Source: Paenibacillaceae bacterium (GTDB taxonomy: Bacteria > Bacillota > Bacilli > Paenibacillales > Paenibacillaceae). Taken from it: a stretch of 64,000 nt of DNA. Numbering within the stretch: position 1 is the stretch's first letter; each line of letters starts with the position of its first letter. A program made the position numbers and the translations under genes. Where the stretch lies: positions 151,232-215,231 of the forward strand of contig REGQ01000002.1 in assembly GCA_004134985.1 (NCBI GenBank). The letters are read 5' to 3'. Positions 1-64,000 of the stretch are shown here, in pieces. The notes under the pieces were generated by a model that saw only the letters and a list, made by a program, of their open reading frames with translations, made no database searches and had not been told where the DNA came from.

Positions 1-120
1 GCGGGATGCGCGGCTTTGCTGCGCTGGCACGGCGGATGCGCGGCTTTGCTGCGCTAGCACGGCCGATGCGCGGCTTTGCTGCGCCAGCACGGCGGATGCG
101 CGGCCTTGCTGCGCCAGGCC
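1..120. repeat. 30-bp tandem repeat, four copies
   Basis: Four near-identical 30-bp units run from the window edge, each containing GATGCGCGGCTTTGCTGCGC followed by a short CA-rich linker. They read through as a 10-residue repeat in one frame, but no ribosome site precedes it and the frame continues into unrelated AT-rich sequence, so I treat it as non-coding. The array may continue to the left of the window. Confidence 0.85.
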
Positions 121-673
121 AACGGATACCCCTTCCCTTGGCAGCGCTGGGACAAGGCTGCTCATATTCCCGCGATTATGCTGGCTACCCCACCGCTATG
201 GCGATCAATCCTGCAAAAGTGCAGGATTTTGCTTACTATCTACTTAAATTGAAGATGATTCCTGCAATAATGCAGGAAATTTTCAATATTCACCCTAAAT
301 TTATACTTTTCGAGAAAAAATAATGTATTATTGCATCATTTTCTCTTTAGATGCCGTTCTAGCCCACCAAATGCTGCATAATGGCATTATTCTCTCCATT
401 GATCACGATTGATCTCGACTGATCACCCACTACACCTTACTCCACCTTACTAACTACTGACCCTCTAACCAGCCATACTTGGTTGATATGCGTTGTGTTT
501 GTATACCCTATCTCCGCTTATCCGCCGAGAGGCAAAAAACCCGTGATTTCAGACGCAGCCTCAAGATTGCCGCTGCTCTACTGCCATTATAAACCTGAGC
601 TAAGGTATACACGTAGAAATGGGTGGCCATGGTTCTAGGGTTTCGAAGTTTTCAAGGGTTCGGAGGTAGGGGG

Positions 674-890
674 GGTTCAAGGTTTTCAAGGGGTTCGAGC
701 GGTTCGGAGGTACCGGGGTTTCAAGGTTTTCAAGGGGTTCGAGCGGTTCAGAGGTACCGGGGTTTCAAGGTTTTCAAGGGGTTCGAGCGGTTCAGAGGTA
801 CGGGGGTTTCAAGGTTTTCAAGGGGTTCGAGCGGTTCGGAGGTACCGGGGTTTCAAGGTTTTCAAGGGGTTCGAGCGGTTCGTGGGTAAC
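674..890. repeat. 44-bp tandem repeat, about five copies
   Basis: The core GGTTTTCAAGGGGTTCGAGC recurs at 681, 725, 769, 813 and 857, an exact 44-bp spacing. Copies differ at only a few positions, such as TTCGGAGG against TTCAGAGG. Since 44 is not a multiple of three, a reading frame passes through all three phases, so the open frame over it (623-889) is not evidence for a protein. Confidence 0.9.
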
Positions 891-1011
891 GTAGGTTACG
901 TGGGTTCAGTGGGTTCAGTGGGTTCGAGCGGTTCGAGCGGTTCAGTGGGTTCAGGGGTTTCAAGCGGTTCATGGGTTCGTGCGGTTCGTGGGTTACGTGG
1001 GTTCACTCCCT
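891..1011. repeat. Degenerate 9-bp GGTTC-type array
   Basis: Imperfect nonamers of the form GTGGGTTCA or GAGCGGTTC follow directly on the 44-bp array and share its GGTTC core, as though both grew from the same seed sequence. No gene is visible. Confidence 0.7.
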
Positions 1012-1056
1012 CTCACTAAGACCTGCCGGCGCCGCTCACGCTTCAAGCCAATGCAG

Positions 1057-1105
1057 GCCAAACAAAAGCAAGCGAGCGGAGGCCCTGCCCCCGCTCACTT
1101 GCTTT
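1057..1105 (-). terminator. Terminator of the siderophore importer operon
   Basis: A 15-bp stem with one mismatch (1065-1079 with 1091-1105) lies a few bases beyond the last stop codon of the importer operon. On the minus strand it is followed by TTTTGTTT, the layout of an intrinsic terminator. Confidence 0.8.
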
Positions 1106-1112
1106 GCTGCTG

Positions 1113-2168
1113 CTATTCGATGCTTTCGGTTATTTCCCTGACCATCTCCGCAACAGAGATCAGTCCGCCGCCAGAGAGATACCAGTAATTCGGGTCCAGA
1201 TAGACGATATTGCCTTCCTTATAGGCTTTCGTTTTATTGACCAGATCGTTTTCGATGACTTGCTTCGCCGACGACTCGCCGCCAACCACTGCTCCGCGGT
1301 CAACGACAAACAAATATTCCGGGTCCTTCTCGACAATATACTCGAAGGAAATGCTCATGCCGTGAGTGGACACTTCGATATTTTCATCCGCAGGGGTGAA
1401 GCCAAATACATCATGAATAATTCCGAAGCGCGAACCCGCGCCATATGCGCTCACATTGCCATCGTTAGCCAAAATAATCAAGGCATTGCTGCCCTTTGAG
1501 GTCACTTTGCCATGCAGTGCTTCAATTGCCTGTTTGACATCAGCCAGTTCAGCTGCAACCTCGGTTTCTTTGTTAAAAATCTGACCGAGGATTTCAGCAT
1601 TGCTCGTGTAGGACGCCATATAGTTGGCACTGTCTACACCAAGGTAAATGGTCGGTCCAAGCTTGGTCAATTCATCATAACTGTCCGACTGCCTACCCGA
1701 AATAATGATCAGATCCGGCGCAATTTCACTAATTTTCTCAAAATCAGGCTCTTTCAGGCTGCCTACATTTTGATATTTGCTATCTTCGTATTGCTTTAAG
1801 TAAGGCGGAATATTCGCCTGCGGCACACCGGTCACTTCCACCCCGAGCTTATTCAGAGAATCAAGCACGCCGAAATCAAAAACGACAACTTTTTGCGGAT
1901 TGACCGATACTTGCGTCTCTCCAAGCTGATGGGTTACCGTAATCGTCGAGGAAGTTCCCTCTGCGTTTTGTTCCTCCGTGCTCTCCTCGCTTTCCTGCTT
2001 GTTCTCCTCTTCCTGTCCCTTTGCATCTTCCCCAGCTTGCGCTCCTGACCCGCCTGCTGCTGATTGATTATTACTTGTCCCCCCGCCAGTCTCCGTATTT
2101 TTTGCCCCGCATGCCGCTATGAGCAGCACGAGCAGCAGCGACATCAAGATCAACCCTGGTTTTTTCAT
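1113..2168 (-). CDS. yclQ: Siderophore-binding lipoprotein (YclQ/FatB type)
   Basis: Predicted iron-siderophore binding lipoprotein of 351 residues that hands ligand to the adjacent permeases. The N-terminus carries a lipoprotein signal with lipobox LIAAC, then a Ser/Glu/Gln-rich linker of about 60 residues and a class III periplasmic-binding fold (VVVFDFGVLDSLNKLG, then NVGSLKEPDFEKI). I start at the ATG at 2168 because AGGTGG lies 8 bases upstream; a GTG four codons earlier overlaps that site. It is the last gene of a yclN-O-P-Q order known in Bacillus subtilis for petrobactin uptake. The exact siderophore is inferred from the family only. Confidence 0.92.
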   Translation of the reverse strand: MKKPGLILMSLLLVLLIAACGAKNTETGGGTSNNQSAAGGSGAQAGEDAKGQEEENKQESEESTEEQNAEGTSSTITVTHQLGETQVSVNPQKVVVFDFGVLDSLNKLGVEVTGVPQANIPPYLKQYEDSKYQNVGSLKEPDFEKISEIAPDLIIISGRQSDSYDELTKLGPTIYLGVDSANYMASYTSNAEILGQIFNKETEVAAELADVKQAIEALHGKVTSKGSNALIILANDGNVSAYGAGSRFGIIHDVFGFTPADENIEVSTHGMSISFEYIVEKDPEYLFVVDRGAVVGGESSAKQVIENDLVNKTKAYKEGNIVYLDPNYWYLSGGGLISVAEMVREITESIE

Positions 2169-2224
2169 TTCTGCAACCACCTTTTCTTTAATTATAGTAG
2201 ACTCCTAATTCCCGTCCTTCAGAA

Positions 2225-2983
2225 TCAGGAGAAATACACGCATATTTTTTTGCCATTCACGGTTTCAATCGGGATGTCCATCTCGTAAACTTCCTGCAAT
2301 ACAGCCGAATCGATAATTTGATCCGTGCTCCCGGTGCGGATAACCTTGCCATCCTTCAAGGCGACAATATAATCCGAATAACTGGAGGCAAAGTTGATAT
2401 CATGCAATACCAGCACAATCGTCTTGCCCAGCTCGTTCACCAGCTTTTGCAGTATTTTCATAATTTGCACGGAATGTTTCATATCCAGATTGTTAAGCGG
2501 CTCATCGAGAAAAATATAGTCGGTATCCTGCGCCAGCACCATGGCAATATAAGCGCGCTGCCGCTGGCCGCCGCTAAGCTGATCCAAATAGCTGTCCTGC
2601 AATTGCTGCAGATCCATATAGTTCATCGCATTCTCGACAACTTTCAAATCTTCCTTGTTCAGCCTCCCCTGGGAATAGGGGAATCTGCCGAAGCTGACCA
2701 AATCTCGCACCGTCAGACGGATGTTGATATGATTGGATTGTTTGAGGATGGAAAGTTTTCGAGCCAGCTCATCGCTTTTGCACCTGCCGATTTCAACACC
2801 GTCGATAAAAATTTCCCCAGTGTCCTTCGCCAGCAACCGGCTCATCATCGACAGCAGCGTGCTTTTGCCTGCGCCGTTAGCACCGATGAATGAGGTAATG
2901 CTGCCCTTTTCAATTGTGAGCGATACCTGATCGACAACGGTTTTGCCCCCATACCGCTTCGACACGCCTTTGACTTCAATCAT
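2225..2983 (-). CDS. yclP: Siderophore ABC transporter ATPase (YclP type)
   Basis: Cytoplasmic ATPase of 252 residues that powers the importer. Walker A is GANGAGKST, the signature is LSGGQRQRA, Walker B ends in IFLDEP followed by the D-loop LNNLD, and the switch histidine is in VLHD. GGGAG sits 8 bases before the ATG at 2983; a GTG one codon earlier is possible. It lies between the permease gene and the binding protein gene with short gaps, consistent with one transcript. The family is the FecCD-partner ATPases; assignment to YclP rests on gene order. Confidence 0.93.
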   Translation of the reverse strand: MIEVKGVSKRYGGKTVVDQVSLTIEKGSITSFIGANGAGKSTLLSMMSRLLAKDTGEIFIDGVEIGRCKSDELARKLSILKQSNHINIRLTVRDLVSFGRFPYSQGRLNKEDLKVVENAMNYMDLQQLQDSYLDQLSGGQRQRAYIAMVLAQDTDYIFLDEPLNNLDMKHSVQIMKILQKLVNELGKTIVLVLHDINFASSYSDYIVALKDGKVIRTGSTDQIIDSAVLQEVYEMDIPIETVNGKKICVYFS

Positions 2984-2999
2984 CACCTGCGCTCCCTTG

Positions 3000-3947
3000 C
3001 TACCATGACTTGCTCTCTCTTAACAGAAGATAGAGAAAATAAACGCCGCCCGTTAAATTAATAATGACGCTGACTGTCGTTGAAAAAGTGAAGACGCGTT
3101 CGACAATCAGTTGCCCGCCTACGAGCGCAATGATACTGATCAGCATTGAACCGGGAATCAGAAAGCGGTGGCGGTAAGTTCGCATAAATTGATGTGCCAC
3201 ATTGGCCACCAGCAGTCCGAGAAATGTGATCGGTCCAACAAGCGCTGTCGAAAGCGAAATGAGCACCGCAATAACGACCAGCAGCCGCTTGACCACCCGG
3301 TCATAATCGACGCCAAGATTGACCGCATGATCCCGTCCCAGCGAGATAACATCCAAATATTTTGTGAAGCGCAAACTATATCCTACCGTTACACCCATCA
3401 GAATCACTGCCGCCGTCAACAAATCTGTATTGACATTGTTGAAGCTGGCGAACATCCGGTCCTGAACAATGGTAAATTCATTCGGGTCAATCAACACTTG
3501 CATAAACGTGGAGACACTCCCGAAGAAGGTGCCGAAAATAATGCCGACAAGCAGCAGAAAATAAATGTTGCGCCCTTGCTTGAACAGAAATTGATACAGC
3601 AGCATCGAAAACAGCACCATCAGACCGACACTGATTGCGAAATTGACATTTTTATTAACCATCGTAAAGCTCATTGATCCGAAAATAAAAATGATGAAGG
3701 TCTGAATGAGCATGTACAGCGAATCCAGCCCGATAATGCTTGGCGTTAATATTCGGTTGTTCGTAATCGTCTGAAAAATCATGGTCGAAAAAGCTATCGC
3801 CGCCCCTGTCAGTGCTATCGCCGCGATTTTGACGCCTCTTCTCGGGAGCACATACTCCCAATTGCTTCCGACTTTAATAAACATGAACACGGCAATCAGT
3901 CCGAGCGCCACAGCAGCCAAACCGCCCAATCTTGCTTTATATGGCAT
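3000..3947 (-). CDS. yclO: Siderophore ABC transporter permease (YclO type)
   Basis: FecCD-family membrane permease of 315 residues with about nine hydrophobic segments, starting with LGGLAAVALGLIAVFMFI. The motif GLLVANVAHQFMRTYRHR near the C-terminal third is the ATPase-contact region of this family. AGGAG lies eight bases before the ATG. Its start overlaps the end of the other permease gene by 11 bp, so the two are probably translationally coupled. It should form a heterodimer with the YclN-type partner. Confidence 0.92.
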   Translation of the reverse strand: MPYKARLGGLAAVALGLIAVFMFIKVGSNWEYVLPRRGVKIAAIALTGAAIAFSTMIFQTITNNRILTPSIIGLDSLYMLIQTFIIFIFGSMSFTMVNKNVNFAISVGLMVLFSMLLYQFLFKQGRNIYFLLLVGIIFGTFFGSVSTFMQVLIDPNEFTIVQDRMFASFNNVNTDLLTAAVILMGVTVGYSLRFTKYLDVISLGRDHAVNLGVDYDRVVKRLLVVIAVLISLSTALVGPITFLGLLVANVAHQFMRTYRHRFLIPGSMLISIIALVGGQLIVERVFTFSTTVSVIINLTGGVYFLYLLLRESKSW

Positions 3948-4890
3948 GTTTCTTTCTCCTCATGAGCAAGTAAATAAACATTCCGCTGCCGATAACCCCT
4001 ACCGTCAGTCCAATCGGAATTTCGTACGGGTAGATGATCACCCGTCCCAAAATATCACAGAACAGTACAAAGATTGCGCCCAGCAGCGCTGTATGGGCCA
4101 GATTTTTCTTGAGGTTGTCGCCCTGATAAAGCGTCACAATGTTAGGCACGATCAAACCGAGAAACGGAATAACACCAACCGTCAGAATGACGACCGAAGT
4201 GACAAGCGCGACAATGATCAGACCGATATTGACCACCTGCCTGTAATTCAGGCCAAGATTGACGGCAAACTCCTCCCCCATACCAGCCAGTGTAAATCGG
4301 TTGGCATACAAATAGGCGATAATCATCACCGGAATGCTGATGTACAGCATTTCATAACGCCCCTTGATGATCATAGAGAAGTTTCCCTGCAGCCAGGAAG
4401 AGATGTTTTGGATCAGGTCAAATTTAAAAGCAAAAAAAGTAGTGAGCGAACCGATAATGTTGCCGAACATCAAACCGACCAGAGGAATGAATATCGTATC
4501 CCTATATTTGATTTTGTCGAGAATTCGCATAAAAATGAAGGTGCCTGCCAATGCAAAGACAAATGCGACACCCATTTTTTGCAGCGGCGTGGCTGAGGAA
4601 AAAACAATCATAGCCACCAGCACGCCCAGTCTGGCTGAGTCCATCGTTCCTGCTGTCGTAGGGGAAACGAACTTATTGCGCGTCAGCTGCTGCATAATCA
4701 GACCGATAATACTCATGCTTGTCCCCGCAATCATCAGACTGACCAGACGCGGCACTCTGCTCGCCCACATAATATGGCTCTGATCATCGCTTAGCCTGAA
4801 CAATTGCCAGGGTGATATGTTTTTGACCCCGACAAAAAGGGAAATAAAAGCAAGGACAGCGAGTATGGCGAACAAATATCGTTTTCTCAT
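3937..4890 (-). CDS. yclN: Siderophore ABC transporter permease (YclN type)
   Basis: FecCD-family permease of 317 residues, first gene of the importer operon. Recognisable stretches are ASRVPRL, NKFVSPTTAGTMDSARLG and VGVIPFLGLIVPNIV, which resemble B. subtilis YclN closely from memory. The ATG at 4890 is chosen because GAGGG precedes it by 11 bases, while the ATG six codons upstream has no ribosome site. A perfect Fur box lies about 80 bp upstream, so iron-starvation induction is expected, with the neighbouring AraC-type regulator as a likely activator. Confidence 0.92.
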   Translation of the reverse strand: MRKRYLFAILAVLAFISLFVGVKNISPWQLFRLSDDQSHIMWASRVPRLVSLMIAGTSMSIIGLIMQQLTRNKFVSPTTAGTMDSARLGVLVAMIVFSSATPLQKMGVAFVFALAGTFIFMRILDKIKYRDTIFIPLVGLMFGNIIGSLTTFFAFKFDLIQNISSWLQGNFSMIIKGRYEMLYISIPVMIIAYLYANRFTLAGMGEEFAVNLGLNYRQVVNIGLIIVALVTSVVILTVGVIPFLGLIVPNIVTLYQGDNLKKNLAHTALLGAIFVLFCDILGRVIIYPYEIPIGLTVGVIGSGMFIYLLMRRKKHAI

Positions 4891-4971
4891 TCCAATCCAA
4901 TCCCTCATTCGTTAAATAGAATCTCATAATGATGCAGCTGCAGGTTTAATAAGATTGCTAGATCGCTATCT

Positions 4972-4986
4972 TGATAATGATTATCA
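4972..4986. promoter_or_regulatory. Fur box before the importer operon
   Basis: TGATAATGATTATCA matches the 7-1-7 Fur consensus of Bacillota at every defined position. It lies between the importer operon and its regulator gene, upstream of yclN, so iron-loaded Fur should repress the transporter. Confidence 0.88.
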
Positions 4987-5038
4987 ATATTAAATAACAT
5001 ATCCCATCCTGTTGGAAACAGGAATGGAATATTCTTTT

Positions 5039-6613
5039 TTAGACATGGACTTTTCTGGGCAGTTGATCTGTTTGCAAAAAATAATGAACGGTTCGGTCGA
5101 TTAAGGCATCATGCGCGGCGGCATTGTAAAGCAGCGGCATGCTATGGCGTACAAACAAGCATTGCCCTTGCCAACGGCTGGTCCGGTGCTGTCGCCAATG
5201 CCCCTCAAGCTGTCGGCACTTGCGCTCCGGCAGTCGGCTCTCTACCAGAAAGATAATGTTGTCGCATTCCAGCGCAACGATTTCCTCCAGAGACACCGTA
5301 TCCAGAAAGGAACGTTCTCGCGCTGAATCGGGAATGGCCAGTTGCAGCTCATCATAGAATAGATCCTTCATCCGCTGCCGCTGGTTTCCAAAAACCTGAA
5401 GGCTCTCATCTTCCATTACCCGCACGACCAAAAACGGCTCATCCTGCAATTGCTGACGGATATGGTGTCTGGCATTCTCAGCTTTCTTCTCAAAATAGGC
5501 AAGCCAGTGCTGCGCCACGGAAGTCAACCCCAGTGCATCGCTGATCGCGAGCAGCCGCTCCTTCCATGAACATTGCTTCCAGTGCAGCATCACAACCGGC
5601 GCGATACCGCGCAGCGCGTCATGAACATGATCCGCCACAGGCGAAGCGAGAATGATGTCCGGCTGACACCGCTCGATCTGCTGCAAGTAATACTCCGGCT
5701 GCTGCGACCAGCCGCGTTCCAGCGACAGTACTGGCTTAATGCCCAGGACAGACAGATCACCCTGAAACACCGGAGACAGATTGGCGACGCGTACATTGGC
5801 GCAAGCGGCGAATTCACTCGGCGATAAGCCCATATGCTTCTTGAACAACCGGCTGAAATAGAACTCATCCGGATAGCCGACCGCGTGCGCTACTTCCATG
5901 ATGGAACCCGGTCGATCCGCCAGCAGCCGCAGCGAACGGTTCAAACGGGACATCGTCAGAAACTTGTGGGGACTCAAGCCAGCATGACGTTTGAATTCCT
6001 GGTAAAAGCGGCTTTGTCCTACTCCTGATCTTCGAGCCAGTTCCTCGATGTCGATCGATTCATGATAATGATCCAGCAAGTAGCGCCGGGCCTGCTCAAT
6101 ATCAGCAAATGATTCGCTCAGCAGTGAATGATCCGGCATATGCAGCTTCTGCATTAGCATCGCAGCCATATGATACAAATAAGATTGCAGCTTATAGTAA
6201 TGAACAGAATCCCCGCCGGGGTGATCAGCATTATGATTGAGAAACTCCTGCACCCAGCTTTGAAGCTGGGGCACCTGGAACAATATCACTTCAGCGGATG
6301 AAACCGCCAGTGGCCGTTCGCTGTGAAAACGGATAAATACCGCTTCAACGGGTCCCGCGCCAATATTTTCGATCACTGCGCTGCAATTCGCCGGAATATA
6401 GACCACTTCGCCCTGCTGCGCTTCAGCTAGTCCCGACTCTCTGCCTTGTGTGAGCCGGACGCCCATCGTGCCTCTGCGCACAAAAGCGAAAATTGCCACT
6501 TTGTCCGTTATGGCCATCTGTTCTGCCATCTTTGCAAGATGGACATATTCTGTCGCCACATAATGGAGGGGGTAGTGTTGACCGCCTTCAGTTGGCGAAT
6601 GAGAGACATCCAT
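5039..6613 (-). CDS. AraC regulator with siderophore-binding domain (Btr-like)
   Basis: Transcription regulator of 524 residues in three parts: an N-terminal cupin-like region (about 1-140), an AraC helix-turn-helix pair (about 165-270, including RSGVGQSRFYQEFKRHAG and VGYPDEFYFSRLFKKHMG) and a C-terminal periplasmic-binding-type domain (about 275-520). B. subtilis Btr has this architecture and activates a siderophore uptake operon when its ligand domain binds the siderophore. The adjacent yclNOPQ genes on the same strand are the obvious target. The ATG at 6613 follows AAGGA at a usable distance; a GTG three codons earlier overlaps that site. A Fur box overlaps its promoter. Confidence 0.9.
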   Translation of the reverse strand: MDVSHSPTEGGQHYPLHYVATEYVHLAKMAEQMAITDKVAIFAFVRRGTMGVRLTQGRESGLAEAQQGEVVYIPANCSAVIENIGAGPVEAVFIRFHSERPLAVSSAEVILFQVPQLQSWVQEFLNHNADHPGGDSVHYYKLQSYLYHMAAMLMQKLHMPDHSLLSESFADIEQARRYLLDHYHESIDIEELARRSGVGQSRFYQEFKRHAGLSPHKFLTMSRLNRSLRLLADRPGSIMEVAHAVGYPDEFYFSRLFKKHMGLSPSEFAACANVRVANLSPVFQGDLSVLGIKPVLSLERGWSQQPEYYLQQIERCQPDIILASPVADHVHDALRGIAPVVMLHWKQCSWKERLLAISDALGLTSVAQHWLAYFEKKAENARHHIRQQLQDEPFLVVRVMEDESLQVFGNQRQRMKDLFYDELQLAIPDSARERSFLDTVSLEEIVALECDNIIFLVESRLPERKCRQLEGHWRQHRTSRWQGQCLFVRHSMPLLYNAAAHDALIDRTVHYFLQTDQLPRKVHV

Positions 6614-6645
6614 GCTCTTCACTTCCTTTTGAACAACTTCCCCCT

Positions 6646-6674
6646 ATCATAATGATAATCGTTCTCAACGTCAA
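6646..6674 (-). promoter_or_regulatory. Promoter of the Btr-like gene with overlapping Fur box
   Basis: On the minus strand, TTGACG (6669-6674) and TATGAT (6646-6651) are separated by 17 bp, a good sigma-A promoter. The spacer contains TGATAATCGTTCTCA on the plus strand (6653-6667), which matches the 7-1-7 Fur consensus with two mismatches. Repressor binding there would block polymerase, so the activator gene is itself likely to be iron-regulated. Confidence 0.8.
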
Positions 6675-6779
6675 CACTGTTTCTGAGACAAGCACACAGA
6701 AATGGTGGGATATACGCCGTGCCTTTTTAACGATGTCTACATATTCTACAGCAATGAAAATTTGCAAGGAGGGAGCCGA

Positions 6780-7916
6780 ATGAGCACCCAGCTTTTCATT
6801 CCCAAATATCGTGTTGAGGAATGTTTGGACGAAATCAGAAAAAGCCTGGAATGTGGTTGGACTGGACTTGGCCACAGAACGGTAGAGTTTGAAAATATTT
6901 GGAAAGTGTACACCGGATTATCACACGCCCATTTTGTCAACTCTGCCACAGCCGGGCTCTATATGGCCGTTGAAATTTTGAAAGCTGCAAACCAATGGGC
7001 TGATGGCGACGAAATCATCTCTACCCCGATTACCTTTGTATCGACAAACCATGCGATTTTGCATAATAATCTGAAAGTGACGTTTGCCGATGTCGATGAC
7101 CGGCTTTCACTCGATCCTGTCGATGTAGAACGGAAAATAAACGAGCGGACACGGGCGGTCATGTATGTCGGAATTGGCGGCGACACCGGACAGTATGAAC
7201 AAATGGTCGCATTATGCCGTAAGTACAATTTGAAGTTAATTCTTGATGCGGCACATATGGCTGGCACACGCCTGCATGGTGAAATACCCGGCAAAGAAGC
7301 GGATGTCGTGGTCTATTCGTATCAGGCCGTCAAAAACTTGCCTACCGCCGACTCCGGCATGCTCTGCTTCAAAGATGAGGAGCATGATGCGCTCTGCCGC
7401 AAACTCAGCTGGCTTGGCATCAGCAAGGACACCTACAGCCGCACAGAAGGCGGCGGCACTTACAAGTGGCGGTATGATGTCGATCACCTTGGGTACAAAT
7501 ATCATGGCAATTCCATTATGGCAGCAATCGCGATTACCCAACTGAAATATTTGGATGAGGACAACGCTTACCGGCGCCAGCTCGCAAGCTGGTATGATGA
7601 GCAATTGTCTGCCGCTAATCTGCCAATAACCCCCATTACGATTTCGGACGGTTGTGAATCGTCACGGCATCTATACCGCATCCTGACACCTGAGCGTGAA
7701 CAATTGATCAGCCATTTGCACGCCAACGATATTTACCCAGGCGTTCATTATCGCGACAATACAGAGTATTCCATCTACGCCTATGCCAACGGCACTTGCC
7801 CGCAAGCGCATGCCTTGAGCCAACAGGTGCTTTCGCTCCCTCTGCATCTGCATATGACTGAAGCGGATGTGAGTCATATTTGCGCAAGTATTGCCGCTTA
7901 TTGGAGTGGTGATTGA
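6780..7916 (+). CDS. DegT/DnrJ/EryC1 family sugar aminotransferase
   Basis: PLP-dependent aminotransferase of 378 residues of the family that aminates nucleotide-linked keto-sugars. The N-terminus has GWTGLGHRTVEFENIW, the cofactor region DAAHMAGTRL, and the likely Schiff-base lysine is in YSYQAVKNLPTADSG. AAGGAGGG sits 6 bases before the ATG; longer frames upstream lack a site. It overlaps the acetyltransferase gene by one base, and a glycosyltransferase follows, so the three probably build and attach an acylated amino sugar. Acceptor and sugar are unknown. Confidence 0.9.
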   Translation: MSTQLFIPKYRVEECLDEIRKSLECGWTGLGHRTVEFENIWKVYTGLSHAHFVNSATAGLYMAVEILKAANQWADGDEIISTPITFVSTNHAILHNNLKVTFADVDDRLSLDPVDVERKINERTRAVMYVGIGGDTGQYEQMVALCRKYNLKLILDAAHMAGTRLHGEIPGKEADVVVYSYQAVKNLPTADSGMLCFKDEEHDALCRKLSWLGISKDTYSRTEGGGTYKWRYDVDHLGYKYHGNSIMAAIAITQLKYLDEDNAYRRQLASWYDEQLSAANLPITPITISDGCESSRHLYRILTPEREQLISHLHANDIYPGVHYRDNTEYSIYAYANGTCPQAHALSQQVLSLPLHLHMTEADVSHICASIAAYWSGD

Positions 7917-8440
7917 TGAATGATCAATATACGTTTGAATCGGAAAGGCTTCTGATACGCCCATTGCATCAAAATGATCTGGAAATTGTTCGCGTTTGGC
8001 GCAACAATGACGATATCCGCCGATGGTTCTTGCAGCAGCGGCTCATTAGCCCAGAAGAGCAGCGACACTGGTTTGAGCAATACAAAGGCAAGCATAACGA
8101 CCGCATGTTTATGGCCGTCGAAAGATCCAGCCGGCTGCGCGTCGGAACTGCTGCTTTGTATAACATTCAGCCTGAATTGGCGGAATTCGGCAGGCTGATT
8201 ATCAATCCTGCCAGAGGCGGTCAAGGTTTGGGGGCAGAGCTGACCGAAGCGCTCTGCCAGTTTGGCTTCCACTCCCTCAAACTGTCCAAGATCGTTATTG
8301 AAGTCATTTCCGACAATTACGCAGCTTTGAAAATTTACGAGAAATACGGCTTCAGGAAGACCGGGGCCGCGATTCACGAAAACCGCAATGTCATTTTAAT
8401 GGAACGGGATCGATCCTTTAACGGAAAGGAGAGTGACTGA
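7916..8440 (+). CDS. GNAT acetyltransferase, RimJ/RimL-like
   Basis: GNAT-fold N-acetyltransferase of 174 residues. The acetyl-CoA loop is NPARGGQGLGAELTEAL and the C-terminal strand IYEKYGFRKTGA is typical. The ATG shares its first base with the stop of the aminotransferase gene (TGATG), with GGAG a few bases upstream, so the two are coupled. PseH-type enzymes that acetylate the 4-amino group of UDP-sugars have this size and neighbourhood, so sugar-amine acetylation is the leading idea. Ribosomal-protein acetylation is the alternative for the wider family. Confidence 0.85.
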   Translation: MNDQYTFESERLLIRPLHQNDLEIVRVWRNNDDIRRWFLQQRLISPEEQRHWFEQYKGKHNDRMFMAVERSSRLRVGTAALYNIQPELAEFGRLIINPARGGQGLGAELTEALCQFGFHSLKLSKIVIEVISDNYAALKIYEKYGFRKTGAAIHENRNVILMERDRSFNGKESD

Positions 8441-11265
8441 TGCTGAAGGCCAAGCAATTTCTTAACGATGGCAAAATGATCTATCCTCCTGGTTCTTACC
8501 CTGCCGATCCGATGATTAGTATAATTATGCCTACCTATTGCCGCGGGTCCAACGGATACCTGCGGCGAGCCATTGAGAGTGTTCTGAAGCAGAGCTTCAA
8601 AAATTATGAACTCATTATTGTAGACGACGGATCAACTGACGGCACAGCCGGAGTCATTGCGGAAATGCAGGCGCTAGACTCCCGTATTCTGCATATTCGC
8701 CATGAGACGAATTGCGGCTTGCCTGCCTTACGGATCAATGAAGGATTGGACATCGCACGCGGCAAATACATTGCATACCAGTTTGATGACTGCCAGTGGC
8801 TGCCCGATGCGCTGCAGCATCTCCATACAGCAATCATCGCGGCCGGGAAGCCATGTCTCGTTTACGGAAAATGTCTGTTTCAAACAGGTGACAGTGAACA
8901 GGTTCTCGGAAAAAGATTCGACTATGCCGAATTAACTCAAGGCAACCAGCTTGCCGGCAACAGCGTGCTGCATCCGCGGTCGTTTGTTGAGGAATTGGGC
9001 GGCTATGATTACCATATCGTTATGAAGCGCCTGAACGACTGGGATTTATGGCAGAGGTGGAACAAGCGTTATCCTTTTATTTTCGTGGATCAATTGATTG
9101 CTCGGATCGACAGTGGAACAGAACACTCCCTGGCCTCGACATCCCCTTATGATTTAACTGGTGTGCGGGTCATGCTGGACTTGACAAACCGGATGAACAG
9201 ATTGCTGCCCCCTAACTGGGCAGAAGGCTATCTGGATGATCTTTCTCCAGTGAAGCGCGCCTATTCCCCCGAGTTAGTCGACGAGCTGTGGCGGCTTCAT
9301 CTTGCACCTTGGTATGAACAGCATGCTCCACAGCTCCTGGATCAGCCGGAGTATGGCCAGCACACCGAAAAAACGGCCAATTCATTGCTCGTAACGAAAA
9401 TGGGGTTTGACCCATCTGTCGATATTACCATTTTGAACTTTCTCTCGGTGCCTGACAGCAATGTAGAAGCTTGCTTTATTCCATCTAACCAATTGACCCC
9501 GGATGATCTGAAACTGGCAGACGTCAATATCTTCCACCGCAGTTTTTATAGATCAACCAATGAGCTTCAAGAAAAATCACTGGAGTTCAACCGCCCCGTC
9601 ATGTATATGATGGATGACGACTTGCTTGGCCTGCATGAGCTAGGTCCCGAATTCAGCTGTTTTGCCCCTGGAGAGCCATTCCAGAAAGAACTGGTCCAGC
9701 ATATCGCCACGGCCGACATGGTCGCCGTCTACTCGCCGGTTGTCGCCGATGCGGTGCGCTCGATTAACCCGCGGGTCAAAGATCTGCGAACGAATATTTT
9801 GGCAAAGTACATTGAACGCCATCCTGAGCCGCGCCGTCCCAAAGGTCCGTTTCGTATCTGCTTCGCCGGTACTGATGCACGCAAGCAGGAATTCCAGAAA
9901 CTTTTCCCTGCCCTAGTGCAATTTTCAGCCGAGATGGGCGATCAGCTCGAAATTCACTTTTGGGGGTTTGCTCCGGAAGGATTGCCTGCCCTTCGCTGCC
10001 CTGTCTTCTATGAGCCGCAATCTCTCAGCTACACGGAATATATTCTTCGTCTTCGAGGGGCGCAATTTGATGTCATGCTCTCCCCGCTTGATGACAGCAG
10101 CAGAGCAAAAAAGGGAAAATGCCCGATCAAATATTTGGAAATCACAGCGGCGCGCAGCATTGGCATTTATTCTTATGCACACCCGTATGCGCTCATCGAG
10201 CATAACCTACACGGGATTAAAGCTTCGAACACGCCTGAAGCCTGGCTTGAAGCGCTGCGCTATGCCTGGAAGCTCGGACCGGAAGGACGGGAACAGATTT
10301 TCCAAGCTGCACGAAAAGATATTTTAGCGGAATACACGACTGAAGCGCAAAGCAGCTCATTCCAAACGATCGTTGAAACAACGATGCTCCACGCTATGCT
10401 TCGTGAGAAAAGAAAAGAGAACGGCGTTCCGGATTACGCGTTAATTATTAACGCCGGAGGGGACGACGCTGCGGCACGCAAATTACTGCGGAGTGCTGCG
10501 ACGCTCAAGGGATATGGTTTTCAACCGAAGGTAAGTCTGTTGGGCGAAGAAAAGCTGCACCACGCTCCCGACTACAAACATTTCGCTGCGTCGCATGGTC
10601 TGGAAATGGTTTCCCATACGGACAATGCATCTCTGGATTCATGGCTCGGCAGCCATAACTTTTCCTGGATTCATGCGGCGAATTTTGACCCGGACTTGTC
10701 GGCGCTAAGCCAAAGACGTTCTATTCCCGCTATGTTGGGAATGCCTTTCGCAGAAAACGCCCATTCGTCAGAAACTGCTGAATTTCTTTCACCGCAACAA
10801 TTACATTACATCGTTAAAAGCTACCGTCAATTAGTCAGTCAATGGTGGCATACGAGGACGATAGCTGTAGAGGAAGTGGAATTGAGCCCGCCGGCTCCCG
10901 AACAGCCGCCTGCAGAGCCTCCATCCGTTAATAACGACACTGCTGCCGCGCCTCTTATTGCCCGCAAGCACCATGAAGCCGGCAAACTGCCTAAAATAAA
11001 AAAAAGACGCAAGTTAAAGCTGGCCAGAAGAAGAAAAAAGCTGACATCAAAACAAAAACGAGCCAAATTAAAAAGAAGGAAATTGGGAAAAGCCGCTTTA
11101 CTACGCCGCTACAGAAAAGGGAGAAAACCGCTTAAGGGAGCACGGGGCAAAAGTAAGCTGAAGCGCGCTTACGCAACAAAACGGGGAACGAGAAAGATAA
11201 AAAAAGCCTCAGCCAAGTCCAAACGCTCTACGAAGGCATTGCGCCGCAAAAAACGAGCCGCCTGA
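8440..11265 (+). CDS. Two-domain glycosyltransferase with polycationic tail
   Basis: Protein of 941 residues. Residues about 25-240 form a GT-A family 2 domain (ISIIMPTYCRG, IIVDDGSTDG, later NDWDLWQRW). Residues about 325-640 resemble a GT-B/family 1 fold (FRICFAGTDARKQEFQKLFP, KCPIKYLEITAARSIGIYS). A variable region and a Pro-rich linker follow. The last 93 residues (848-940) are about half Lys/Arg (49 of 93) with no acidic residue. AAAGGAG precedes the ATG, which shares a base with the previous stop. The tail could bind an anionic polymer such as wall teichoic acid or DNA; this is inference. Confidence 0.88.
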   Translation: MLKAKQFLNDGKMIYPPGSYPADPMISIIMPTYCRGSNGYLRRAIESVLKQSFKNYELIIVDDGSTDGTAGVIAEMQALDSRILHIRHETNCGLPALRINEGLDIARGKYIAYQFDDCQWLPDALQHLHTAIIAAGKPCLVYGKCLFQTGDSEQVLGKRFDYAELTQGNQLAGNSVLHPRSFVEELGGYDYHIVMKRLNDWDLWQRWNKRYPFIFVDQLIARIDSGTEHSLASTSPYDLTGVRVMLDLTNRMNRLLPPNWAEGYLDDLSPVKRAYSPELVDELWRLHLAPWYEQHAPQLLDQPEYGQHTEKTANSLLVTKMGFDPSVDITILNFLSVPDSNVEACFIPSNQLTPDDLKLADVNIFHRSFYRSTNELQEKSLEFNRPVMYMMDDDLLGLHELGPEFSCFAPGEPFQKELVQHIATADMVAVYSPVVADAVRSINPRVKDLRTNILAKYIERHPEPRRPKGPFRICFAGTDARKQEFQKLFPALVQFSAEMGDQLEIHFWGFAPEGLPALRCPVFYEPQSLSYTEYILRLRGAQFDVMLSPLDDSSRAKKGKCPIKYLEITAARSIGIYSYAHPYALIEHNLHGIKASNTPEAWLEALRYAWKLGPEGREQIFQAARKDILAEYTTEAQSSSFQTIVETTMLHAMLREKRKENGVPDYALIINAGGDDAAARKLLRSAATLKGYGFQPKVSLLGEEKLHHAPDYKHFAASHGLEMVSHTDNASLDSWLGSHNFSWIHAANFDPDLSALSQRRSIPAMLGMPFAENAHSSETAEFLSPQQLHYIVKSYRQLVSQWWHTRTIAVEEVELSPPAPEQPPAEPPSVNNDTAAAPLIARKHHEAGKLPKIKKRRKLKLARRRKKLTSKQKRAKLKRRKLGKAALLRRYRKGRKPLKGARGKSKLKRAYATKRGTRKIKKASAKSKRSTKALRRKKRAA

Positions 11266-11288
11266 TATGACTCGTTTTTTTTTTGCGG
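11244..11288. terminator. Bidirectional terminator
   Basis: A stem pairs CCGCAAAAAACGAG with CTCGTTTTTT...GCGG around a 13-base loop that contains the glycosyltransferase stop codon. It has a T run on the plus strand and an A run before it, so it can end transcription from both convergent units. Confidence 0.85.
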
Positions 11289-11301
11289 AACTTCTCTCTT
11301 C

Positions 11302-12801
11302 CTATTCGTGTTTTTGGACCATCCGCTCATGCAGAAAATCGACGACATGCGCAACCTTCATCTCCTCCGGGTTGCCGTGTCTTAGTACGCCAAGCTTCAT
11401 CTGCAGCAGACAGCCCGGATTGCTTGTAAGCAAATATTGCGCGCCGGTCGCATTGGCATGAACCATCTTATGATCCAGCAATTGACCGGCCATCTCCGGC
11501 TGGGTCAAATTGTAGATTCCCGCTGATCCGCAGCAGCGATCAGCTTCCGCCATCTCCACAAATTGCGCGCCCGCCACTTCACGCATCAAGCGGCGAGGCG
11601 CGTCCGAGCTGCGCATCACATTGCGCAGATGGCAGCTATCCTGGTAAGTGACGCGAACGCCGTCTTGGCTGGCGCAGCTGCCGCCATGGCTATCGTCTTG
11701 GCTTTGACTGTGGCTGCGGCCCTCGTGACTGTGTTGGCAACCTGCCGCGCCTGTCCCGCCACCGCAGCCCGCTTCATGCGGCTGCGGCGCCTGGGCTGCC
11801 GCTTCGGCAAACGCCGGCAGCCTGCCGAAGCGGACAAGCAGGTCGCTTACATCGAGCGCCCGCTTGGCGAACCAATCCGCATCCGCCTGCCATTGCGGGT
11901 CATCATGCAACAGATGATCGTATTCTACGAGAATCGCTCCGCAGCCCCCCGCATTAGATACAATGTAGTCCACATTCGCTTCTTTGAAAGCCTGAATATT
12001 GCTGCGCGCCAATGCCTTCGCGTCTGTTGTCTCTCCGCTGTGGGCGTGAAGCGCGCCGCAGCAGTTCTGCGTCTCTGGAATGACCACCTCAAATCCGGCG
12101 GCCGTCAGCAGTTCTACGGTATGCACATTGGTCTGTGTAAACAGCGTATCCATCAGACAACCGCGAAACAGGCCGACCTTGGCAACCGCCGTACCCGCAG
12201 CAGGGTGATGATTTCCGATCAACTGGACCACACCGCGGGATGAAGCGTCAGGCAGAATTCGCTCCATCTCTTGCAGATGCGCCGGGAACAGCTTCATCGC
12301 CCCGCTGCTCCGCGCCAGCTTCTGCAGCCCAGAACGCTGGTACAACTGCAGCGCGCCGCCGAGCACCCGCATCCTGCCCTGCTTGGGAAACAACTCCTTA
12401 AATACGGTTCGCCGCACCAGCTTCACCCAGCCGCGATGCGAATCGGTATGATCTTCAATCGCGTCGCGCGTCTGCTCGATAAGCTGCCCGTATTTCACAT
12501 CAGCCGGGCAAGCCGGCTCACATGCACGGCAGCCCAGGCAGTGGTTCATCTGTTCCTCAAACGCCTGATCAGGCGCCATAATGCCATCAGCAACAGCTTT
12601 CATCAAGGCGATTCGGCCCCGCGGCGACTCTGCCTCAATGCCTGTCTCGCGAAAGGTCGGACAAGCCGGCAGACAGAAGCCGCAGCGCATGCAGTTCGTC
12701 AACTGTTCTTCATCAAGGCGCAGCTTCAGTTTTTCCGCAAGCGGATTCAAGCTTGTGCTGCTGCTGTTGCGGACAGCCAGTGATTGTTCAGCCACGGTCA
12801 A
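11302..12801 (-). CDS. glcF: Glycolate/lactate oxidase iron-sulfur subunit GlcF
   Basis: Iron-sulfur subunit of 499 residues that takes electrons from the FAD subunit. Two 4Fe-4S motifs are visible, CMRCGFCLPACP (37-48) and CLGCRACEPACP (88-99), followed by two CCG-type domains (NCCGALHAHSG near 247, RCCGSAG in the C-terminal part). Residues about 335-381 are a Cys/His/Ser-rich insertion. The TTG at 12801 sits just after GGTGG and overlaps the end of glcD by 14 bp; a GTG two codons later is an alternative. Function follows the family; substrate could be glycolate or lactate. Confidence 0.9.
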   Translation of the reverse strand: MTVAEQSLAVRNSSSTSLNPLAEKLKLRLDEEQLTNCMRCGFCLPACPTFRETGIEAESPRGRIALMKAVADGIMAPDQAFEEQMNHCLGCRACEPACPADVKYGQLIEQTRDAIEDHTDSHRGWVKLVRRTVFKELFPKQGRMRVLGGALQLYQRSGLQKLARSSGAMKLFPAHLQEMERILPDASSRGVVQLIGNHHPAAGTAVAKVGLFRGCLMDTLFTQTNVHTVELLTAAGFEVVIPETQNCCGALHAHSGETTDAKALARSNIQAFKEANVDYIVSNAGGCGAILVEYDHLLHDDPQWQADADWFAKRALDVSDLLVRFGRLPAFAEAAAQAPQPHEAGCGGGTGAAGCQHSHEGRSHSQSQDDSHGGSCASQDGVRVTYQDSCHLRNVMRSSDAPRRLMREVAGAQFVEMAEADRCCGSAGIYNLTQPEMAGQLLDHKMVHANATGAQYLLTSNPGCLLQMKLGVLRHGNPEEMKVAHVVDFLHERMVQKHE

Positions 12802-14203
12802 TCACCACCCGTTTGCGTGATTCCTTAGCGAACACTTTGCCAGGGTTAAGCAGATTGTGAGGGTCAAACGCCAGCTTGATCGCTTTCATCACTTCAATGC
12901 CTGCCGGGCCGATCTTCCATTCCAAAAACGGCGATTTGACCAGACCAACGCCATGCTCCCCGGTAATCGTCCCGCCAAGACTGATTGCCGCTTCGAAAAT
13001 TTCTGCAAAGGCTGCCTCAACACGGTGGACCTCCTCCTGATCCCGAGCGTCCGTCGTCGCTGTCGGGTGCAGATTGCCGTCGCCAGCATGGCCGAAGGTA
13101 CAGATCGTAACGTTGTATTTGTCCGCAATCCGGTTGATCTCCAGCACCATGTCAGCAATTTTCGAACGGGGCACGGTAGCATCCTCCAGAATGGTTGTCG
13201 GCCGCAGCCGCGCCAGTGCAGTGAAGGCGCTGCGCCTTGCGGTCAGCAGCTTCAATGCCTCCTCCTCACTCGCAGCGACGGTAACGCGCGCCGCTTGCTC
13301 CTCCCGGCAAATCGCTTCGATGCGCGCAATATCGCGCTCTACCGTCTCCAGGTCGCCGTCCTGTTCAATAAGCAGAATCGCAGCCATATCGAGCGGCAGA
13401 CCGAGCTTCGCGAAATCATCGACGACGCGAATCGTCGGATTGTCCAAAAACTCAAGCGTGGCCGGAATAATCCGGTTTTCAATAACTTTGGAAACCGTGC
13501 GCGCGGCCGCATAAATATCCTTATACATCGCCAGCATCGTCTTCTTCGCTTTCGGCGGCGGAATTAGCCGCAGTGTCGCTTCTGTAATAACAGCAAGCGT
13601 GCCTTCCGAGCCGACCAGCAGCTTGGTCAGATCGTATCCGGCGACGTCCTTCATGAGCTTGCCGCCTGTCTTTATCACTTCGCCGCTGGCCAGCACCGCC
13701 TCCAGACCGATGACGTAATCCTTGGTCGTACCATATTTTAATCCGCGCAAGCCGCCGGAGCATTCGGCGATATTGCCACCGATCGTCGAGATCGCCATGC
13801 TGCTCGGATCAGGCGGATAGAACAGCCCAAGCGACTCCACATGGGCAATAAAGGATTTCGTAATCAATCCGGGCTGCACCGTCGCCGTCAAATTTTCCAG
13901 ATCCACTTCCAAAATCTTGTTCATCCGGTGCATGACCAGCACAACACCGCCTTCAATCGGGACGGTGCCGCCGCACAGATTCGTGCCTGAGCCACGGCTG
14001 ACAAGCGGAATGCGATGGCGGCTCAGCACCTTCATCACTCCGGCAACCTGAGCCGTATCTGCCGGATAGACGACACAATCCGGCAGCGTTTGCAGCATCG
14101 GTGTGCCATCATAAGAATGGGTAACAAGCGACTGCGGGTCGTCCTTGACATATTCCTGTCCGACAATCGCCTGCAATTGTTGCTTTACATCGGCTTGCAG
14201 CAT
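12788..14203 (-). CDS. glcD: Glycolate/lactate oxidase FAD subunit GlcD
   Basis: FAD-linked oxidase of 471 residues. The PP-loop FAD-binding region includes RGSGTNLCGGTVPIEGGVV and NIAECSGGLRGLKYGTTKDYV; the C-terminal domain carries the metal/substrate motif FGHAGDGNLHP and ends GGTITGEHGVG. GAGGAG lies before the ATG at 14203; the six extra codons upstream overlap that site. It oxidises a 2-hydroxy acid and passes electrons to GlcF, with which it overlaps. The divergent FCD regulator is the probable controller. No GlcE-type second FAD subunit is present, as is common in Bacillota. Confidence 0.92.
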   Translation of the reverse strand: MLQADVKQQLQAIVGQEYVKDDPQSLVTHSYDGTPMLQTLPDCVVYPADTAQVAGVMKVLSRHRIPLVSRGSGTNLCGGTVPIEGGVVLVMHRMNKILEVDLENLTATVQPGLITKSFIAHVESLGLFYPPDPSSMAISTIGGNIAECSGGLRGLKYGTTKDYVIGLEAVLASGEVIKTGGKLMKDVAGYDLTKLLVGSEGTLAVITEATLRLIPPPKAKKTMLAMYKDIYAAARTVSKVIENRIIPATLEFLDNPTIRVVDDFAKLGLPLDMAAILLIEQDGDLETVERDIARIEAICREEQAARVTVAASEEEALKLLTARRSAFTALARLRPTTILEDATVPRSKIADMVLEINRIADKYNVTICTFGHAGDGNLHPTATTDARDQEEVHRVEAAFAEIFEAAISLGGTITGEHGVGLVKSPFLEWKIGPAGIEVMKAIKLAFDPHNLLNPGKVFAKESRKRVVIDRG

Positions 14204-14278
14204 GTTGAATACACTCCTCACAGATCATAATCATTAACAATCCATATTGATCAGGTCATCTGATGACTTTCGTTAAAA

Positions 14279-14294
14279 TTTAGTATACACTAAA
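14279..14294. promoter_or_regulatory. Candidate operator between glcD and the GntR gene
   Basis: TTTAGT and ACTAAA form a perfect 16-bp palindrome with a 4-base centre in the divergent intergenic region. Position and symmetry suit binding of the FCD regulator encoded alongside. Assignment is by inference only. Confidence 0.45.
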
Positions 14295-14350
14295 ATAAAA
14301 GCTGGTGAAAGATGATTTTTTGGAAAATGAGGCATGGACGGAGGATGACA

Positions 14351-15076
14351 ATGAATCCTATCGATCAGCGCCCGCTCAAAAGTTCGGAGTGGGTGCTCGG
14401 CGATTTAAAAAAACAATTAGCCGAAGGCGGACTTGCCCCAGGGGATCGCCTGCCCTCGGTTGTTGATCTGGCGGCGCGGTACCAAGTGGGAAGATCGACG
14501 ATACGTGAAGCGCTGAGCGCTCTCAAAGCGATGGGACTGCTGGACATACGCCAGGGCGGCGGCACATTCGTCAAAGCTGCGCCCGTGCAGCAGCCCCCCC
14601 ACCCTGGGGCAGACAACCCGGAATCATGGGTTAACCGGGCCGAGTCGCTCCGCCATCTGCTGGAGGTGCGGCGCGTGCTCGAAACCGGCTGCGCATCGCT
14701 GGCAGCCAAAAACCGGAACGCGCACGACCTGGAAGCGCTGAGCGCAGCACTGCACAGCATGGAGCAGCAGCGCAATAACGAAGCGTTCAGCGAGCAAGCC
14801 GATGTGCAGTTCCACCAGCTGATCGCCGCCGCTACCCATAACCCCGGGCTCGGCGAGCTGATGGAATCGATGTCCCAGAAACTGCATGACAGTATGAAAG
14901 ATATGCGCGCACTCTGGTTTTATGCACATCGTCAGACGGCAGAGCGGCTGCTTCAAGAGCACCGGTCCATCTATGAAGCGATCGCCGCTGGCGACTCAGC
15001 CGAAGCAGCGGCGCGGATGGAGCTGCACATTGCCAAAGTAGAGCAGGTGCTTAACGAGAACGGGGCCGGCAACTGA
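14351..15076 (+). CDS. GntR/FadR-family (FCD) regulator
   Basis: Regulator of 241 residues with an N-terminal winged helix-turn-helix (LPSVVDLAARYQVGRSTIREALSAL, about 35-60, cut here to its key residues) and an all-helical FCD ligand domain (about 95-235). Metal-ligand type histidines are visible in VQFHQLI and EHRSIYEAI. GGAGG precedes the ATG at 14351 by 6 bases. It is divergent from glcDF, the usual arrangement for LldR/GlcC-type regulators responding to lactate or glycolate, so it most likely controls those genes. Confidence 0.88.
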   Translation: MNPIDQRPLKSSEWVLGDLKKQLAEGGLAPGDRLPSVVDLAARYQVGRSTIREALSALKAMGLLDIRQGGGTFVKAAPVQQPPHPGADNPESWVNRAESLRHLLEVRRVLETGCASLAAKNRNAHDLEALSAALHSMEQQRNNEAFSEQADVQFHQLIAAATHNPGLGELMESMSQKLHDSMKDMRALWFYAHRQTAERLLQEHRSIYEAIAAGDSAEAAARMELHIAKVEQVLNENGAGN

Positions 15077-15079
15077 CGA

Positions 15080-15991
15080 TCAGTTTTGCAATAGCCGGAC
15101 AGCGCGGGCGTTCGCCTCGACCTGTTCGGCATTTTTGCAGCCGGGGATGACGCAGCTGACGACCGGATTTTGCAGGCACCAGGCAAGCGCCCATTCCGAC
15201 ATCGGCACTCCCTCCGGCACTTCGGTGTTGCCAATATGCTCAATCTCCTCCAGCAGCTGCTCATGAGCCTGCCGCTGCTCCGGCGTTACAGTGCGGGAAG
15301 AACGCACATCGTTAGCCGGGAACGTCGACGCTTTGTTGTATTTGCCGCTTAGGAAACCGCTGGCCAGCGGCACCCGCGCCAGAACACCCAGGTTCTGCCG
15401 CTCGCATGACGGGAACACTTCCTGTTCCGGCTTGCGGTTCACCCGATTGTAGACCACCTGTATGGTATCTGCGTGAACTTCGGATGCCCGATCAGTCTGC
15501 CATACATTGTCGTTAGCGCCAATGGAGAGGCCCAGATGAACAATTTTACCTGCCTGCTTCTGCTTGTCCAGCATTGTCCACAGCTCATCATTCTGGAAGA
15601 AATCGTTGGACAGCGAATGATACTGATACAAATCGACATAGTCCGTACCCAGCGCGCGCAGGGAGTCTTCGAGCTGCTTCTGCACATCATCCGCGTTGCA
15701 GCGAGTATCGCGGTTGAATTTTGCATTGAAATGATGGCCGAACTTGGTCGCAATAATCCAGTCCGACCGGTTGTCCTCCTTCAGGTATCCCCCTATGAGC
15801 CGTTCAGAAAGATGATCGCCATAGCATTCCGCCGTATCAATCAGATTAATGCCTAGTTCTTTCCCTTTGCCAAGTATCGCATTTACTTCTTCCTGTGTAT
15901 AATCAACGCCCCACTCCCCGCCAAATTGATAGGTTCCAAGGCCGATAACCGATACATTCAAGCCCGTCCGTCCCAAAATTCTGTACTCCAT
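15080..15991 (-). CDS. Aldo/keto reductase
   Basis: NAD(P)H-dependent aldo/keto reductase of 303 residues with a TIM-barrel fold. The catalytic tetrad is readable: Asp and Tyr in NLIDTAECYGD, Lys in WIIATKFGHH and His in DLYQYHSL. The C-terminus SCVIPGCKNAEQVEANA is the cofactor-phosphate region. AAAGGAGG lies before the ATG. It converges with the GntR gene at a 3-bp gap. Substrate is unknown; the small-molecule aldehyde/ketone range of this family is broad. Confidence 0.9.
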   Translation of the reverse strand: MEYRILGRTGLNVSVIGLGTYQFGGEWGVDYTQEEVNAILGKGKELGINLIDTAECYGDHLSERLIGGYLKEDNRSDWIIATKFGHHFNAKFNRDTRCNADDVQKQLEDSLRALGTDYVDLYQYHSLSNDFFQNDELWTMLDKQKQAGKIVHLGLSIGANDNVWQTDRASEVHADTIQVVYNRVNRKPEQEVFPSCERQNLGVLARVPLASGFLSGKYNKASTFPANDVRSSRTVTPEQRQAHEQLLEEIEHIGNTEVPEGVPMSEWALAWCLQNPVVSCVIPGCKNAEQVEANARAVRLLQN

Positions 15992-16012
15992 TCCAATTCC
16001 TCCTTTGTGTTA

Positions 16013-16098
16013 GTTAAGTGCATTCGTGTTGGATCAGTACTTTGGTATTCGTTAAGTGCATTCGTGTTGGATCAGTACGTTTGTGTTGGTTAAGCGCA
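16013..16098. repeat. 38-bp tandem repeat, about 2.3 copies
   Basis: GTTAAGTGCATTCGTGTTGG recurs at 16013 and 16051 and in truncated, diverged form at 16089, an exact 38-bp period. It sits directly upstream of the aldo/keto reductase gene and could affect its promoter. Confidence 0.85.
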
Positions 16099-16770
16099 TA
16101 TTGCGAAATGAATCTCTGTTGCAGCATCGAACTCTATTATACGACAAATCAGAAGAAATTGGACTCATAGCCGCTGGCGTTGGCGGACAGACGATCACTA
16201 GCCTCGCATAAAAGCTAACACAAAAAAAGTATATAGATTAAATAGCTCCGTCTAAAAACCAGTGGTTGCCATGATCCGCGCTCAAAGCAAAGGTGGCCAT
16301 GTAGAATTCTAACGCTGATGAGCGGCGCTATTTGGGGAAATCCGGCCCCATAATTATTCTAAGGAAACTGAGCCACCTTATTTATAGAAAATCGCACGAT
16401 TTTAGCCGTCATAGGGGGAATAAGCGCTGTTGCAAGCGTTAGAGTTGTAAAAGGGTCATTTTACGCCATTTAAGCGCTGTGGCAAGCGTTAGCGCAAGAT
16501 CCCTACGAACACCTACGAAATAGACAGCACCTTAACAAGGAAACATGACGGTTAGTCAGCCATCATCAATACTGCCTCTAGATGAACTTGCCGGATCGAC
16601 ACCACCAATTATGCCCCACAGATGGAACTTGCCGGATCGCTATTGAGAGGATATTATACAGTTGTCAATGTGTTATCCAAGTCATTCGATGCCATATTAG
16701 AGTGATCTCTGTCTTATCCCTTACATGAATGTTTGGCAGGACATAGAAGCGCGCGCAGTCTGAGATTTCA

Positions 16771-16890
16771 TTGGGTTCATTAGGTTTTTCGAGTTCATTG
16801 GGTTCATCAGGTTCATCAGGTTCATCAGGTTCATCGCATTCATCAGGTTCATCGAGTTCATCGCATTCATCAGGTGCATCGCTTCATTAA
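16771..16890. repeat. 9-bp GGTTCATCA array
   Basis: About a dozen imperfect nonamers of the form GGTTCATCA or GCATTCATC. It is similar in period and in the GGTTC core to the array near 900, but on inspection the units are not identical. No gene is visible. Confidence 0.8.
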
Positions 16891-17075
16891 GTCCATTAGG
16901 TTTGAAATTCTGAGGTTCTGCTCATTTCTTATTACACATTTAAACGCTATAATAATTCAGCAGAATCATCTTCTCGACATGTTTGTACAAAAATCGGCAT
17001 CATTTGAAACTTTGTCAGAGGTTTTCCGTATTTTGTAACAATATGTTTGCTAAACAAATTGAAGGGGGAAGCAAA

Positions 17076-17627
17076 ATGTTTATTCTTTTGGGAGCCGCAG
17101 TGGTTATCCTGTTAGCCGTAATCATTATTTATAACGGCCTTGTATCGGCAAGAAACAATGTAAGAGAAGCATTCGCCGCTATCGACATCTACTTGCAGCA
17201 GCGATTCGATGCGCTTAGCAAGGTCGCGGAATCCGTTGTAGCCTATGCCCAACATGAGCGCGGCACGCTGAACGAGGTGACTCGCCTGCGCAATCAGCTT
17301 GGCAGCATGAACGATGATGAGAAGGTAAACGCCTATCACAAGATGGATCGTCTCGTCGAGGGGTTGAATGTCCAGGTCGAGAACTACCCCGATCTGAAAG
17401 CCAGTGCCAACTTTGTTCATTTGCAAAAAACAGTTAACGATCTGGAAGAAAAGCTGTCGGCAAGCCGCCGAACGTACAATGCCCGTGTTAATACGTATAA
17501 TACGAAAATCCAGATGTTCCCAACCAATATTTTCGCGAGTATGATGAATTTTGAGCCGAAGCAGTTGCTCATTGTCGATGAAGCGAAAAAACAGGATGTT
17601 GATCTGGCATCCCTTCTGCGGGGTTAG
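17076..17627 (+). CDS. lemA: LemA family protein
   Basis: LemA protein of 183 residues: one N-terminal membrane segment (FILLGAAVVILLAVIIIYNGLV) then a helical cytoplasmic or surface domain with VREAFAAIDIYLQQRFDAL and the conserved YNTKIQMFPTNIFA. The ATG at 17076 follows GAAGGGGG at 8 bases; the upstream extension has no ribosome site. LemA genes commonly pair with a partner membrane protein, here the DUF3137 gene two bases downstream. Function of the family is not settled, so I give none beyond membrane-associated. Confidence 0.93.
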   Translation: MFILLGAAVVILLAVIIIYNGLVSARNNVREAFAAIDIYLQQRFDALSKVAESVVAYAQHERGTLNEVTRLRNQLGSMNDDEKVNAYHKMDRLVEGLNVQVENYPDLKASANFVHLQKTVNDLEEKLSASRRTYNARVNTYNTKIQMFPTNIFASMMNFEPKQLLIVDEAKKQDVDLASLLRG

Positions 17628-17629
17628 CC

Positions 17630-18643
17630 GTGTTCCCATCCCGCGCGCATTTGGAGCAACTTCTGCTGCCGAGCATCGAACGGGTTGAGCAGGCACGCTC
17701 CTCCTATCGCAAAGTATTCGGGCAAGGCATGCTGATCGTTCTGCTAGCCGTCGTCCTGACCGTGCTCATCATCATGACCGGGTATGCGCAGGCCGCGCTA
17801 ATCACAGCCATCGTTGCTGTGATCACCATCGTAATCACCGGCGTTATTATGTACCGCAAGTTTAACGCTTACCGCGATCTGTTCAAAGACAATATCGTGC
17901 GCAACATCATCCGTCACCTTATCGAGCAATGTATCTTGCCTGATGAAACACCTGAATATGAATACAAATGGAACTACGAAAAAAATCTCGGCATTAGCAA
18001 TTATCATATCAATGAGTGCAACCTGTTCAACAGTCGGATTGATGAAATTTCGGGAGAAGATTTAATTAGCGGCAAGCTTGGCCTGACTGATTTTGAATTT
18101 TCGGAATTGAAGCTCGTCCGCATCGATACCAACTGGCATGGAAAAGGCCAGCGAACGAAAACACGTGTTACCATTTTTGACGGCGTGTTGTTCGTTGCCG
18201 ACTTTCATAAGGATTTTCGTGGTGCAACGATGCTGCTCTCCCGAGGTTTTCTGGGCAGCGGCGGATTTTTTAACCGGATCGGCAACAAGGTTGGCAATGT
18301 GTTCCGTTCCAAATCCGAGAAAGTTCGCAATGTCAATTTGGAAAATGACGCATTCAACCGTCTTTTCGATACGAATACAACCGATGAGGTCGAAGCGCGC
18401 TACATTTTGTCCGCTAATTTCATGGAGCGCCTGGTCACGTTTGCAGCACAGCATCCGCAACAAATTGAAATTTCGTTTGTGGGGTCAAAAATGTTCCTAG
18501 CCCTGTCCTGCGGAAACAATTACTTTGAGCCGGACATCAGACGCCCCGTAAAAGAACAAATTGGTGTCATTCGGGGAGAACTGGTGTTTTTCCTCGAACT
18601 GATTGAGCTGTTCAGCTTGAATACCCGCATTTGGAGCAAGTAA
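17630..18643 (+). CDS. DUF3137 membrane protein
   Basis: Protein of 337 residues with two adjacent membrane helices at about 28-70 (VLLAVVLTVLIIMTGYA and ALITAIVAVITIVITGVIM) and a soluble C-terminal DUF3137 domain with GVLFVADFHKDFRG. Its GTG start lies two bases after the lemA stop, with a weak GGGG site, so translation is probably coupled. The lemA-DUF3137 pairing suggests a joint membrane complex, but no biochemical role is known to me. Confidence 0.85.
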   Translation: MFPSRAHLEQLLLPSIERVEQARSSYRKVFGQGMLIVLLAVVLTVLIIMTGYAQAALITAIVAVITIVITGVIMYRKFNAYRDLFKDNIVRNIIRHLIEQCILPDETPEYEYKWNYEKNLGISNYHINECNLFNSRIDEISGEDLISGKLGLTDFEFSELKLVRIDTNWHGKGQRTKTRVTIFDGVLFVADFHKDFRGATMLLSRGFLGSGGFFNRIGNKVGNVFRSKSEKVRNVNLENDAFNRLFDTNTTDEVEARYILSANFMERLVTFAAQHPQQIEISFVGSKMFLALSCGNNYFEPDIRRPVKEQIGVIRGELVFFLELIELFSLNTRIWSK

Positions 18644-18666
18644 GGAAATAGAACATCTGCAATACA

Positions 18667-18724
18667 AAACAGCCGCTGCAGCGCTGGCGATGAATTAACA
18701 TCGCTAACGTTGCGGCGGCTGTTT
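18667..18724. terminator. Hairpin after lemA-DUF3137
   Basis: AAACAGCCGC pairs with GCGGCTGTTT at 18667-18676 and 18715-18724, around a long arm with an inner pairing (GGCGATG...CATCGCT). It lies just after the DUF3137 stop and ends in a short T run, so it is a plausible terminator for the plus-strand pair. Confidence 0.7.
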
Positions 18725-18804
18725 GGCATGGAGGTTTCATGCTTTCTTAGGCGGGCTTGCCACTGCCAGCTTCACATTATTGTTCAGTGCCCTGCTGCTG
18801 CCGG

Positions 18805-19560
18805 CTAAGCCAGAACAATTTCAAGCCCGGCTTCCCCGCATGCGTGGCGCAGTTCATCTGCCGGACTCTGATCCGTAATGAGCCGATTAATGCCCGCAAG
18901 CGGAGCGAATGAAAACAGCTCCTTCACCCCGAACTTGGTATGGTCAAGCACAATATTCACGTCGGCCGCCCGTTTGATTGCAAGCCGTTTGATCTCCGCC
19001 TCGTTCACATTGGAGTTGCTGAAGCCATGGAGCGCGCTCACGCCGGTTGCCCCGAGAAAAACACGGTCAAACGCCATGTCGGTCATCGACTGCGCGGCAA
19101 TCGGCCCGACCATTGACGAGGTCGCTTCCACCATGATCCCGCCTGTCACCAGTGTCGTCACCCCGCGGCCGATCAGTTCTGCCGCCACATTAAGCGCATT
19201 GGTAACGACGGTAATATTGTATTCCGGCTTTATATGCCTGGCCACCTGAAGCGTCGTCGTCCCGCTATCGATAAAGACGGACTCCCCTGGCAGGATCAAT
19301 TCCGCAGCGTGCCTGCCTATTCGGATTTTCTGATCGATCATAAACCCGGAGCGCTCCTGCAACGCGATATCCTTGCCGAGTACAATTGCTCCGCCGAATG
19401 TCCGCTTGGCAATTCCAGCGGCTTCGAGCTTCTCCAAATCACGACGGATCGTCATCTCTGTCACTGAGAGGCTGTCTCTCAGCTCCGTCACCCGAACCTC
19501 GCCTTCCGCTTGCAGCAGGTCTACAATTTGCCGTTGACGATCATTTAATGTCGCATTCAT
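18805..19560 (-). CDS. DeoR-family repressor of the sugar operon
   Basis: DeoR/GlpR-type regulator of 251 residues. The winged helix-turn-helix is RQRIVDLLQAEGEVRVTELR with SVTEMTIRRDLEKLE; the C-terminal sugar-phosphate sensor domain (DeoRC) shows FIDSGTTTLQVARH and VTGGIMVEATSSMVG. It is the last gene of the operon that starts with the aldolase at 24.5 kb, 68 bp after the epimerase-like gene. Members of this family are usually relieved by a phosphorylated sugar intermediate, which the adjacent kinase would provide. The likely operator is at 24526-24546. Confidence 0.9.
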   Translation of the reverse strand: MNATLNDRQRQIVDLLQAEGEVRVTELRDSLSVTEMTIRRDLEKLEAAGIAKRTFGGAIVLGKDIALQERSGFMIDQKIRIGRHAAELILPGESVFIDSGTTTLQVARHIKPEYNITVVTNALNVAAELIGRGVTTLVTGGIMVEATSSMVGPIAAQSMTDMAFDRVFLGATGVSALHGFSNSNVNEAEIKRLAIKRAADVNIVLDHTKFGVKELFSFAPLAGINRLITDQSPADELRHACGEAGLEIVLA

Positions 19561-19628
19561 CGTCCTCTGCTTGCCTCCTTACTTAAACAGCTGCCTTTCC
19601 CGCTTGCTTCCGTTATTCATTGGCCTAT

Positions 19629-20696
19629 TCACCGCTCTATCTTCTCATGCTTCCCATCCAAGATCAACTCCAGCTTGTAGGAGACGGTTTCTCCCGGAGC
19701 GAGTATGCGGATGCCGCCATCAGCGGTTTCGGAAGCGCGTCCCTCCACGCCGCAATTTGCCGGCTCAAGCCCAAGCACATGCTCGCCAGCTCCCGGCATG
19801 CGCCACTGGACCAGCCGCGGCAAGGTGGCCGTCGTCCAGCGCAAGCGGACGGACAGCGGCTGCGACCGGCCGCCTACTGGAAAGGAGGGGCTGAAGATTT
19901 CTGCTTCAGCCATCCCCTGTTCATCCGCTGCCTCAGGTCGCAGACGATGATAATAGACTGTTTCCTCACAAGCTGCAGACGGCGCGCTCCAGCGATCATG
20001 GCCTGCTGGCGGCACCTTGTGATTGACCGCGCTCAGCTCCGCCTGGGGAAATCGAAACGTTGTTTTTTCGTCAAGCAATGGGAACCCAAAATTAAAGTGA
20101 TAGAGGATCATATGCGGACAAGGCTTAAAGCCGATATTCTCTACATGATCAGTAATCTCAATCCGGTTTTCACCCAACCGGCTGCGAAAAGTCCGGGACA
20201 AACGGAGCTTGCCCCCGAAGATCGTCGTTTCCTGGACCACACCGGTAACACGCAGTTCCAGTTCATCCCCGATCCATTCCACCACTGTCCCAACCTGTTT
20301 GGCAGGGGTATGGTGAATGCGGCCATGCTGTCCGTGTCGACCCGACTCGTCTTCCGATGGTGAGCCAACATGCATTAGTCCGCAGGTCATCAGCAAGCCG
20401 CCCGATGCGGTGCGCAGCCATTCCTCGCCAGACGAATCGTAATAGGCCGGGTGCGCATCGCCGTTGGGGGATTGCCAACTGATCGGCGTTCCTCCAAACT
20501 CAGCAAGCGAGATATCCAGCCCTTTGGAAGCATTAATATAGTAAGTGAGCCCTCCGCCGGTGCGGACCTGAATCCATTCGACGCCCGCTTCTGCTCCCTC
20601 AGTCAACCTCATTCGCCGTATTCCGCCGAGCTGTTCGATTTGGCCAACCCGCTCTTCCAATTCCCGTTTGGTCCAGTCACGCCCATACAATCGCAT
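19629..20696 (-). CDS. DUF4432 aldose-1-epimerase-like protein
   Basis: Protein of 355 residues with the galactose-mutarotase-like beta-sandwich of the DUF4432 family. Visible landmarks are GLTYYINASKGLDISLAEFG, TCGLMHVG, HGRIHHTPAKQVG and PHMILYHFNFGFP, where the His residues would line the active site. It starts four bases after the isomerase stop with AAGG upstream. By family and context it probably opens or interconverts sugar anomers for the isomerase; DUF4432 members are poorly characterised, so this is inference. Confidence 0.85.
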   Translation of the reverse strand: MRLYGRDWTKRELEERVGQIEQLGGIRRMRLTEGAEAGVEWIQVRTGGGLTYYINASKGLDISLAEFGGTPISWQSPNGDAHPAYYDSSGEEWLRTASGGLLMTCGLMHVGSPSEDESGRHGQHGRIHHTPAKQVGTVVEWIGDELELRVTGVVQETTIFGGKLRLSRTFRSRLGENRIEITDHVENIGFKPCPHMILYHFNFGFPLLDEKTTFRFPQAELSAVNHKVPPAGHDRWSAPSAACEETVYYHRLRPEAADEQGMAEAEIFSPSFPVGGRSQPLSVRLRWTTATLPRLVQWRMPGAGEHVLGLEPANCGVEGRASETADGGIRILAPGETVSYKLELILDGKHEKIER

Positions 20697-20700
20697 GAGC

Positions 20701-21255
20701 TTAACCTTCTATATCTTCTTCAATTGCCGGTATCCGCACAATATTCGGATCAGTGAAGATGTCGCACTCATCGCGGCTTGTACTGGAGAATTCCGATACG
20801 ACTGCCCCTGCCGCGCCGCCCTGAAACCAATGCTTTGTCCCCGGCGGAATCGTATATTGCTCGCCCGGATTCAATACAATTTCGTGAAACACCGTGTAAT
20901 AGTCTTGGCTTTCTGCAGGTACACTGGCCTGGACCTCTGCGCTCGGCTCTCCTTCGACATAAAGAAAAACTTGCCCAAAGCGGCAGCGGAAGGTTTCCAT
21001 CTTGCCAGGATCATCGCCAACCGGTGGATGAATATGCTCCGGACAGGTCTGACCTGCGAACAATACCAGATCCTTGGCACAATAGCGGTCGGTATTCACA
21101 TAGGTAATCAGTTCCAACCCCTGCGAGGCGAGATTTTCCAGACCAAAGCCCGCTACTTCGATATTGCTGCGTTCTGCTTCAGACAAAATAATCCCTGCTT
21201 GAGCGAAAATTTCTGCTGCCTTGTCCTGCGCTTTGACCACTTCACTTCTTTTCAT
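20701..21255 (-). CDS. D-lyxose/D-mannose isomerase-like cupin
   Basis: Single-domain cupin of 184 residues resembling D-lyxose isomerases such as B. subtilis YdaE. Metal ligands are readable as His74 and His76 (PEHIHPP), Glu87 (KMETFR) and His142 (PPGTKHWFQ). The ATG at 21255 follows GGAG by 10 bases; the ten extra codons upstream include that site. Known relatives convert aldoses to ketoses. Here it sits between a kinase gene and an epimerase-like gene, so it probably makes the ketose that the kinase uses. Substrate is not predictable. Confidence 0.85.
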   Translation of the reverse strand: MKRSEVVKAQDKAAEIFAQAGIILSEAERSNIEVAGFGLENLASQGLELITYVNTDRYCAKDLVLFAGQTCPEHIHPPVGDDPGKMETFRCRFGQVFLYVEGEPSAEVQASVPAESQDYYTVFHEIVLNPGEQYTIPPGTKHWFQGGAAGAVVSEFSSTSRDECDIFTDPNIVRIPAIEEDIEG

Positions 21256-21304
21256 CGTCGCTTCGCTCCTCATCATATGCTGCAAGTCAGTGTCGCCTGA
21301 TCAA

Positions 21305-22501
21305 TCAGGACTTTCTCCACACGCCCTGTGAACCGTCATGCGTCCAGCCCGGAAGCTCCAGCATGACATTGCGCTGTGTCCAGCCTGCACTGATCCGCCC
21401 CTGAACCTTATCCCAGTCCGGCACTCCGCTTGTTGCATCCGCTTGCTCCACATTGCAGGCTCCAACGCCAACCCCGCTGCGAATCGCTTCTTCCAGTGAA
21501 ATGCCTTTGAGCAGCCCTGTCAAAAATCCGGCTATTGTACAATCGCCAGCTCCCGTCGTGCCTGCCACTTGCACTTTAAAGCAAGGTGCAAGCAGTTCAC
21601 GATCCAGCCAAGCTGCGGCCGCCTCCGGCTGTGGCGCACAAGGCCCCATCGCCTGCAGCCGCTGCGGATCAGCAGTCGTCCGCACATACAGACCATGCTC
21701 GCCCAATTTAAGCGCTACCACCGCTGCGCCCAGCTCAAGCAATTCGGAGCTAAGCGAGGATAGCAGCTCAGCATCGGCAAAGGGCAGCAGATCATTGGTG
21801 CTATGCTCAAGAATCAAGGCTTCATATGTGTCACGCCGCAGCATATACAATATCTCTTCAAAGCTGGGCAGAAACACGTCCACATACGGCAGCGTTCGGC
21901 CAAGAATGAGGCGCCAGTCCGCACGTCCGGCATCTGAATCAGGGTCCGGCTTGGCAAGATCGAGCGACACCGTCAATCCGCTTGCTTTGACAGACGAGAG
22001 GAGCGCTGTCAGTTGCTCGCCATTCTGTTCATACATTTTTCGCATCAGTGGAGGATAGCCAAAGTGAAACAGCTTGACCCCCTCCAGTTGCTCCTGCCGA
22101 ACATCCGCTGCAGCAAAGGTATCATTGGCGCCTGTACTGTGCAGGAAAATTCGATCGACATTCGGCTGGCTAATTACAATAGAATAAGAACTGTGGCCCC
22201 CTGGCGCAACGATCATTCCGCCGGCAAGCTCCTCGCCGGATTGCTTTAGAACATCCATAATTGCACTGCCGAACCAGTCGTCGCCCACCTTGCCCATCAG
22301 CTTCGTTCGTATTCCCAGACGGTGCAGCGCCAATCCGGTATTCGACACCGCTCCGCCGGTTGAGACAACCGCCGGCCCGACATCGACAAGCTTCCCCGGG
22401 ATGAGGAGCGCCCCCATTCCGTCCTTCTTTGCCTGGATAGAAGGAATTACATCCAGGCAAATATGCCCGGCGACAATGACTTCCGCCGCTGTTTCGCTCA
22501 C
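21305..22501 (-). CDS. PfkB-family sugar kinase
   Basis: Ribokinase/PfkB-type kinase of 398 residues. N-terminal motif is GGAVSNTGLALHRLG; the C-terminal signature GTTGAGDCTIAGFLTGLL carries the catalytic base Asp320 and the anion hole. The protein is about 80 residues longer than typical PfkB members, with insertions near 225-250 and 275-305. The GTG start follows GGGGGGAG and lies one base after the oxidoreductase stop. It should phosphorylate the ketose made by the isomerase before aldol cleavage. Confidence 0.9.
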   Translation of the reverse strand: MSETAAEVIVAGHICLDVIPSIQAKKDGMGALLIPGKLVDVGPAVVSTGGAVSNTGLALHRLGIRTKLMGKVGDDWFGSAIMDVLKQSGEELAGGMIVAPGGHSSYSIVISQPNVDRIFLHSTGANDTFAAADVRQEQLEGVKLFHFGYPPLMRKMYEQNGEQLTALLSSVKASGLTVSLDLAKPDPDSDAGRADWRLILGRTLPYVDVFLPSFEEILYMLRRDTYEALILEHSTNDLLPFADAELLSSLSSELLELGAAVVALKLGEHGLYVRTTADPQRLQAMGPCAPQPEAAAAWLDRELLAPCFKVQVAGTTGAGDCTIAGFLTGLLKGISLEEAIRSGVGVGACNVEQADATSGVPDWDKVQGRISAGWTQRNVMLELPGWTHDGSQGVWRKS

Positions 22502-22502
22502 C

Positions 22503-23660
22503 TTACTCCCCCCAATTCAGCTTGACAGTATTGCCTGTGCGCTCTGACTCCAACGCAGCCGTGAATACAAGATGACTAGCCTCTGCCTCTTCAGGCGTCA
22601 CACAGCGGAACGGCAAGTCTGCTCCTCGACCATGTGTCAATTCATCACAAAACGCCGCCCACATTTGCAGAATGGAGTCCGAAAATCCAAATTCAAAAAT
22701 CCCGCCTGTAATCGTGCCATAGGCGGACTTGTACGGCGCATCCACAATATGCCATGCCTGTGGCTGACCCGCTTCGTAAGGCAATGATGCTACTTGCTTC
22801 GGGTTTTTAGTGGAAAATTCCGCTGAAAACTCGGTGCCCTGAATTCGAATAAACCAGGTATTCGCATGTCCCGGCGCAATTCGCTTCGTTGAGAGCAGCA
22901 TGGGGAATGATTGCCCTGCCGTGTTGACGTCGCAGGCGAGAATTGCATTGTCCCATGTCTCACAGGGGGCCACGCCGCCGTTGCCGTCTGGCCGTTCCTC
23001 AACAATTTTGGACAATAGCGCACGTACACTGCTCGGTTTCCAGCCGAAGCGCATTGGCAGATGAAGCACATGCATGCCTAGATCGCCCATACAGCCGTAT
23101 TCGCCATTGGTGGCAATCCGCCGCTTCCAGTTAATCGGCTTTGTCTTGTCAAGGTCACTGGAATGCCAGAAGCCTGCTTCTACTTCGATAATTTGGCCGA
23201 AGCGCTTCTCCTCCACCCATTGTACAATCTGCTGAGCGCCAGGGAAGAAAGGAAACTCGGAAGAACAGCGGACAATGACTTCCGGATTGGCTTGCAATGC
23301 CCGATTAATCTGCTCATTGGCCTGCTTGTCGATCCCAAATGGTTTTTCCCCAAGCAAATGCTTGCCCGCTTCGATAATGTCTACGTAAATCTGGGCATGC
23401 AGGTTATGGGGAACAGCGCAGTAGATCGCATCCACTTCCGGGTTGGCAAGCAGCTCTTTGTAATCAGAATACGCATGTTGAACCGTAGGCACGTGCTTCG
23501 TAAACCATGCTGTCGCCGCAGGATTCGCATCGCAAACCGCTATAATACTAGGCTCGAATTCAACCTCTGCCAAGTGGCACCAGCGCGCCGCAGCGCTCGC
23601 GAATTCTTTGCCCATCAGCCCGCAGCCGATGACACCGAATCGAATGGTTTGTCTGCTCAT
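22503..23660 (-). CDS. Gfo/Idh/MocA family oxidoreductase
   Basis: NAD(P)-dependent oxidoreductase of 385 residues. The Rossmann motif is FGVIGCGLMGKEFA; the catalytic lysine is in LLGEKPFGID; a C-terminal alpha/beta domain contains GEYGCMGDLGMHVLHLP, where the final His is the usual catalytic residue. Its ATG shares one base with the aldolase stop (TGATG), so it is translationally coupled. It may oxidise a sugar before isomerisation or reduce an aldehyde after aldol cleavage; the sequence does not decide. Confidence 0.9.
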   Translation of the reverse strand: MSRQTIRFGVIGCGLMGKEFASAAARWCHLAEVEFEPSIIAVCDANPAATAWFTKHVPTVQHAYSDYKELLANPEVDAIYCAVPHNLHAQIYVDIIEAGKHLLGEKPFGIDKQANEQINRALQANPEVIVRCSSEFPFFPGAQQIVQWVEEKRFGQIIEVEAGFWHSSDLDKTKPINWKRRIATNGEYGCMGDLGMHVLHLPMRFGWKPSSVRALLSKIVEERPDGNGGVAPCETWDNAILACDVNTAGQSFPMLLSTKRIAPGHANTWFIRIQGTEFSAEFSTKNPKQVASLPYEAGQPQAWHIVDAPYKSAYGTITGGIFEFGFSDSILQMWAAFCDELTHGRGADLPFRCVTPEEAEASHLVFTAALESERTGNTVKLNWGE

Positions 23661-24502
23661 CAGGCTTCCACTCCTTCAAGCAGCTTCAAGGCTTGCTCTG
23701 CAGATGCTCCATGATGCACGACCGCCATTAATGCATCTGTCATGCCTTTCGGGTTTGGATGCTGAATGACATTGCGACCGTAAACGATGCCCGCTGCGCC
23801 CTGATTCATCAGCTCCACCGTTCGGCTGACAATCTCCTCATCACTTGCCCGTCCTCCGCCGCGCACCAATACAGGAATACCGGAGGCCACTTCAATTACG
23901 CGATGATATTCGGTAACATCGTCACATGGATCTGCTTTGATTACATCCGCGCCCAGTTCGACGCCTTGGCGAACGAGTGCTGTAATTTTTTTGATATCGC
24001 CATCAACCATATAACCGCCCTTTTCATTGTTAGGCAGCATAACCAGCGGTTCCACCATCAGCGGCATTCCGTATTTTTCACATTCCGTCTTCAATTTCGC
24101 AACGTTCCGCACACACTGGTGGTGCAGCTCCGGCTGGCCAGGCAGCAGCAGCAGATTGACGCACACAGCAACAGCATCGAGCGCAACTGCTTGCTCAATT
24201 GGACGGTCAATTAGCTCGCTGAACAGCGAACGCGGCAGTTCAGCTCCATAAATATTCGCCGCATCCGTGCGAAGAACGAGCGCCGGCTTATTTTTCCCTG
24301 GAATTTCCTGCAAATGGCGGGCCTGCCCGGCACTCAGCTGAATACAGTCCGGATTGGCGCGGACAATGGTGTCCACTGCCTGTTTCATATTTTCAATGCC
24401 TGCGTGAAAAGAATATTCATTAAAAAAGCCGTGGTCGATTGCAACATCAAAACATTTCCCTTGCGCACTGAACATCCGGTTAAGGCGTGGATTTACAGAC
24501 AT
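23660..24502 (-). CDS. Class I (DhnA-type) aldolase
   Basis: Aldolase of 280 residues of the DhnA/FbaB/LsrF type. Landmarks are AIDHGFF at the N-terminus, GADVIKADPCDD with Lys189 as the likely Schiff-base residue, and the phosphate-binding glycine loops VLVRGGGRAS and GAAGIVYGRNVIQHPNP. GGGATGATGAT precedes the ATG. It is the first gene of a six-gene minus-strand operon and should cleave a phosphorylated ketose, a sulfonated or deoxy analogue, or a related acyclic compound. Substrate identity is inference from the operon. Confidence 0.9.
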   Translation of the reverse strand: MSVNPRLNRMFSAQGKCFDVAIDHGFFNEYSFHAGIENMKQAVDTIVRANPDCIQLSAGQARHLQEIPGKNKPALVLRTDAANIYGAELPRSLFSELIDRPIEQAVALDAVAVCVNLLLLPGQPELHHQCVRNVAKLKTECEKYGMPLMVEPLVMLPNNEKGGYMVDGDIKKITALVRQGVELGADVIKADPCDDVTEYHRVIEVASGIPVLVRGGGRASDEEIVSRTVELMNQGAAGIVYGRNVIQHPNPKGMTDALMAVVHHGASAEQALKLLEGVEA

Positions 24503-24525
24503 ATCATCATCCCTTTTTAGTTATT

Positions 24526-24546
24526 AACGAACAATTTATTTTCGTT
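24526..24546. promoter_or_regulatory. Candidate DeoR operator
   Basis: AACGAA and TTCGTT form a perfect inverted repeat with a 9-base centre, lying roughly over positions +3 to +23 of the predicted transcript. A further GTTCGTTT lies at 24614. A repressor bound here would block the aldolase operon. Confidence 0.5.
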
Positions 24547-24555
24547 TATAACATA

Positions 24556-24584
24556 ATAATACGGAACAACTTTAGGGATGTCCA
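24556..24584 (-). promoter_or_regulatory. Sigma-A promoter of the aldolase operon
   Basis: On the minus strand TGGACA (24579-24584) and TATTAT (24556-24561) are separated by 17 bp, a good sigma-A match, about 55 bp upstream of the aldolase start. Confidence 0.7.
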
Positions 24585-24628
24585 GTTATTTCTATTGTTT
24601 TCAAACAAAAAATGTTCGTTTTAAACTT

Positions 24629-25573
24629 TTAATCTATGTTTTTGACGGATGATGCTTTAAATGCCCGGGGACTCATTTGAAAATGCTGCTTAAAAGCACG
24701 CTCAAAATGATTCAGTGTATTAAAGCCGCTGCAATAGCAAACTTCGGTGACAGACATCCCCGAGGCCAGCAACATTTTTTGGGCGAATTGCAGCCGTAAT
24801 TTTTGCAGATAGCTTTGGAACGATTCTCCTGTCACGCGCCCGAAGCAGTCGCTGAAGTAGCCTTCGGAATAGCCTGCCTGCCTTGCGACAACGGCCAGCG
24901 TAATCGGCTCGCGAAAATGATGATTCATATAGATAAGCGCTTTGCGAACTGCCTGCTGCATTGGGGGAGACGCCCCTTTCTCCGGCATGTGATCTCCTGG
25001 AGGTGGAGGCTCCGGCTCAGAACGGCTCGCTGTCTGTCGATATTGCCGCCCCAGTTCAATTAATAGGCGATTCAAAGTGGCTTGAATGAGCATTCCCGCG
25101 CCTGGCGCCTGCTCAGTATATTCCGTCCACAACCGCCGAAAATCGCTATCGATTGCCGGAATCGCCTGATCATCCAACCGTAAAATGATCGCCCCCGCAT
25201 GAGGATCAGGGAACAGAAAATCACCTATCGCATCCTCCAGCATGTCAGGAGCAAAAATAACATTGATTAATACCAACTGCTCGCCATGCTCAAAGATCAG
25301 CTCATGGAAATCGGCAGGCGTAAGCAAAAAGACCGTGCCCGCGCCCAGCTTGCTGATTGTGCCATTCAAATTATGTCTGGCTTCCCCGGAAACAATATAG
25401 GTCATTTCATAAAAATCATGCCAGTGCATGCTGATTGAACCGTGGTGTGTTTCGAAAAAAACTCTAAGGGAGTCGCTCGCACTCATATACATGCTGCTTG
25501 TGAGCCGATTTGGCACCGGCTTGGCTTTGGATTTAGCAATCGGCTTTAAAGCACGGTCTGAAATCGGTTTCAT
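24629..25573 (-). CDS. AraC regulator, cupin sensor type
   Basis: AraC/XylS regulator of 314 residues with an N-terminal cupin sensor (MHWHDFYEMTYIVSGEARHNL) and two C-terminal helix-turn-helix units (YSEGYFSDCFGRVTG and CYCSGFNTLNHFERAFKQHF). GAAGGGAAAG precedes the ATG. It lies directly upstream of the aldolase operon on the same strand, and may activate it or the dioxygenase gene behind it. Ligand is unknown. Confidence 0.88.
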   Translation of the reverse strand: MKPISDRALKPIAKSKAKPVPNRLTSSMYMSASDSLRVFFETHHGSISMHWHDFYEMTYIVSGEARHNLNGTISKLGAGTVFLLTPADFHELIFEHGEQLVLINVIFAPDMLEDAIGDFLFPDPHAGAIILRLDDQAIPAIDSDFRRLWTEYTEQAPGAGMLIQATLNRLLIELGRQYRQTASRSEPEPPPPGDHMPEKGASPPMQQAVRKALIYMNHHFREPITLAVVARQAGYSEGYFSDCFGRVTGESFQSYLQKLRLQFAQKMLLASGMSVTEVCYCSGFNTLNHFERAFKQHFQMSPRAFKASSVKNID

Positions 25574-25659
25574 AGCTTTGCTTTCCCTTCTATCGTTTCG
25601 TTGCGCTTGCGTTCTAGTCCACCTCTTACTATAGCAGATTGTCGGGGATGAAAAGTCAA

Positions 25660-25685
25660 ATGGCCAGGGAAACTTCCCTGGCCAT
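25660..25685 (-). terminator. Possible terminator of the first dioxygenase gene
   Basis: ATGGCCAGGGA and TCCCTGGCCAT form a perfect 11-bp stem with a 4-base loop. On the minus strand it is followed by TTGACTTTT, a weak T tract. It would stop transcripts of the dioxygenase before the AraC gene. Confidence 0.6.
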
Positions 25686-25851
25686 CCATTTCTTCATTAC
25701 CTGAGCGAACGCTACCCCATAAAATACAGCCGAAGCTCCATCTGCCGTCCGTAACACTATCCCTTGTCCGGTTGATGTTCTCAAACCGCGCGTTCCCTCC
25801 CGGCCATGGCCTGAAGCAGCGTTAATTATAGGCAGCATTGGCGTTCTCAAC

Positions 25852-26589
25852 TTATGCATTTTCATAGCTATTTCCAGCCAGGTCCTTGCCGCGGGCCAGC
25901 CAAATCTTAAAGCCCGGATTTGCCTCTGTGATCACTTTGGTATCGGCAGAGAAATAACGCATCGTATACCCGCAGCGGCGATGAGGACTTGTATTGGCTT
26001 CCGCGCCATGGATGATCCTTGAATCATGCAATGAGCATTCTCCCTGCTCCAATTCAAAGTCGACGGCTAACGACTCATCGATGTCGCTAGGCTTAATTCG
26101 TGTAGAAAACAGATTTTCTTTGCTATCTACATTCTCATAATTTGAAAATCCGTTACGATGGGTGCCTGGAATAACTCTCATACAGCCATTTTCCCGGTTA
26201 CTTGGGTCAATCGCCAGCCAAACTGTCACAATTTTACTGAAATTGTCCAGTCTGCCTTTCCAATAGGTCGAGTCTTCATGCCAGGGTGTCTGGCGGCCAA
26301 TGAACGGGTCCTTGCATATAAAGTGACTTGACCACAACACAATATTCGGTCCAATAATCGGCTCGACCAAATCCAGCACTTCGTCGCTGAGCAAGTACTC
26401 AAGCAGACGCTCATCACGCCAATGAGGAGTATCCAGTTCATCGGAAAGTTTTTTTCCCTTTTCTGCCAAGTGCTCTTCGAATATCTGCTGCAACCCACTC
26501 AACTTATTTTCAGAAAATAATGGCTTCTTATATAAAACATAGCCCTGCTCTTCATAATAAGCGACTTCTTCCGCCTTCAATTTCATCAT
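25852..26589 (-). CDS. PhyH-family Fe(II)/2-oxoglutarate dioxygenase
   Basis: Dioxygenase of 245 residues of the phytanoyl-CoA hydroxylase (PhyH) family. The iron triad is readable as His104 and Asp106 (PWHEDSTYW) and His194 (RIIHGAEAN), with Arg204/Arg205 after it as 2-oxoglutarate ligand candidates. AGGAGG lies 9 bases before the ATG at 26589; the longer frame upstream has no site. It probably hydroxylates a small molecule, and ectoine- or sugar-related compounds are possible, but sequence does not name it. Its own AraC neighbour suggests inducible expression. Confidence 0.88.
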   Translation of the reverse strand: MMKLKAEEVAYYEEQGYVLYKKPLFSENKLSGLQQIFEEHLAEKGKKLSDELDTPHWRDERLLEYLLSDEVLDLVEPIIGPNIVLWSSHFICKDPFIGRQTPWHEDSTYWKGRLDNFSKIVTVWLAIDPSNRENGCMRVIPGTHRNGFSNYENVDSKENLFSTRIKPSDIDESLAVDFELEQGECSLHDSRIIHGAEANTSPHRRCGYTMRYFSADTKVITEANPGFKIWLARGKDLAGNSYENA

Positions 26590-26731
26590 TTTACCCAGCC
26601 TCCTGTCAGCGATTAACAATGCATTATTTAAGATTATTTGCATTATAATACACAATGGCCCCACGATTCTCCGCGTTTGTTCAGCCAAAGTGTGCTTATC
26701 TTCAGGTTGCTTGTAGAAATGAGTGGATCAA

Positions 26732-27628
26732 TCACTCGACTTCCTCATGCTCCACTTCTCCTTGCTGGCGGAATTCTGTTGGCGTCAATCCTGTCACCTC
26801 TTTAAAGTTGCGGCTGAAATAATGAAGACTTGTGTAGCCGAGCTTCGCACTGATCGACTCCAAAGTCTCGCCGCTAAGCAGCAGAAATTTGGATTTGCGA
26901 ATGCGTTCATCGACCAAAAACTGCTTGGGCGATATCCCCTTCTCTGCTTTGAACAACGTGCTGAAATAATCGGTATGATAACCGCTGATTGCAGCAAGCT
27001 CAGCAACCGTCCATGGTTTATCGGGATGGTTTCTCATTTCGGCCAGAGCGCGGTGAATTTTGGAAGCCGGATTAATCATTCGCTCCGATTCCTGGCGCAA
27101 TATTCGAATCCACACGTCACTTAGCAGTGCGCGCATCGCTGCTTCATACCCGGGTGCCTCATTGCGATATTCCATAACAATCTGCATCAGCAGTGCCTCC
27201 AAACCGGAGGTTCTGTAGTAATGCGGCACTCTGACAGCAACTTGTGGAGACAACTGTACGGTATAGGAAGTCGGATGACGCTCAATCAGCCGCTCACTGC
27301 ATTCACGTATCCGATAGGCTGGATGAACAGGCTCTGCGGAAGCCTTATCCCAGTGAAAATGAACACTAAAGAATGCGGCCTCAACAGGGATAACAATTTG
27401 ATGAGGGCTGTTTTTGCCATAAAACACCCCATCACCAGCACCGAGCGTATATCGCCTTCCCCCAAGTCGAACTTCGGCCGCTCCATGAATAACGTATAAC
27501 ATTTGGCAATCTGGTATTTGGCGAGGCCCGAAACGGGTACCCGCAGGCAAAATTGCCCGCTGTGCAAAATTGACGGTTGGACGAAGCCCAGTAACCATGA
27601 CGGTTCGATCTGACGATAAGTGTGACAA
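26732..27628 (-). CDS. AraC regulator, divergent from second dioxygenase
   Basis: AraC regulator of 298 residues with an N-terminal cupin sensor (YVIHGAAEVRLGGRRYTLG) and two C-terminal helix-turn-helix units (ISGYHTDYFSTLFKAEKG and LGYTSLHYFSRNFKEVTG). It begins at a TTG with GGGGGAG six bases before. It is divergent from the second PhyH gene 116 bp away, so it most likely regulates that gene. Confidence 0.88.
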   Translation of the reverse strand: MSHLSSDRTVMVTGLRPTVNFAQRAILPAGTRFGPRQIPDCQMLYVIHGAAEVRLGGRRYTLGAGDGVFYGKNSPHQIVIPVEAAFFSVHFHWDKASAEPVHPAYRIRECSERLIERHPTSYTVQLSPQVAVRVPHYYRTSGLEALLMQIVMEYRNEAPGYEAAMRALLSDVWIRILRQESERMINPASKIHRALAEMRNHPDKPWTVAELAAISGYHTDYFSTLFKAEKGISPKQFLVDERIRKSKFLLLSGETLESISAKLGYTSLHYFSRNFKEVTGLTPTEFRQQGEVEHEEVE

Positions 27629-27744
27629 GAAGTTCTCCCCCTGCCTTTTCTAGGAAAAGTACAAATGAATGTTCGGAAAAGTCTAAAGCCTTTTCAGTTA
27701 AACTATCATACTCTTGACTTAACCACAATAAAGAGGTGATGAGC

Positions 27745-28611
27745 ATGTTAACACAGCAGCAGCTTGAGCAATATCATAGAGATGGCTTTTTGAAAGGCGA
27801 TGTCGTTCTGTCAGATGAAGCGGTAGAGCAGCTCCGCAATGAGTTGGATTTGGTACTCGAAGGCAAAACGGTCAAGAAGCCGGTACTGCAGCGCGATCTT
27901 TCAAATCCTGAAAAAAACAGCGATCCCTACAATAGCAAGCAAACGAACGAGACTGACGGTATGGGCATGAGCATGGAAAAAAACGATCAGGTCGTGCAAG
28001 TTGTGAATATTTGGATGGCCAGCGACGCTTTTCTTCAACATGCTGGAACAACAAAAATATGCGAGGAAATTGCACAGCTCACCCAAAGCGACACACTTCG
28101 CATCTGGCATGATCAGGTACAATATAAGCCGCCAATTACAGGCGGCCCTACGCGATGGCATCAAGATCACCCCGCCTGGCCGATTATTCAGCCTGCTGAT
28201 CTTGTCAGCGCCTGGGTTGCGCTCGATGATGCGACCATTGATAACGGATGCATGTGGATGGTTCCCGGCAGCCACCTTTGGGGGGATCAGCAGCGCTTTA
28301 TTGGGCACGGTGACGACCATCTGCCATTTCACCGTCATCCTGATCTGCTGCCAGAAGGCGTCGATCTGACTGCTGTTCCTTTCGAAATCAAGAAAGGTCA
28401 GGTAGGTTATCATCATTGCCTGACCTGGCATGGCGCCTACCCGAACCGTTCGGAACGCAAGCGCCGTGCCATCGCCGTGCACTATATGCCAGGAAATGTC
28501 CGTTATGAACCGACAGGCAGTCATCCGATGGAGCCTCACATTACGGTGCAACCTGGCGAATTATTGTCCGGCGATGCTTTCCCGATTATTTTTCAACAAG
28601 CTCGCCAATAG
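27745..28611 (+). CDS. PhyH-family Fe(II)/2-oxoglutarate dioxygenase
   Basis: Dioxygenase of 288 residues. Iron ligands are His139 and Asp141 (RWHQDHPAW) and His229 (LTWHGAYPNRS), and Arg235 after it is the probable 2-oxoglutarate ligand. The protein shares the fold of the dioxygenase at 25852 but little sequence outside these motifs, so they probably act on different positions or substrates. AAGAGGTG precedes the ATG at 27745. A conserved NDQVVQVVNIWMAS segment suggests a substrate pocket wall. Confidence 0.88.
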   Translation: MLTQQQLEQYHRDGFLKGDVVLSDEAVEQLRNELDLVLEGKTVKKPVLQRDLSNPEKNSDPYNSKQTNETDGMGMSMEKNDQVVQVVNIWMASDAFLQHAGTTKICEEIAQLTQSDTLRIWHDQVQYKPPITGGPTRWHQDHPAWPIIQPADLVSAWVALDDATIDNGCMWMVPGSHLWGDQQRFIGHGDDHLPFHRHPDLLPEGVDLTAVPFEIKKGQVGYHHCLTWHGAYPNRSERKRRAIAVHYMPGNVRYEPTGSHPMEPHITVQPGELLSGDAFPIIFQQARQ

Positions 28612-28704
28612 CCTAAAGTTTCAAGTTCAGCAAGCATGCAGTACCTATCCTGCCCTGCTGCCGCAGTGAGAGGAATTTCGAAACCGGCTTGCCTGCTTGG
28701 TGAA

Positions 28705-28771
28705 GCGCAGTCTGGCGGTTTACAGACAGCTTGCCCTGGTTGGCACAGCCTGGCGGTCTACAGACAACTTG
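28705..28771. repeat. Short direct repeat between PhyH and AraC genes
   Basis: CTGGCGGTTTACAGACAGCT and CTGGCGGTCTACAGACAACT, about 40 bp apart, are imperfect direct copies in the 180-bp gap between the convergent dioxygenase and AraC genes. No hairpin or T run is evident. Confidence 0.6.
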
Positions 28772-28794
28772 TCCGCTCCGTGTGCAAAGTTGCT

Positions 28795-29595
28795 CTATAA
28801 CTGATGCATCTTTCGATAGACTGACGGCGGCATCCCCTTGCGGCTGTGAAAAAGACGGCTGAAATAAAAGCCGCTCTCATATCCGCAAGCTTCAGCAATT
28901 TCCACAAGCGGCAGCGTAGTTCCCAGGAGCAGCGCTGCCGCTTTTTCCATGCGCAATCCAATCACATAATCCATCGGCGTCTCTCCGTATGCCGCTTTAA
29001 ATTTGCGGGTCAATTGTACGGCCGTCATGCCCAGCTGCGCGGCGAGACTCTTAATGCTCAGTCTTCCTAGCGCATGATCGCGCAAATATTCCGCCGCCTC
29101 CAGCATCATGCCGTCTACTGCCGCATTCCCTTCCATTTCCCTGCTCCATTGTTGCTCCAGCACATACTGCTGCCAGAGATCCTTAAGATAGTGATCCAGC
29201 CCTGATCGATATAGCTCAGGAGATGCGCTGCCGCGCACGCCTGTTTCTGCCATATAGCGATAAGTCGATGCAAGCCTGTCATGATCATGAAGCGTCAACT
29301 TGCCTGACGGGAACCTGTCTTTGCTAATCATTCTATCCTGAACGGCAAGCCATTCAATCGTAAAGAAGTGAAACGTCAATGGCTCATGCACCGTCCGTCG
29401 AAACAACGTTCCCGCCGGACAGCAAATCAAATCGCCAAATGCTGCCTTCCCCTTCTGGCCGTCAATTTCATATTCAAACTCGCCTTCGCATACGGCAAAC
29501 ATGACATGCTGCTGGTATCGATCCTCTTCCAGCAAAAAGGCCTCTTTACGCAGCCAGTAGACATGTCCGAGCAGCACCGGCATTAACAATAACAT
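28795..29595 (-). CDS. AraC regulator, divergent from FAD oxidoreductase
   Basis: AraC regulator of 266 residues: cupin sensor (HVMFAVCEGEFEYEIDGQKG) and two helix-turn-helix units (LGMTAVQLTRKFKAAYG and CGYESGFYFSRLFHSRKG). GGGAGG lies 7 bases before the ATG. It is divergent from the FAD oxidoreductase gene, with 292 bp between that hold both promoters, and is its likely regulator. Confidence 0.88.
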   Translation of the reverse strand: MLLLMPVLLGHVYWLRKEAFLLEEDRYQQHVMFAVCEGEFEYEIDGQKGKAAFGDLICCPAGTLFRRTVHEPLTFHFFTIEWLAVQDRMISKDRFPSGKLTLHDHDRLASTYRYMAETGVRGSASPELYRSGLDHYLKDLWQQYVLEQQWSREMEGNAAVDGMMLEAAEYLRDHALGRLSIKSLAAQLGMTAVQLTRKFKAAYGETPMDYVIGLRMEKAAALLLGTTLPLVEIAEACGYESGFYFSRLFHSRKGMPPSVYRKMHQL

Positions 29596-29887
29596 GGCAA
29601 TGCCTCCCTTGCTGATGCTTATTGAATCCTGTTGGCTTACTGAAATAACGTGGTTTATTGAAATAACAGATATGTCTATCGTAATTCCGTGTATGGAAAA
29701 AGTAAATCACCTTGATTAGAATGAAGGTGATTATTGCAGCGTCCCAAGCGCAATTAGCGCCGACTGAACGTCAAACGGACACAGATTCCACTATTGTCCC
29801 AAAAATGATTCAAATTCGATTTTTGAGAACAGACGTTTCATATGTAAACCCCAATAATACTTTCTACCAATGAGGTGACTTTCAGCT

Positions 29888-32137
29888 ATGTTAAATGAAA
29901 CCGTAATTACAGATATAACCGTTATCGGCGGCGGACTCGCAGGTGTATCGGCAGCGGTAGCCGCAGCGCGTCAAGGCAAGCAGGTTGCATTCGTGCAGAA
30001 CCGCCCTGTACTTGGCGGCAATTCCTCCAGTGAGGTTCGCGTATGGGTATGTGGTGCAACTGCTCATTCGACGCATCGCAATGCCCGGGAAAGCGGGATT
30101 ATGGGTGAGATGTTTATTGAAAATCAGTTCACTAATCCTGATGGCAATCCTTATTTATGGGACTTGGTAGTACTGGAAACCGTACGCGCCGAACCGAATA
30201 TCCAGCTTTTTCTCAATACTGATGTGCATGAAGTGGAAGCGACCGGTGAGGAGGAGGATCGGAAAATTCATTCCGTCACGGGCTGGATGATGGGCTCTGA
30301 ACGGCGTATTCGTTTTGAAAGCGATATGTTTATCGACTGTACAGGTGACGGACTCGTGGGTTTTTTGGCTGGCGCCAAATACCGGATCGGACGAGAAGCC
30401 AAAGCTGAATATAAGGAAGATTGGGCGCCGGAAATCGCCGACAACATCACTTTAGGCAGCACCTTGTTATTTTACACGAAGGATGTCGGCCAACCTGTGA
30501 AGTTTCACCCGCCCACCTTCGCCAAAGACATTACCCAAACCACCATACCGATTAAACGGGTCATTCGAAGTGGCGATTCAGGCTGCCACTATTGGTGGAT
30601 TGAATGGGGCGGCGAGCTCGATACCGTCCATGATAATGAACGCATTCGCGATGAATTGTGGTCTGTAATATATGGAATCTGGGATTATATTAAAAACTCT
30701 GGAAAGTTTGATAGTGAGACGATGACTTTGGAATGGGTTGGTTCCTTGCCAGGCAAGCGGGAATACCGCCGTTTCATCGGAGATTATGTATTGAATCAAA
30801 ATGATATCCTGGCCCAGGAAGAATTTGTTGATCGCATTGCTTTTGGCGGCTGGTCTATCGATTTGCATCCGCCGCAAGGGATGTACTCCACCGAAAGCGG
30901 CTCAAAGCACCAGCATATGGACGGGAATTACCATATTCCTTTCCGCTCGCTCTATTCTGTCAACGTGTCCAATCTATTGTTCGCTGGCAGAAACATTAGC
31001 GCATCCCATGTAGCGTTCGGCACAACGCGTGTGATGGCTACCTGCGCAGTAATTGGCGAGGCAGCCGGGTATGGCGCTGCGCTGGCCGTGAGCAACAGCA
31101 CAACGCCGCGAGGCGTATACGAACATCATCTGGCAGAACTGCAGCAGGCGATGCTCCGCGGCGACGCTTCGCTTCTGGGCGTAACCAATCAGGATGAGCA
31201 GGATATGGCAAGAAGCGCTCAGGTCAAGACGTCCAGCTATTTGCAGAAGCTCGCTGTGGAACAATCAGACAGTGCAACCTGCGCCCTTGAACAGGATATT
31301 GGGATTCTGCTTCCGATTTCATCAACACTGGAAACGCTTGAGCTGCTCGTCGATGCGGTACAGCAGACCGAAATTACCGTAGAGGTATGGAACACAGGCA
31401 AGCCGCAAAACTATGTTCCGCATCAGTTGGAGACCACGGCTACCACTGCTGTTCCTGCGGGATTGAAACAGTGGATCAGCATTCCGCTGAACTGGCAGGT
31501 GACTGAAGAACAGAACGCCTTTATCATCCTTCGCTCAAATAAGCACTTGGCGCTGTATCTTGCTGCACAGTATCAGAGCGGCGTGATGCTGTTCAAGAAC
31601 AATGGGGCACCGCGTGCGGAAAAGAATCTCGAGGATCACGATGCTGAGCAAAAGGTCATGCAGTGGACCATGAAAGAATTCCATCGCCAGTCTGTCTGCT
31701 ATCGGCTGCAGCCTGACACCGAAGCATTCACTCCTGCAAAACTGATCGATGGGTATCACCGCCCATACGGCGGACCGCATCTGTGGATTTCGGAGCCGCT
31801 GGCGCAAGATCCCACGCCGTGGGCCGAGCTTGCCTGGGACAAACCGGTTCAAATCAATGAAGTTCAAATTACATTTAATGATGATGTCCATGAGGACTTG
31901 ATTAATTTGCACCATCACCGGTCGCCCTTCCTGGCAATCCCAGAGCTGGTTAAGGACTATCGGCTGGAAGCGTTGGGAGCTGACGGCTGGTCAGAACTGG
32001 TGCGTGTCACTGACAACCACAGACGCCAACGCGTTCATCGGCTGACAACCTCCATTCAGGCTAACAAACTACGGCTGGTTGTAGAAGCAACCAATGGGGC
32101 AAGCCGGGCTGAGGTATTTGAAATTCGCGTGTATTAG
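29888..32137 (+). CDS. FAD-dependent oxidoreductase with C-terminal extension
   Basis: Large oxidoreductase of 749 residues. The N-terminus has the dinucleotide motif VIGGGLAGVSAAVAAARQG followed by GGNSSSEVRVWVCG, and a second FAD contact FAGRNISASHVAFGTTRVMAT near 360-380, which is the FAD-dependent oxidoreductase PF12831 type. The C-terminal part from about 440 has no obvious cofactor site and looks like one or two beta-sandwich domains (LWISEPLAQDPTPWAELAWD), which could bind a sugar. It probably oxidises a sugar or related alcohol, but this is inference. GAGGTG precedes the ATG by 10 bases. Confidence 0.85.
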   Translation: MLNETVITDITVIGGGLAGVSAAVAAARQGKQVAFVQNRPVLGGNSSSEVRVWVCGATAHSTHRNARESGIMGEMFIENQFTNPDGNPYLWDLVVLETVRAEPNIQLFLNTDVHEVEATGEEEDRKIHSVTGWMMGSERRIRFESDMFIDCTGDGLVGFLAGAKYRIGREAKAEYKEDWAPEIADNITLGSTLLFYTKDVGQPVKFHPPTFAKDITQTTIPIKRVIRSGDSGCHYWWIEWGGELDTVHDNERIRDELWSVIYGIWDYIKNSGKFDSETMTLEWVGSLPGKREYRRFIGDYVLNQNDILAQEEFVDRIAFGGWSIDLHPPQGMYSTESGSKHQHMDGNYHIPFRSLYSVNVSNLLFAGRNISASHVAFGTTRVMATCAVIGEAAGYGAALAVSNSTTPRGVYEHHLAELQQAMLRGDASLLGVTNQDEQDMARSAQVKTSSYLQKLAVEQSDSATCALEQDIGILLPISSTLETLELLVDAVQQTEITVEVWNTGKPQNYVPHQLETTATTAVPAGLKQWISIPLNWQVTEEQNAFIILRSNKHLALYLAAQYQSGVMLFKNNGAPRAEKNLEDHDAEQKVMQWTMKEFHRQSVCYRLQPDTEAFTPAKLIDGYHRPYGGPHLWISEPLAQDPTPWAELAWDKPVQINEVQITFNDDVHEDLINLHHHRSPFLAIPELVKDYRLEALGADGWSELVRVTDNHRRQRVHRLTTSIQANKLRLVVEATNGASRAEVFEIRVY

Positions 32138-32140
32138 TTA

Positions 32141-32189
32141 AAAGGCTGTTCTGCAAACTGTCATTTCTCCAGTTTGCAGAACAGCCTTT
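32141..32189. terminator. Strong terminator after the FAD oxidoreductase
   Basis: A perfect 20-bp stem pairs 32141-32160 with 32170-32189 around a 9-base loop. It lies a few bases after the stop codon and is followed by a short T run. It can also end transcripts of the converging MFS gene. Confidence 0.85.
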
Positions 32190-32245
32190 ATCTACTCCAG
32201 TACTCACAAGCTCATTCACGTGAAGCTCTCAAATTGAATGGCGAG

Positions 32246-33517
32246 TCATCTGACTTTGCTGCGCAAAGCCAGCGGCCCGAGTCCGAGCGCAAGCAGCAGC
32301 AGGGCAATCCCTGTAATCATCGAGATGCCATATCCCTGAATCCAGAACGGCCCTGACGCTGCCGTCGTATACAGCATCCCTCCCACAAGCGGGCCAATAA
32401 AGCCGGTAATTCCGGTCAGACCGGAAAAAACAGCAATATACATCGGCCGATCCGACTTTGGCGTATCGCCAATCATAAAATTGAATGCCAGCAAATTATA
32501 GCCGCCTAAGCCAAAGCCCAATAAGATATGGACGGCCAGCAGCACGACAAATACCGGTAAAAATGCGATCCCCGCGAAGCTCACGCAAGCGACGGCAATG
32601 ATCGGCATCGACCATAATAAAAGCGTTTTCGTAGCAAAGCGCGCATTTAAATTGCCCCAATAATAATAGCTGATCATCATCACGATCATTTGCACCGTCG
32701 TTATAACCGTAATGTGCCAGTAACTGATACGCAGAATATCGAGCATCACGAACGAAAACATCGGGATAGCAATGTTTTGAATCAAAATGAATAATGAGAT
32801 AAAGACAGTCGCTTTCATAAATAACCGGTCTTTGAACGGCTTGCCGATCAAACCCAGCTTGCTCGATTCTCCCGACTTTTCAAACGGCGGATTCGGATAT
32901 CGCGCAAGTTCGATCCCATTCCAAATCGCACAAGCTGCACTGATCAGGTAAAGCAGAATAAATGCCGAACCTTCCGACATCCGCTCCAGCAGTTGGCCTC
33001 CTGCAAGCAAAGTTAAGCTGGCAATGGCCCAATGGATCGTGTTGCGAATTCCAAAATAACGGCCGCGGATTTTGGCTGGAACGATGTCGGCTACAGCCGA
33101 TGACCAGAAAACACTGCTCGTCGCTGCCGCAGCGAAGGATAGAAAAAACAGTGTAATGAACACCGGAATTTGAAATCTATCCGGTACGAGGAAGGGAATC
33201 GCGCCCGTTAATATCCAGATCGTTCGATGCGCAATTCCGAATAAAATAACGTATAACCGGCGATTGCTCAAGCGCTGCATGGAAAAGGCAGCGAAAATTT
33301 GCAACAGATTAGCGATAGGGGGAATTGCCAATACGAAGCCGATTTGTGACGAATTCGCCCCTAAAAACAATAGATAAGCCGTCAAAATCGGCCCGCCCAG
33401 CAAATTGGCAATAATGGTTGCGGGAATCCCTTCCACAATTATTGTCCTTAGTGCCCGCCGCTGATTTGATGTCGGCCGCCGATTCATCCCGGGAATCAGC
33501 CTCTGCCATATCGTCAT
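32246..33517 (-). CDS. MFS transporter
   Basis: Membrane transporter of 423 residues with about 12 hydrophobic segments, of the major facilitator superfamily. The motif between helices 2 and 3 is AFSMQRLSNRRLYVILFG, and the central loop between helices 6 and 7 carries NPPFEKSGESSKLGLIGKPF. GAGGAG lies 8 bases before the ATG. It is the only transporter in the 18.8-33.5 kb catabolic region and could import or export its substrate. The substrate is not readable from sequence. Confidence 0.88.
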   Translation of the reverse strand: MTIWQRLIPGMNRRPTSNQRRALRTIIVEGIPATIIANLLGGPILTAYLLFLGANSSQIGFVLAIPPIANLLQIFAAFSMQRLSNRRLYVILFGIAHRTIWILTGAIPFLVPDRFQIPVFITLFFLSFAAAATSSVFWSSAVADIVPAKIRGRYFGIRNTIHWAIASLTLLAGGQLLERMSEGSAFILLYLISAACAIWNGIELARYPNPPFEKSGESSKLGLIGKPFKDRLFMKATVFISLFILIQNIAIPMFSFVMLDILRISYWHITVITTVQMIVMMISYYYWGNLNARFATKTLLLWSMPIIAVACVSFAGIAFLPVFVVLLAVHILLGFGLGGYNLLAFNFMIGDTPKSDRPMYIAVFSGLTGITGFIGPLVGGMLYTTAASGPFWIQGYGISMITGIALLLLALGLGPLALRSKVR

Positions 33518-33622
33518 GTCGATGCTCCTCTAATGATGTCTACCTTGCATTATTGCCTGTTAGACTGAGCATTTCTCTATTGCTGGATCACGTATGCTGA
33601 TCCATGTTGCCATATCCGATTG

Positions 33623-35140
33623 TTAGAGCAGCAGTTCAGCCAACGTCCTGGCCATGACGCCTGTCGCCCCTTTTGGCTCCCATCCCCTTTCTTTGTTAAG
33701 CCAGGCGGTTCCGGCAATATCCAGATGTACCCACGGAAGATCCTCTGCAAAGGCGCCGATGAACAAACCTCCGGTAATCGTTCCGGCATGGCGGCCGCCG
33801 CTGTTCTTCAGATCAGCCGCATCGCTGTGCAGCAACTTCCGGTATCCCGGATCTGTCGGGAATGGCCAGATTCGTTCCCCTGACCGCATTCCTGCCGCGA
33901 TCACCTGCTCCTGGAGCATGCTGTTGTTCGAGACTGCGCCGGTTACAAGGTCTCCCAGTGCGACGCCAACAGCACCCGTCAGCGTGGCGACATCGATCAG
34001 TCGCGTCGCACCGCGCCGAATAGCGGTCGTCAGACCGTCCGCCAATACGAGGCGGCCCTCTGCGTCGGTATTTACTACCTCAATCGTCAATCCATTCATC
34101 GAGGTGATGACATCCCCCGGCTTCAACGCGCGATCGGAAGGCATATTCTCTGCCGATGGAATGACAGCCACTACGTTCACAGCGGGACGCAGCTCAGCAA
34201 TAATCCGCATCGCACCGAGCACTGCGGCGGCGCCGCCCATATCGGAGATCATCTCTTCCATGCCAGGCGCTTTCTTTAATGAAATGCCGCCCGTATCGAA
34301 GGTAATCCCTTTGCCGATCAAGCCCCACTTCTCTTCATCATCCGGTGCGCCGTTATAGTGAATAACGATCATACGCGGCGGATTGACGCTGCCTTGGCCT
34401 ACGCCAAGCAGAGCGCCCATCCCTTGCTCCGCCGCACTCCACTCGTCCAGCACTTCGCATTCAAGCTCGTACTGCTGTGACAGCTGCTCCGCCTCCTCGG
34501 CCAACGCTTCCGGCGTAAGCAGATTGCCCGGACGGTTCGTCAGGTCGCGCGCAAAGCAGACGCCTGCCGCAAACGCCGCACCGCGCGCGATCCCGCTCTT
34601 CCATGCTGCAGCCGTCGCTTCAGCGCTGTCCGGTGCCGCTCCCGCATCCGGAACGAATTCGACCTGTGCTGCGCTGAACGGCTCCGCCGCTGCTTTCCGG
34701 TCTGCTTGTCTGCCGTGCAGCGCCAGCACGAAGCCTTCTGTGAATGCCTGTGCAGCATGCACAGCAGAACAAGACTCCGTGCCCGCTGCTATCCCGTCAG
34801 CAAGCAGTACACTTACGGAAGCAGCCTTCAACCGTGCAGCTGCCTTGGCGGCTGCCGCACCCGCGCTGCGCAGTTCATCTGCTGAAGCGTCTCCCGCTTC
34901 CAGCCCGATAAATGCAGCATAAGGAGCCTGAATAACGCCAAGCGTCGGCAGAATCACGGTTTCTTGCGGCTTGGCATGAAAAGCGCCACGCGCGTACAGC
35001 CCTTTCAAAGCCTCGTCCAGTTGAGGATGAACACTTTCGAATTGTCCGGCCTCAAGCTGCTCCTTTTGTACAAACCGAATAACAAGATCGGGGCTGAGCC
35101 CGTCTTGCTTCGATAGATTATATGTAAATGCTGTCGCCAT
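33623..35140 (-). CDS. pepA: Leucyl aminopeptidase (M17)
   Basis: Cytosolic zinc/manganese aminopeptidase of 505 residues. The catalytic domain shows GLIGKGITFDTGGISLKKAP with the metal-binding Lys and Asp, GGAAAVLG, and the M17 signature NTDAEGRLVLADGL. The Ala-rich N-terminal domain (about 1-165) is the family's usual less conserved part. GAGG lies 8 bases before the ATG. It removes N-terminal residues from peptides. It starts a minus-strand run separate from the catabolic genes. Confidence 0.93.
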   Translation of the reverse strand: MATAFTYNLSKQDGLSPDLVIRFVQKEQLEAGQFESVHPQLDEALKGLYARGAFHAKPQETVILPTLGVIQAPYAAFIGLEAGDASADELRSAGAAAAKAAARLKAASVSVLLADGIAAGTESCSAVHAAQAFTEGFVLALHGRQADRKAAAEPFSAAQVEFVPDAGAAPDSAEATAAAWKSGIARGAAFAAGVCFARDLTNRPGNLLTPEALAEEAEQLSQQYELECEVLDEWSAAEQGMGALLGVGQGSVNPPRMIVIHYNGAPDDEEKWGLIGKGITFDTGGISLKKAPGMEEMISDMGGAAAVLGAMRIIAELRPAVNVVAVIPSAENMPSDRALKPGDVITSMNGLTIEVVNTDAEGRLVLADGLTTAIRRGATRLIDVATLTGAVGVALGDLVTGAVSNNSMLQEQVIAAGMRSGERIWPFPTDPGYRKLLHSDAADLKNSGGRHAGTITGGLFIGAFAEDLPWVHLDIAGTAWLNKERGWEPKGATGVMARTLAELLL

Positions 35141-35202
35141 ATTGATCGCCTCAATTCAATTATTTCACTTGCCAAATCAGGTGTTAACCCGATTCTAATC
35201 GT

Positions 35203-36570
35203 TTATTGCGAAATTGGCAAATGAATATTGAATTCACTTCCTTCCCCGCTGTTGCTGTCCAGTTGAATGAACCCGCCATGATTGCGGATAATGCGATAAC
35301 TTACGGACAGCCCCAGGCCTGTCCCTGATTCTTTTGTTGTGAAAAAAGGGTCGAACAGCCGGCTCAGCGTTTGCCGATCCATCCCTTTGCCATTGTCGCG
35401 GATGGTGACCACGACATACTTCTGCTCTTTTCTTACGATGATATCGATGATGCCAGTGCGCTTCTCCTGAAGTTCCATAATGGCGTCAAGTGAATTTTTC
35501 ACAATATTCAGAATCACCTGTTTAATCTGTTTCACATCAATTGAAACAAACAAGTTCTCATCATAGGATTCCAGCTTAATAAAACAGCCTTTCATCAAGG
35601 CCTCGCTTTCAAAGAGCAGTACGACTTCCTTGAGTAGCGAGTCGATCGTAACTTTTTGCTTCATCGGGGCGGTCGGTTTGGATGAATTGAGAAACTCGTG
35701 AATGATTTCGTTGGCCCGGTCGATTTCATCGATAATAATACGGGCATACTCCTCTTTGCCCAGTTCCAATAAATACGGCCGGAGAAGTTGGATAAACCCG
35801 CGAATTGAAGTAAGCGGATTGCGGATTTCATGAGCAATTGCCGCGGCAATCTTGCCAAGCATCGCCAGCTTGTCGTTCTGATAAGCATTCTGTTCAATCT
35901 GTTTATAATCCGAGACGTCCTTAATACTGATCAAATATTCGCCGTCCAATTGATCGCCATAAGTCACTGTTACCAGAAAATGACGGCCATCTGCGCCCTC
36001 CATCTCATAATAGCGGCTTCTACGCCTTATGATCTCCTTGGAAAGCTGCAGCAGCATTCTTTTTTGCGGACGCTTCAATTGCGGATGCGTAACCATTTCT
36101 CCCACGGTGCAGCCGAGCAGCGCCTTTCGCGGAATATCCAGCATTTTGGCCATCTGCAAGTTTACAAACGATACGATACCGTCGCTATCAAACAGAGCAA
36201 TGCCGCAGTCCATATGCTGGAGGACATTCTCATATTTATTTTTCATATGTTCCGTAGAATACAGGGATCTGTACAGCAAATTGCGCATCTCGCTAAATTC
36301 GGATGGCTCATCGGGGTGCGCACGGAAACGGTAAGCAACCATCACCTCAATCAAAAACATGAACGAACGATTGTAAACTTGCAGCGCCCCGTCGCTCCCC
36401 ATATTGGCAACCATCATTTTCAGCGAGTCCTCGTGTAATGCAATCATCTCTTCTGGGTTAATGCCATGCAGCAACCTTCCGAGCTCACTTGCCTGAATAA
36501 GTGATTGTTCACTGCCTGAACGAATGTACTCCGCAAGTGCCGGGAAATAACTTTTCCGAACCGTCTTCAT
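35203..36570 (-). CDS. PAS-domain sensor histidine kinase
   Basis: Cytoplasmic histidine kinase of 455 residues. Order: helical N-terminal region (1-120), PAS domain (about 125-240, NVLQHMDCGIALFDSDGIV), HisKA with phosphoacceptor His in IAHEIRNPLTSIRGF, and HATPase with N box NIVKNSLDAI, G1 RDNGKGM and G2 GTGLGLSVSYR. GGGAGGGAG precedes the ATG at 36570; the upstream extension lacks a site. No response regulator is adjacent. Soluble PAS kinases of this form include sporulation kinases, so a role in the Spo0A phosphorelay is possible. Confidence 0.9.
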   Translation of the reverse strand: MKTVRKSYFPALAEYIRSGSEQSLIQASELGRLLHGINPEEMIALHEDSLKMMVANMGSDGALQVYNRSFMFLIEVMVAYRFRAHPDEPSEFSEMRNLLYRSLYSTEHMKNKYENVLQHMDCGIALFDSDGIVSFVNLQMAKMLDIPRKALLGCTVGEMVTHPQLKRPQKRMLLQLSKEIIRRRSRYYEMEGADGRHFLVTVTYGDQLDGEYLISIKDVSDYKQIEQNAYQNDKLAMLGKIAAAIAHEIRNPLTSIRGFIQLLRPYLLELGKEEYARIIIDEIDRANEIIHEFLNSSKPTAPMKQKVTIDSLLKEVVLLFESEALMKGCFIKLESYDENLFVSIDVKQIKQVILNIVKNSLDAIMELQEKRTGIIDIIVRKEQKYVVVTIRDNGKGMDRQTLSRLFDPFFTTKESGTGLGLSVSYRIIRNHGGFIQLDSNSGEGSEFNIHLPISQ

Positions 36571-36736
36571 TCGTTTCTCCCTCCCCGGACATCGATATAA
36601 ATTAATCATAGTAATAACTTGTAAACGATGTCAATCAGAGATAATGTCGAAACGGGGCGGTTCTTGCCCAATCCACGCGCATCTCGTATCTTTATTTATT
36701 TAATGTACCTTCCCATGCTATTTTACGCTATTTAGA

Positions 36737-37654
36737 CTATATTTTTACATAGCCTTGTTTGACAAGTTTCTGCTCATCTTCACTCTGCTGTTCACGGTTA
36801 TCAGCCGCCTTTTCCTGATTTTGAGCCTGCTGCTTCTCCTGATCCAGCAAACGCTCCAGCTCCAGCTTTTCACCTTCGCCATCGAATGGCATATTTTTCA
36901 AAATCTCCTGCAGCCCGCCTTGCGCTTCCGCTACTTCGTACAGAATTCCTTGCTTCAGGTTATCCATCGTCAGCATCCCGCCGCTGTTTTTAACTAACAG
37001 ATATACGGCCAGCTTCCCTGAAGTGACGCCCTCCTTAACCGCAGCATCTCTCAGAGAGGCAGGCGCCTGCAGAAATGTAACGCGAATGTTGTTGTCACTT
37101 TCGAAGCTATCCCCTGCCAGCGCCTCTTTAATGACCTGCTCCAGCTTCTTCACCAATCCCGTCTCGAAACCGTCCGACAAGCGCTCACTGTCGCTGACAA
37201 GCACGCTGGTGACGATCACATCGCGATAGTCGGCCTCGAGATAAGCCGCCGAGTTAAATCGTTCCATAATTTGCTTAATGACCTTCTCCACGGGCAAGCC
37301 ACTAAACAGCATCCCGTCGATTACATTCTCGCCTTCTTCGTTCCAGGCGCGAAGCTCACGCACCCGCTTGCCGTTATCTATCCCAACTTCAAGACTCGGA
37401 TTAATATCCAGCGAAACATATGCCACCACTTGATGGCCGGGAACCAGCAGCCAGCTTAACATGACAAGCAGCAGCGCGGCTGCCCCTACGCTTCCCCAGA
37501 ATGCAAACCGTCTGTTACTTGAAGAAACCGGAGCAATTGTAATTTCATCACCGATTCTGTTGTCTGGAGATTTAGCTGCTTTGGTGAACTGTCCTTCAGG
37601 TGTCATCGCAATCAAATAATGCTTTTCGATTTGCATAACAATGCCGCGTTTCAT
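36737..37654 (-). CDS. rsgI: Anti-sigma-I factor RsgI
   Basis: Anti-sigma factor of 305 residues. The N-terminal RsgI domain (about 1-50) binds the sigma factor, a membrane segment follows (GSVGAAALLLVMLSWLLV, about 52-70), and the outer part begins with VAYVSLDINPSLEVGIDNG. The C-terminus is a Gln/Glu-rich helical tail with no carbohydrate-binding module, unlike the clostridial RsgI sensors. The ATG overlaps the sigI stop by four bases. It should hold SigI inactive until a surface signal is sensed; the signal is unknown. Confidence 0.92.
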   Translation of the reverse strand: MKRGIVMQIEKHYLIAMTPEGQFTKAAKSPDNRIGDEITIAPVSSSNRRFAFWGSVGAAALLLVMLSWLLVPGHQVVAYVSLDINPSLEVGIDNGKRVRELRAWNEEGENVIDGMLFSGLPVEKVIKQIMERFNSAAYLEADYRDVIVTSVLVSDSERLSDGFETGLVKKLEQVIKEALAGDSFESDNNIRVTFLQAPASLRDAAVKEGVTSGKLAVYLLVKNSGGMLTMDNLKQGILYEVAEAQGGLQEILKNMPFDGEGEKLELERLLDQEKQQAQNQEKAADNREQQSEDEQKLVKQGYVKI

Positions 37655-38472
37655 GTCCCCACCCTCTCTTTCTTTTCGGGTTTTTGATCTGTTTGTTCCA
37701 AATAGGTTTGCAAGTATGGAAACTCCCCATTATACAAAATACTCATTGCGATAACATATTTCCGATTTCGTTCCAATGTTTTTCGGGATACATTCAATAA
37801 TGCCATCAGCTCTTTGATCGGCAGTTGCCGCTTCCTCTCCAACTGTTCGAACAAGGCCACTTGCAATGCAAGTTCCTCGGCAATTTTCAGCAGTGCCTGC
37901 CTGGAATCGCAATGTTTGGGCGCCACTTCAACAAGGTCGTGAAAGGTAAAACCATACTGCTGCAGCTTCAGACTGAATTCACGTATCTCAGCCCGCCGCT
38001 CGACTGCCTCGCACTCCTTCTCATATTGAAGCATCGCCTCCCTTACCTCAACCCGGTTCATTACCGCCTGCTCTTCGTCTGCAGTCTCCAGCGCGCTATA
38101 AGGGAGCGACTTCGTATGCCGCTGCTCTTTGCGAACGTAATCGATCAGACGACGCCGAATGACAGTTTCAGCGAACCCGATAAAGGATCGCCCTGCATCG
38201 GGCGAATAGTGACGGATAGCTTCATGAAAAGCGTGCATCGCAATGCTGAACTCATCATCCCGGTTAGGATCAATGTATCGTTTGCAGAACCGGCTCGTCG
38301 TTTTAGCTATAAAGGGGCGGTACGCCGCAATAAACGTATTTTGCAGCAGCACATCTCCCTTTACAATTTTGGCAACGACTGCTTCGGGTGACTCATCAGC
38401 GTCATGTTGACGCTTCACACCCTTGTCTGCACCCGTCTTGTTTAAAAATCGTTTAAAAAGCAAAAGTAACAA
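37651..38472 (-). CDS. sigI: RNA polymerase sigma-I factor
   Basis: Sigma factor of 273 residues of the SigI group. Region 2 includes FSIAMHAFHEAIRHYSPDAGRSFIGFAETVI, written here only by its position at about 75-105, and RRRLIDYVRKEQRH; the C-terminal helix-turn-helix is IKELMALLNVSRKTLERNRKYV. It starts at a TTG with GAGAGGTG six bases before. It overlaps rsgI by four bases. In B. subtilis SigI serves heat and wall stress; a candidate self-promoter is present upstream. Confidence 0.93.
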   Translation of the reverse strand: MLLLLFKRFLNKTGADKGVKRQHDADESPEAVVAKIVKGDVLLQNTFIAAYRPFIAKTTSRFCKRYIDPNRDDEFSIAMHAFHEAIRHYSPDAGRSFIGFAETVIRRRLIDYVRKEQRHTKSLPYSALETADEEQAVMNRVEVREAMLQYEKECEAVERRAEIREFSLKLQQYGFTFHDLVEVAPKHCDSRQALLKIAEELALQVALFEQLERKRQLPIKELMALLNVSRKTLERNRKYVIAMSILYNGEFPYLQTYLEQTDQKPEKKERVGT

Positions 38473-38496
38473 GCGTTACACCTCTCAATCATAGCC

Positions 38497-38526
38497 TTCG
38501 ACATGATGTTATTCGTTTGAGGGGGT
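38497..38526 (-). promoter_or_regulatory. Candidate sigma-I promoter before sigI
   Basis: On the minus strand ACCCCC (38521-38526) and CGAA (38497-38500) resemble the -35 and -10 elements described for SigI promoters. The spacing is 20 bp, longer than I remember as typical, so this is tentative. A second CGAA lies 5 bases after ACCCCC. Confidence 0.35.
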
Positions 38527-38529
38527 TAT

Positions 38530-38560
38530 AAAAAAAGAACCGCCTCAAATTAGGAGGCGG
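38530..38560 (-). terminator. Terminator of the zinc-ribbon gene
   Basis: CCGCCTC and GAGGCGG (38540-38546 and 38554-38560) form a stem followed on the minus strand by TTCTTTTTTT. It lies directly after the zinc-ribbon gene and separates it from sigI. Confidence 0.8.
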
Positions 38561-38569
38561 GTAAATTAT

Positions 38570-38995
38570 TTAACAGTAGCCTTCAGATGGGCGACGCTGT
38601 TTCAGCTTGTTTCGCCTTTGATTTAATATTCCCAGACGACGCTTAAGCTGCGTCTGCCACTCTGTATCATTAAGCGCTTGAGCGAAACCGAGTAAATCCA
38701 GCGACATGTCAATTTGGTTATCGACAATGTCCATTGGATCTTCGTTTTCGTGATTCACACAGTTTTCCAGCAGTTCTTTGTTGGCTTGTTCCACATAATC
38801 CTGGAAATCGACTTCGGAAGCACCATCGCCATGAGCATATTCCGCCAAAATTTCATACTCATTTTCAACCAAATGATGAATTTCGATCTGATGGCACACC
38901 GGGCAGAAAAGTATTGGCACATTATGAATTTGAGTGCGAAAATGCTTCAATGTCCCTTTCGTGCCAATCATGCTCGCCCCACAACAAAAACTCAT
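38570..38995 (-). CDS. Zinc-ribbon hypothetical protein
   Basis: Protein of 141 residues with Cys pairs CC at 4-5 and CPVC near 33, plus two His in IEIHHLVEN, which suggest a small zinc-binding fold at the N-terminus. The middle is acidic (NEYEILAEYAHGDGASEVDF) and the C-terminus basic (RRNKLKQRRPSEGYC). GAGGAGGGG lies before the ATG at 38995. It resembles small zinc-finger proteins of Bacillota such as YokU in the first 50 residues; function is unknown. Confidence 0.75.
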   Translation of the reverse strand: MSFCCGASMIGTKGTLKHFRTQIHNVPILFCPVCHQIEIHHLVENEYEILAEYAHGDGASEVDFQDYVEQANKELLENCVNHENEDPMDIVDNQIDMSLDLLGFAQALNDTEWQTQLKRRLGILNQRRNKLKQRRPSEGYC

Positions 38996-39175
38996 ATTGC
39001 CCCTCCTCATGCACAACATGTGAACTCTTTTATAAACTGTATTCGCTCAATGAATGGCAAATTCCTGCTCTTTTAACGAATAACTCTGTCAAGCGTGAAC
39101 GCCCCCAGCCCTGTGCGGTATAGAAGCGTTCCTTACCTAAAAAAACCAACCCGTTTATGGTCATTAATTCTGTTA

Positions 39176-39217
39176 TTAAAAAGAAACAAGCCCTGTTCCA
39201 AGGAACACGAGCTTGTT
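39176..39217 (-). terminator. Terminator of the NlpC/P60 gene
   Basis: AACAAGC and GCTTGTT (39185-39191 and 39211-39217) with an inner GTTCC/GGAAC pair form a hairpin followed on the minus strand by TTTCTTTTT. Confidence 0.75.
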
Positions 39218-39255
39218 GATTAACATTATGTAGATGCCTCCATCGAAATGGAGTA

Positions 39256-39708
39256 TTACACAAAATTTTTGGTCGTTGTTATACGGCGTGCAGTTACATA
39301 GCGTTTTGCATAGTAGGAATCGGACAATTTGCTAATTCGAACGCCTTTGCTCGTAGAGGCATGTGCGAACTCGCCTTTGCCCACATAGATGCCGGCATGG
39401 GAAATGCCTTTACCAGTGGTGTTAAAAAATACAAGATCGCCTGCTTGAAGATCTTTTTTGTCAACTTTTGTACCTTTTTGGGCTTGCGATTTCGATGTTC
39501 TAGGGAGCGAAATGTCATATTGGTTGTAGACGTAACGTACGAAACCTGAACAATCAAATCCTTTTGTTGTCGTACCACCGTACTTATACGGCGTTCCAAT
39601 CAAGTTGCTTACGGCTGCCTTCAGATCCTTTTCATTCGCAAATACGGAACTTGCACCAAACGTAAACATCAAAACAGCCACAAGCGTTGCAGCAATAAAT
39701 CTCTTCAA
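39256..39708 (-). CDS. Secreted NlpC/P60 endopeptidase
   Basis: Exported cell-wall hydrolase of 150 residues: signal peptide (FIAATLVAVLMFTFGASSVFA) and one NlpC/P60 domain. The catalytic Cys is in GFDCSGFVRYVYNQ, the His in SHAGIYVGKGEFAHAS, the third polar residue further on. It cleaves D-gamma-glutamyl bonds in peptidoglycan in known members. It starts at a TTG with GGGAG 9-10 bases before. A ydaO-type c-di-AMP riboswitch lies directly upstream, the classical partner of such genes. Confidence 0.93.
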   Translation of the reverse strand: MKRFIAATLVAVLMFTFGASSVFANEKDLKAAVSNLIGTPYKYGGTTTKGFDCSGFVRYVYNQYDISLPRTSKSQAQKGTKVDKKDLQAGDLVFFNTTGKGISHAGIYVGKGEFAHASTSKGVRISKLSDSYYAKRYVTARRITTTKNFV

Positions 39709-39724
39709 AGCTTTTTTTCTCCCT

Positions 39725-39845
39725 TCGTGCCTGCGAGGTTAGCTAATGGTTCGGTAGAAGGTTCCCTATAATTCCTGCCTTACGGAATTAATTCACCTAA
39801 AATGGATCCCCCGCTTCTCAAGTAAATGAGAATTCAGCAATTCTT
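39725..39845 (-). ncRNA. c-di-AMP riboswitch (ydaO-yuaA type)
   Basis: The minus-strand leader of the NlpC/P60 gene contains, in order, GCGGGGGATCCATT, TAGGTGAAT, AGGGAACCTTCTACCGAACC and AGCTAACCTCGCAGGC, which follow the ydaO-yuaA consensus. That class senses c-di-AMP and controls wall and osmotic genes, usually off when ligand is high. Ends are approximate. Confidence 0.88.
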
Positions 39846-39933
39846 TATTGGTTTCATAATAACAAAGATTCGTAGAAAAATGTTGATTTCCTGCTTATTT
39901 ATAAGATTAGAAAATCTTCATATTTTCTTAACA

Positions 39934-39966
39934 CGAAAAAAAGCCTGATAGACTCAGGCTTTCTTT
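39934..39966 (-). terminator. Terminator of the secreted protein gene
   Basis: AAAGCCTGA and TCAGGCTTT form a 9-bp stem with a short loop and a T run on both strands, between the riboswitch and the upstream gene. It ends the transcript of the gene at 39997-40509. Confidence 0.85.
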
Positions 39967-39996
39967 TACCTTTTCGATAGGCTAAATGAGAAAACA

Positions 39997-40509
39997 TTAA
40001 GGAATGAATTGCTGCACAATTTTAGTTATTTTGCCATCTTTTATCGAAATGTGATAAGGAAAGTCCTTAATGAATCCCTCATCCTCATCCGAATTGACCA
40101 GTTCAATAAATTTCTCCAGTGAGATCTCTTCATTCCAGACGGTATCTGCTTCGTCCATATTGCCTGTACGGTTCCAAATCTGCATTAGAACAACCGCATC
40201 GTCAGCAACTTCGTATGTTTGGAGGTCATCGCTGTCATTGACAATATAGTAACCGCTCGGGGCTTCTGTCATCTCGGAATCCTGTTCCCGCTCGCGGAAC
40301 ACTTCGTTGGCCTCTTCACCCTCATACCACTCAATGTGGTCGGCGGTGAGCTCAAGTTTTCCTTCATTGTTGATTAACGATTCAATATAGAAAGCCTGTG
40401 TTTCCGGATTAGTCGGGACAGGTTGGTATCCATCATCTGTGGCACTGGCAAAGGTAAACTGAAACAATCCAACAACAAGTACTGCTGCAAACAACATCGA
40501 TTTCTTCAT
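39997..40509 (-). CDS. Secreted hypothetical protein
   Basis: Exported protein of 170 residues, with signal peptide (FAAVLVVGLFQFTFASA) and an acidic mature part containing DHIEWYEGEEANEVFRERE and NDSDDLQTYEVADDAVVLMQ. No known domain is recognised. GGGAGAGAG lies 7-10 bases before the ATG. The region resembles small Bacillota proteins with a modest beta-sheet core, but I cannot name a family. Confidence 0.75.
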   Translation of the reverse strand: MKKSMLFAAVLVVGLFQFTFASATDDGYQPVPTNPETQAFYIESLINNEGKLELTADHIEWYEGEEANEVFREREQDSEMTEAPSGYYIVNDSDDLQTYEVADDAVVLMQIWNRTGNMDEADTVWNEEISLEKFIELVNSDEDEGFIKDFPYHISIKDGKITKIVQQFIP

Positions 40510-40748
40510 CGCACTCTCTCCCTTGAAATCAGGCTGTCTGGATGAGCCATGCTCGGGTCCGTTATGTTTCTAATTACCCTGCCTGGACTGCATTTAACCA
40601 GTTCCGCTTGTATTTCCTTGCATACTATATAAACGTAACAGTTCACAAAATAGTTGCAAAGATTTTAAAAGAATTTTTGCTGCAAGCAGACGCTTGGCTG
40701 ACTCCAGTAAACTCCCAAGCTGCGCGCCTGGCACCGTGCTTTGGATTA

Positions 40749-40860
40749 GCAGTTGGGCGTGTGCCGCGGCGCCCTTCGGGTAGGTAGTTGGGCGTGTCGT
40801 AGCGTCCTTGGGGTTGGTAGTTGAGCGTGTGGTGTGCTGTCCTTGGGGTTGGTAGTTGGC
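40749..40860. repeat. 33-35-bp repeat, three copies
   Basis: Three imperfect units of the form AGTTGGGCGTGTNGTAGCGT followed by CCTTGGGGTTGG run head to tail, with small length differences between copies. Confidence 0.75.
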
Positions 40861-40897
40861 GTACTTTATTAGAACCGGGGGATGTACTTGTTATGGC

Positions 40898-41357
40898 TGT
40901 ATACCCTATCTCAGCTAAACCTAGCCAAGAGTGTTACGATGTCTATCTCAGACACATTAACCCGTTGCAACCTGCTCTTCTCCTGCTCTTCTCCTACTCA
41001 AACTTCTACTTAACTTCTGCTCCCTCCACTCAGCTTCTCCACATTTGCCACTTCAGCTCCCACTCGTCTTACTACTCAATTTCTACTCAACTTCTGCTCC
41101 TTCCACTCAGCTTCTCCACATTTTCCACTTCGGCTTCCACTCCTTTTACTACTCAACTTCTACTTAACTTCTGCTCCTTCCACTCAGCTTCTCCACATTT
41201 GCTACCTGGGCTTTCACTCCTTTTACTACTCAACTTCTACTTAACTTCTGCTCCTTCCACTCAGCTTCTCCACATTTACCAACTCGGCTTCCACTCCTCT
41301 TACTACTCAACTTCTGTTCGTTTCCTGTCCCTCCAACCGGAGATAGGGTATACAAAC
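40898..41357. repeat. Segment bounded by 15-bp perfect inverted arms
   Basis: TGTATACCCTATCTC at 40898-40912 and its exact reverse complement at 41340-41354 flank about 430 bp including the 77-bp array. The same motif, extended to 20 bp (GTTTGTATACCCTATCTCCG), is at 497-516 and, inverted, at 41338-41357. No transposase or target duplication was seen. Confidence 0.7.
40991..41318. repeat. 77-bp tandem repeat, four copies
   Basis: CAGCTTCTCCACATTT recurs at 41031, 41108, 41185 and 41262, an exact 77-bp period, with copies about 90% alike. The unit is C/T-rich on the plus strand. 77 is not a multiple of three, so the long open frame over it is not a gene. Confidence 0.9.
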
Positions 41358-41400
41358 TGAAAACTATATAAGTTGAACGAAAGAAGTGCCATCGAGGATA

Positions 41401-41530
41401 AAATGTTGTATTTTGTACAACAAATCCAGGCGTATGAGGCGATTCTCGTGAAATTGTTGTAAAAAATACAACAATTCTTAAGATAAATGACTTTTATAGG
41501 TAAAATAATGTAGTTTATACAACAATTTCA
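41401..41530. repeat. TTGT/ACAA hairpin cluster
   Basis: Three copies of a motif of the type TGTTGTANNNNNTACAACA occur. The clearest is an AATTGTTGTA/TACAACAATT pair with a 5-base loop near 41453-41477; degenerate copies lie near 41403 and 41509. Confidence 0.6.
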
Positions 41531-41555
41531 CTTTTGTCGCGGCGGTTCTTTTGGC

Positions 41556-41629
41556 GTTGCAAGAAACACACTTGGTGTTGCAAGAAAAACAATTGCTGTT
41601 GCAAGAAACACAATTGGTGTTCCAAGAAG
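41556..41629. repeat. 21-bp tandem repeat, about 3.5 copies
   Basis: GTTGCAAGAAACACACTTGG units recur every 21 bp. A frame over them reads a 7-residue repeat (LQETHLV type), but with no ribosome site and no recognisable continuation, so it is not called as a gene. Confidence 0.8.
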
Positions 41630-41882
41630 ATACACAATACGTGTTCCCTTCTGTCCCTTTGCGAAGTTCAATCGTTCAACTTATATATCACACAACATAC
41701 TCTACACACACCCGCCACAGCTTGGAATCTCTGCCACCAACCACCGTAACAGCGAGCGCAGATCCACGTACTAAGGTAGCCACGAGCCACGGTACGTGCT
41801 GGCACTCATCCACACCACCGCTGCCCATCTGCTTCATCGTTCCTCTCCCCACCTGCAGCAGCTTCTCAGAAAGCCAAGCCAT

Positions 41883-41935
41883 AGAAAAAGCAGGGGCTGT
41901 CCAAAGTCATTTCTGACGTAAGGACAGCCCCTGCT
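41883..41935 (-). terminator. Terminator of the peroxiredoxin gene
   Basis: AGCAGGGGCTGTCC and GGACAGCCCCTGCT form a perfect 14-bp stem (41889-41902, 41922-41935). On the minus strand a TTTTTC run follows. It lies directly after the peroxiredoxin stop. Confidence 0.88.
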
Positions 41936-41958
41936 ATGCATCATACTTAATTATTCAA

Positions 41959-42507
41959 TTACTTGGCTACCAGATGCTGATCGCCTGGTTTCCAGTTGAT
42001 TGGGCACAAGCCGCCGGATTGCAGCGCCTGCAGTACGCGAAGTGTTTCTTCAACACTGCGTCCTACATCATTGTGGTTAACAACCTGGTACTTCACTTCA
42101 CCCTCAGGATCGATGATGTACAGGCCGCGCAGCGCGATGCCTTCTTCTTCGATGAGCACGCCGTAGTCACGGGCGATGCTCTTCGTGATGTCAGCAGCAA
42201 GCGGGAAGTTCAATTGGCCAAGGCCATTGTCGGCCACTGGTGTATTAATCCACGCGCGGTGGCTGTGTTTGCTGTCAACGCTAACGCCAAGAATTTCAGT
42301 GTCAAGCGCTTTGAACTGATCAGCAGCTAAGCTCAGCGCTGTAATTTCAGTCGGGCATACGAAAGTGAAGTCAAGAGGATAGAAGAATAGGACAAGCCAT
42401 TTGCCTCTGTAGTCTGACAATGATGCTGAGCCAAACTCTTGACCGTCTCCTGAAACGGTTTCTGCATTGAAATCTGGTGCGGGTCTACCTACTAAACGTT
42501 CTGCCAT
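41959..42507 (-). CDS. 2-Cys peroxiredoxin
   Basis: Thiol peroxidase of 182 residues in the AhpC/Prx group. The peroxidatic Cys is in DFTFVCPTEITAL, the resolving Cys in GGLCPINWKPGD, and the conserved Arg is in SIARDYGV. It reduces hydrogen peroxide and organic peroxides with thioredoxin or an AhpF-type reductase; none is nearby. It resembles B. subtilis YkuU more than AhpC in length. AAGGAGG precedes the ATG. A sigma-A promoter and a PerR-like box lie upstream. Confidence 0.92.
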   Translation of the reverse strand: MAERLVGRPAPDFNAETVSGDGQEFGSASLSDYRGKWLVLFFYPLDFTFVCPTEITALSLAADQFKALDTEILGVSVDSKHSHRAWINTPVADNGLGQLNFPLAADITKSIARDYGVLIEEEGIALRGLYIIDPEGEVKYQVVNHNDVGRSVEETLRVLQALQSGGLCPINWKPGDQHLVAK

Positions 42508-42590
42508 AATTCAATTACCTCCTTGACGCTTCAGCGTAATGTTATTATTGTGCTCATCCTTGCATGCATCGGATGAACTTTACATCTAAA

Positions 42591-42619
42591 ATCGTATCAC
42601 TTAACAAGAATAAAGTCAA
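42591..42619 (-). promoter_or_regulatory. Sigma-A promoter of the peroxiredoxin gene
   Basis: TTGACT (42614-42619) and TACGAT (42591-42596) on the minus strand are 17 bp apart, about 85 bp upstream of the start codon. Confidence 0.7.
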
Positions 42620-42638
42620 TATTAAAATAATTATTAAA

Positions 42639-42653
42639 TTATAATTAATATAA
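42639..42653. promoter_or_regulatory. PerR-like box
   Basis: TTATAATTAATATAA matches the 7-1-7 PerR consensus (TTATAATNATTATAA) with a single mismatch. It lies about 20 bp upstream of the -35 element. AT-rich context makes chance matches more likely, so this is a moderate call. Confidence 0.5.
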
Positions 42654-42706
42654 ATAAGAAATTTAGGAAAACTTATCACGCCTCGCATGCTGTCCCCATA
42701 ATTAAC

Positions 42707-43786
42707 CTACTTTTTCAATGCTTTTACGATCAGGGCGCCCATCTCTTCTGTTCCGATCGCCTTGCTCTTGTCAACCGCGATATCCCCGGTCCGGTGGCCC
42801 GCATCCAATACTTCCTTCACTGCGTCTTCAATCGCTTGCGCAGCTTCCTCATATCCAAACGTAAGGCGGTACATCAGCGCAACGGACAAAATAGTTGCAA
42901 TCGGATTGGAAATGCCTTGTCCCGCAATATCAGGCGCCGATCCGTGTACCGGCTCATACAGGCCGAAGCTTCCTTCGCCAAGCGATGCAGAGGAAAGCAT
43001 TCCGATTGATCCTGTCAGCATAGCTGCCTCGTCACTCAGAATATCGCCAAACATATTTTCAGTGACAATTACGTCGAAGCTGGACGGACGTCTGAGCAAT
43101 TGCATTGCGCAGTTGTCAACGAGTACATGCTCCAACTCTACGTCCGGATACTCCGGTGCAATGCGGTTAACTACTTCGCGCCACAGACGGGAAGTTTCAA
43201 GTACGTTAGCTTTATCGACAGATGCCAGACGCTTGCTGCGCTTCTGGGCAATTTCAAAAGCCTGGCGCACAATACGCTCTATCTCTACCGCATTGTATAC
43301 GCAAGTATCGACTGCTTCTTCACCATTTGCCCCTTCGCGACGGAATTTCTCACCGAAATAAATGCCGCCTGTCAGTTCGCGCACAACGATCAAGTCAGTG
43401 CCTTCCAGCACTTCCGGTTTCAATGTCGAAGCTTCCTTCAGACAATCGAATACATTGGCAGGGCGAATGTTGGAGAACAAGCCCAGCTCTTTGCGAATGC
43501 CGAGCAAACCAGTTTCCGGACGAAGCTCTTTGGGATTGGAATCCCACTTCGGTCCGCCTACAGCACCAAGCAATACGGCATCTGCGCGCTGGCAAATTTC
43601 AAGCGTTTCCTGCGGAAGCGGCGTGCCTTTCTCATCAATGGCGATTCCGCCGAACAAGCCGGATTCAAATTCAAATTTCAGGTCGAAAAGTTCCTCCGTT
43701 TTGCGCATCACTTTAATCGCTTCTCCAACTACCTCCGGTCCAATACCGTCTCCGGCGATAACCGCTATTTTCTTTACCTCTGCCAT
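42707..43786 (-). CDS. leuB: 3-Isopropylmalate dehydrogenase
   Basis: Leucine biosynthesis enzyme of 359 residues that oxidatively decarboxylates 3-isopropylmalate. Landmarks are [39 protein letters not shown] and [25 protein letters not shown], written here by key residues with Asp-binding metal ligands. The ATG at 43786 begins MAEVKK; seven codons upstream is an ATG nearer GAGGGAG but off-pattern for the family. It is separated from ilvBNC by a two-component pair, and leuA and leuCD are not in the window. Confidence 0.93.
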
Positions 43787-43920
43787 AAAAAAAGTACACT
43801 CCCTCATTATATTATTGCATATTGATAAGCTATCTCAGTTGTACCATACTTTAGGCTCATTTGGCAAAGATATGGCGTCTATGATTTTTATAGGTACGTG
43901 TTATAAAGGCAACTGTACAA

Positions 43921-44610
43921 TTAAAGAAGGCCCATCTCTTTCGCCTTTTGCGCCGCTTCCTTGCTGCTGGTGCAGCCCAGCTTGCGCAAAATATTGTTGA
44001 CGTGATTTTTAACGGTACGCAGTGAAATGAATGAACGCTCGGCAATCTGACTTTGAGTCAGGCCCTGGTCAATAAGCGTCAACATTTCAAGTTCTGTTCT
44101 GGTCACCTTGTCTTTAAATTGCTGTACTTCAAAGTTTCGTTCGACTTCCTTAAGACGGCGAAACTCCTCCAGCATTTGTGCCGCAGCGGTGCCGTCGATA
44201 GTTGCCCGGTTCGCAGCAGCTTGTCGGATCGCCGCGGGAATTCCAGCAAAATCGGACTTGATTAAATAGTTGACTGCACCGGAGACAAACGCTTCACTAA
44301 TAAGCCCCTTGTCCTCCATCGATGTGAGCATGATGATGCGTGCCTGCAACGTCCTGGATAGCTGGGCGGTCAATGAAATGCCCTCTGCACTCCCTGCAAG
44401 CATAATATCCATCAAAATGACATCCGGCTGCTTTTCCGCTGCAACGGCAATTGCCGTTTCCGGATCGCCCGCTTCGCCTGCAACAACCATATCGGGTTCT
44501 TCGCTAATATAAAAAGCCAATCCTCTGCGCCAATCCGGATCATCTTCTACGAGCATGACACGAATCGCTTGTTCCCCGCCGTGCGCTCCGCCTATCCCTT
44601 CTTCAGCCAT
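43921..44610 (-). CDS. NarL/LuxR-type response regulator
   Basis: Response regulator of 229 residues. The receiver domain (about 15-135) has LVEDDPDWRRGL, phosphoacceptor Asp in VILMDIML and switch Lys in NYLIKSDF. The C-terminal GerE/LuxR helix-turn-helix reads LTQSQIAERSFISLRTVKNHV. The ATG at 44610 is chosen for GGGAAGGG about 8 bases upstream. It follows the sensor kinase gene by 64 bp and is its partner. Confidence 0.9.
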   Translation of the reverse strand: MAEEGIGGAHGGEQAIRVMLVEDDPDWRRGLAFYISEEPDMVVAGEAGDPETAIAVAAEKQPDVILMDIMLAGSAEGISLTAQLSRTLQARIIMLTSMEDKGLISEAFVSGAVNYLIKSDFAGIPAAIRQAAANRATIDGTAAAQMLEEFRRLKEVERNFEVQQFKDKVTRTELEMLTLIDQGLTQSQIAERSFISLRTVKNHVNNILRKLGCTSSKEAAQKAKEMGLL

Positions 44611-44674
44611 CCGAGCCCTTCCCTTCCCGTGTCTTCTCATCTCTCCTATTGCGGCTTGATGTCAGACCCATTTG

Positions 44675-46021
44675 TTATATCTTAGGAAAATAAAAGTAAA
44701 CCGTTGTACCGTCCCCCGGCTTGCTTGCCATCTGAATCGACCCGCCCTGGCGTCTCATTAATTGGTGGCAATAGGCGAGGCCCAGCCCGAAACTGAGCGA
44801 GGTTCCGCTTTTTGTCGTATAGAAGGGTTCAAAAACTTTGCGAAGCTGGCTCGATGGGAGACCTGGTCCGGTATCGCGAACTTCAATGACCGACTGCTTT
44901 CTCGCCTGCCACACCCGCACATGAAGTTCTCCTGTCCCCTGCATTGCCTCAAGCGCGTTTTGAATCACATTGTGAATCGCTTCCATCGTCTGTTCCCGGT
45001 CAACAAATGCCTCCAACTGCCCGTTAAAATCCTCCGTCACCTTAACGCGGCCTTCCCCGATCGGCTCAAAGGAGGCTAGACACGCTGACAGCAATTGCGG
45101 CAAGTTCACGCGTTCACGCACCAACTCAAGCTCCTGGGTGCGCTCATGCACCTTGCGGATCATCTGCTCCATATGAGCAGATGCATTCATAATAATGGCA
45201 ATATCCTGCTCCAACTCCACATTGCTGCTTTTCACAGCATGGCGTCGTATTTTATCGCCAAACAGCTTTATTTTACCAAGGTCATTTTTGATCGCATGAT
45301 TAAGCATCGCTGTACCTGATGTTGCCACCCGGATGGACGAATCCAGCTGTTTGCGCTCGACGAGCAGCCGCACGCCAAGAAACCCGAAGGTAAACATGGA
45401 GCCGACACATATTGTAAAGCCGATCATGATCGGCCATGTATTGTAGCGCCACATGTTATACACGCCGAACAACGGCATCGTATAATTCATCACGCAGGCG
45501 AACAGCGTCGCAGGCAGCACGGAAGCCGTCACAATGACATGGGAAAGCCACTCATCCCGCCGCTCGATCTTTTTGCTCAACAATAGAAAGGCTCCGATTG
45601 CAAAATAAGGCAACGCCCATACAGCAAGCAGCCCGAAACGAACAGGGTACAGCGTCGTTTCCGATGGAAACAGCAGCATCAGCAGAGGAAACACGGCAAA
45701 CAGCCAGAAGGCCCGTTTGTCGAAACGCTCCGGCAGTTTATGCGTCCCGTACGAATAGCAAAAGCAGAGGAACGCATAGGGCAGTCCATAGTAGCTGGCC
45801 CATGAACAAGCTTGCTGCAGCTTGTAGAGCCACGGCTCGTATTCGGCATACAATCCGCCTGCTGCAAGCAGCGGGCGCCAATGGTCGCCGAGCAGCGAGG
45901 CCAGCGCTCCCGCTCCGCCGAAGAAGGCGACCAGGCTCAACCAGCGGCCGGGAGTACGGCCGGTGTTGGTAAACAACAGCAAAACAGCCACGGTCCAGAG
46001 CATTATCCACACAAACAGCAT
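44675..46021 (-). CDS. Membrane sensor histidine kinase
   Basis: Sensor kinase of 448 residues. The first ~210 residues contain six or seven hydrophobic segments with short loops; the rest is cytoplasmic. The phosphoacceptor His is in LNHAIKNDLGKIKLFG, and the HATPase has N box HNVIQNALEAM, G1 RDTGPGLP and G2 TSLSFGLGLAYCHQLM. GGGAAGG precedes the ATG. It transmits to the NarL-type regulator downstream; the signal is unknown, but the 7TM-like input domain suggests a membrane or lipid cue. Confidence 0.9.
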   Translation of the reverse strand: MLFVWIMLWTVAVLLLFTNTGRTPGRWLSLVAFFGGAGALASLLGDHWRPLLAAGGLYAEYEPWLYKLQQACSWASYYGLPYAFLCFCYSYGTHKLPERFDKRAFWLFAVFPLLMLLFPSETTLYPVRFGLLAVWALPYFAIGAFLLLSKKIERRDEWLSHVIVTASVLPATLFACVMNYTMPLFGVYNMWRYNTWPIMIGFTICVGSMFTFGFLGVRLLVERKQLDSSIRVATSGTAMLNHAIKNDLGKIKLFGDKIRRHAVKSSNVELEQDIAIIMNASAHMEQMIRKVHERTQELELVRERVNLPQLLSACLASFEPIGEGRVKVTEDFNGQLEAFVDREQTMEAIHNVIQNALEAMQGTGELHVRVWQARKQSVIEVRDTGPGLPSSQLRKVFEPFYTTKSGTSLSFGLGLAYCHQLMRRQGGSIQMASKPGDGTTVYFYFPKI

Positions 46022-46107
46022 CGCTTAACCTTCCCCACGCATCTTATTGTTTTTACTATTATACCATGCAATATAACAGATTTTGCATAAAATATAATTT
46101 CAACAAA

Positions 46108-46148
46108 TGAAAAACCGCCCCCCGCAGCCATTGCTGCGGAGGACGGTT
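46108..46148 (-). terminator. Terminator of the ilv operon
   Basis: AACCGCCCCCCGCAGC pairs with GCTGCGGAGGACGGTT (46113-46148) apart from two small mismatches, just after the ilvC stop; a TTTTT run follows on the minus strand. Confidence 0.8.
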
Positions 46149-46178
46149 GTCAACCTGAAATAGATAAGGTAAATCGAA

Positions 46179-47825
<1,647 letters not shown>

Positions 47826-47829
<4 letters not shown>

Positions 47830-49571
47830 TCTGCATCCCCCAGAATCATTGAATCTATCGTGTTTCCTTGTGTTACCATCGGATACACGTTCTCGCCTTT
47901 GCGAACCACAAATTCGACGACTGCCGGACCTGGATGCTGGAGCGCTTCTTCCCACACCGCGCGCGCATCATCCTTGTTCGTTGCCCGGAAGCCTTTAACG
48001 CCGTAAGCTTCAGCGAGTTTGACGAAGTCGGGACTGCCGGCCAAGTCGATATGACTGTAGCGGTTGTCATAGATGATCTCCTGCCACTGACGCACCATGC
48101 CGAGCACCTGATTGTTAATAATCGCAACCTTGACCGGAATGTTGTTGATCGCGCAAATCGCCAGCTCCTGAGCGCACATCTGCATGCCCCCGTCACCATT
48201 GATCGATACGACAACCCGATCCGGACAAGCCATCTGGGCGCCAATCGCGGACGGAAAGCCGAAGCCCATTGTGCCAAGACCGCCGGAAGTGATCCAGGAA
48301 CGCGGCTGGTTAAAGCGATAGTACTGCGCTGCCCACATCTGGTGCTGGCCAACGTCAGTCGTGACAATCGCCTCGCCTTTTGTTGTCTCGTGAATCATTT
48401 CAATAACCCATTGCGGCTTTAATTCCACGTTGGAATCCTTATACTGCAGCGGGAATTCCCGTTTCCAGCTCTGTACTTGCTCACGCCATGCATCCGCCTT
48501 GGCGGCGCGCTGCACTTCCTTGTTCGCGAGTTCGAGCACAGTCTTGATGTCTCCTACGATCGGAATAGCGGTCGGCACGTTTTTGCCGATCTCGGCCGGA
48601 TCGATATCAATGTGAACGATTTTCGCCTGTGGGGCAAATCCGTCCAATTTCATCGTTACACGGTCATCAAACCTTGCCCCGATATTGATGAGCAGATCGG
48701 CCGACTGGATCGCCCTGTTAGCTGTAACCGTGCCGTGCATCCCGGGCATACCCATCCACAGCTCCTTGCCGCTCGGGTAAGCGCCGAGGCCAAGCAATGT
48801 CGTTGTGACCGGAATTTCGCTCTTCGTAATGAATTCCAGCAACTCCTCATGCCCGCCGGAATATACTACACCGCCGCCTGCCAGTACAACCGGACGCTCC
48901 GCTTCGGAAATCGCCTTGATCATCTTGTCAACCTGCAGCTTATTCGGATGAACAGTCGGGTTATAGCCGCGAATGCTCACTTCATTCACCGGGTGGAACA
49001 TCGCTTTCTGAGCCGAAACATCCTTCGGAATATCGATCAGAACCGGACCTTTGCGACCTGTGCTCGCAATGTGGAACGCCTCATGGATAATGCGCGGCAG
49101 ATCCTCTACATTCCGAACGAGATAGCTGTGTTTCGTAATCGGCATCGTAATGCCCGTAATGTCCGCCTCCTGGAATGCATCCGTACCGATAAAGGATGTG
49201 GCCACATTCCCGGTAATGACGACGAGCGGAACGGAATCCATATATGCGGTGGCGATGCCCGTCACCAGATTCGTCGCCCCCGGTCCTGATGTAGCAATAC
49301 ATACTCCGACATTGCCGCTGGCCCTTGCATAGCCGTCAGCAGCATGAATCGCTCCTTGCTCATGGCGGGTCAGCAAATGGTTGAAATCGGAAAATCCATG
49401 CATCGCGTCATAAATAAACAATACTGCGCCGCCCGGATAGCCGAACACACAATCAGCACCCTCAAGAACCAGGCTGCGAAGCAGCATTTCCGAACCGGTA
49501 ATTTCTGCAGGCTCTCTCAGCCTTTCCATAATTTCTTCCTTTGACCTTAGCGTTGCACTTTGTGCGTTCAT
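47826..49571 (-). CDS. ilvB: Acetolactate synthase large subunit
   Basis: TPP-dependent catalytic subunit of 581 residues. The Pyr domain has FGYPGGAVLFIYDAM with the catalytic Glu in LLTRHEQGAIHAA; the PP domain has GDGGMQMCAQELAICAINN with the TPP/Mg signature ending IINN. GGAGGAGG lies before the ATG at 49571; a longer frame upstream runs over the leader and has no conserved residues. It condenses pyruvate into acetolactate, and is first in the operon, behind a T-box leader. Confidence 0.95.
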
Positions 49572-49689
49572 CGTCATCCTCCTCCCCCAAGTCGAAAGCA
49601 CCATGCTGCGACCGCTTGCCGTTCCGCCGTCAATTCCGGCCGTCCGTATCCGCGCAGCCCGCTTTCTGATCTGGATCATGTCTTTTGTT

Positions 49690-50035
49690 TATAAATCAAA
49701 AAAACCTTCCATCCCTAACACATAACCTGTGTTGAGGGACGAAAGGTTTGAATCTTCCGTGGTACCACCCAAATTTGTTACACACTTCGCAATGTATAAC
49801 CTCACCAGGTAAAAACGGCGTGCACGCTGACGCTTCTACCCTTGACACTGTAACGCGTGCCGCGCGATTCTCCCTAATAAGCGGCATCGTTGACGCCTTT
49901 CAGGAAAACAGCTCCGAGGTGAGCTCGTAGAAAAGGGATTTTGGCGACAGTCTCAGCTGATCTGTCCGCTCTCTGAAACAAAAGAGCCCTTAACACTTCG
50001 TCCTCATCATAGCCGATATTGTATAAGCTTGAATT
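49690..50035 (-). ncRNA. T-box leader of ilvBNC
   Basis: The minus-strand leader contains the T-box bulge sequence GGGTGGTACCACGG near 49754-49772 and a terminator hairpin pairing CCTTTCGTCCCTC with the AGGGATGGAAGG segment, then TTTTTTT. The Stem I part has GAGCTCACCTCGGAGCTG; reading it with the usual layout, the specifier codon is CUC (49921-49923), so uncharged leucine tRNA should raise expression. Ends are approximate. Confidence 0.9.
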
Positions 50036-50176
50036 CAATTATATGCAATGAGACTCCATTCGTCAAGACCAGTTCTGTCAGAATCACAATATTGCTGCCA
50101 TGCATACAATAAAGCATCGCTATGCCTGATGTTTGAAAGTGTTGTTCCTCCCTTACAGAAAGGAGCCTGGTGACAG

Positions 50177-50641
50177 ATGCTGATTCTCAGACCCTACAGA
50201 GCCCGTCTCGAGCAAAACGCGATTATTAAGCTGATCAAGGAGGAACTGATCCCGCTCTCACATACGATCCGAAAGAACGATGCGGCCGCTATCCGGGATT
50301 TGCCCAAACAGCTGCGGAGGGGAACAACAATTGTCGCTTCCAGAAGCAAAGCCGCCCGTCCGCTCGGTTTTATTCATTTCTCTGTTGTGAATAAGCAACT
50401 GTTTATTGAAATGCTCGTTGTTCACCCCGAGCACCGCAACAAACAGCTTGGCAAGCTGCTGATGCAAGCCGCGGAAAAGCATGGCTTGTCCAAACACTGC
50501 ACCAGCGCCGTTCTCTATGTTGATTCCGGGAACGAACGAGCGCAAGGTTTCTACGCCCGCCTTGGTTACCGGACAATGATCTTCGTGGAGTCGCTGCATT
50601 GTTTTCAAATGGAGAAGCCGCTGGGGATGCTTTCTTTCTAG
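50177..50641 (+). CDS. GNAT acetyltransferase
   Basis: GNAT-fold protein of 154 residues with the acetyl-CoA loop EHRNKQLGKLLMQAAEK and the C-terminal element GFYARLGYRTMI. The N-terminal part is short and basic. AAAGGAG precedes the ATG. It lies alone between the T-box leader and the Gly-rich gene on the other strand. Substrate is unknown. Confidence 0.85.
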   Translation: MLILRPYRARLEQNAIIKLIKEELIPLSHTIRKNDAAAIRDLPKQLRRGTTIVASRSKAARPLGFIHFSVVNKQLFIEMLVVHPEHRNKQLGKLLMQAAEKHGLSKHCTSAVLYVDSGNERAQGFYARLGYRTMIFVESLHCFQMEKPLGMLSF

Positions 50642-50656
50642 CCAGCCCTGCCGGCT

Positions 50657-50998
50657 TTACCAGCCAAAACCGCCGCCCGGATAGCCCCCGAAGCCTCCGC
50701 CATAGCCATAGCCTGGATAACCGCCTGGGTAGCCTCCAAAGCCGCCGTAACCTCCATAACCTCCATAACCTCCATAACCGCCTCCGTATGGAAGCGTGCC
50801 GACAGCGAGCAGATCAAACAAGACAAGCGGCAAAACGGCCTTTGTTCTCACTTTTTTTCCTTTTTGCAAAGAAGTAAGAAACAACTGATTCTGATGGACG
50901 CGGACAAGCTTTCCCGTTACGATCGTACCGTCCTTTTTAACCGCATAGATTGATTGTCCAACCAGTTTAGCTGTCATTTGCCGGGTTACTTTCCCCAT
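50657..50998 (-). CDS. Gly/Tyr-rich C-terminal tail protein
   Basis: Protein of 113 residues. The first 65 residues form a small domain of unknown type (VTRQMTAKLVGQSIYAVKKD, then TGKLVRVHQNQLFLTSLQ) that may fold like an Lsm or SH3-like barrel; the last 45 are GGY/GGF repeats encoded by short DNA repeats. GGAGGAGGGG precedes the ATG at 50998. Such tails often occur in spore coat or surface proteins, but I cannot assign a role. Confidence 0.75.
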   Translation of the reverse strand: MGKVTRQMTAKLVGQSIYAVKKDGTIVTGKLVRVHQNQLFLTSLQKGKKVRTKAVLPLVLFDLLAVGTLPYGGGYGGYGGYGGYGGFGGYPGGYPGYGYGGGFGGYPGGGFGW

Positions 50999-51073
50999 GT
51001 CATCCCCTCCTCCCTTTCGACTTAGCATATTCCGGGCAGGAGGGTTCGGACTGTACCTTTGTCCATCAGCAAA

Positions 51074-51130
51074 GCAAAAAAATACACCTTTGCTGTCCTC
51101 AGCATAAAGCCAAGTCGGCAAAGATGTATT
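51074..51130 (-). terminator. Terminator of the infC-rpmI-rplT operon
   Basis: AATACACCTTTGCTG pairs with CGGCAAAGATGTATT around a long loop, just beyond the rplT stop, and is followed on the minus strand by TTTTTTTGC. Confidence 0.8.
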
Positions 51131-51147
51131 GTTATGCCCATAAAAAA

Positions 51148-51507
51148 CTAGGCGTTAATTTTTTGCTTTGCCACGCCAGCAAGCGAATTAAACGCATTGA
51201 TGTCGTGAACAGCCAGGTCAGCAAGAATTTTACGGTTGACTTCTACGCCAGCCAGTTTCAAGCCGTACATGAACTTGCTATAGGACAAACCGTTTTGACG
51301 CGCTGCAGCATTGATACGTGTAATCCACAATTTGCGGAAATCACGTTTTTTCTGGCGACGGTCACGATATGCGTACAGCAGTGATTTCATCACTTGCTCT
51401 CTTGCAGTTTTAAATAAACGGTGTTTGGAACCGAAATAGCCTTTAGCTAGTTTAAGAATTCTTTTACGACGACGTGTACGGACAAATCCGCCTTTGACTC
51501 TTGCCAT
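51148..51507 (-). CDS. rplT: Ribosomal protein L20
   Basis: Large-subunit ribosomal protein of 119 residues, a normal length. It begins [20 protein letters not shown] with GSKHRLFK further on, the basic N-terminal extension that binds 23S rRNA. A GAGGG site precedes the ATG. It is the last gene of infC-rpmI-rplT, and free L20 should repress the operon through the leader upstream of infC. Confidence 0.97.
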
Positions 51508-51553
51508 GAATTAACCCTCCAGTATGTGTGCGTATATTAATATCGTTCGTGAA

Positions 51554-51754
51554 TTATCTCAGTTGGTCCAGACCTTGTTTCAAACGGCTTACATCGCCCG
51601 CTGCCATCAGTGGTTGAGTGGCAAGCACACGCTTCTGACGGCCGGATTTACCGGACAACAGATGGTTACGGTATGCTTTGTAGCGTTTTACTTTGCCTGT
51701 GCCGGTAATTTTGAAACGGTCTTTCAGGCTGCTATGAGTTTTCATCTTAGGCAT
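51554..51754 (-). CDS. rpmI: Ribosomal protein L35
   Basis: Ribosomal protein of 66 residues, full length for the family. It begins PKMKTHSSLKDRFKITGTGK and ends in the usual basic stretch. A GGGAGG site lies before the ATG. It sits between infC and rplT, the standard order. Confidence 0.97.
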   Translation of the reverse strand: MPKMKTHSSLKDRFKITGTGKVKRYKAYRNHLLSGKSGRQKRVLATQPLMAAGDVSRLKQGLDQLR

Positions 51755-51777
51755 TATGTGATCCTCCCTGAATTCAA

Positions 51778-52290
51778 TTAAGTTGTTTTTGGCGCAAGAA
51801 TCATAATCATGCTGCGCCCTTCAAGCTTCGGTGTGCGCTCCATGACACAAAGTTCTGCCACTTCCTTGGCAAGACGATCCAAGATGCGCTGTCCAACTGA
51901 AGCATGGGTAATTTCCCGTCCGCGGAAACGGACCGAACATTTTACTTTGTCGCCCTCATTCAAAAATTTGACAACATTGCGAAGTTTGGTTTGGTAATCA
52001 TGCTCATCAATGTTTGCACGAAACCATACTTCCTTGAGATCAACAATTTTTTGATTTTTGCGAGCTTCTTTTTCTTTCTTCTGTTGCTCATAACGAAACT
52101 TACCATAATCCATGATCCGGCATACCGGGGGTTTCGCCGTCGGAGCGACATTGACCAAATCCAAATTCAGATCAATTGCCATCTGCAGCGCTTCACGGAA
52201 CGGCTTAATGCCGATCTGTTCACCTTCTGCACCTACCAAACGCACTTCTCTCGCCCGGATCTCGTCATTGATTTGATGTTCCCTGCTAAT
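51778..52290 (-). CDS. infC: Translation initiation factor IF-3, AUU start
   Basis: IF-3 of 170 residues with both domains: N-terminal (INDEIRAREVRLVGAEGEQ), linker, and C-terminal (EVWFRANIDEHDYQTKLRN). I place the start at an ATT codon at 52290, six bases after GGAGGTGG, giving the normal family length ISREHQIN...; a start 24 bases upstream would add a non-conserved extension overlapping the ribosome site. AUU starts on infC are known from other bacteria and allow IF-3 to regulate its own translation. Confidence 0.93.
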   Translation of the reverse strand: MSREHQINDEIRAREVRLVGAEGEQIGIKPFREALQMAIDLNLDLVNVAPTAKPPVCRIMDYGKFRYEQQKKEKEARKNQKIVDLKEVWFRANIDEHDYQTKLRNVVKFLNEGDKVKCSVRFRGREITHASVGQRILDRLAKEVAELCVMERTPKLEGRSMIMILAPKTT

Positions 52291-52543
52291 AACTTTCCAC
52301 CTCCAGAAATACACTCACTTGTATTCGTTGCCGTGGCTGTAGCGCAAAATGCCTTCTGCACAAAATAAAAAATGCGAGCCGCTGTAGGACCCGCATTCCA
52401 TACCATTCGTCGGTAGACTTGACGCCGTCTATGAAGACGACCAAGCCGTAATCGATTCATCGTAATAACCAGCCAGTTGTACCGGACAGGTGAGAAGCGG
52501 GTGCTTCTACTTTTGTGTATATCCACTTGTTCAAAAATGATAC
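52291..52543 (-). ncRNA. L20-type leader of infC
   Basis: The minus-strand leader carries a hairpin pair AATGCGGG...CTCGCATT followed by TTTTTTATTTT (around 52366-52400), an attenuator, and upstream ACCCGCTTCTCACC, features of the infC leader in Bacillota where L20 controls readthrough. Ends are approximate. Confidence 0.75.
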
Positions 52544-52549
52544 TGAAGT

Positions 52550-52579
52550 AATATACCATATATTTCACAGCCTTGTCAA
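52550..52579 (-). promoter_or_regulatory. Sigma-A promoter of the infC operon
   Basis: TTGACA (52574-52579) and TATATT (52550-52555) on the minus strand are 18 bp apart, a near-perfect sigma-A promoter, about 260 bp before the start codon, leaving room for the leader. Confidence 0.85.
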
Positions 52580-52631
52580 TCCATTTGGCATAATAATCAG
52601 GCGCTGACCATTGGATTGCGCAAAGTGCCTG

Positions 52632-53870
52632 CTATACCTGCTTGCTTTGAACTTCCTCCAGCCGGATAACACGGGTATGCTGGGTATGGCTCCACTGTTT
52701 GTTGTTCTGCGTGAAAAACGCATAGAACGTAATCGGCCACCAGGACAACAGAAACAGGGGCAGTGTCAGCAAACGCATATACATTTTCCAGGACCTGACC
52801 TTTTCCAAAGCCATCGCCAGCGGGAACTGCACCACAGCAATAAATATGGAGACAGCCACAACCCAAACCGGTAAATATTTATAGATCGACGCGAACAAAT
52901 CTTTGGCCGGCAGCAAATTGTCAATCCAGAGCATTACGGTGAGCAAAAATCCAATCAGCACGTTATACACGGTAATGGTGTAAAGTGCCGCATCAAACTT
53001 CACCAGACTGCGCTCCTTGATGGCCTGCCACATAAGCGGGAAGAAGAACCGCCTCGCCACGTTGAAGTGTCCTTGCATCCAGCGCAGACGCTGACGCGCC
53101 GAAGCCTGGAAGGTCAGCGGCTTCTCGTCGAATACTTTCGCATCGTAATTCAGCACCGGATTTACCCCTTGCTTGATGCAGCGCATGGAGAACTCCAAAT
53201 CCTCAACGAGGCTTGTTGCGCCCCATCCCATCTCTTTGAGCAGTTCGGTCTGAAAGCACATCCCTGTGCCGCCCAAATAGTTCGCCATATTCAAATTCGT
53301 TCTCGACAACTGCCACAGGCGGTTGCAATACCAGTACGTAATGCCGTAAGCGGCTGTAACCCAGGAATCGTCCGGATTTTTAGTATCCAGGTAAGCCTGG
53401 ATGACCTGTTTGCCTTCGCAAAGATCATTGTTCATGTGCCGCAGAAAATCGGTGTTAACCAGATTGTCGGCATCGAACATAACCACCGCATCGAACTGGC
53501 GCGGCATCGCCCACAGCTCTTTGAGCATCCATTCAATCGCATAGCCCTTGCCGCGAAGATTCGTATTGGACCTTACACAAGCTTTTACTCCATAGCTGCG
53601 CACGACATCAGCTGTTTTATCCGAGCAATTATCGCAAATGACAAATACTTCATAAAGCTCTTTTGGATAGTCAAGATTCTTCAAGTTTTCCAGCAGCGCT
53701 CCGACTACCTGCTCCTCATTGTGAGCTGCAACAAGCACTGCAAATGATTTCTTAGGCGCATGAACGTTGCGTTTCTTCCGCCTGGCGATTCCAAAAACCG
53801 AGATACTGAACTGATACACGCCGATAAACGCCATGAAAATTTGCGCAGCAATAATAAAACTGTTCACCAT
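52632..53870 (-). CDS. Membrane glycosyltransferase family 2
   Basis: Processive-type glycosyltransferase of 412 residues. An N-terminal membrane helix precedes the catalytic domain with VAAHNEEQVVGALLENL, VVMFDADNLV, EDLEFSMRC and QRLRWMQGHF, the D,D,D,QXXRW set of polysaccharide synthases such as IcaA-type enzymes. Three C-terminal helices follow. I choose the ATG at 53870 (AAGGGGG upstream); an ATG 34 codons earlier gives a charged extension with a weak site. It probably makes a surface polymer; acceptor and sugar are unknown. Confidence 0.87.
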   Translation of the reverse strand: MVNSFIIAAQIFMAFIGVYQFSISVFGIARRKKRNVHAPKKSFAVLVAAHNEEQVVGALLENLKNLDYPKELYEVFVICDNCSDKTADVVRSYGVKACVRSNTNLRGKGYAIEWMLKELWAMPRQFDAVVMFDADNLVNTDFLRHMNNDLCEGKQVIQAYLDTKNPDDSWVTAAYGITYWYCNRLWQLSRTNLNMANYLGGTGMCFQTELLKEMGWGATSLVEDLEFSMRCIKQGVNPVLNYDAKVFDEKPLTFQASARQRLRWMQGHFNVARRFFFPLMWQAIKERSLVKFDAALYTITVYNVLIGFLLTVMLWIDNLLPAKDLFASIYKYLPVWVVAVSIFIAVVQFPLAMALEKVRSWKMYMRLLTLPLFLLSWWPITFYAFFTQNNKQWSHTQHTRVIRLEEVQSKQV

Positions 53871-54495
53871 ATTCAATTTTGCCCCCTTGCGACCCCAATT
53901 TTTAATTTGTTTTTTTGGAACCAAAGTCTTCTCTTTTTGTATAGCCTTGGTTCTGTGACTTGAATGCGTCATGGCAGGGCTACTTCTCTTTTTATATCGA
54001 GAGACAATTGCACCTTGCTGAAAAGCGATGGACAGCTTAGCCGCCGGGCAAGTCTCTGGTAGCCTTTTTGATTTTCCACACTTTACGCTGTTTTGTCAAA
54101 AGTCGAATTTGACTTAATTTAGCCAAGAACGACTGTAAACAAGCAACAAGTGGAAGTGAAAGCAGCAGCAAACCTAATTTGGACAACTTTGAGCTTATTT
54201 TCATCCTTTTGCTGCGTTTTTAATTCCTTTGTCCTGATTGACGAAACAAACTGTCGAATAGTTTCTAAATTTCTCAATAATATCTTTTCCATTCGTGACG
54301 ATTTGTAAAACGTTTCGTCGAAGGAGTTTTCTCAAAACGGGATTTTATGTGGTATGATGCTATAGGAGCCTGACAAATGACATGATTTATAACGATCGAA
54401 AATGGAATGAAATAAGAGGAAACAGTTCTTTATGAATTTTTATATGAGGGGGTCGCTAAGAAGTGACCATGAAAAAGCATCAGGAAGGAGCGCTC
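53871..54495. other. Intergenic stretch, no gene seen
   Basis: About 620 bp between divergent genes. The half next to the glycosyltransferase contains complementary segments (GGCTACCAGAGAC with GTCTC and GTAGCC farther on, read on the minus strand) that could fold into a leader, but I do not recognise a known class. Nothing else is apparent except promoter-like AT-rich parts near 54300-54350. Confidence 0.5.
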
Positions 54496-55050
54496 ATGAA
54501 GCGGATCAGACAACGGCTTGAGAAACTTGAGCTGCGCATACTGCTCCGGGCCAATCGCCGGCCAGCCCACGCTGGCCTGAACCGATGGCTCAGCATGTGG
54601 CTCGGCACGATTACCCATATAGGGGGAGCCACCTTCACCTTGACATCAGCTTTCCTGATTGGGCTGTTGGGCGATCCGCCTTGGAACAATGCGGCCTGGC
54701 AGAGCTTGACAGCCGTTGCGCTGAGCCATGTGCCAGTCGCTTTGGTGAAATGGAAGTTTAAACGTCTGCGCCCTTATCAAGCGCTTGAAAATCTTAATAT
54801 CGGCAAACGGCCGCTTGGAGATCCTTCATTTCCATCCGGCCATACAACAGCAGCTTTTGCCTGGCTGCTGCCCTGGCTGTTCGCCGATCAGGCCCTGTTC
54901 AGCCTGCTGCTGCCGCTGGTGCTCCTGATCGGGCTGTCTGTCGCATGGTCCAGAATGTATCTTGGTCTTCACTATCCTTCGGATGTAGCTGCCGGAGCAA
55001 TTATCGGTTCGCTCACAGTCGCACTTGTTTCCTTTAGCTGGCCTTCCTGA
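54496..55050 (+). CDS. PAP2-family membrane phosphatase
   Basis: Lipid phosphatase of 184 residues with several membrane helices and the three PAP2 motifs: KWKFKRLRPYQ, PSFPSGHTTAAF and SRMYLGLHYPSDVAAG. AAGGAG lies 5 bases before the ATG at 54496. Known members remove phosphate from undecaprenyl-PP, PG-P or similar lipids. Its 3' end overlaps trmB on the other strand by 79 bp. Confidence 0.9.
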   Translation: MKRIRQRLEKLELRILLRANRRPAHAGLNRWLSMWLGTITHIGGATFTLTSAFLIGLLGDPPWNNAAWQSLTAVALSHVPVALVKWKFKRLRPYQALENLNIGKRPLGDPSFPSGHTTAAFAWLLPWLFADQALFSLLLPLVLLIGLSVAWSRMYLGLHYPSDVAAGAIIGSLTVALVSFSWPS

Positions 55051-55742
55051 ACGGTACGGCGGTATTGCTGCAGCGCTTGCTCGCCAATAACTGCTTCCAG
55101 CCGGTAGATCGGATTGCCTTTTTTAACAAATTTGCTCTCATACTCTGTAAGCACTAGATCATCCCGCAATTCATCGCGATGCAGGTCAAGCGCAATATTG
55201 CGCAACTGCAGCCCCATCTCTGCAAAGCTGTTCAGTGAAAACTCGAACAGTGTTGTCGAATCGGTTTTGAAATGAATTTCGCCATGCCCGTCAAGCAGCT
55301 CGGCGTATTTCGCCAAAAAACGCGGATGCGTCAGCCTGCGGCGGGCATGCTTGCTTTTTGGCCACGGATCACTGAAATTCAAATAGATCCGCTGCAGCTC
55401 ATGAGGGTCGAACATCGTTTCAATCTCCTCAATATTTGCCCGCAGCAGCGCCAGATTCTGAGGCTGCTGCCCGTTCTTCTCCGCCCAGGCCGCTCTGGCC
55501 TTCTCACTCGCCCTGCGAATCAGTTCATCATACATATCAACACCAATATAATTGGTTTCAGGATTGCGGGTGCTCATCGTGCTGATGAACTGCCCTTTGC
55601 CCATGCCAAGCTCAATATGAATCGGGTGATCATTGCCAAAAAACTGTGACCATTGTCCCCTCAGAGGCTGGCCTTCAAGTACAACCAGCTCAGGCTGGGC
55701 CTCCAGACTCTCACGTATGCCTTTTCTTCCTCGTAAACGCAT
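54972..55742 (-). CDS. trmB: tRNA (guanine-N7)-methyltransferase
   Basis: Methyltransferase of 256 residues that makes m7G46 in tRNA. SAM and substrate motifs are HIELGMGKGQFISTM, NYIGVDMYDELI and FSDPWPKSKHARRRLTHPRF. The C-terminus has about 35 residues beyond the usual end (TVQEGQLKETSATVSEP...), encoded antisense to the PAP2 gene. The ATG at 55742 lacks an obvious strong site, with AATTAGA-type sequence upstream. Confidence 0.92.
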   Translation of the reverse strand: MRLRGRKGIRESLEAQPELVVLEGQPLRGQWSQFFGNDHPIHIELGMGKGQFISTMSTRNPETNYIGVDMYDELIRRASEKARAAWAEKNGQQPQNLALLRANIEEIETMFDPHELQRIYLNFSDPWPKSKHARRRLTHPRFLAKYAELLDGHGEIHFKTDSTTLFEFSLNSFAEMGLQLRNIALDLHRDELRDDLVLTEYESKFVKKGNPIYRLEAVIGEQALQQYRRTVQEGQLKETSATVSEPIIAPAATSEG

Positions 55743-55885
55743 GCTTCTAATTCCTCCAACTTTTGTTTGACTAGCCCCTATTGTGCCGAATATCGCCGGG
55801 AAAGTAAATACGAAAATTTGTGCGCCGAGGCGCGCGGGCCAAGCTTGCGGTCAAGCGGCAGCCAAACCAGAAGCCTAGTGACGCC

Positions 55886-56015
55886 AAACTGACAGCCAAG
55901 AGATACCACCCAGTGGCAAGGCGATACCAAACTGACAGCCAAGAGATACCACGCCAGTGGCAAGGCGATACCAAACTGACAGCCAAGAGATACCGCACAC
56001 CAATGGCCAAGCGAC
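55886..56015. repeat. 44-bp tandem repeat, about three copies
   Basis: GACAGCCAAGAGATACC recurs at 55891, 55934 and 55978 (spacing 43 and 44 bp). The units differ by indels of one base and a few substitutions, and this array has the same period as the one at 674-890 but unrelated sequence. Confidence 0.85.
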
Positions 56016-56053
56016 ACCCACGACACTGTCCATTTTCCAAATACTCTCGCGAG

Positions 56054-56231
56054 CGGACAGACGTTCCTCTATTTGCCCCAAAAGTGCACCAAACGTGCTT
56101 TTCGCGGACACACGTTCCGTTATTGGCATGTAAACCCGCCAAATTACACGCTTTTTACACGAATAACGGATCTGGTGGCCGCCAAATTCCATTTTTCGTC
56201 CATTTTAGCAAAATAGCGGAACGTCTGTCCT
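56054..56231. repeat. Inverted GGACAGACGTTCC element
   Basis: GGACAGACGTTCC near 56056 and GGAACGTCTGTCC near 56219 are exact inverted arms of a 175-bp segment, with extra matches (CTATTTGC against GCAAAATAG). A third, direct copy (GGACACACGTTCC) lies near 56106. It could be a small dispersed intergenic element. Confidence 0.65.
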
Positions 56232-56290
56232 TTCAACTTTGGCTGCGCCACGACTTCCCTTTTTTTAACACCATCCGTCGCCTCTTCTGC

Positions 56291-56384
56291 AGCATTCCCA
56301 GCACTCCCAGCATTCCCAGCATTCCCAGCATTCCCAGCATTCCCAGCATTCCCAGCATTCCCAGCATTCCCAGCATTCCCAGCA
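56291..56384. repeat. 9-bp CATTCCCAG array, about ten copies
   Basis: CATTCCCAG is repeated head to tail about ten times, with one variant unit (CACTCCCAG). It is likely a slippage-prone tract; its 3-residue frame translation is an artefact. Confidence 0.92.
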
Positions 56385-56584
56385 CGCACATCATTACTAC
56401 GCGGCGTTACTTCGCCCTCCACCTCCTTTCACTCGTCATTCTCACGCCACCCTCCGCTTACCTCACTATCTGTCGCCCTCTTCCACCATTCGCTCGCTGC
56501 TACCACGACATCATCACCATTACTCACTTCCCGCATAACACTTTAGCCTTCATTTTCTTCTTTAAACTTCCTTCGCTTTCATCA

Positions 56585-56618
56585 TAAAAAAACAGCCTAG
56601 GACAAATGTCCCGGCTGT
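56585..56618 (-). terminator. Terminator of the 68-residue gene
   Basis: ACAGCC and GGCTGT with inner GGACA/TGTCC pairs form a hairpin with a T run on the minus strand, just beyond the small gene. Confidence 0.8.
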
Positions 56619-56643
56619 CATTGAAATTTAAATTGTCAATAGG

Positions 56644-56850
56644 TTAGCTTAACAATTGATAATCGATTGTATCTTTACGAGCTTCTATCTCGTAAGTGCC
56701 TTCAAGTGCATCATTCAGCTTCTTCCGCGCCGCTACTTCAACGGCGTGATTCCCATGAAACCGGACGCCTGAGAGCGCCATCATTTCTTTTACAGTCAAT
56801 TCAACAGTAACTTTCTGGTCGCCCTGTGGTATTTTCACAATTGTATTCAT
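56644..56850 (-). CDS. Small conserved-looking hypothetical protein
   Basis: Protein of 68 residues: VKIPQGDQKVTVELTVKEMM, then ALSGVRFHGNHAVEVAARKK, then a short charged C-terminus. GAGGTG lies 8 bases before the ATG, and a terminator follows, so it is likely expressed. A beta-hairpin plus helix is plausible, but I know of no family, and no function is assigned. Confidence 0.7.
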   Translation of the reverse strand: MNTIVKIPQGDQKVTVELTVKEMMALSGVRFHGNHAVEVAARKKLNDALEGTYEIEARKDTIDYQLLS

Positions 56851-57097
56851 TCTCAAATCACCTCATTAGTTAGTTTATACAACAAAACGGTAAACTATGA
56901 TGAGTGGAAAGAATAGGCTGGAAAGTATTAAAACGTTGATTTATCACACTTTTAATATAACACATCATGTCAGGTCACGCAAGTGTTTTCGCCTATAATT
57001 CAATCGTTTTTCGAAAGTAGCGAGATGCCCGCTTTTCAGTTACAATAAAGAGCAGATTGTTTTTAGCAATTGTTTTTAGCAAAGGAGCTTTGAGCTA

Positions 57098-58072
57098 ATG
57101 CTTGGCACACAGCCGAACAAGTCTGACGCCAGACTGTGGAGAGACAAACGGTTCCATACCTGGAATTACGAAATGCGGGAACAGTTTGGCGACAAGGTGT
57201 TTAAAGTCACGCTCGACGCCGGATTCACCTGTCCCAACCGGGATGGCTCGATCGCCGCTGGCGGCTGCACGTTCTGCAGTGCAAGAGGGTCTGGCGATTT
57301 TGCAGGCAGCCGGCGGGATGATCTTGTCACCCAGTTCAATACCATTCGTGACCGTCAGCATCAGAAATGGCCCCAAGCGCGCTATATCGGCTATTTCCAG
57401 GCTTATACGAATACTTATGCACCAGTTGCCGTGCTGCGGGAATATTACGAAGTAATTTTAAGTCAGCCCGGCGTCGTCGGACTGTCGATCGCGACACGCC
57501 CGGATTGCCTTCCGGATGATGTCATTGACTATCTGGCAGAGCTTAATGAACGCACATATCTGTGGGTGGAAATGGGACTGCAAACGATCCACGAAACGAC
57601 CTCGGTGCTCATTAACCGCGCCCATGGCACGCAATGCTATGTCGATGCGGTAGCGAAGCTGCGGGCTCGCGGAATCCGTGTTTGCACCCATATTATTTAT
57701 GGTCTGCCGCTTGAAACACATGATATGATGCTCGCCACAGGCAAGGCAGTAGCGGCAATGGATGTGCAGGGGATCAAGATTCACCTTCTTCACCTTATGC
57801 GCAAAACGCCGATGGTCAAACAATATGAAGCAGGTCTGCTGCGCTTTCTTGAACGCGATGAATATGTAAAATTGATCGTGGACACCTTGGAACTGCTGCC
57901 GCCTGACATGATTGTGCATCGGCTGACCGGCGACGCCCCGCGTGATCTGCTTCTCGGCCCGATGTGGAGTCTGAGGAAGTGGGATGTGCTTAACGCAATT
58001 GATCGTGAATTGCGTGATCGCGACACCTGGCAGGGCAAGCTGCATGGCGTACTGCAGGGGGCAGATCAATAA
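57098..58072 (+). CDS. ytqA: Radical SAM protein YtqA (TIGR01212 family)
   Basis: Radical SAM enzyme of 324 residues. The cluster motif is the unusual CX11CX2C (FTCPNRDGSIAAGGCTFC), followed by SIATRPDCLPDDVIDYL. GGAG lies 10 bases before the ATG. It touches the ytqB/mnmM gene with no gap. In B. subtilis the pair is linked to modification of wobble uridine in tRNA; I recall YtqA in that pathway with less certainty than its partner. The fold assignment is firm, the chemistry inferred. Confidence 0.9.
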   Translation: MLGTQPNKSDARLWRDKRFHTWNYEMREQFGDKVFKVTLDAGFTCPNRDGSIAAGGCTFCSARGSGDFAGSRRDDLVTQFNTIRDRQHQKWPQARYIGYFQAYTNTYAPVAVLREYYEVILSQPGVVGLSIATRPDCLPDDVIDYLAELNERTYLWVEMGLQTIHETTSVLINRAHGTQCYVDAVAKLRARGIRVCTHIIYGLPLETHDMMLATGKAVAAMDVQGIKIHLLHLMRKTPMVKQYEAGLLRFLERDEYVKLIVDTLELLPPDMIVHRLTGDAPRDLLLGPMWSLRKWDVLNAIDRELRDRDTWQGKLHGVLQGADQ

Positions 58073-58717
58073 ATGGGATTTCTATCGGTACTAAGTATGG
58101 CGCACCAATGGCTGGCAAGCCGGATTTGCAGCGGGGACACGGTGATCGATGCCACTGCCGGCAATGGCAATGATACGTTGTTTCTCGCCGAACGTGTTGG
58201 TCCTGCTGGGACAGTCTATGCGTTTGATATCCAGCAGCAGGCGCTGGACAATACAGCGCGACGGCTGACACGCGCATTGGGAGACAATGCGGCGCAGCGG
58301 CTGGCACAAGCATCCGAAGAAGCTGCTGCCGACTCCAGCGCGCCCGGGCTTCCCTCTGTCAACCTGCTGCTTCAGAGTCATGACCGGATGCAGCAGTTCA
58401 TTCCTGCTGAAACGCATGGCAAAGTGGCGGCGGTTATGTTCAACCTGGGATATTTGCCTGATCCGTCGGCTGATTCCGCAATTATTACGATGGCCGAATC
58501 GACCATACCGGCTCTGGAAGCCGCCTTTGGGCTGCTCCGTCCTGGCGGGGCGCTTACCGCTGTCGTCTATCCCGGACATCCGGGCGGTGACGGGGAAGCT
58601 GCCGCGGTCGAGCAATGGGCTGCCGCCCTGCCTCAGTCTGACGGCCAAACGGTCATTTACCGCCATCTGCAAAAAAAACAGGCACCCTATCTCATTGGCG
58701 TGGAGAAGAGAAAATAA
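58073..58717 (+). CDS. mnmM: tRNA wobble-uridine methyltransferase MnmM (YtqB)
   Basis: SAM-dependent methyltransferase of 214 residues. SAM-binding motif is VIDATAGNGNDTLFLAERVG; the catalytic region has AVMFNLGYLP, a variant of the N-P-x-F-type motif. It begins immediately after the ytqA stop. MnmM methylates the aminomethyl group of nm5s2U34 in B. subtilis. The protein is somewhat longer than B. subtilis YtqB due to a linker at about 75-100. Confidence 0.88.
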   Translation: MGFLSVLSMAHQWLASRICSGDTVIDATAGNGNDTLFLAERVGPAGTVYAFDIQQQALDNTARRLTRALGDNAAQRLAQASEEAAADSSAPGLPSVNLLLQSHDRMQQFIPAETHGKVAAVMFNLGYLPDPSADSAIITMAESTIPALEAAFGLLRPGGALTAVVYPGHPGGDGEAAAVEQWAAALPQSDGQTVIYRHLQKKQAPYLIGVEKRK

Positions 58718-58760
58718 CGGACAGCTTCTTTCAAAGAGCTGGCACTGGGGGATAAGAACA

Positions 58761-59153
58761 ATGGCTGTTAGCAAACTTGAGCATGTTGGCCTTATGGTCA
58801 AAAACATGGAGACATCGATTGCGTTTTATACGCGTGTCCTTGGCATGGAACATCTCTATACAATGATGCATACAAATGGCGTCATTCGTCTTGGTTTTCT
58901 CGCCTTTGCCGGTTCATCGGAAACACAGCTTGAATTGGTGGAAGGCTTCAACGGCGATCTTCCCGCCGAAGGCAAAGTGCATCATCTGGCGTTCACCGTC
59001 GACAATCTTGATACTGAGCTCGAACGGATCAAGCAGCTTGATGTCCCGCTTCACGATACTGAAATCACGACTCTTCCGAACGGAAGCCGCTATTTCTTCT
59101 TTTATGGGCCGGATGGCGAGTTTCTTGAGTTGTTCGAACCGGCACAGAGATAA
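58761..59153 (+). CDS. VOC/glyoxalase family protein
   Basis: Single VOC-fold protein of 130 residues: HVGLMVKNMETSIAFYTRVLG, QLELVEGF, HHLAFTVDNLDTEL and a final FLELFEP. Likely metal ligands are a His and Glu in these motifs. GGGGGATAAG lies before the ATG. The annotation could be lactoylglutathione lyase or an unrelated VOC enzyme; there is no way to tell from sequence. It follows mnmM at 43 bp. Confidence 0.85.
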   Translation: MAVSKLEHVGLMVKNMETSIAFYTRVLGMEHLYTMMHTNGVIRLGFLAFAGSSETQLELVEGFNGDLPAEGKVHHLAFTVDNLDTELERIKQLDVPLHDTEITTLPNGSRYFFFYGPDGEFLELFEPAQR

Positions 59154-59184
59154 TTTACATACTTCGTAAGGAGCGATAATAACG

Positions 59185-60156
59185 ATGAGTATTCAACCCT
59201 ACCCTTTGCAATTTCAACCGGAAATTAAAGAACGGATATGGGGCGGCAGAGCCCTCGAACAGTTTGGACTTCAACTGCCTGAAGGGGCTGTTGGCGAAGG
59301 CTGGATGATTGGCGACCACCCTAATGGAACGACAAAAGTAATCAACGGCGAACTCGCAGGCAAAGGCCTTGATGAGATTCGGACCGCATACGGCGATGTT
59401 TTTTTCGGGAGCAAAGATACTTCGGCCAAGGCAGGACGTTTCCCGCTGTTGATCAAGCTGCTCGACTGCAATGACGATCTGTCCATCCAGGTTCATCCGA
59501 CAGATGACTATGAGAAACTTCCTGCCGGCGAGCCTGGCAAGACCGAAATGTGGTATATTCTTGACGCCAAGCCAGGCGCCAAAATCATTTATGGGCTCAA
59601 GGAAGGCGTTGACCGTGCAGCACTGGCACAGGCGATTGCCGACAACCGGATTACCGAATGCCTGCATGAAGTAGAGGTGAAAGCAGGCGATGCCTTCTAT
59701 ATCCCTGCTGGGACCGTCCATGCGCTGTGTGCTGGCGTAGTCGTTGCAGAAATTCAACAAAACTCGGATACAACCTACCGTTTATATGATTATGACCGTC
59801 CAGGATTGGATGGGCAACTGCGGGAGCTTCACATCGAGGATTCTCTAAATGTTATTGCTTACGAGGGTGCAGGCGCAACTCGCACTTCTACTGATGGCCT
59901 CGCACCCGGCTCATGGCTGGAAATTGCCAAATCGCCTTATTTCGTTGTAGATAAAGGCATTGTATCAGGCAACTGGTCTTTGGCTACTTCGGCCGAAAGT
60001 TTTGTCATTCTCGTCATTGCCGAGGGGGCGGGAACCTTGTCTTGGACAAACGGCTCACAGCCTGTGAAAGCTGGCGAATGTTTCTTACTTCCTGCGAATC
60101 TTGGCGAGTATCAGTTGGACGGCCAGTTGACCGTAATACGGAGCACTTTGCCTTAA
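59185..60156 (+). CDS. manA: Mannose-6-phosphate isomerase, class I
   Basis: Zinc isomerase of 323 residues that interconverts mannose-6-P and fructose-6-P. Metal and active-site motifs are SIQVHPTDDYEKLP, KTEMWYILDA, YIPAGTVHALCAGVVVAEIQQNSD and TYRLYDYDR. AAGGAG precedes the ATG by 8 bases. Length is normal for Bacillota ManA. A strong terminator follows. Confidence 0.94.
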   Translation: MSIQPYPLQFQPEIKERIWGGRALEQFGLQLPEGAVGEGWMIGDHPNGTTKVINGELAGKGLDEIRTAYGDVFFGSKDTSAKAGRFPLLIKLLDCNDDLSIQVHPTDDYEKLPAGEPGKTEMWYILDAKPGAKIIYGLKEGVDRAALAQAIADNRITECLHEVEVKAGDAFYIPAGTVHALCAGVVVAEIQQNSDTTYRLYDYDRPGLDGQLRELHIEDSLNVIAYEGAGATRTSTDGLAPGSWLEIAKSPYFVVDKGIVSGNWSLATSAESFVILVIAEGAGTLSWTNGSQPVKAGECFLLPANLGEYQLDGQLTVIRSTLP

Positions 60157-60178
60157 GGCAGCATGTATCACGCTATAT

Positions 60179-60221
60179 CACAAATAACCCACCGGCCTGA
60201 TGGTCCGGTGGGTTATTTGTG
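60179..60221. terminator. Perfect bidirectional terminator
   Basis: CACAAATAACCCACCGG pairs perfectly with CCGGTGGGTTATTTGTG around a 9-base loop. It lies after manA and overlaps the stop codon of the converging DUF2062 gene. Confidence 0.88.
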
Positions 60222-60788
60222 ACGCCAACGCCAGTTTACCCGCAGCTTGCGCAGCAGTTGGAGTCTGTAGCGCGACAAGATGATGCGGGAGACAATGTAC
60301 AGCAGCACCGACATTACCACACTGTTGAACATGGCGCCGATCAAAAAGTCGATCCCGGTGTCTGCCCATGAATTGATATCCTCTGCCGGTTCAACATAAT
60401 CGTCCGGCCAATAATCCTTGAAGGTAAGCGGCATTCGCCAGTTGCCGTCTTCCCCGGTAAATAGCTGCCTCAATCGTTTCCCGATCTTATAGTTCATAAA
60501 AAAAAGCACCGGCCATAAAACGGAACCGGCGGATGCCATCAATAAAGAAGCTGTCAGATTGCCTCTGAACAGTCTTGCCAAGCCAAGGGATATTGCTACG
60601 CCAACGCCAAACGTCGGAAACCAGCAGGGAAACAAACCAAACACGAGGCCAAGTGAAATTTGGCCTGCTCCCCGATGCTGTTTGAGAATTAAAATTAAAT
60701 TCACACGCAGCTTACGCAGTATACTGCGTAATTTTCTGGATGCTTTAATTGCCAAGTTGTTGAAGTTACCCTTTGAGAACCGCTTCAA
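60213..60788 (-). CDS. DUF2062 membrane protein
   Basis: Membrane protein of about 191 residues with a basic N-terminus (RKLRSILRKLRVNLILIL) and three or four hydrophobic segments (LVFGLFPCWFPTFGVGVAISL, then LLMASAGSVLWPVLFF). The start is uncertain: I choose the TTG at 60788, after AGGAGG by about 12 bases; an ATG at 60818 and a TTG at 60755 are alternatives. It overlaps the end of the aldo/keto reductase gene. The family has no firm role. Confidence 0.8.
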   Translation of the reverse strand: MKRFSKGNFNNLAIKASRKLRSILRKLRVNLILILKQHRGAGQISLGLVFGLFPCWFPTFGVGVAISLGLARLFRGNLTASLLMASAGSVLWPVLFFMNYKIGKRLRQLFTGEDGNWRMPLTFKDYWPDDYVEPAEDINSWADTGIDFLIGAMFNSVVMSVLLYIVSRIILSRYRLQLLRKLRVNWRWRHK

Positions 60789-61758
60789 TCCTGTCAAGCT
60801 CCTCCTGTGCAAAGGCAAGGTTTTGCAATGCAGCTACATTATCTTCGATCTGGCTTACTTTGCTGGCGCCGATCAAAGCTGAAGTTACGCGTCCGTCGCG
60901 CAGCACCCAAGCAAGCGACATTTGAGCAAGCGATTGTCCACGCTCAGCCGCAATCTGATTGAGCTGTTGAACCTTGCCTATTTTTTCTTTTGTAATATTA
61001 TTCTCACTCAGGGATCGGGATATGCCTGCCGCCCGCGAATCGCCTGGAATGCCTTCCAAATATTTGTTCGTCAGCAACCCCTGCGCCAATGGACAAAATG
61101 CGATGCTGCCCACGCCGCCTTCATCGAGCAAATCTTGCAACCCGCCCTCGATCCAGCGGTCAAACATATTGTAGGAAGGCTGATGAATGACAATCGGTGT
61201 GCCCAATTGCTTCATAATCGCAAGCGCCTCTCTCGTTTGCTCGGCGGAATAACTGGAGATGCCGACGTATAGCGCTTTGCCTGATCTGACAAGAGAATCA
61301 AGCGCACCCATCGTTTCCTCAAGCGGAGTTTCAGGATCTGGACGGTGGGAATAGAATATATCGACATAGTCCAATCCCATCCGTTTCAGACTCTGATCAA
61401 GACTGGCAGTCAAATATTTTTTGGAGCCCCATTCTCCATATGGTCCGGGCCACATGTAATAGCCGGCTTTAGTAGAAATGATAAGTTCATCCCGGTAAGG
61501 ATGCAAGTCCGTCTTGAGCACCTGGCCAAACATCTCTTCTGCGGAACCGGCTGGCGAGCCATAGTTGTTAGCCAAGTCAAAATGCGTGATGCCAAGATCA
61601 AAAGAACGGCGCAGCATTTGCCGTCCATTCTCAAATTTGTCCTCGCCGCCGAAATTATGCCACAGGCCCAGGGAAATCGCCGGAAGCTTCAAACCGGACT
61701 TGCCCGTACGATTATAGAGCATGGAATCATAGCGCTGTTCATTTGCCGAATACACCAT
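60766..61758 (-). CDS. Aldo/keto reductase, YghZ/KCNAB-like
   Basis: Aldo/keto reductase of 330 residues. Catalytic residues: Asp and Tyr in HFDLANNYGSPAGSAEE, Lys in LIISTKAGYYMWPGPYG and His in DIFYSHRPDPETPLEE. The C-terminus VTSALIGASKVSQIEDNV contacts NADPH phosphate. The long form with the GEWGSKKYL segment resembles L-glyceraldehyde-3-phosphate reductase YghZ, so triose-phosphate or methylglyoxal detoxification is a fair guess. GAGAGGG lies before the ATG. Confidence 0.9.
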   Translation of the reverse strand: MVYSANEQRYDSMLYNRTGKSGLKLPAISLGLWHNFGGEDKFENGRQMLRRSFDLGITHFDLANNYGSPAGSAEEMFGQVLKTDLHPYRDELIISTKAGYYMWPGPYGEWGSKKYLTASLDQSLKRMGLDYVDIFYSHRPDPETPLEETMGALDSLVRSGKALYVGISSYSAEQTREALAIMKQLGTPIVIHQPSYNMFDRWIEGGLQDLLDEGGVGSIAFCPLAQGLLTNKYLEGIPGDSRAAGISRSLSENNITKEKIGKVQQLNQIAAERGQSLAQMSLAWVLRDGRVTSALIGASKVSQIEDNVAALQNLAFAQEELDRIEAVLKG

Positions 61759-61765
61759 TATGAAA

Positions 61766-63583
61766 TCATCCCTCTCTTACATGTTGGAGTGCCATGGAAT
61801 AGCAGAGCGGAGGCTTGTGTGACTCGCCAGGTTCCTGCCTGTAATAAACGAGAAGAAGGGATTCGTTCTCTTTGTCGATCCGCCCTTCCCGAAGATACGC
61901 ATCCAGATCGAAAGCCAGCCTGTCGAGCGCTGCATGCTTCTGCAATTCTTTCTCGTCAAGCTGCAAGGATGCAAAATCGCCGGATACGTTATGCGGATGC
62001 TGGACAATCCTTCTCATCCAGCCGCCCCATTCATTTTTGCTTAATTGCCTGTCCCACCAAATTTTACGTGGTTTGTAATAATGCCCGCGGAAATAATCAT
62101 ATTTCATCAAGCCAAGCACCACATCATAATCAAGTTTTTGCGCAATCGCAGCCGTGCTCGTCTGATTAGGAAGATGGGTAAGAAACGACCACAGGCGCGT
62201 AAACAAATCCTCGAGCTGATGTCCGATTTTTTGCCAGCCCTGCTGCTCCCAATAATCTCCGAACAGTTGAAAAAAATCAAACGGCGATGGCATCACCTGT
62301 TCTACCAGATAGAGCAGGGTGTGGTCCATACGGTGCGCATTCCAATACTTCTCAAGCACATCTTCCACCCGTTTAATGCGAACGATATCGGAAAACGGCA
62401 GCAAATCATTGCCAAGAATCTCATACGGCGCCCTGTCCATATAAATGTAGCCATGCTTGTCGGCATCGCGGCGCATGCCAGTGCCGCGCAGCATTTTCAG
62501 AAAACCAAGCTGCATTTCTTCCGGCCGTAAGGCGAAAACATCATTAAACGTCGTCCGAAACGTATTATAGTCCTCATGCGGCAATCCTGCGATTAAATCA
62601 AGATGCTGATCGATTTTCCCGCTCTCTTTCACCTTTGTAACCGTTCGGGACAATTTCGTAAAGTTTTGACGGCGCTGCACGGCAATATTGGTTACATCGT
62701 TCGTCGACTGCACGCCAATCTCAAAGCGGAAAACATCAGGAGGCGCATGTTCTGATAAATAATCAAGCACTTCCGGGCGCATGATATCCGCTGTTATTTC
62801 AAATTGAAAGACACAACCTTGATGGTTTTCAATGAGAAACTGAAACATTTCCAATGCATAGTCACGCTTAATATTAAACGTGCGGTCTACGAATTTAATC
62901 AGCTTCGCCCCGGCAGCAATCAAGTATAGAATATCCGCCTTCGTGCGCTCAATATCAAAATAACGGACGCCGACTTCAATGCTGGACAGACAAAACTGAC
63001 AGCTGAACGGGCAGCCCCGGCTTGTCTCGAAATAGACGACGCGATTGGCCAACTGCTGCTTGTCTTCCTGAAAGCGATGGGGTGACGGAAGTGTCGCCAA
63101 ATCCAGCTTGGGACGAGGGGGATTAATGATGATCGTTTCAGATCCGTCGTTTCCGCTCTTGCGGTAGGTCACCCCGAATACCAAATGAAATTTATGCTGG
63201 CCGCGCAGCTCCGTCAACAAATGGTGAAAGGTCTCTTCTCCTTCGCCCACCACGATAAAATCGATTTCAGGAACCCGCTTCATCCAGTGTTCCATATCGT
63301 AGCTGACCTCAGGGCCGCCGAGGATAATCCGGATTTCGGGCTTGATTTTGCGCAGCATATTAATAACGGTAATCGTCTCTTCAATATTCCAGATGTAGCA
63401 CGAAAACCCGATTACATCGGGATTTCGTGCGAAAATATCAGAAACGATATTCATAACCGGGTCCTTGATCGTATACTCCGCAATTTCCATATCAAATTCA
63501 TGACCGCTGTAAGCTTTCAAACACCGCAAAGCCAGCGAGGTGTGAATATATTTGGCATTAAGTGTTGATAGAACAACTTTCAT
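61766..63583 (-). CDS. B12-binding radical SAM protein with DUF4080
   Basis: Protein of 605 residues. Order: cobalamin-binding domain (1-140; no DXHXXG motif seen, so B12 may be bound base-off without a histidine), radical SAM domain with cluster CPFSCQFCLSSIEVG at about 195, and DUF4080 at the C-terminus. GAGGGAGC precedes the ATG. Such enzymes catalyse difficult methylations or rearrangements; no substrate is given by the neighbours, an aldo/keto reductase 7 bp downstream and a hypothetical gene upstream. Confidence 0.88.
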   Translation of the reverse strand: MKVVLSTLNAKYIHTSLALRCLKAYSGHEFDMEIAEYTIKDPVMNIVSDIFARNPDVIGFSCYIWNIEETITVINMLRKIKPEIRIILGGPEVSYDMEHWMKRVPEIDFIVVGEGEETFHHLLTELRGQHKFHLVFGVTYRKSGNDGSETIIINPPRPKLDLATLPSPHRFQEDKQQLANRVVYFETSRGCPFSCQFCLSSIEVGVRYFDIERTKADILYLIAAGAKLIKFVDRTFNIKRDYALEMFQFLIENHQGCVFQFEITADIMRPEVLDYLSEHAPPDVFRFEIGVQSTNDVTNIAVQRRQNFTKLSRTVTKVKESGKIDQHLDLIAGLPHEDYNTFRTTFNDVFALRPEEMQLGFLKMLRGTGMRRDADKHGYIYMDRAPYEILGNDLLPFSDIVRIKRVEDVLEKYWNAHRMDHTLLYLVEQVMPSPFDFFQLFGDYWEQQGWQKIGHQLEDLFTRLWSFLTHLPNQTSTAAIAQKLDYDVVLGLMKYDYFRGHYYKPRKIWWDRQLSKNEWGGWMRRIVQHPHNVSGDFASLQLDEKELQKHAALDRLAFDLDAYLREGRIDKENESLLLVYYRQEPGESHKPPLCYSMALQHVREG

Positions 63584-63606
63584 AAATTAGCTCCCTCAAT
63601 CGCATT

Positions 63607-64000
63607 CTAGTTACTCCGAACCGTCACATGAGCGCGATCCTGCACCTGTGCATGAATGACCGGATAGCGTACTTTCCATTTGCCGTCTCCGAGAGAAGAT
63701 GTTTCACCCTCAGCAAAGCCGCGCGGCTCATAATTAAAAGTCTGGTCATAGTAGACGCTTAGCTCGACACGCTGATCAGGCAGCATCCGTTTTAATTCGG
63801 AGATCGCATTCAGCGCCCAATCGCGCATGTTTTCGGTTGTGCTGTCTGCATAAAACATATAAAAGGCCGGGTCCATATTGGCGCTGATGACAAGCCATCC
63901 CTGGGAATCGCGGGTAACGGTCCAATCCTTGAGTTCAGTCGTCCCTTCTTTGGTCCAAATCTTGCCAAAATGCTTCTTCATTGCATCGGAAATTTCAGTC
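63607..64000 (-). CDS. Hypothetical protein, 5' end outside the window
   Basis: At least 131 residues. An ATG at 63981 has no ribosome site, and the frame stays open to the window edge (TEISDAMKK...), so the N-terminus is missing. The visible part is TEISDAMKKHFGKIWTKEG, then WLVISANMDPAFYMFYADST and a region rich in charged residues. No family is recognised. It lies just upstream of the radical SAM gene on the same strand. Confidence 0.65.
   Translation of the reverse strand, partial: TEISDAMKKHFGKIWTKEGTTELKDWTVTRDSQGWLVISANMDPAFYMFYADSTTENMRDWALNAISELKRMLPDQRVELSVYYDQTFNYEPRGFAEGETSSLGDGKWKVRYPVIHAQVQDRAHVTVRSN

What the first reader, a model, noticed from the sequence alone, without database searches (positions are those of the whole stretch)
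10981..11262. Glycosyltransferase with a polycationic C-terminal tail
About half of the last 93 residues are Lys/Arg, with no acidic residue. This is not part of usual glycosyltransferase folds, and it follows an aminotransferase and an acetyltransferase in a coupled cassette. The tail may bind an anionic acceptor such as teichoic acid or spore polymer.
Basis: partly seen in the sequence, partly recalled or inferred. Interest (0 to 1): 0.6.

Follow-up and report, generated by a model that had tools for sequence, protein, structure and literature searches.

The report
Polycation-tailed glycosyltransferase, a recurrent Paenibacillaceae design
A sugar-transferring enzyme of a Paenibacillus-type spore-former ends in a disordered, extremely positively charged tail that its own orthologues lack, but the same kind of charged extension turns up again and again on unrelated sugar-transferring enzymes across this bacterial family, probably as an electrostatic tether to a negatively charged surface.

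Summary
Residues 849-941 of the 941-aa glycosyltransferase (10984-11262) hold 49 K/R in 93 and no D/E, net charge +49, with no tandem repeats. AlphaFold leaves residues 807-941 disordered. In 1.25 Mb of the same genome no other open reading frame matches it for K/R-rich, acid-free sequence.

The enzyme is GT2 (SpsA-like) + GT-B + the N-half of a third, GT4-like domain. In longer orthologues the second half of that domain occupies the tail's place. None of eight orthologues read (31-37% identical), several with the same aminotransferase-acetyltransferase pair nearby, has the tail. So it is not a cassette property.

The design itself recurs. In Paenibacillaceae, 28 of 30 orthologues of an unrelated GT4 end in a K/R tail, and all 30 GT-D enzymes read carry a polycationic head. 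These lie in conserved glycan clusters that also encode GT2s with basic heads, a free polycationic protein and a WIAG-tail protein. In 17 of 17 clusters one gene has a conserved sigma-K-like element upstream.

Best reading: an electrostatic tether holding the enzyme at a polyanionic glycan-assembly surface, plausibly the forming spore. For this cassette the spore link is weak: it lacks the conserved promoter, and some orthologues lie beside ABC exporters.

The parts
6740..6748 (+). CATATTCTA: exact match to a sigma-K -10 (CATANNNTA), about 40 nt before the aminotransferase ATG; no matching -35
   Evidence: present in 3.7% of shuffled upstreams; the site has no significant score with the promoter matrix of the family clusters (31.7% of shuffles as good). 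Suggestive only.
6780..7916 (+). DegT/DnrJ/EryC1 aminotransferase, PseC-like (start set by orthologues; the ORF opens at 6702)
   Evidence: orthologues 60-62% identical in four family genomes
7913..8440 (+). GNAT N-acetyltransferase, PseH-like, overlapping the aminotransferase end
   Evidence: PseH model 82.4 bits, below the equivalog cut-off 93.1
8440..11265 (+). Glycosyltransferase, 941 aa, with the polycationic tail
8509..9144 (+). GT2 / GT-A catalytic domain (aa 24-235), SpsA-like
   Evidence: Pfam PF00535 1.7e-25; VIA Z 23.6, rmsd 2.0 over 198 residues to B. subtilis SpsA 1h7l
9370..10395 (+). GT-B domain (aa 311-652), GT4/CgeB-like fold
   Evidence: VIA Z about 21-23 to GT4 structures, rmsd about 3 over about 300 residues; paralogous single domains in own genome
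10417..10839 (+). N-terminal half of a third, GT4-like domain (aa 660-800); its C-half is missing and the tail takes its place
   Evidence: alignment with L081, L008, L009 and L079; model
10858..10983 (+). Acidic Pro/Ala-rich disordered linker (aa 807-848)
   Evidence: pLDDT below 50, pI 4.5
10984..11262 (+). Polycationic C-terminal tail (aa 849-941), 53% K/R, no D/E
11244..11288 (.). Hairpin CCGCAAAAAACGAG...CTCGTTTTTTTTTTGCGG across the stop codon; candidate bidirectional terminator
   Evidence: -15.6 kcal/mol, z -1.3; not flagged by the consensus scan

Best explanation
The protein is a multi-domain glycosyltransferase that adds sugars, probably including the 4-(acylamino)-4,6-dideoxyhexose made by the two preceding enzymes, to a surface glycan. 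Its tail is a disordered electrostatic tether that holds the enzyme at a polyanionic glycan-assembly surface. It is one instance of a recurrent Paenibacillaceae design in which unrelated glycosyltransferases (GT-D, GT2, GT4 and this GT2/GT-B enzyme) each carry an unconserved, acid-free K/R-rich extension. In the best-populated form of the design the surface is probably the forming spore, reached from the mother-cell cytoplasm; I extend that to this enzyme with less confidence. Shown: the tail, its predicted disorder, its absence in orthologues, the recurrence of the design, and the sigma-K-like element of the clusters. Inferred: tethering, the surface, the sugar and the timing.
For: Tail and disorder. 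Orthologues lack it. Same architecture (GT, linker, C-terminal K/R tail) on an unrelated GT4: 28 of 30 loci read, with a same-genus example in L119/L179. All 30 GT-D loci read have a polycationic head, including the own-genome copy. Sixteen further clusters hold 41 such proteins among 309 ORFs, whereas 865 control ORFs of the own genome include only 7 with any basic end, this GT among them (slightly different thresholds). Own-genome cluster C9 holds a free polycationic protein plus a basic GT-D and a basic GT2. Spore link: a CATATG(C/T)T(G/A) element with a TAGCA/TCACC box at sigma-K spacing upstream of one cluster gene (the -10 pattern in 17 of 17 clusters, shuffled mean 1.24; spacing 15 +/- 1 bp in PMC517825); a CotS-like kinase beside the G001 cluster; the GT-A domain matches SpsA best. 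Precedent: the polycationic coat protein CotG (PMC9765600).
Against: The window cassette is far from any such cluster and lacks the clusters' conserved promoter; it has only an exact -10 match (P = 0.037 by shuffling). Orthologous cassettes in G224 and G157 lie beside ABC-2 exporter genes, which points to an envelope polymer. The tail is seen in one species only, so purifying selection on it cannot be shown. No binding or localisation data exist.
Confidence: 0.5

Rival explanations
1. Envelope-polymer docking: the tail binds teichoic or teichuronic acid, another anionic secondary wall polymer, or the anionic inner membrane of vegetative cells, placing the enzyme at a lipid-linked polymer before ABC export. 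This is closest to the first reader's idea.
For: Orthologous cassettes in G224 and G157 carry dTDP-sugar genes and an ABC-2 permease/ATPase pair. Teichoic-acid transferases TarP and RmlT are among the fold matches of the GT2 domain.
Against: The G224 orthologue lacks the tail, so the polymer does not require it. No exporter lies next to the window cassette.
Confidence: 0.25
2. CotG-type coat building: the tail is a substrate of a CotH-like kinase and assembles into the coat as a structural spacer, the enzyme being partly a coat component.
For: CotH is present in the own genome. CotG is polycationic, CotH-phosphorylated and assembles in the coat (PMC9765600). The GT clusters encode free small polycationic proteins.
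Against: The tail has no tandem repeats, only 5 Ser and 4 Thr, and CotH is on another contig.
Confidence: 0.1
3. Neutral leftover: loss of the second half of the third GT domain exposed A-rich DNA whose translation happens to be basic, with no function.
For: Orthologues show a variably shortened third domain. The tail region has strong A skew and is known from one species.
Against: K/R exceeds what the tail's own dinucleotide content gives. There are no acidic residues in 93, and the same design recurs in dozens of other GTs.
Confidence: 0.1
4. Nucleic-acid binding: an H1-like tail binds DNA or RNA in the cytoplasm.
For: K/R/A composition like histone-H1-type tails (sequence).
Against: No reason for a glycosyltransferase to bind DNA. 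The recurrence is confined to glycan-cluster proteins among the ORFs surveyed, apart from ribosomal L20 and a few unidentified ORFs.
Confidence: 0.05

Closest known systems
SpsA and the sps operon (spore coat polysaccharide / legionaminic acid pathway, B. subtilis)
   Same: GT-A domain is the best fold match (Z 23.6); sps also pairs a sugar aminotransferase (SpsC) and an acetyltransferase (SpsD) with glycosyltransferases (PMC7439481; enzyme classes of SpsC/SpsD partly from my own knowledge)
   Different: SpsA is a single GT-A domain without a tail; the window cassette has no SpsE, SpsF, SpsG or SpsM partners next to it
CotG and CotG-like coat proteins
   Same: Long, highly positive segment; positive charge kept in most species while the sequence is not homologous (PMC9765600)
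   Different: CotG is a structural protein with tandem repeats; here the segment ends an enzyme and has no repeats
Paenibacillaceae GT4 with K/R tail and GT-D (PF22882/NF040628) with K/R head (described here)
   Same: Acid-free K/R-rich extension on a glycosyltransferase; in L119 it also follows a Pro/Ala/Glu-rich linker
   Different: Those genes lie in a conserved WIAG-tail/GT-D/GT4 cluster with a sigma-K-like element; the window gene does not
Tail-less orthologues of this GT (G224, G025, G364, G276, G280, Paraburkholderia, Bryobacteraceae)
   Same: Same GT2 + GT-B order; four of the five family genomes (all but G025 by the ORF table) have an aminotransferase-GNAT pair nearby
   Different: End in a full, shortened or absent third GT domain; no polycationic tail

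Membership tests
GT2 glycosyltransferase (GT-A, SpsA-like) | GT2 profile and GT-A fold | tested here: met
   PF00535 1.7e-25, 90.3 bits against cut-off 23.3; 1h7l Z 23.6
GT2 glycosyltransferase (GT-A, SpsA-like) | Metal-binding acidic motif (DXD type) | tested here: inconclusive
   FDDCQW at 115-120 where most orthologues read FDDDQW
Polycation-extended Paenibacillaceae GT design (defined here) | GT domain followed or preceded by a 30-aa window with at least 40% K/R and at most 1 D/E near an end | tested here: met
   17 of 30 K/R, 0 D/E at the C-end
Polycation-extended Paenibacillaceae GT design (defined here) | Located in the WIAG-tail/GT-D/GT4 cluster | tested here: not met
   Own-genome cluster is on contig C9, the window on C42
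Polycation-extended Paenibacillaceae GT design (defined here) | Sigma-K-like element of the cluster upstream | tested here: not met
   Matrix score not significant; -10 alone matches
CotG-like coat protein | Positively charged region made of tandem repeats | tested here: not met
   Charge yes; no tandem repeats
CotG-like coat protein | Gene next to cotH | tested here: not met
   CotH on contig C61
CotG-like coat protein | Present in the spore coat and phosphorylated by CotH | not testable with these tools
   Needs coat proteomics
Pseudaminic/legionaminic acid pathway (PseC, PseH) | Aminotransferase and acetyltransferase pass the PseC and PseH equivalog cut-offs | tested here: not met
   210.4 against 423.5 bits and 82.4 against 93.1 bits: related enzymes, sugar not fixed
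Anthrose-type operon (B. anthracis) | Aminotransferase, acyltransferase and GT making a 4-acylamino-4,6-dideoxyglucose | not tested
   Recalled resemblance only; no anthrose sequences were compared

The most novel reading that the evidence does not exclude
Spore-forming Paenibacillaceae use a sequence-independent polycationic 'address' grafted independently onto N- or C-termini of unrelated glycosyltransferases, together with a free polycationic protein, to gather glycan-building enzymes on the forming spore surface. The window enzyme shows the address being moved to a new enzyme outside the core cluster.
Probability: 0.35. Interest if true: 0.75.

Novelty: new variant of a known kind. Interest (0 to 1): 0.55.

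Why it matters
How mother-cell enzymes are kept at the spore surface while they build its glycans is poorly known outside B. subtilis and the B. cereus group (own knowledge). A charge-based, sequence-free targeting module repeated on many unrelated glycosyltransferases would be a simple and testable answer, and would explain why homology searches miss it: the extensions do not align. No paper on it turned up in the library held here, which is far from complete.

Tried and rejected
Frameshift or wrong-frame artefact: rejected; the frame is open throughout and the other frames have stops or are not K/R-rich in this way. Tandem-repeat expansion: none. Homology search with the tail: only itself in the own genome, and in the family only weak hits, many with internal stops, that do not look like such tails; sequence similarity is the wrong tool for these extensions, and this first made the tail look unique. 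Promoter test on GT4 upstreams: start calling failed for most loci and the genes sit inside operons, so uninformative. General sigma-K/sigma-E scan of cluster upstreams: weak (relaxed sigma-K 8 against 2.15 expected; sigma-E not enriched); the clear signal came only after aligning one orthologous gene, so it was found after looking and rests on one gene per cluster. Phage and plasmid collections: single-domain matches only in the rows listed, no record covering 80% of the query. The first structure listings were refined with VIA-align; the third half-domain and the tail are barely covered there.

Full report
Observation. The ORF 8440..11265 (+) encodes 941 residues and runs without interruption into a tail of 93 residues (849-941; 10984-11262) with 29 Lys, 20 Arg and no Asp or Glu. 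Net charge is +49, against -21 for the rest of the protein. First-order Markov sequences with the tail's own dinucleotide content average 31.3 K/R (sd 4.8), so codon-level choice, not base composition alone, makes the charge; Arg is encoded by both CGN and AGR codons. There are no tandem repeats. In 1.25 Mb of the same genome no other ORF equals it; the only others with 33% or more K/R in 60 residues and at most 3 acidic residues are three glycan-cluster proteins on contig C9, ribosomal protein L20 (my reading of the sequence) and one ORF of doubtful coding status. The C9 stretch was fetched because of its GT-D gene, so it is not an unbiased sample. In the unbiased part, 7 of 865 ORFs of 150 aa or more have any basic end; this GT is the strongest, and several of the rest look like spurious frames.

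Anatomy. Residues 24-235 are a GT2/GT-A domain: PF00535 at 1.7e-25, and the best structural match is the B. subtilis spore coat polysaccharide transferase SpsA, Z 23.6, rmsd 2.0 over 198 residues. Residues 311-652 are a GT-B domain, with Z about 21-23 to GT4 enzymes, rmsd about 3 over about 300 residues. Residues 660-800 align to the N-terminal half of a third, GT4-like domain whose second half is present in the longer orthologues. An acidic Pro/Ala-rich linker (807-848, pI 4.5) leads into the tail; residues 807-941 have pLDDT below 50. The upstream genes, a PseC-like DegT aminotransferase and a PseH-like GNAT, overlap end to start with each other and with the GT. They score below the PseC and PseH equivalog cut-offs, so the sugar is not fixed, but a 4-amino-4,6-dideoxyhexose that is then N-acylated is the natural product of such a pair (inference from the families).

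Orthologues. No orthologue is found in the six other genomes of the genus. Full-length relatives exist in a few family genomes (G224, G025, G364, G276, G280), a Paraburkholderia and a Bryobacteraceae MAG, at 31-37% identity over the alignment; G157 shares the GT2 domain. A further relative in another family of the order (G449) was not read. None of the eight aligned proteins has the tail. The aminotransferase (60-62%) and GNAT (about 40%) are linked to the GT in G276, G280, G224 and G157, and a more distant pair lies in G364.

The design recurs. In G364 a neighbouring GT of the orthologous cassette had a K/R-rich N-terminus. Following this, all 30 loci read of the GT-D-like family PF22882 in Paenibacillaceae have an N-terminal 40-residue stretch with 35-57% K/R and 0-2 acidic residues, including the own genome's copy. 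The same search lists shorter GT-D frames of 236-298 aa in many of these genomes, which leave little room for such a head (not read). A same-genus GT4 (L119) has a Pro/Ala/Glu-rich linker and then a K/R tail, the same order as in the window protein. Its relatives occur in 200 of 295 family genomes. Of the 30 read, 28 have the tail: the script's count of 28 included L198 read in a wrong frame, and its correct frame, read afterwards, also ends in a K/R tail; L180 and L181 lack one. Sixteen clusters read in full hold 41 such proteins in 309 ORFs. The extensions do not align with one another, and the tail search found none of them.

The clusters and the spore. The clusters contain, in changing order, a WIAG-tail repeat protein (NF012201), sugar-nucleotide enzymes, GT2 and GT-D with basic heads, small helical proteins, a free polycationic protein of about 90-160 aa, DUF3880/CgeB-like GTs and the tailed GT4. 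In G001 a CotS-like kinase lies next to the cluster (72.7 bits, below the 172.7 subfamily cut-off). Upstream of one small-protein gene, 17 of 17 clusters carry CATANNNT(A/G), 16 of them as CATATGNT(G/A), at varying distance in otherwise divergent DNA (shuffled means 1.24 and 0.14). In 13 of these used for a matrix, most show TAGCA or TCACC at the spacing of sigma-K promoters (spacing 15 +/- 1 bp from PMC517825; the letters of the sigma-K consensus are from my own knowledge). The own-genome cluster has it too. This is good but indirect evidence for late mother-cell expression of the clusters. It was found by looking at this gene after a weaker general scan, and the shuffles do not correct for common descent, although the surrounding DNA differs.

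The window cassette itself. It lies on contig C42, far from the C9 cluster, and lacks the conserved promoter. It has one exact CATANNNTA about 40 nt before the aminotransferase start (P = 0.037 in shuffles) but no convincing -35. Two orthologous cassettes lie beside dTDP-sugar genes and an ABC-2 permease/ATPase pair, as expected for an exported envelope polymer. So the spore reading for this enzyme rests on analogy of design, and the envelope-polymer reading is a serious rival.

Mechanism. The most economical account is an electrostatic tether: a disordered chain of net charge about +49 on an acidic, flexible linker keeps a soluble glycosyltransferase on a polyanionic surface, so that its domains act repeatedly on bound acceptors. 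Sequence freedom with charge conserved, placement at either terminus, and occurrence on unrelated GT families all fit a charge-only address. CotG is a precedent for a polycation in the spore coat, where CotH phosphorylation offsets the charge and is needed for assembly (PMC9765600); a CotH gene is present in this genome. The tail lacks CotG's repeats and is poor in Ser/Thr, so I do not file it as CotG-like. Not shown: binding, location, timing, the acceptor, the sugar, and enzymatic activity (the GT2 acidic motif reads DDC instead of DDD).

Novelty. Glycosyltransferases, PseC/PseH-like pairs and polycationic coat proteins are all known kinds. A polycationic extension recurring on several unrelated GT families across a bacterial family was not found in the library searched, which lacks most subscription papers. 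I class the finding as a new variant of a known kind.

Noticed in passing
G000:C9, L117:5944-19487: Own-genome copy of a conserved Paenibacillaceae glycan cluster: WIAG-tail protein, GT-D and GT2 with polycationic heads, a free polycationic protein (8461-8814), small helical proteins and DUF3880-like GTs.
   Followed up: yes
17 cluster loci (for example L209 upstream of 9425, L216 upstream of 12751): Conserved CATATG(C/T)T(G/A) element with TAGCA/TCACC about 15 nt before it, upstream of a small helical protein of no known family; sigma-K-like.
   Followed up: partly
L080:4167-7979 and many cluster GTs: Basic N-terminal heads are often followed by GY-x2-G-x3-GY type repeats (FNTGYNSGYNDGYNKGYD...), a second recurring module of unknown role.
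   Followed up: no
6651-6667: AATGATAATCGTTCTCA resembles a Fur box, in the intergenic region between a siderophore-uptake type gene set on the minus strand (1113-6622) and the cassette.
   Followed up: no
8785-8793 (aa 116-118 of the GT): The acidic motif reads DDC where most orthologues have DDD; catalytic consequence unknown.
   Followed up: partly
L121:7851-8609 and L141:17520-18125 (own genome): Two ORFs with K/R-rich C-terminal tails and no Pfam or NCBIfam match; they look like small coat-type proteins, unverified.
   Followed up: partly
L086 (G000:C39:23000-42900): Second own-genome glycan locus with PseB-like dehydratase, GNAT, DegT aminotransferase, two GT-B enzymes related to this GT's middle domain, and APH/CotS-like ORFs (weak match).
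   Followed up: partly
L082:12152-13534: In G276 and G280 the orthologous cassette directly follows a YVTN beta-propeller protein gene, a possible glycan acceptor.
   Followed up: no
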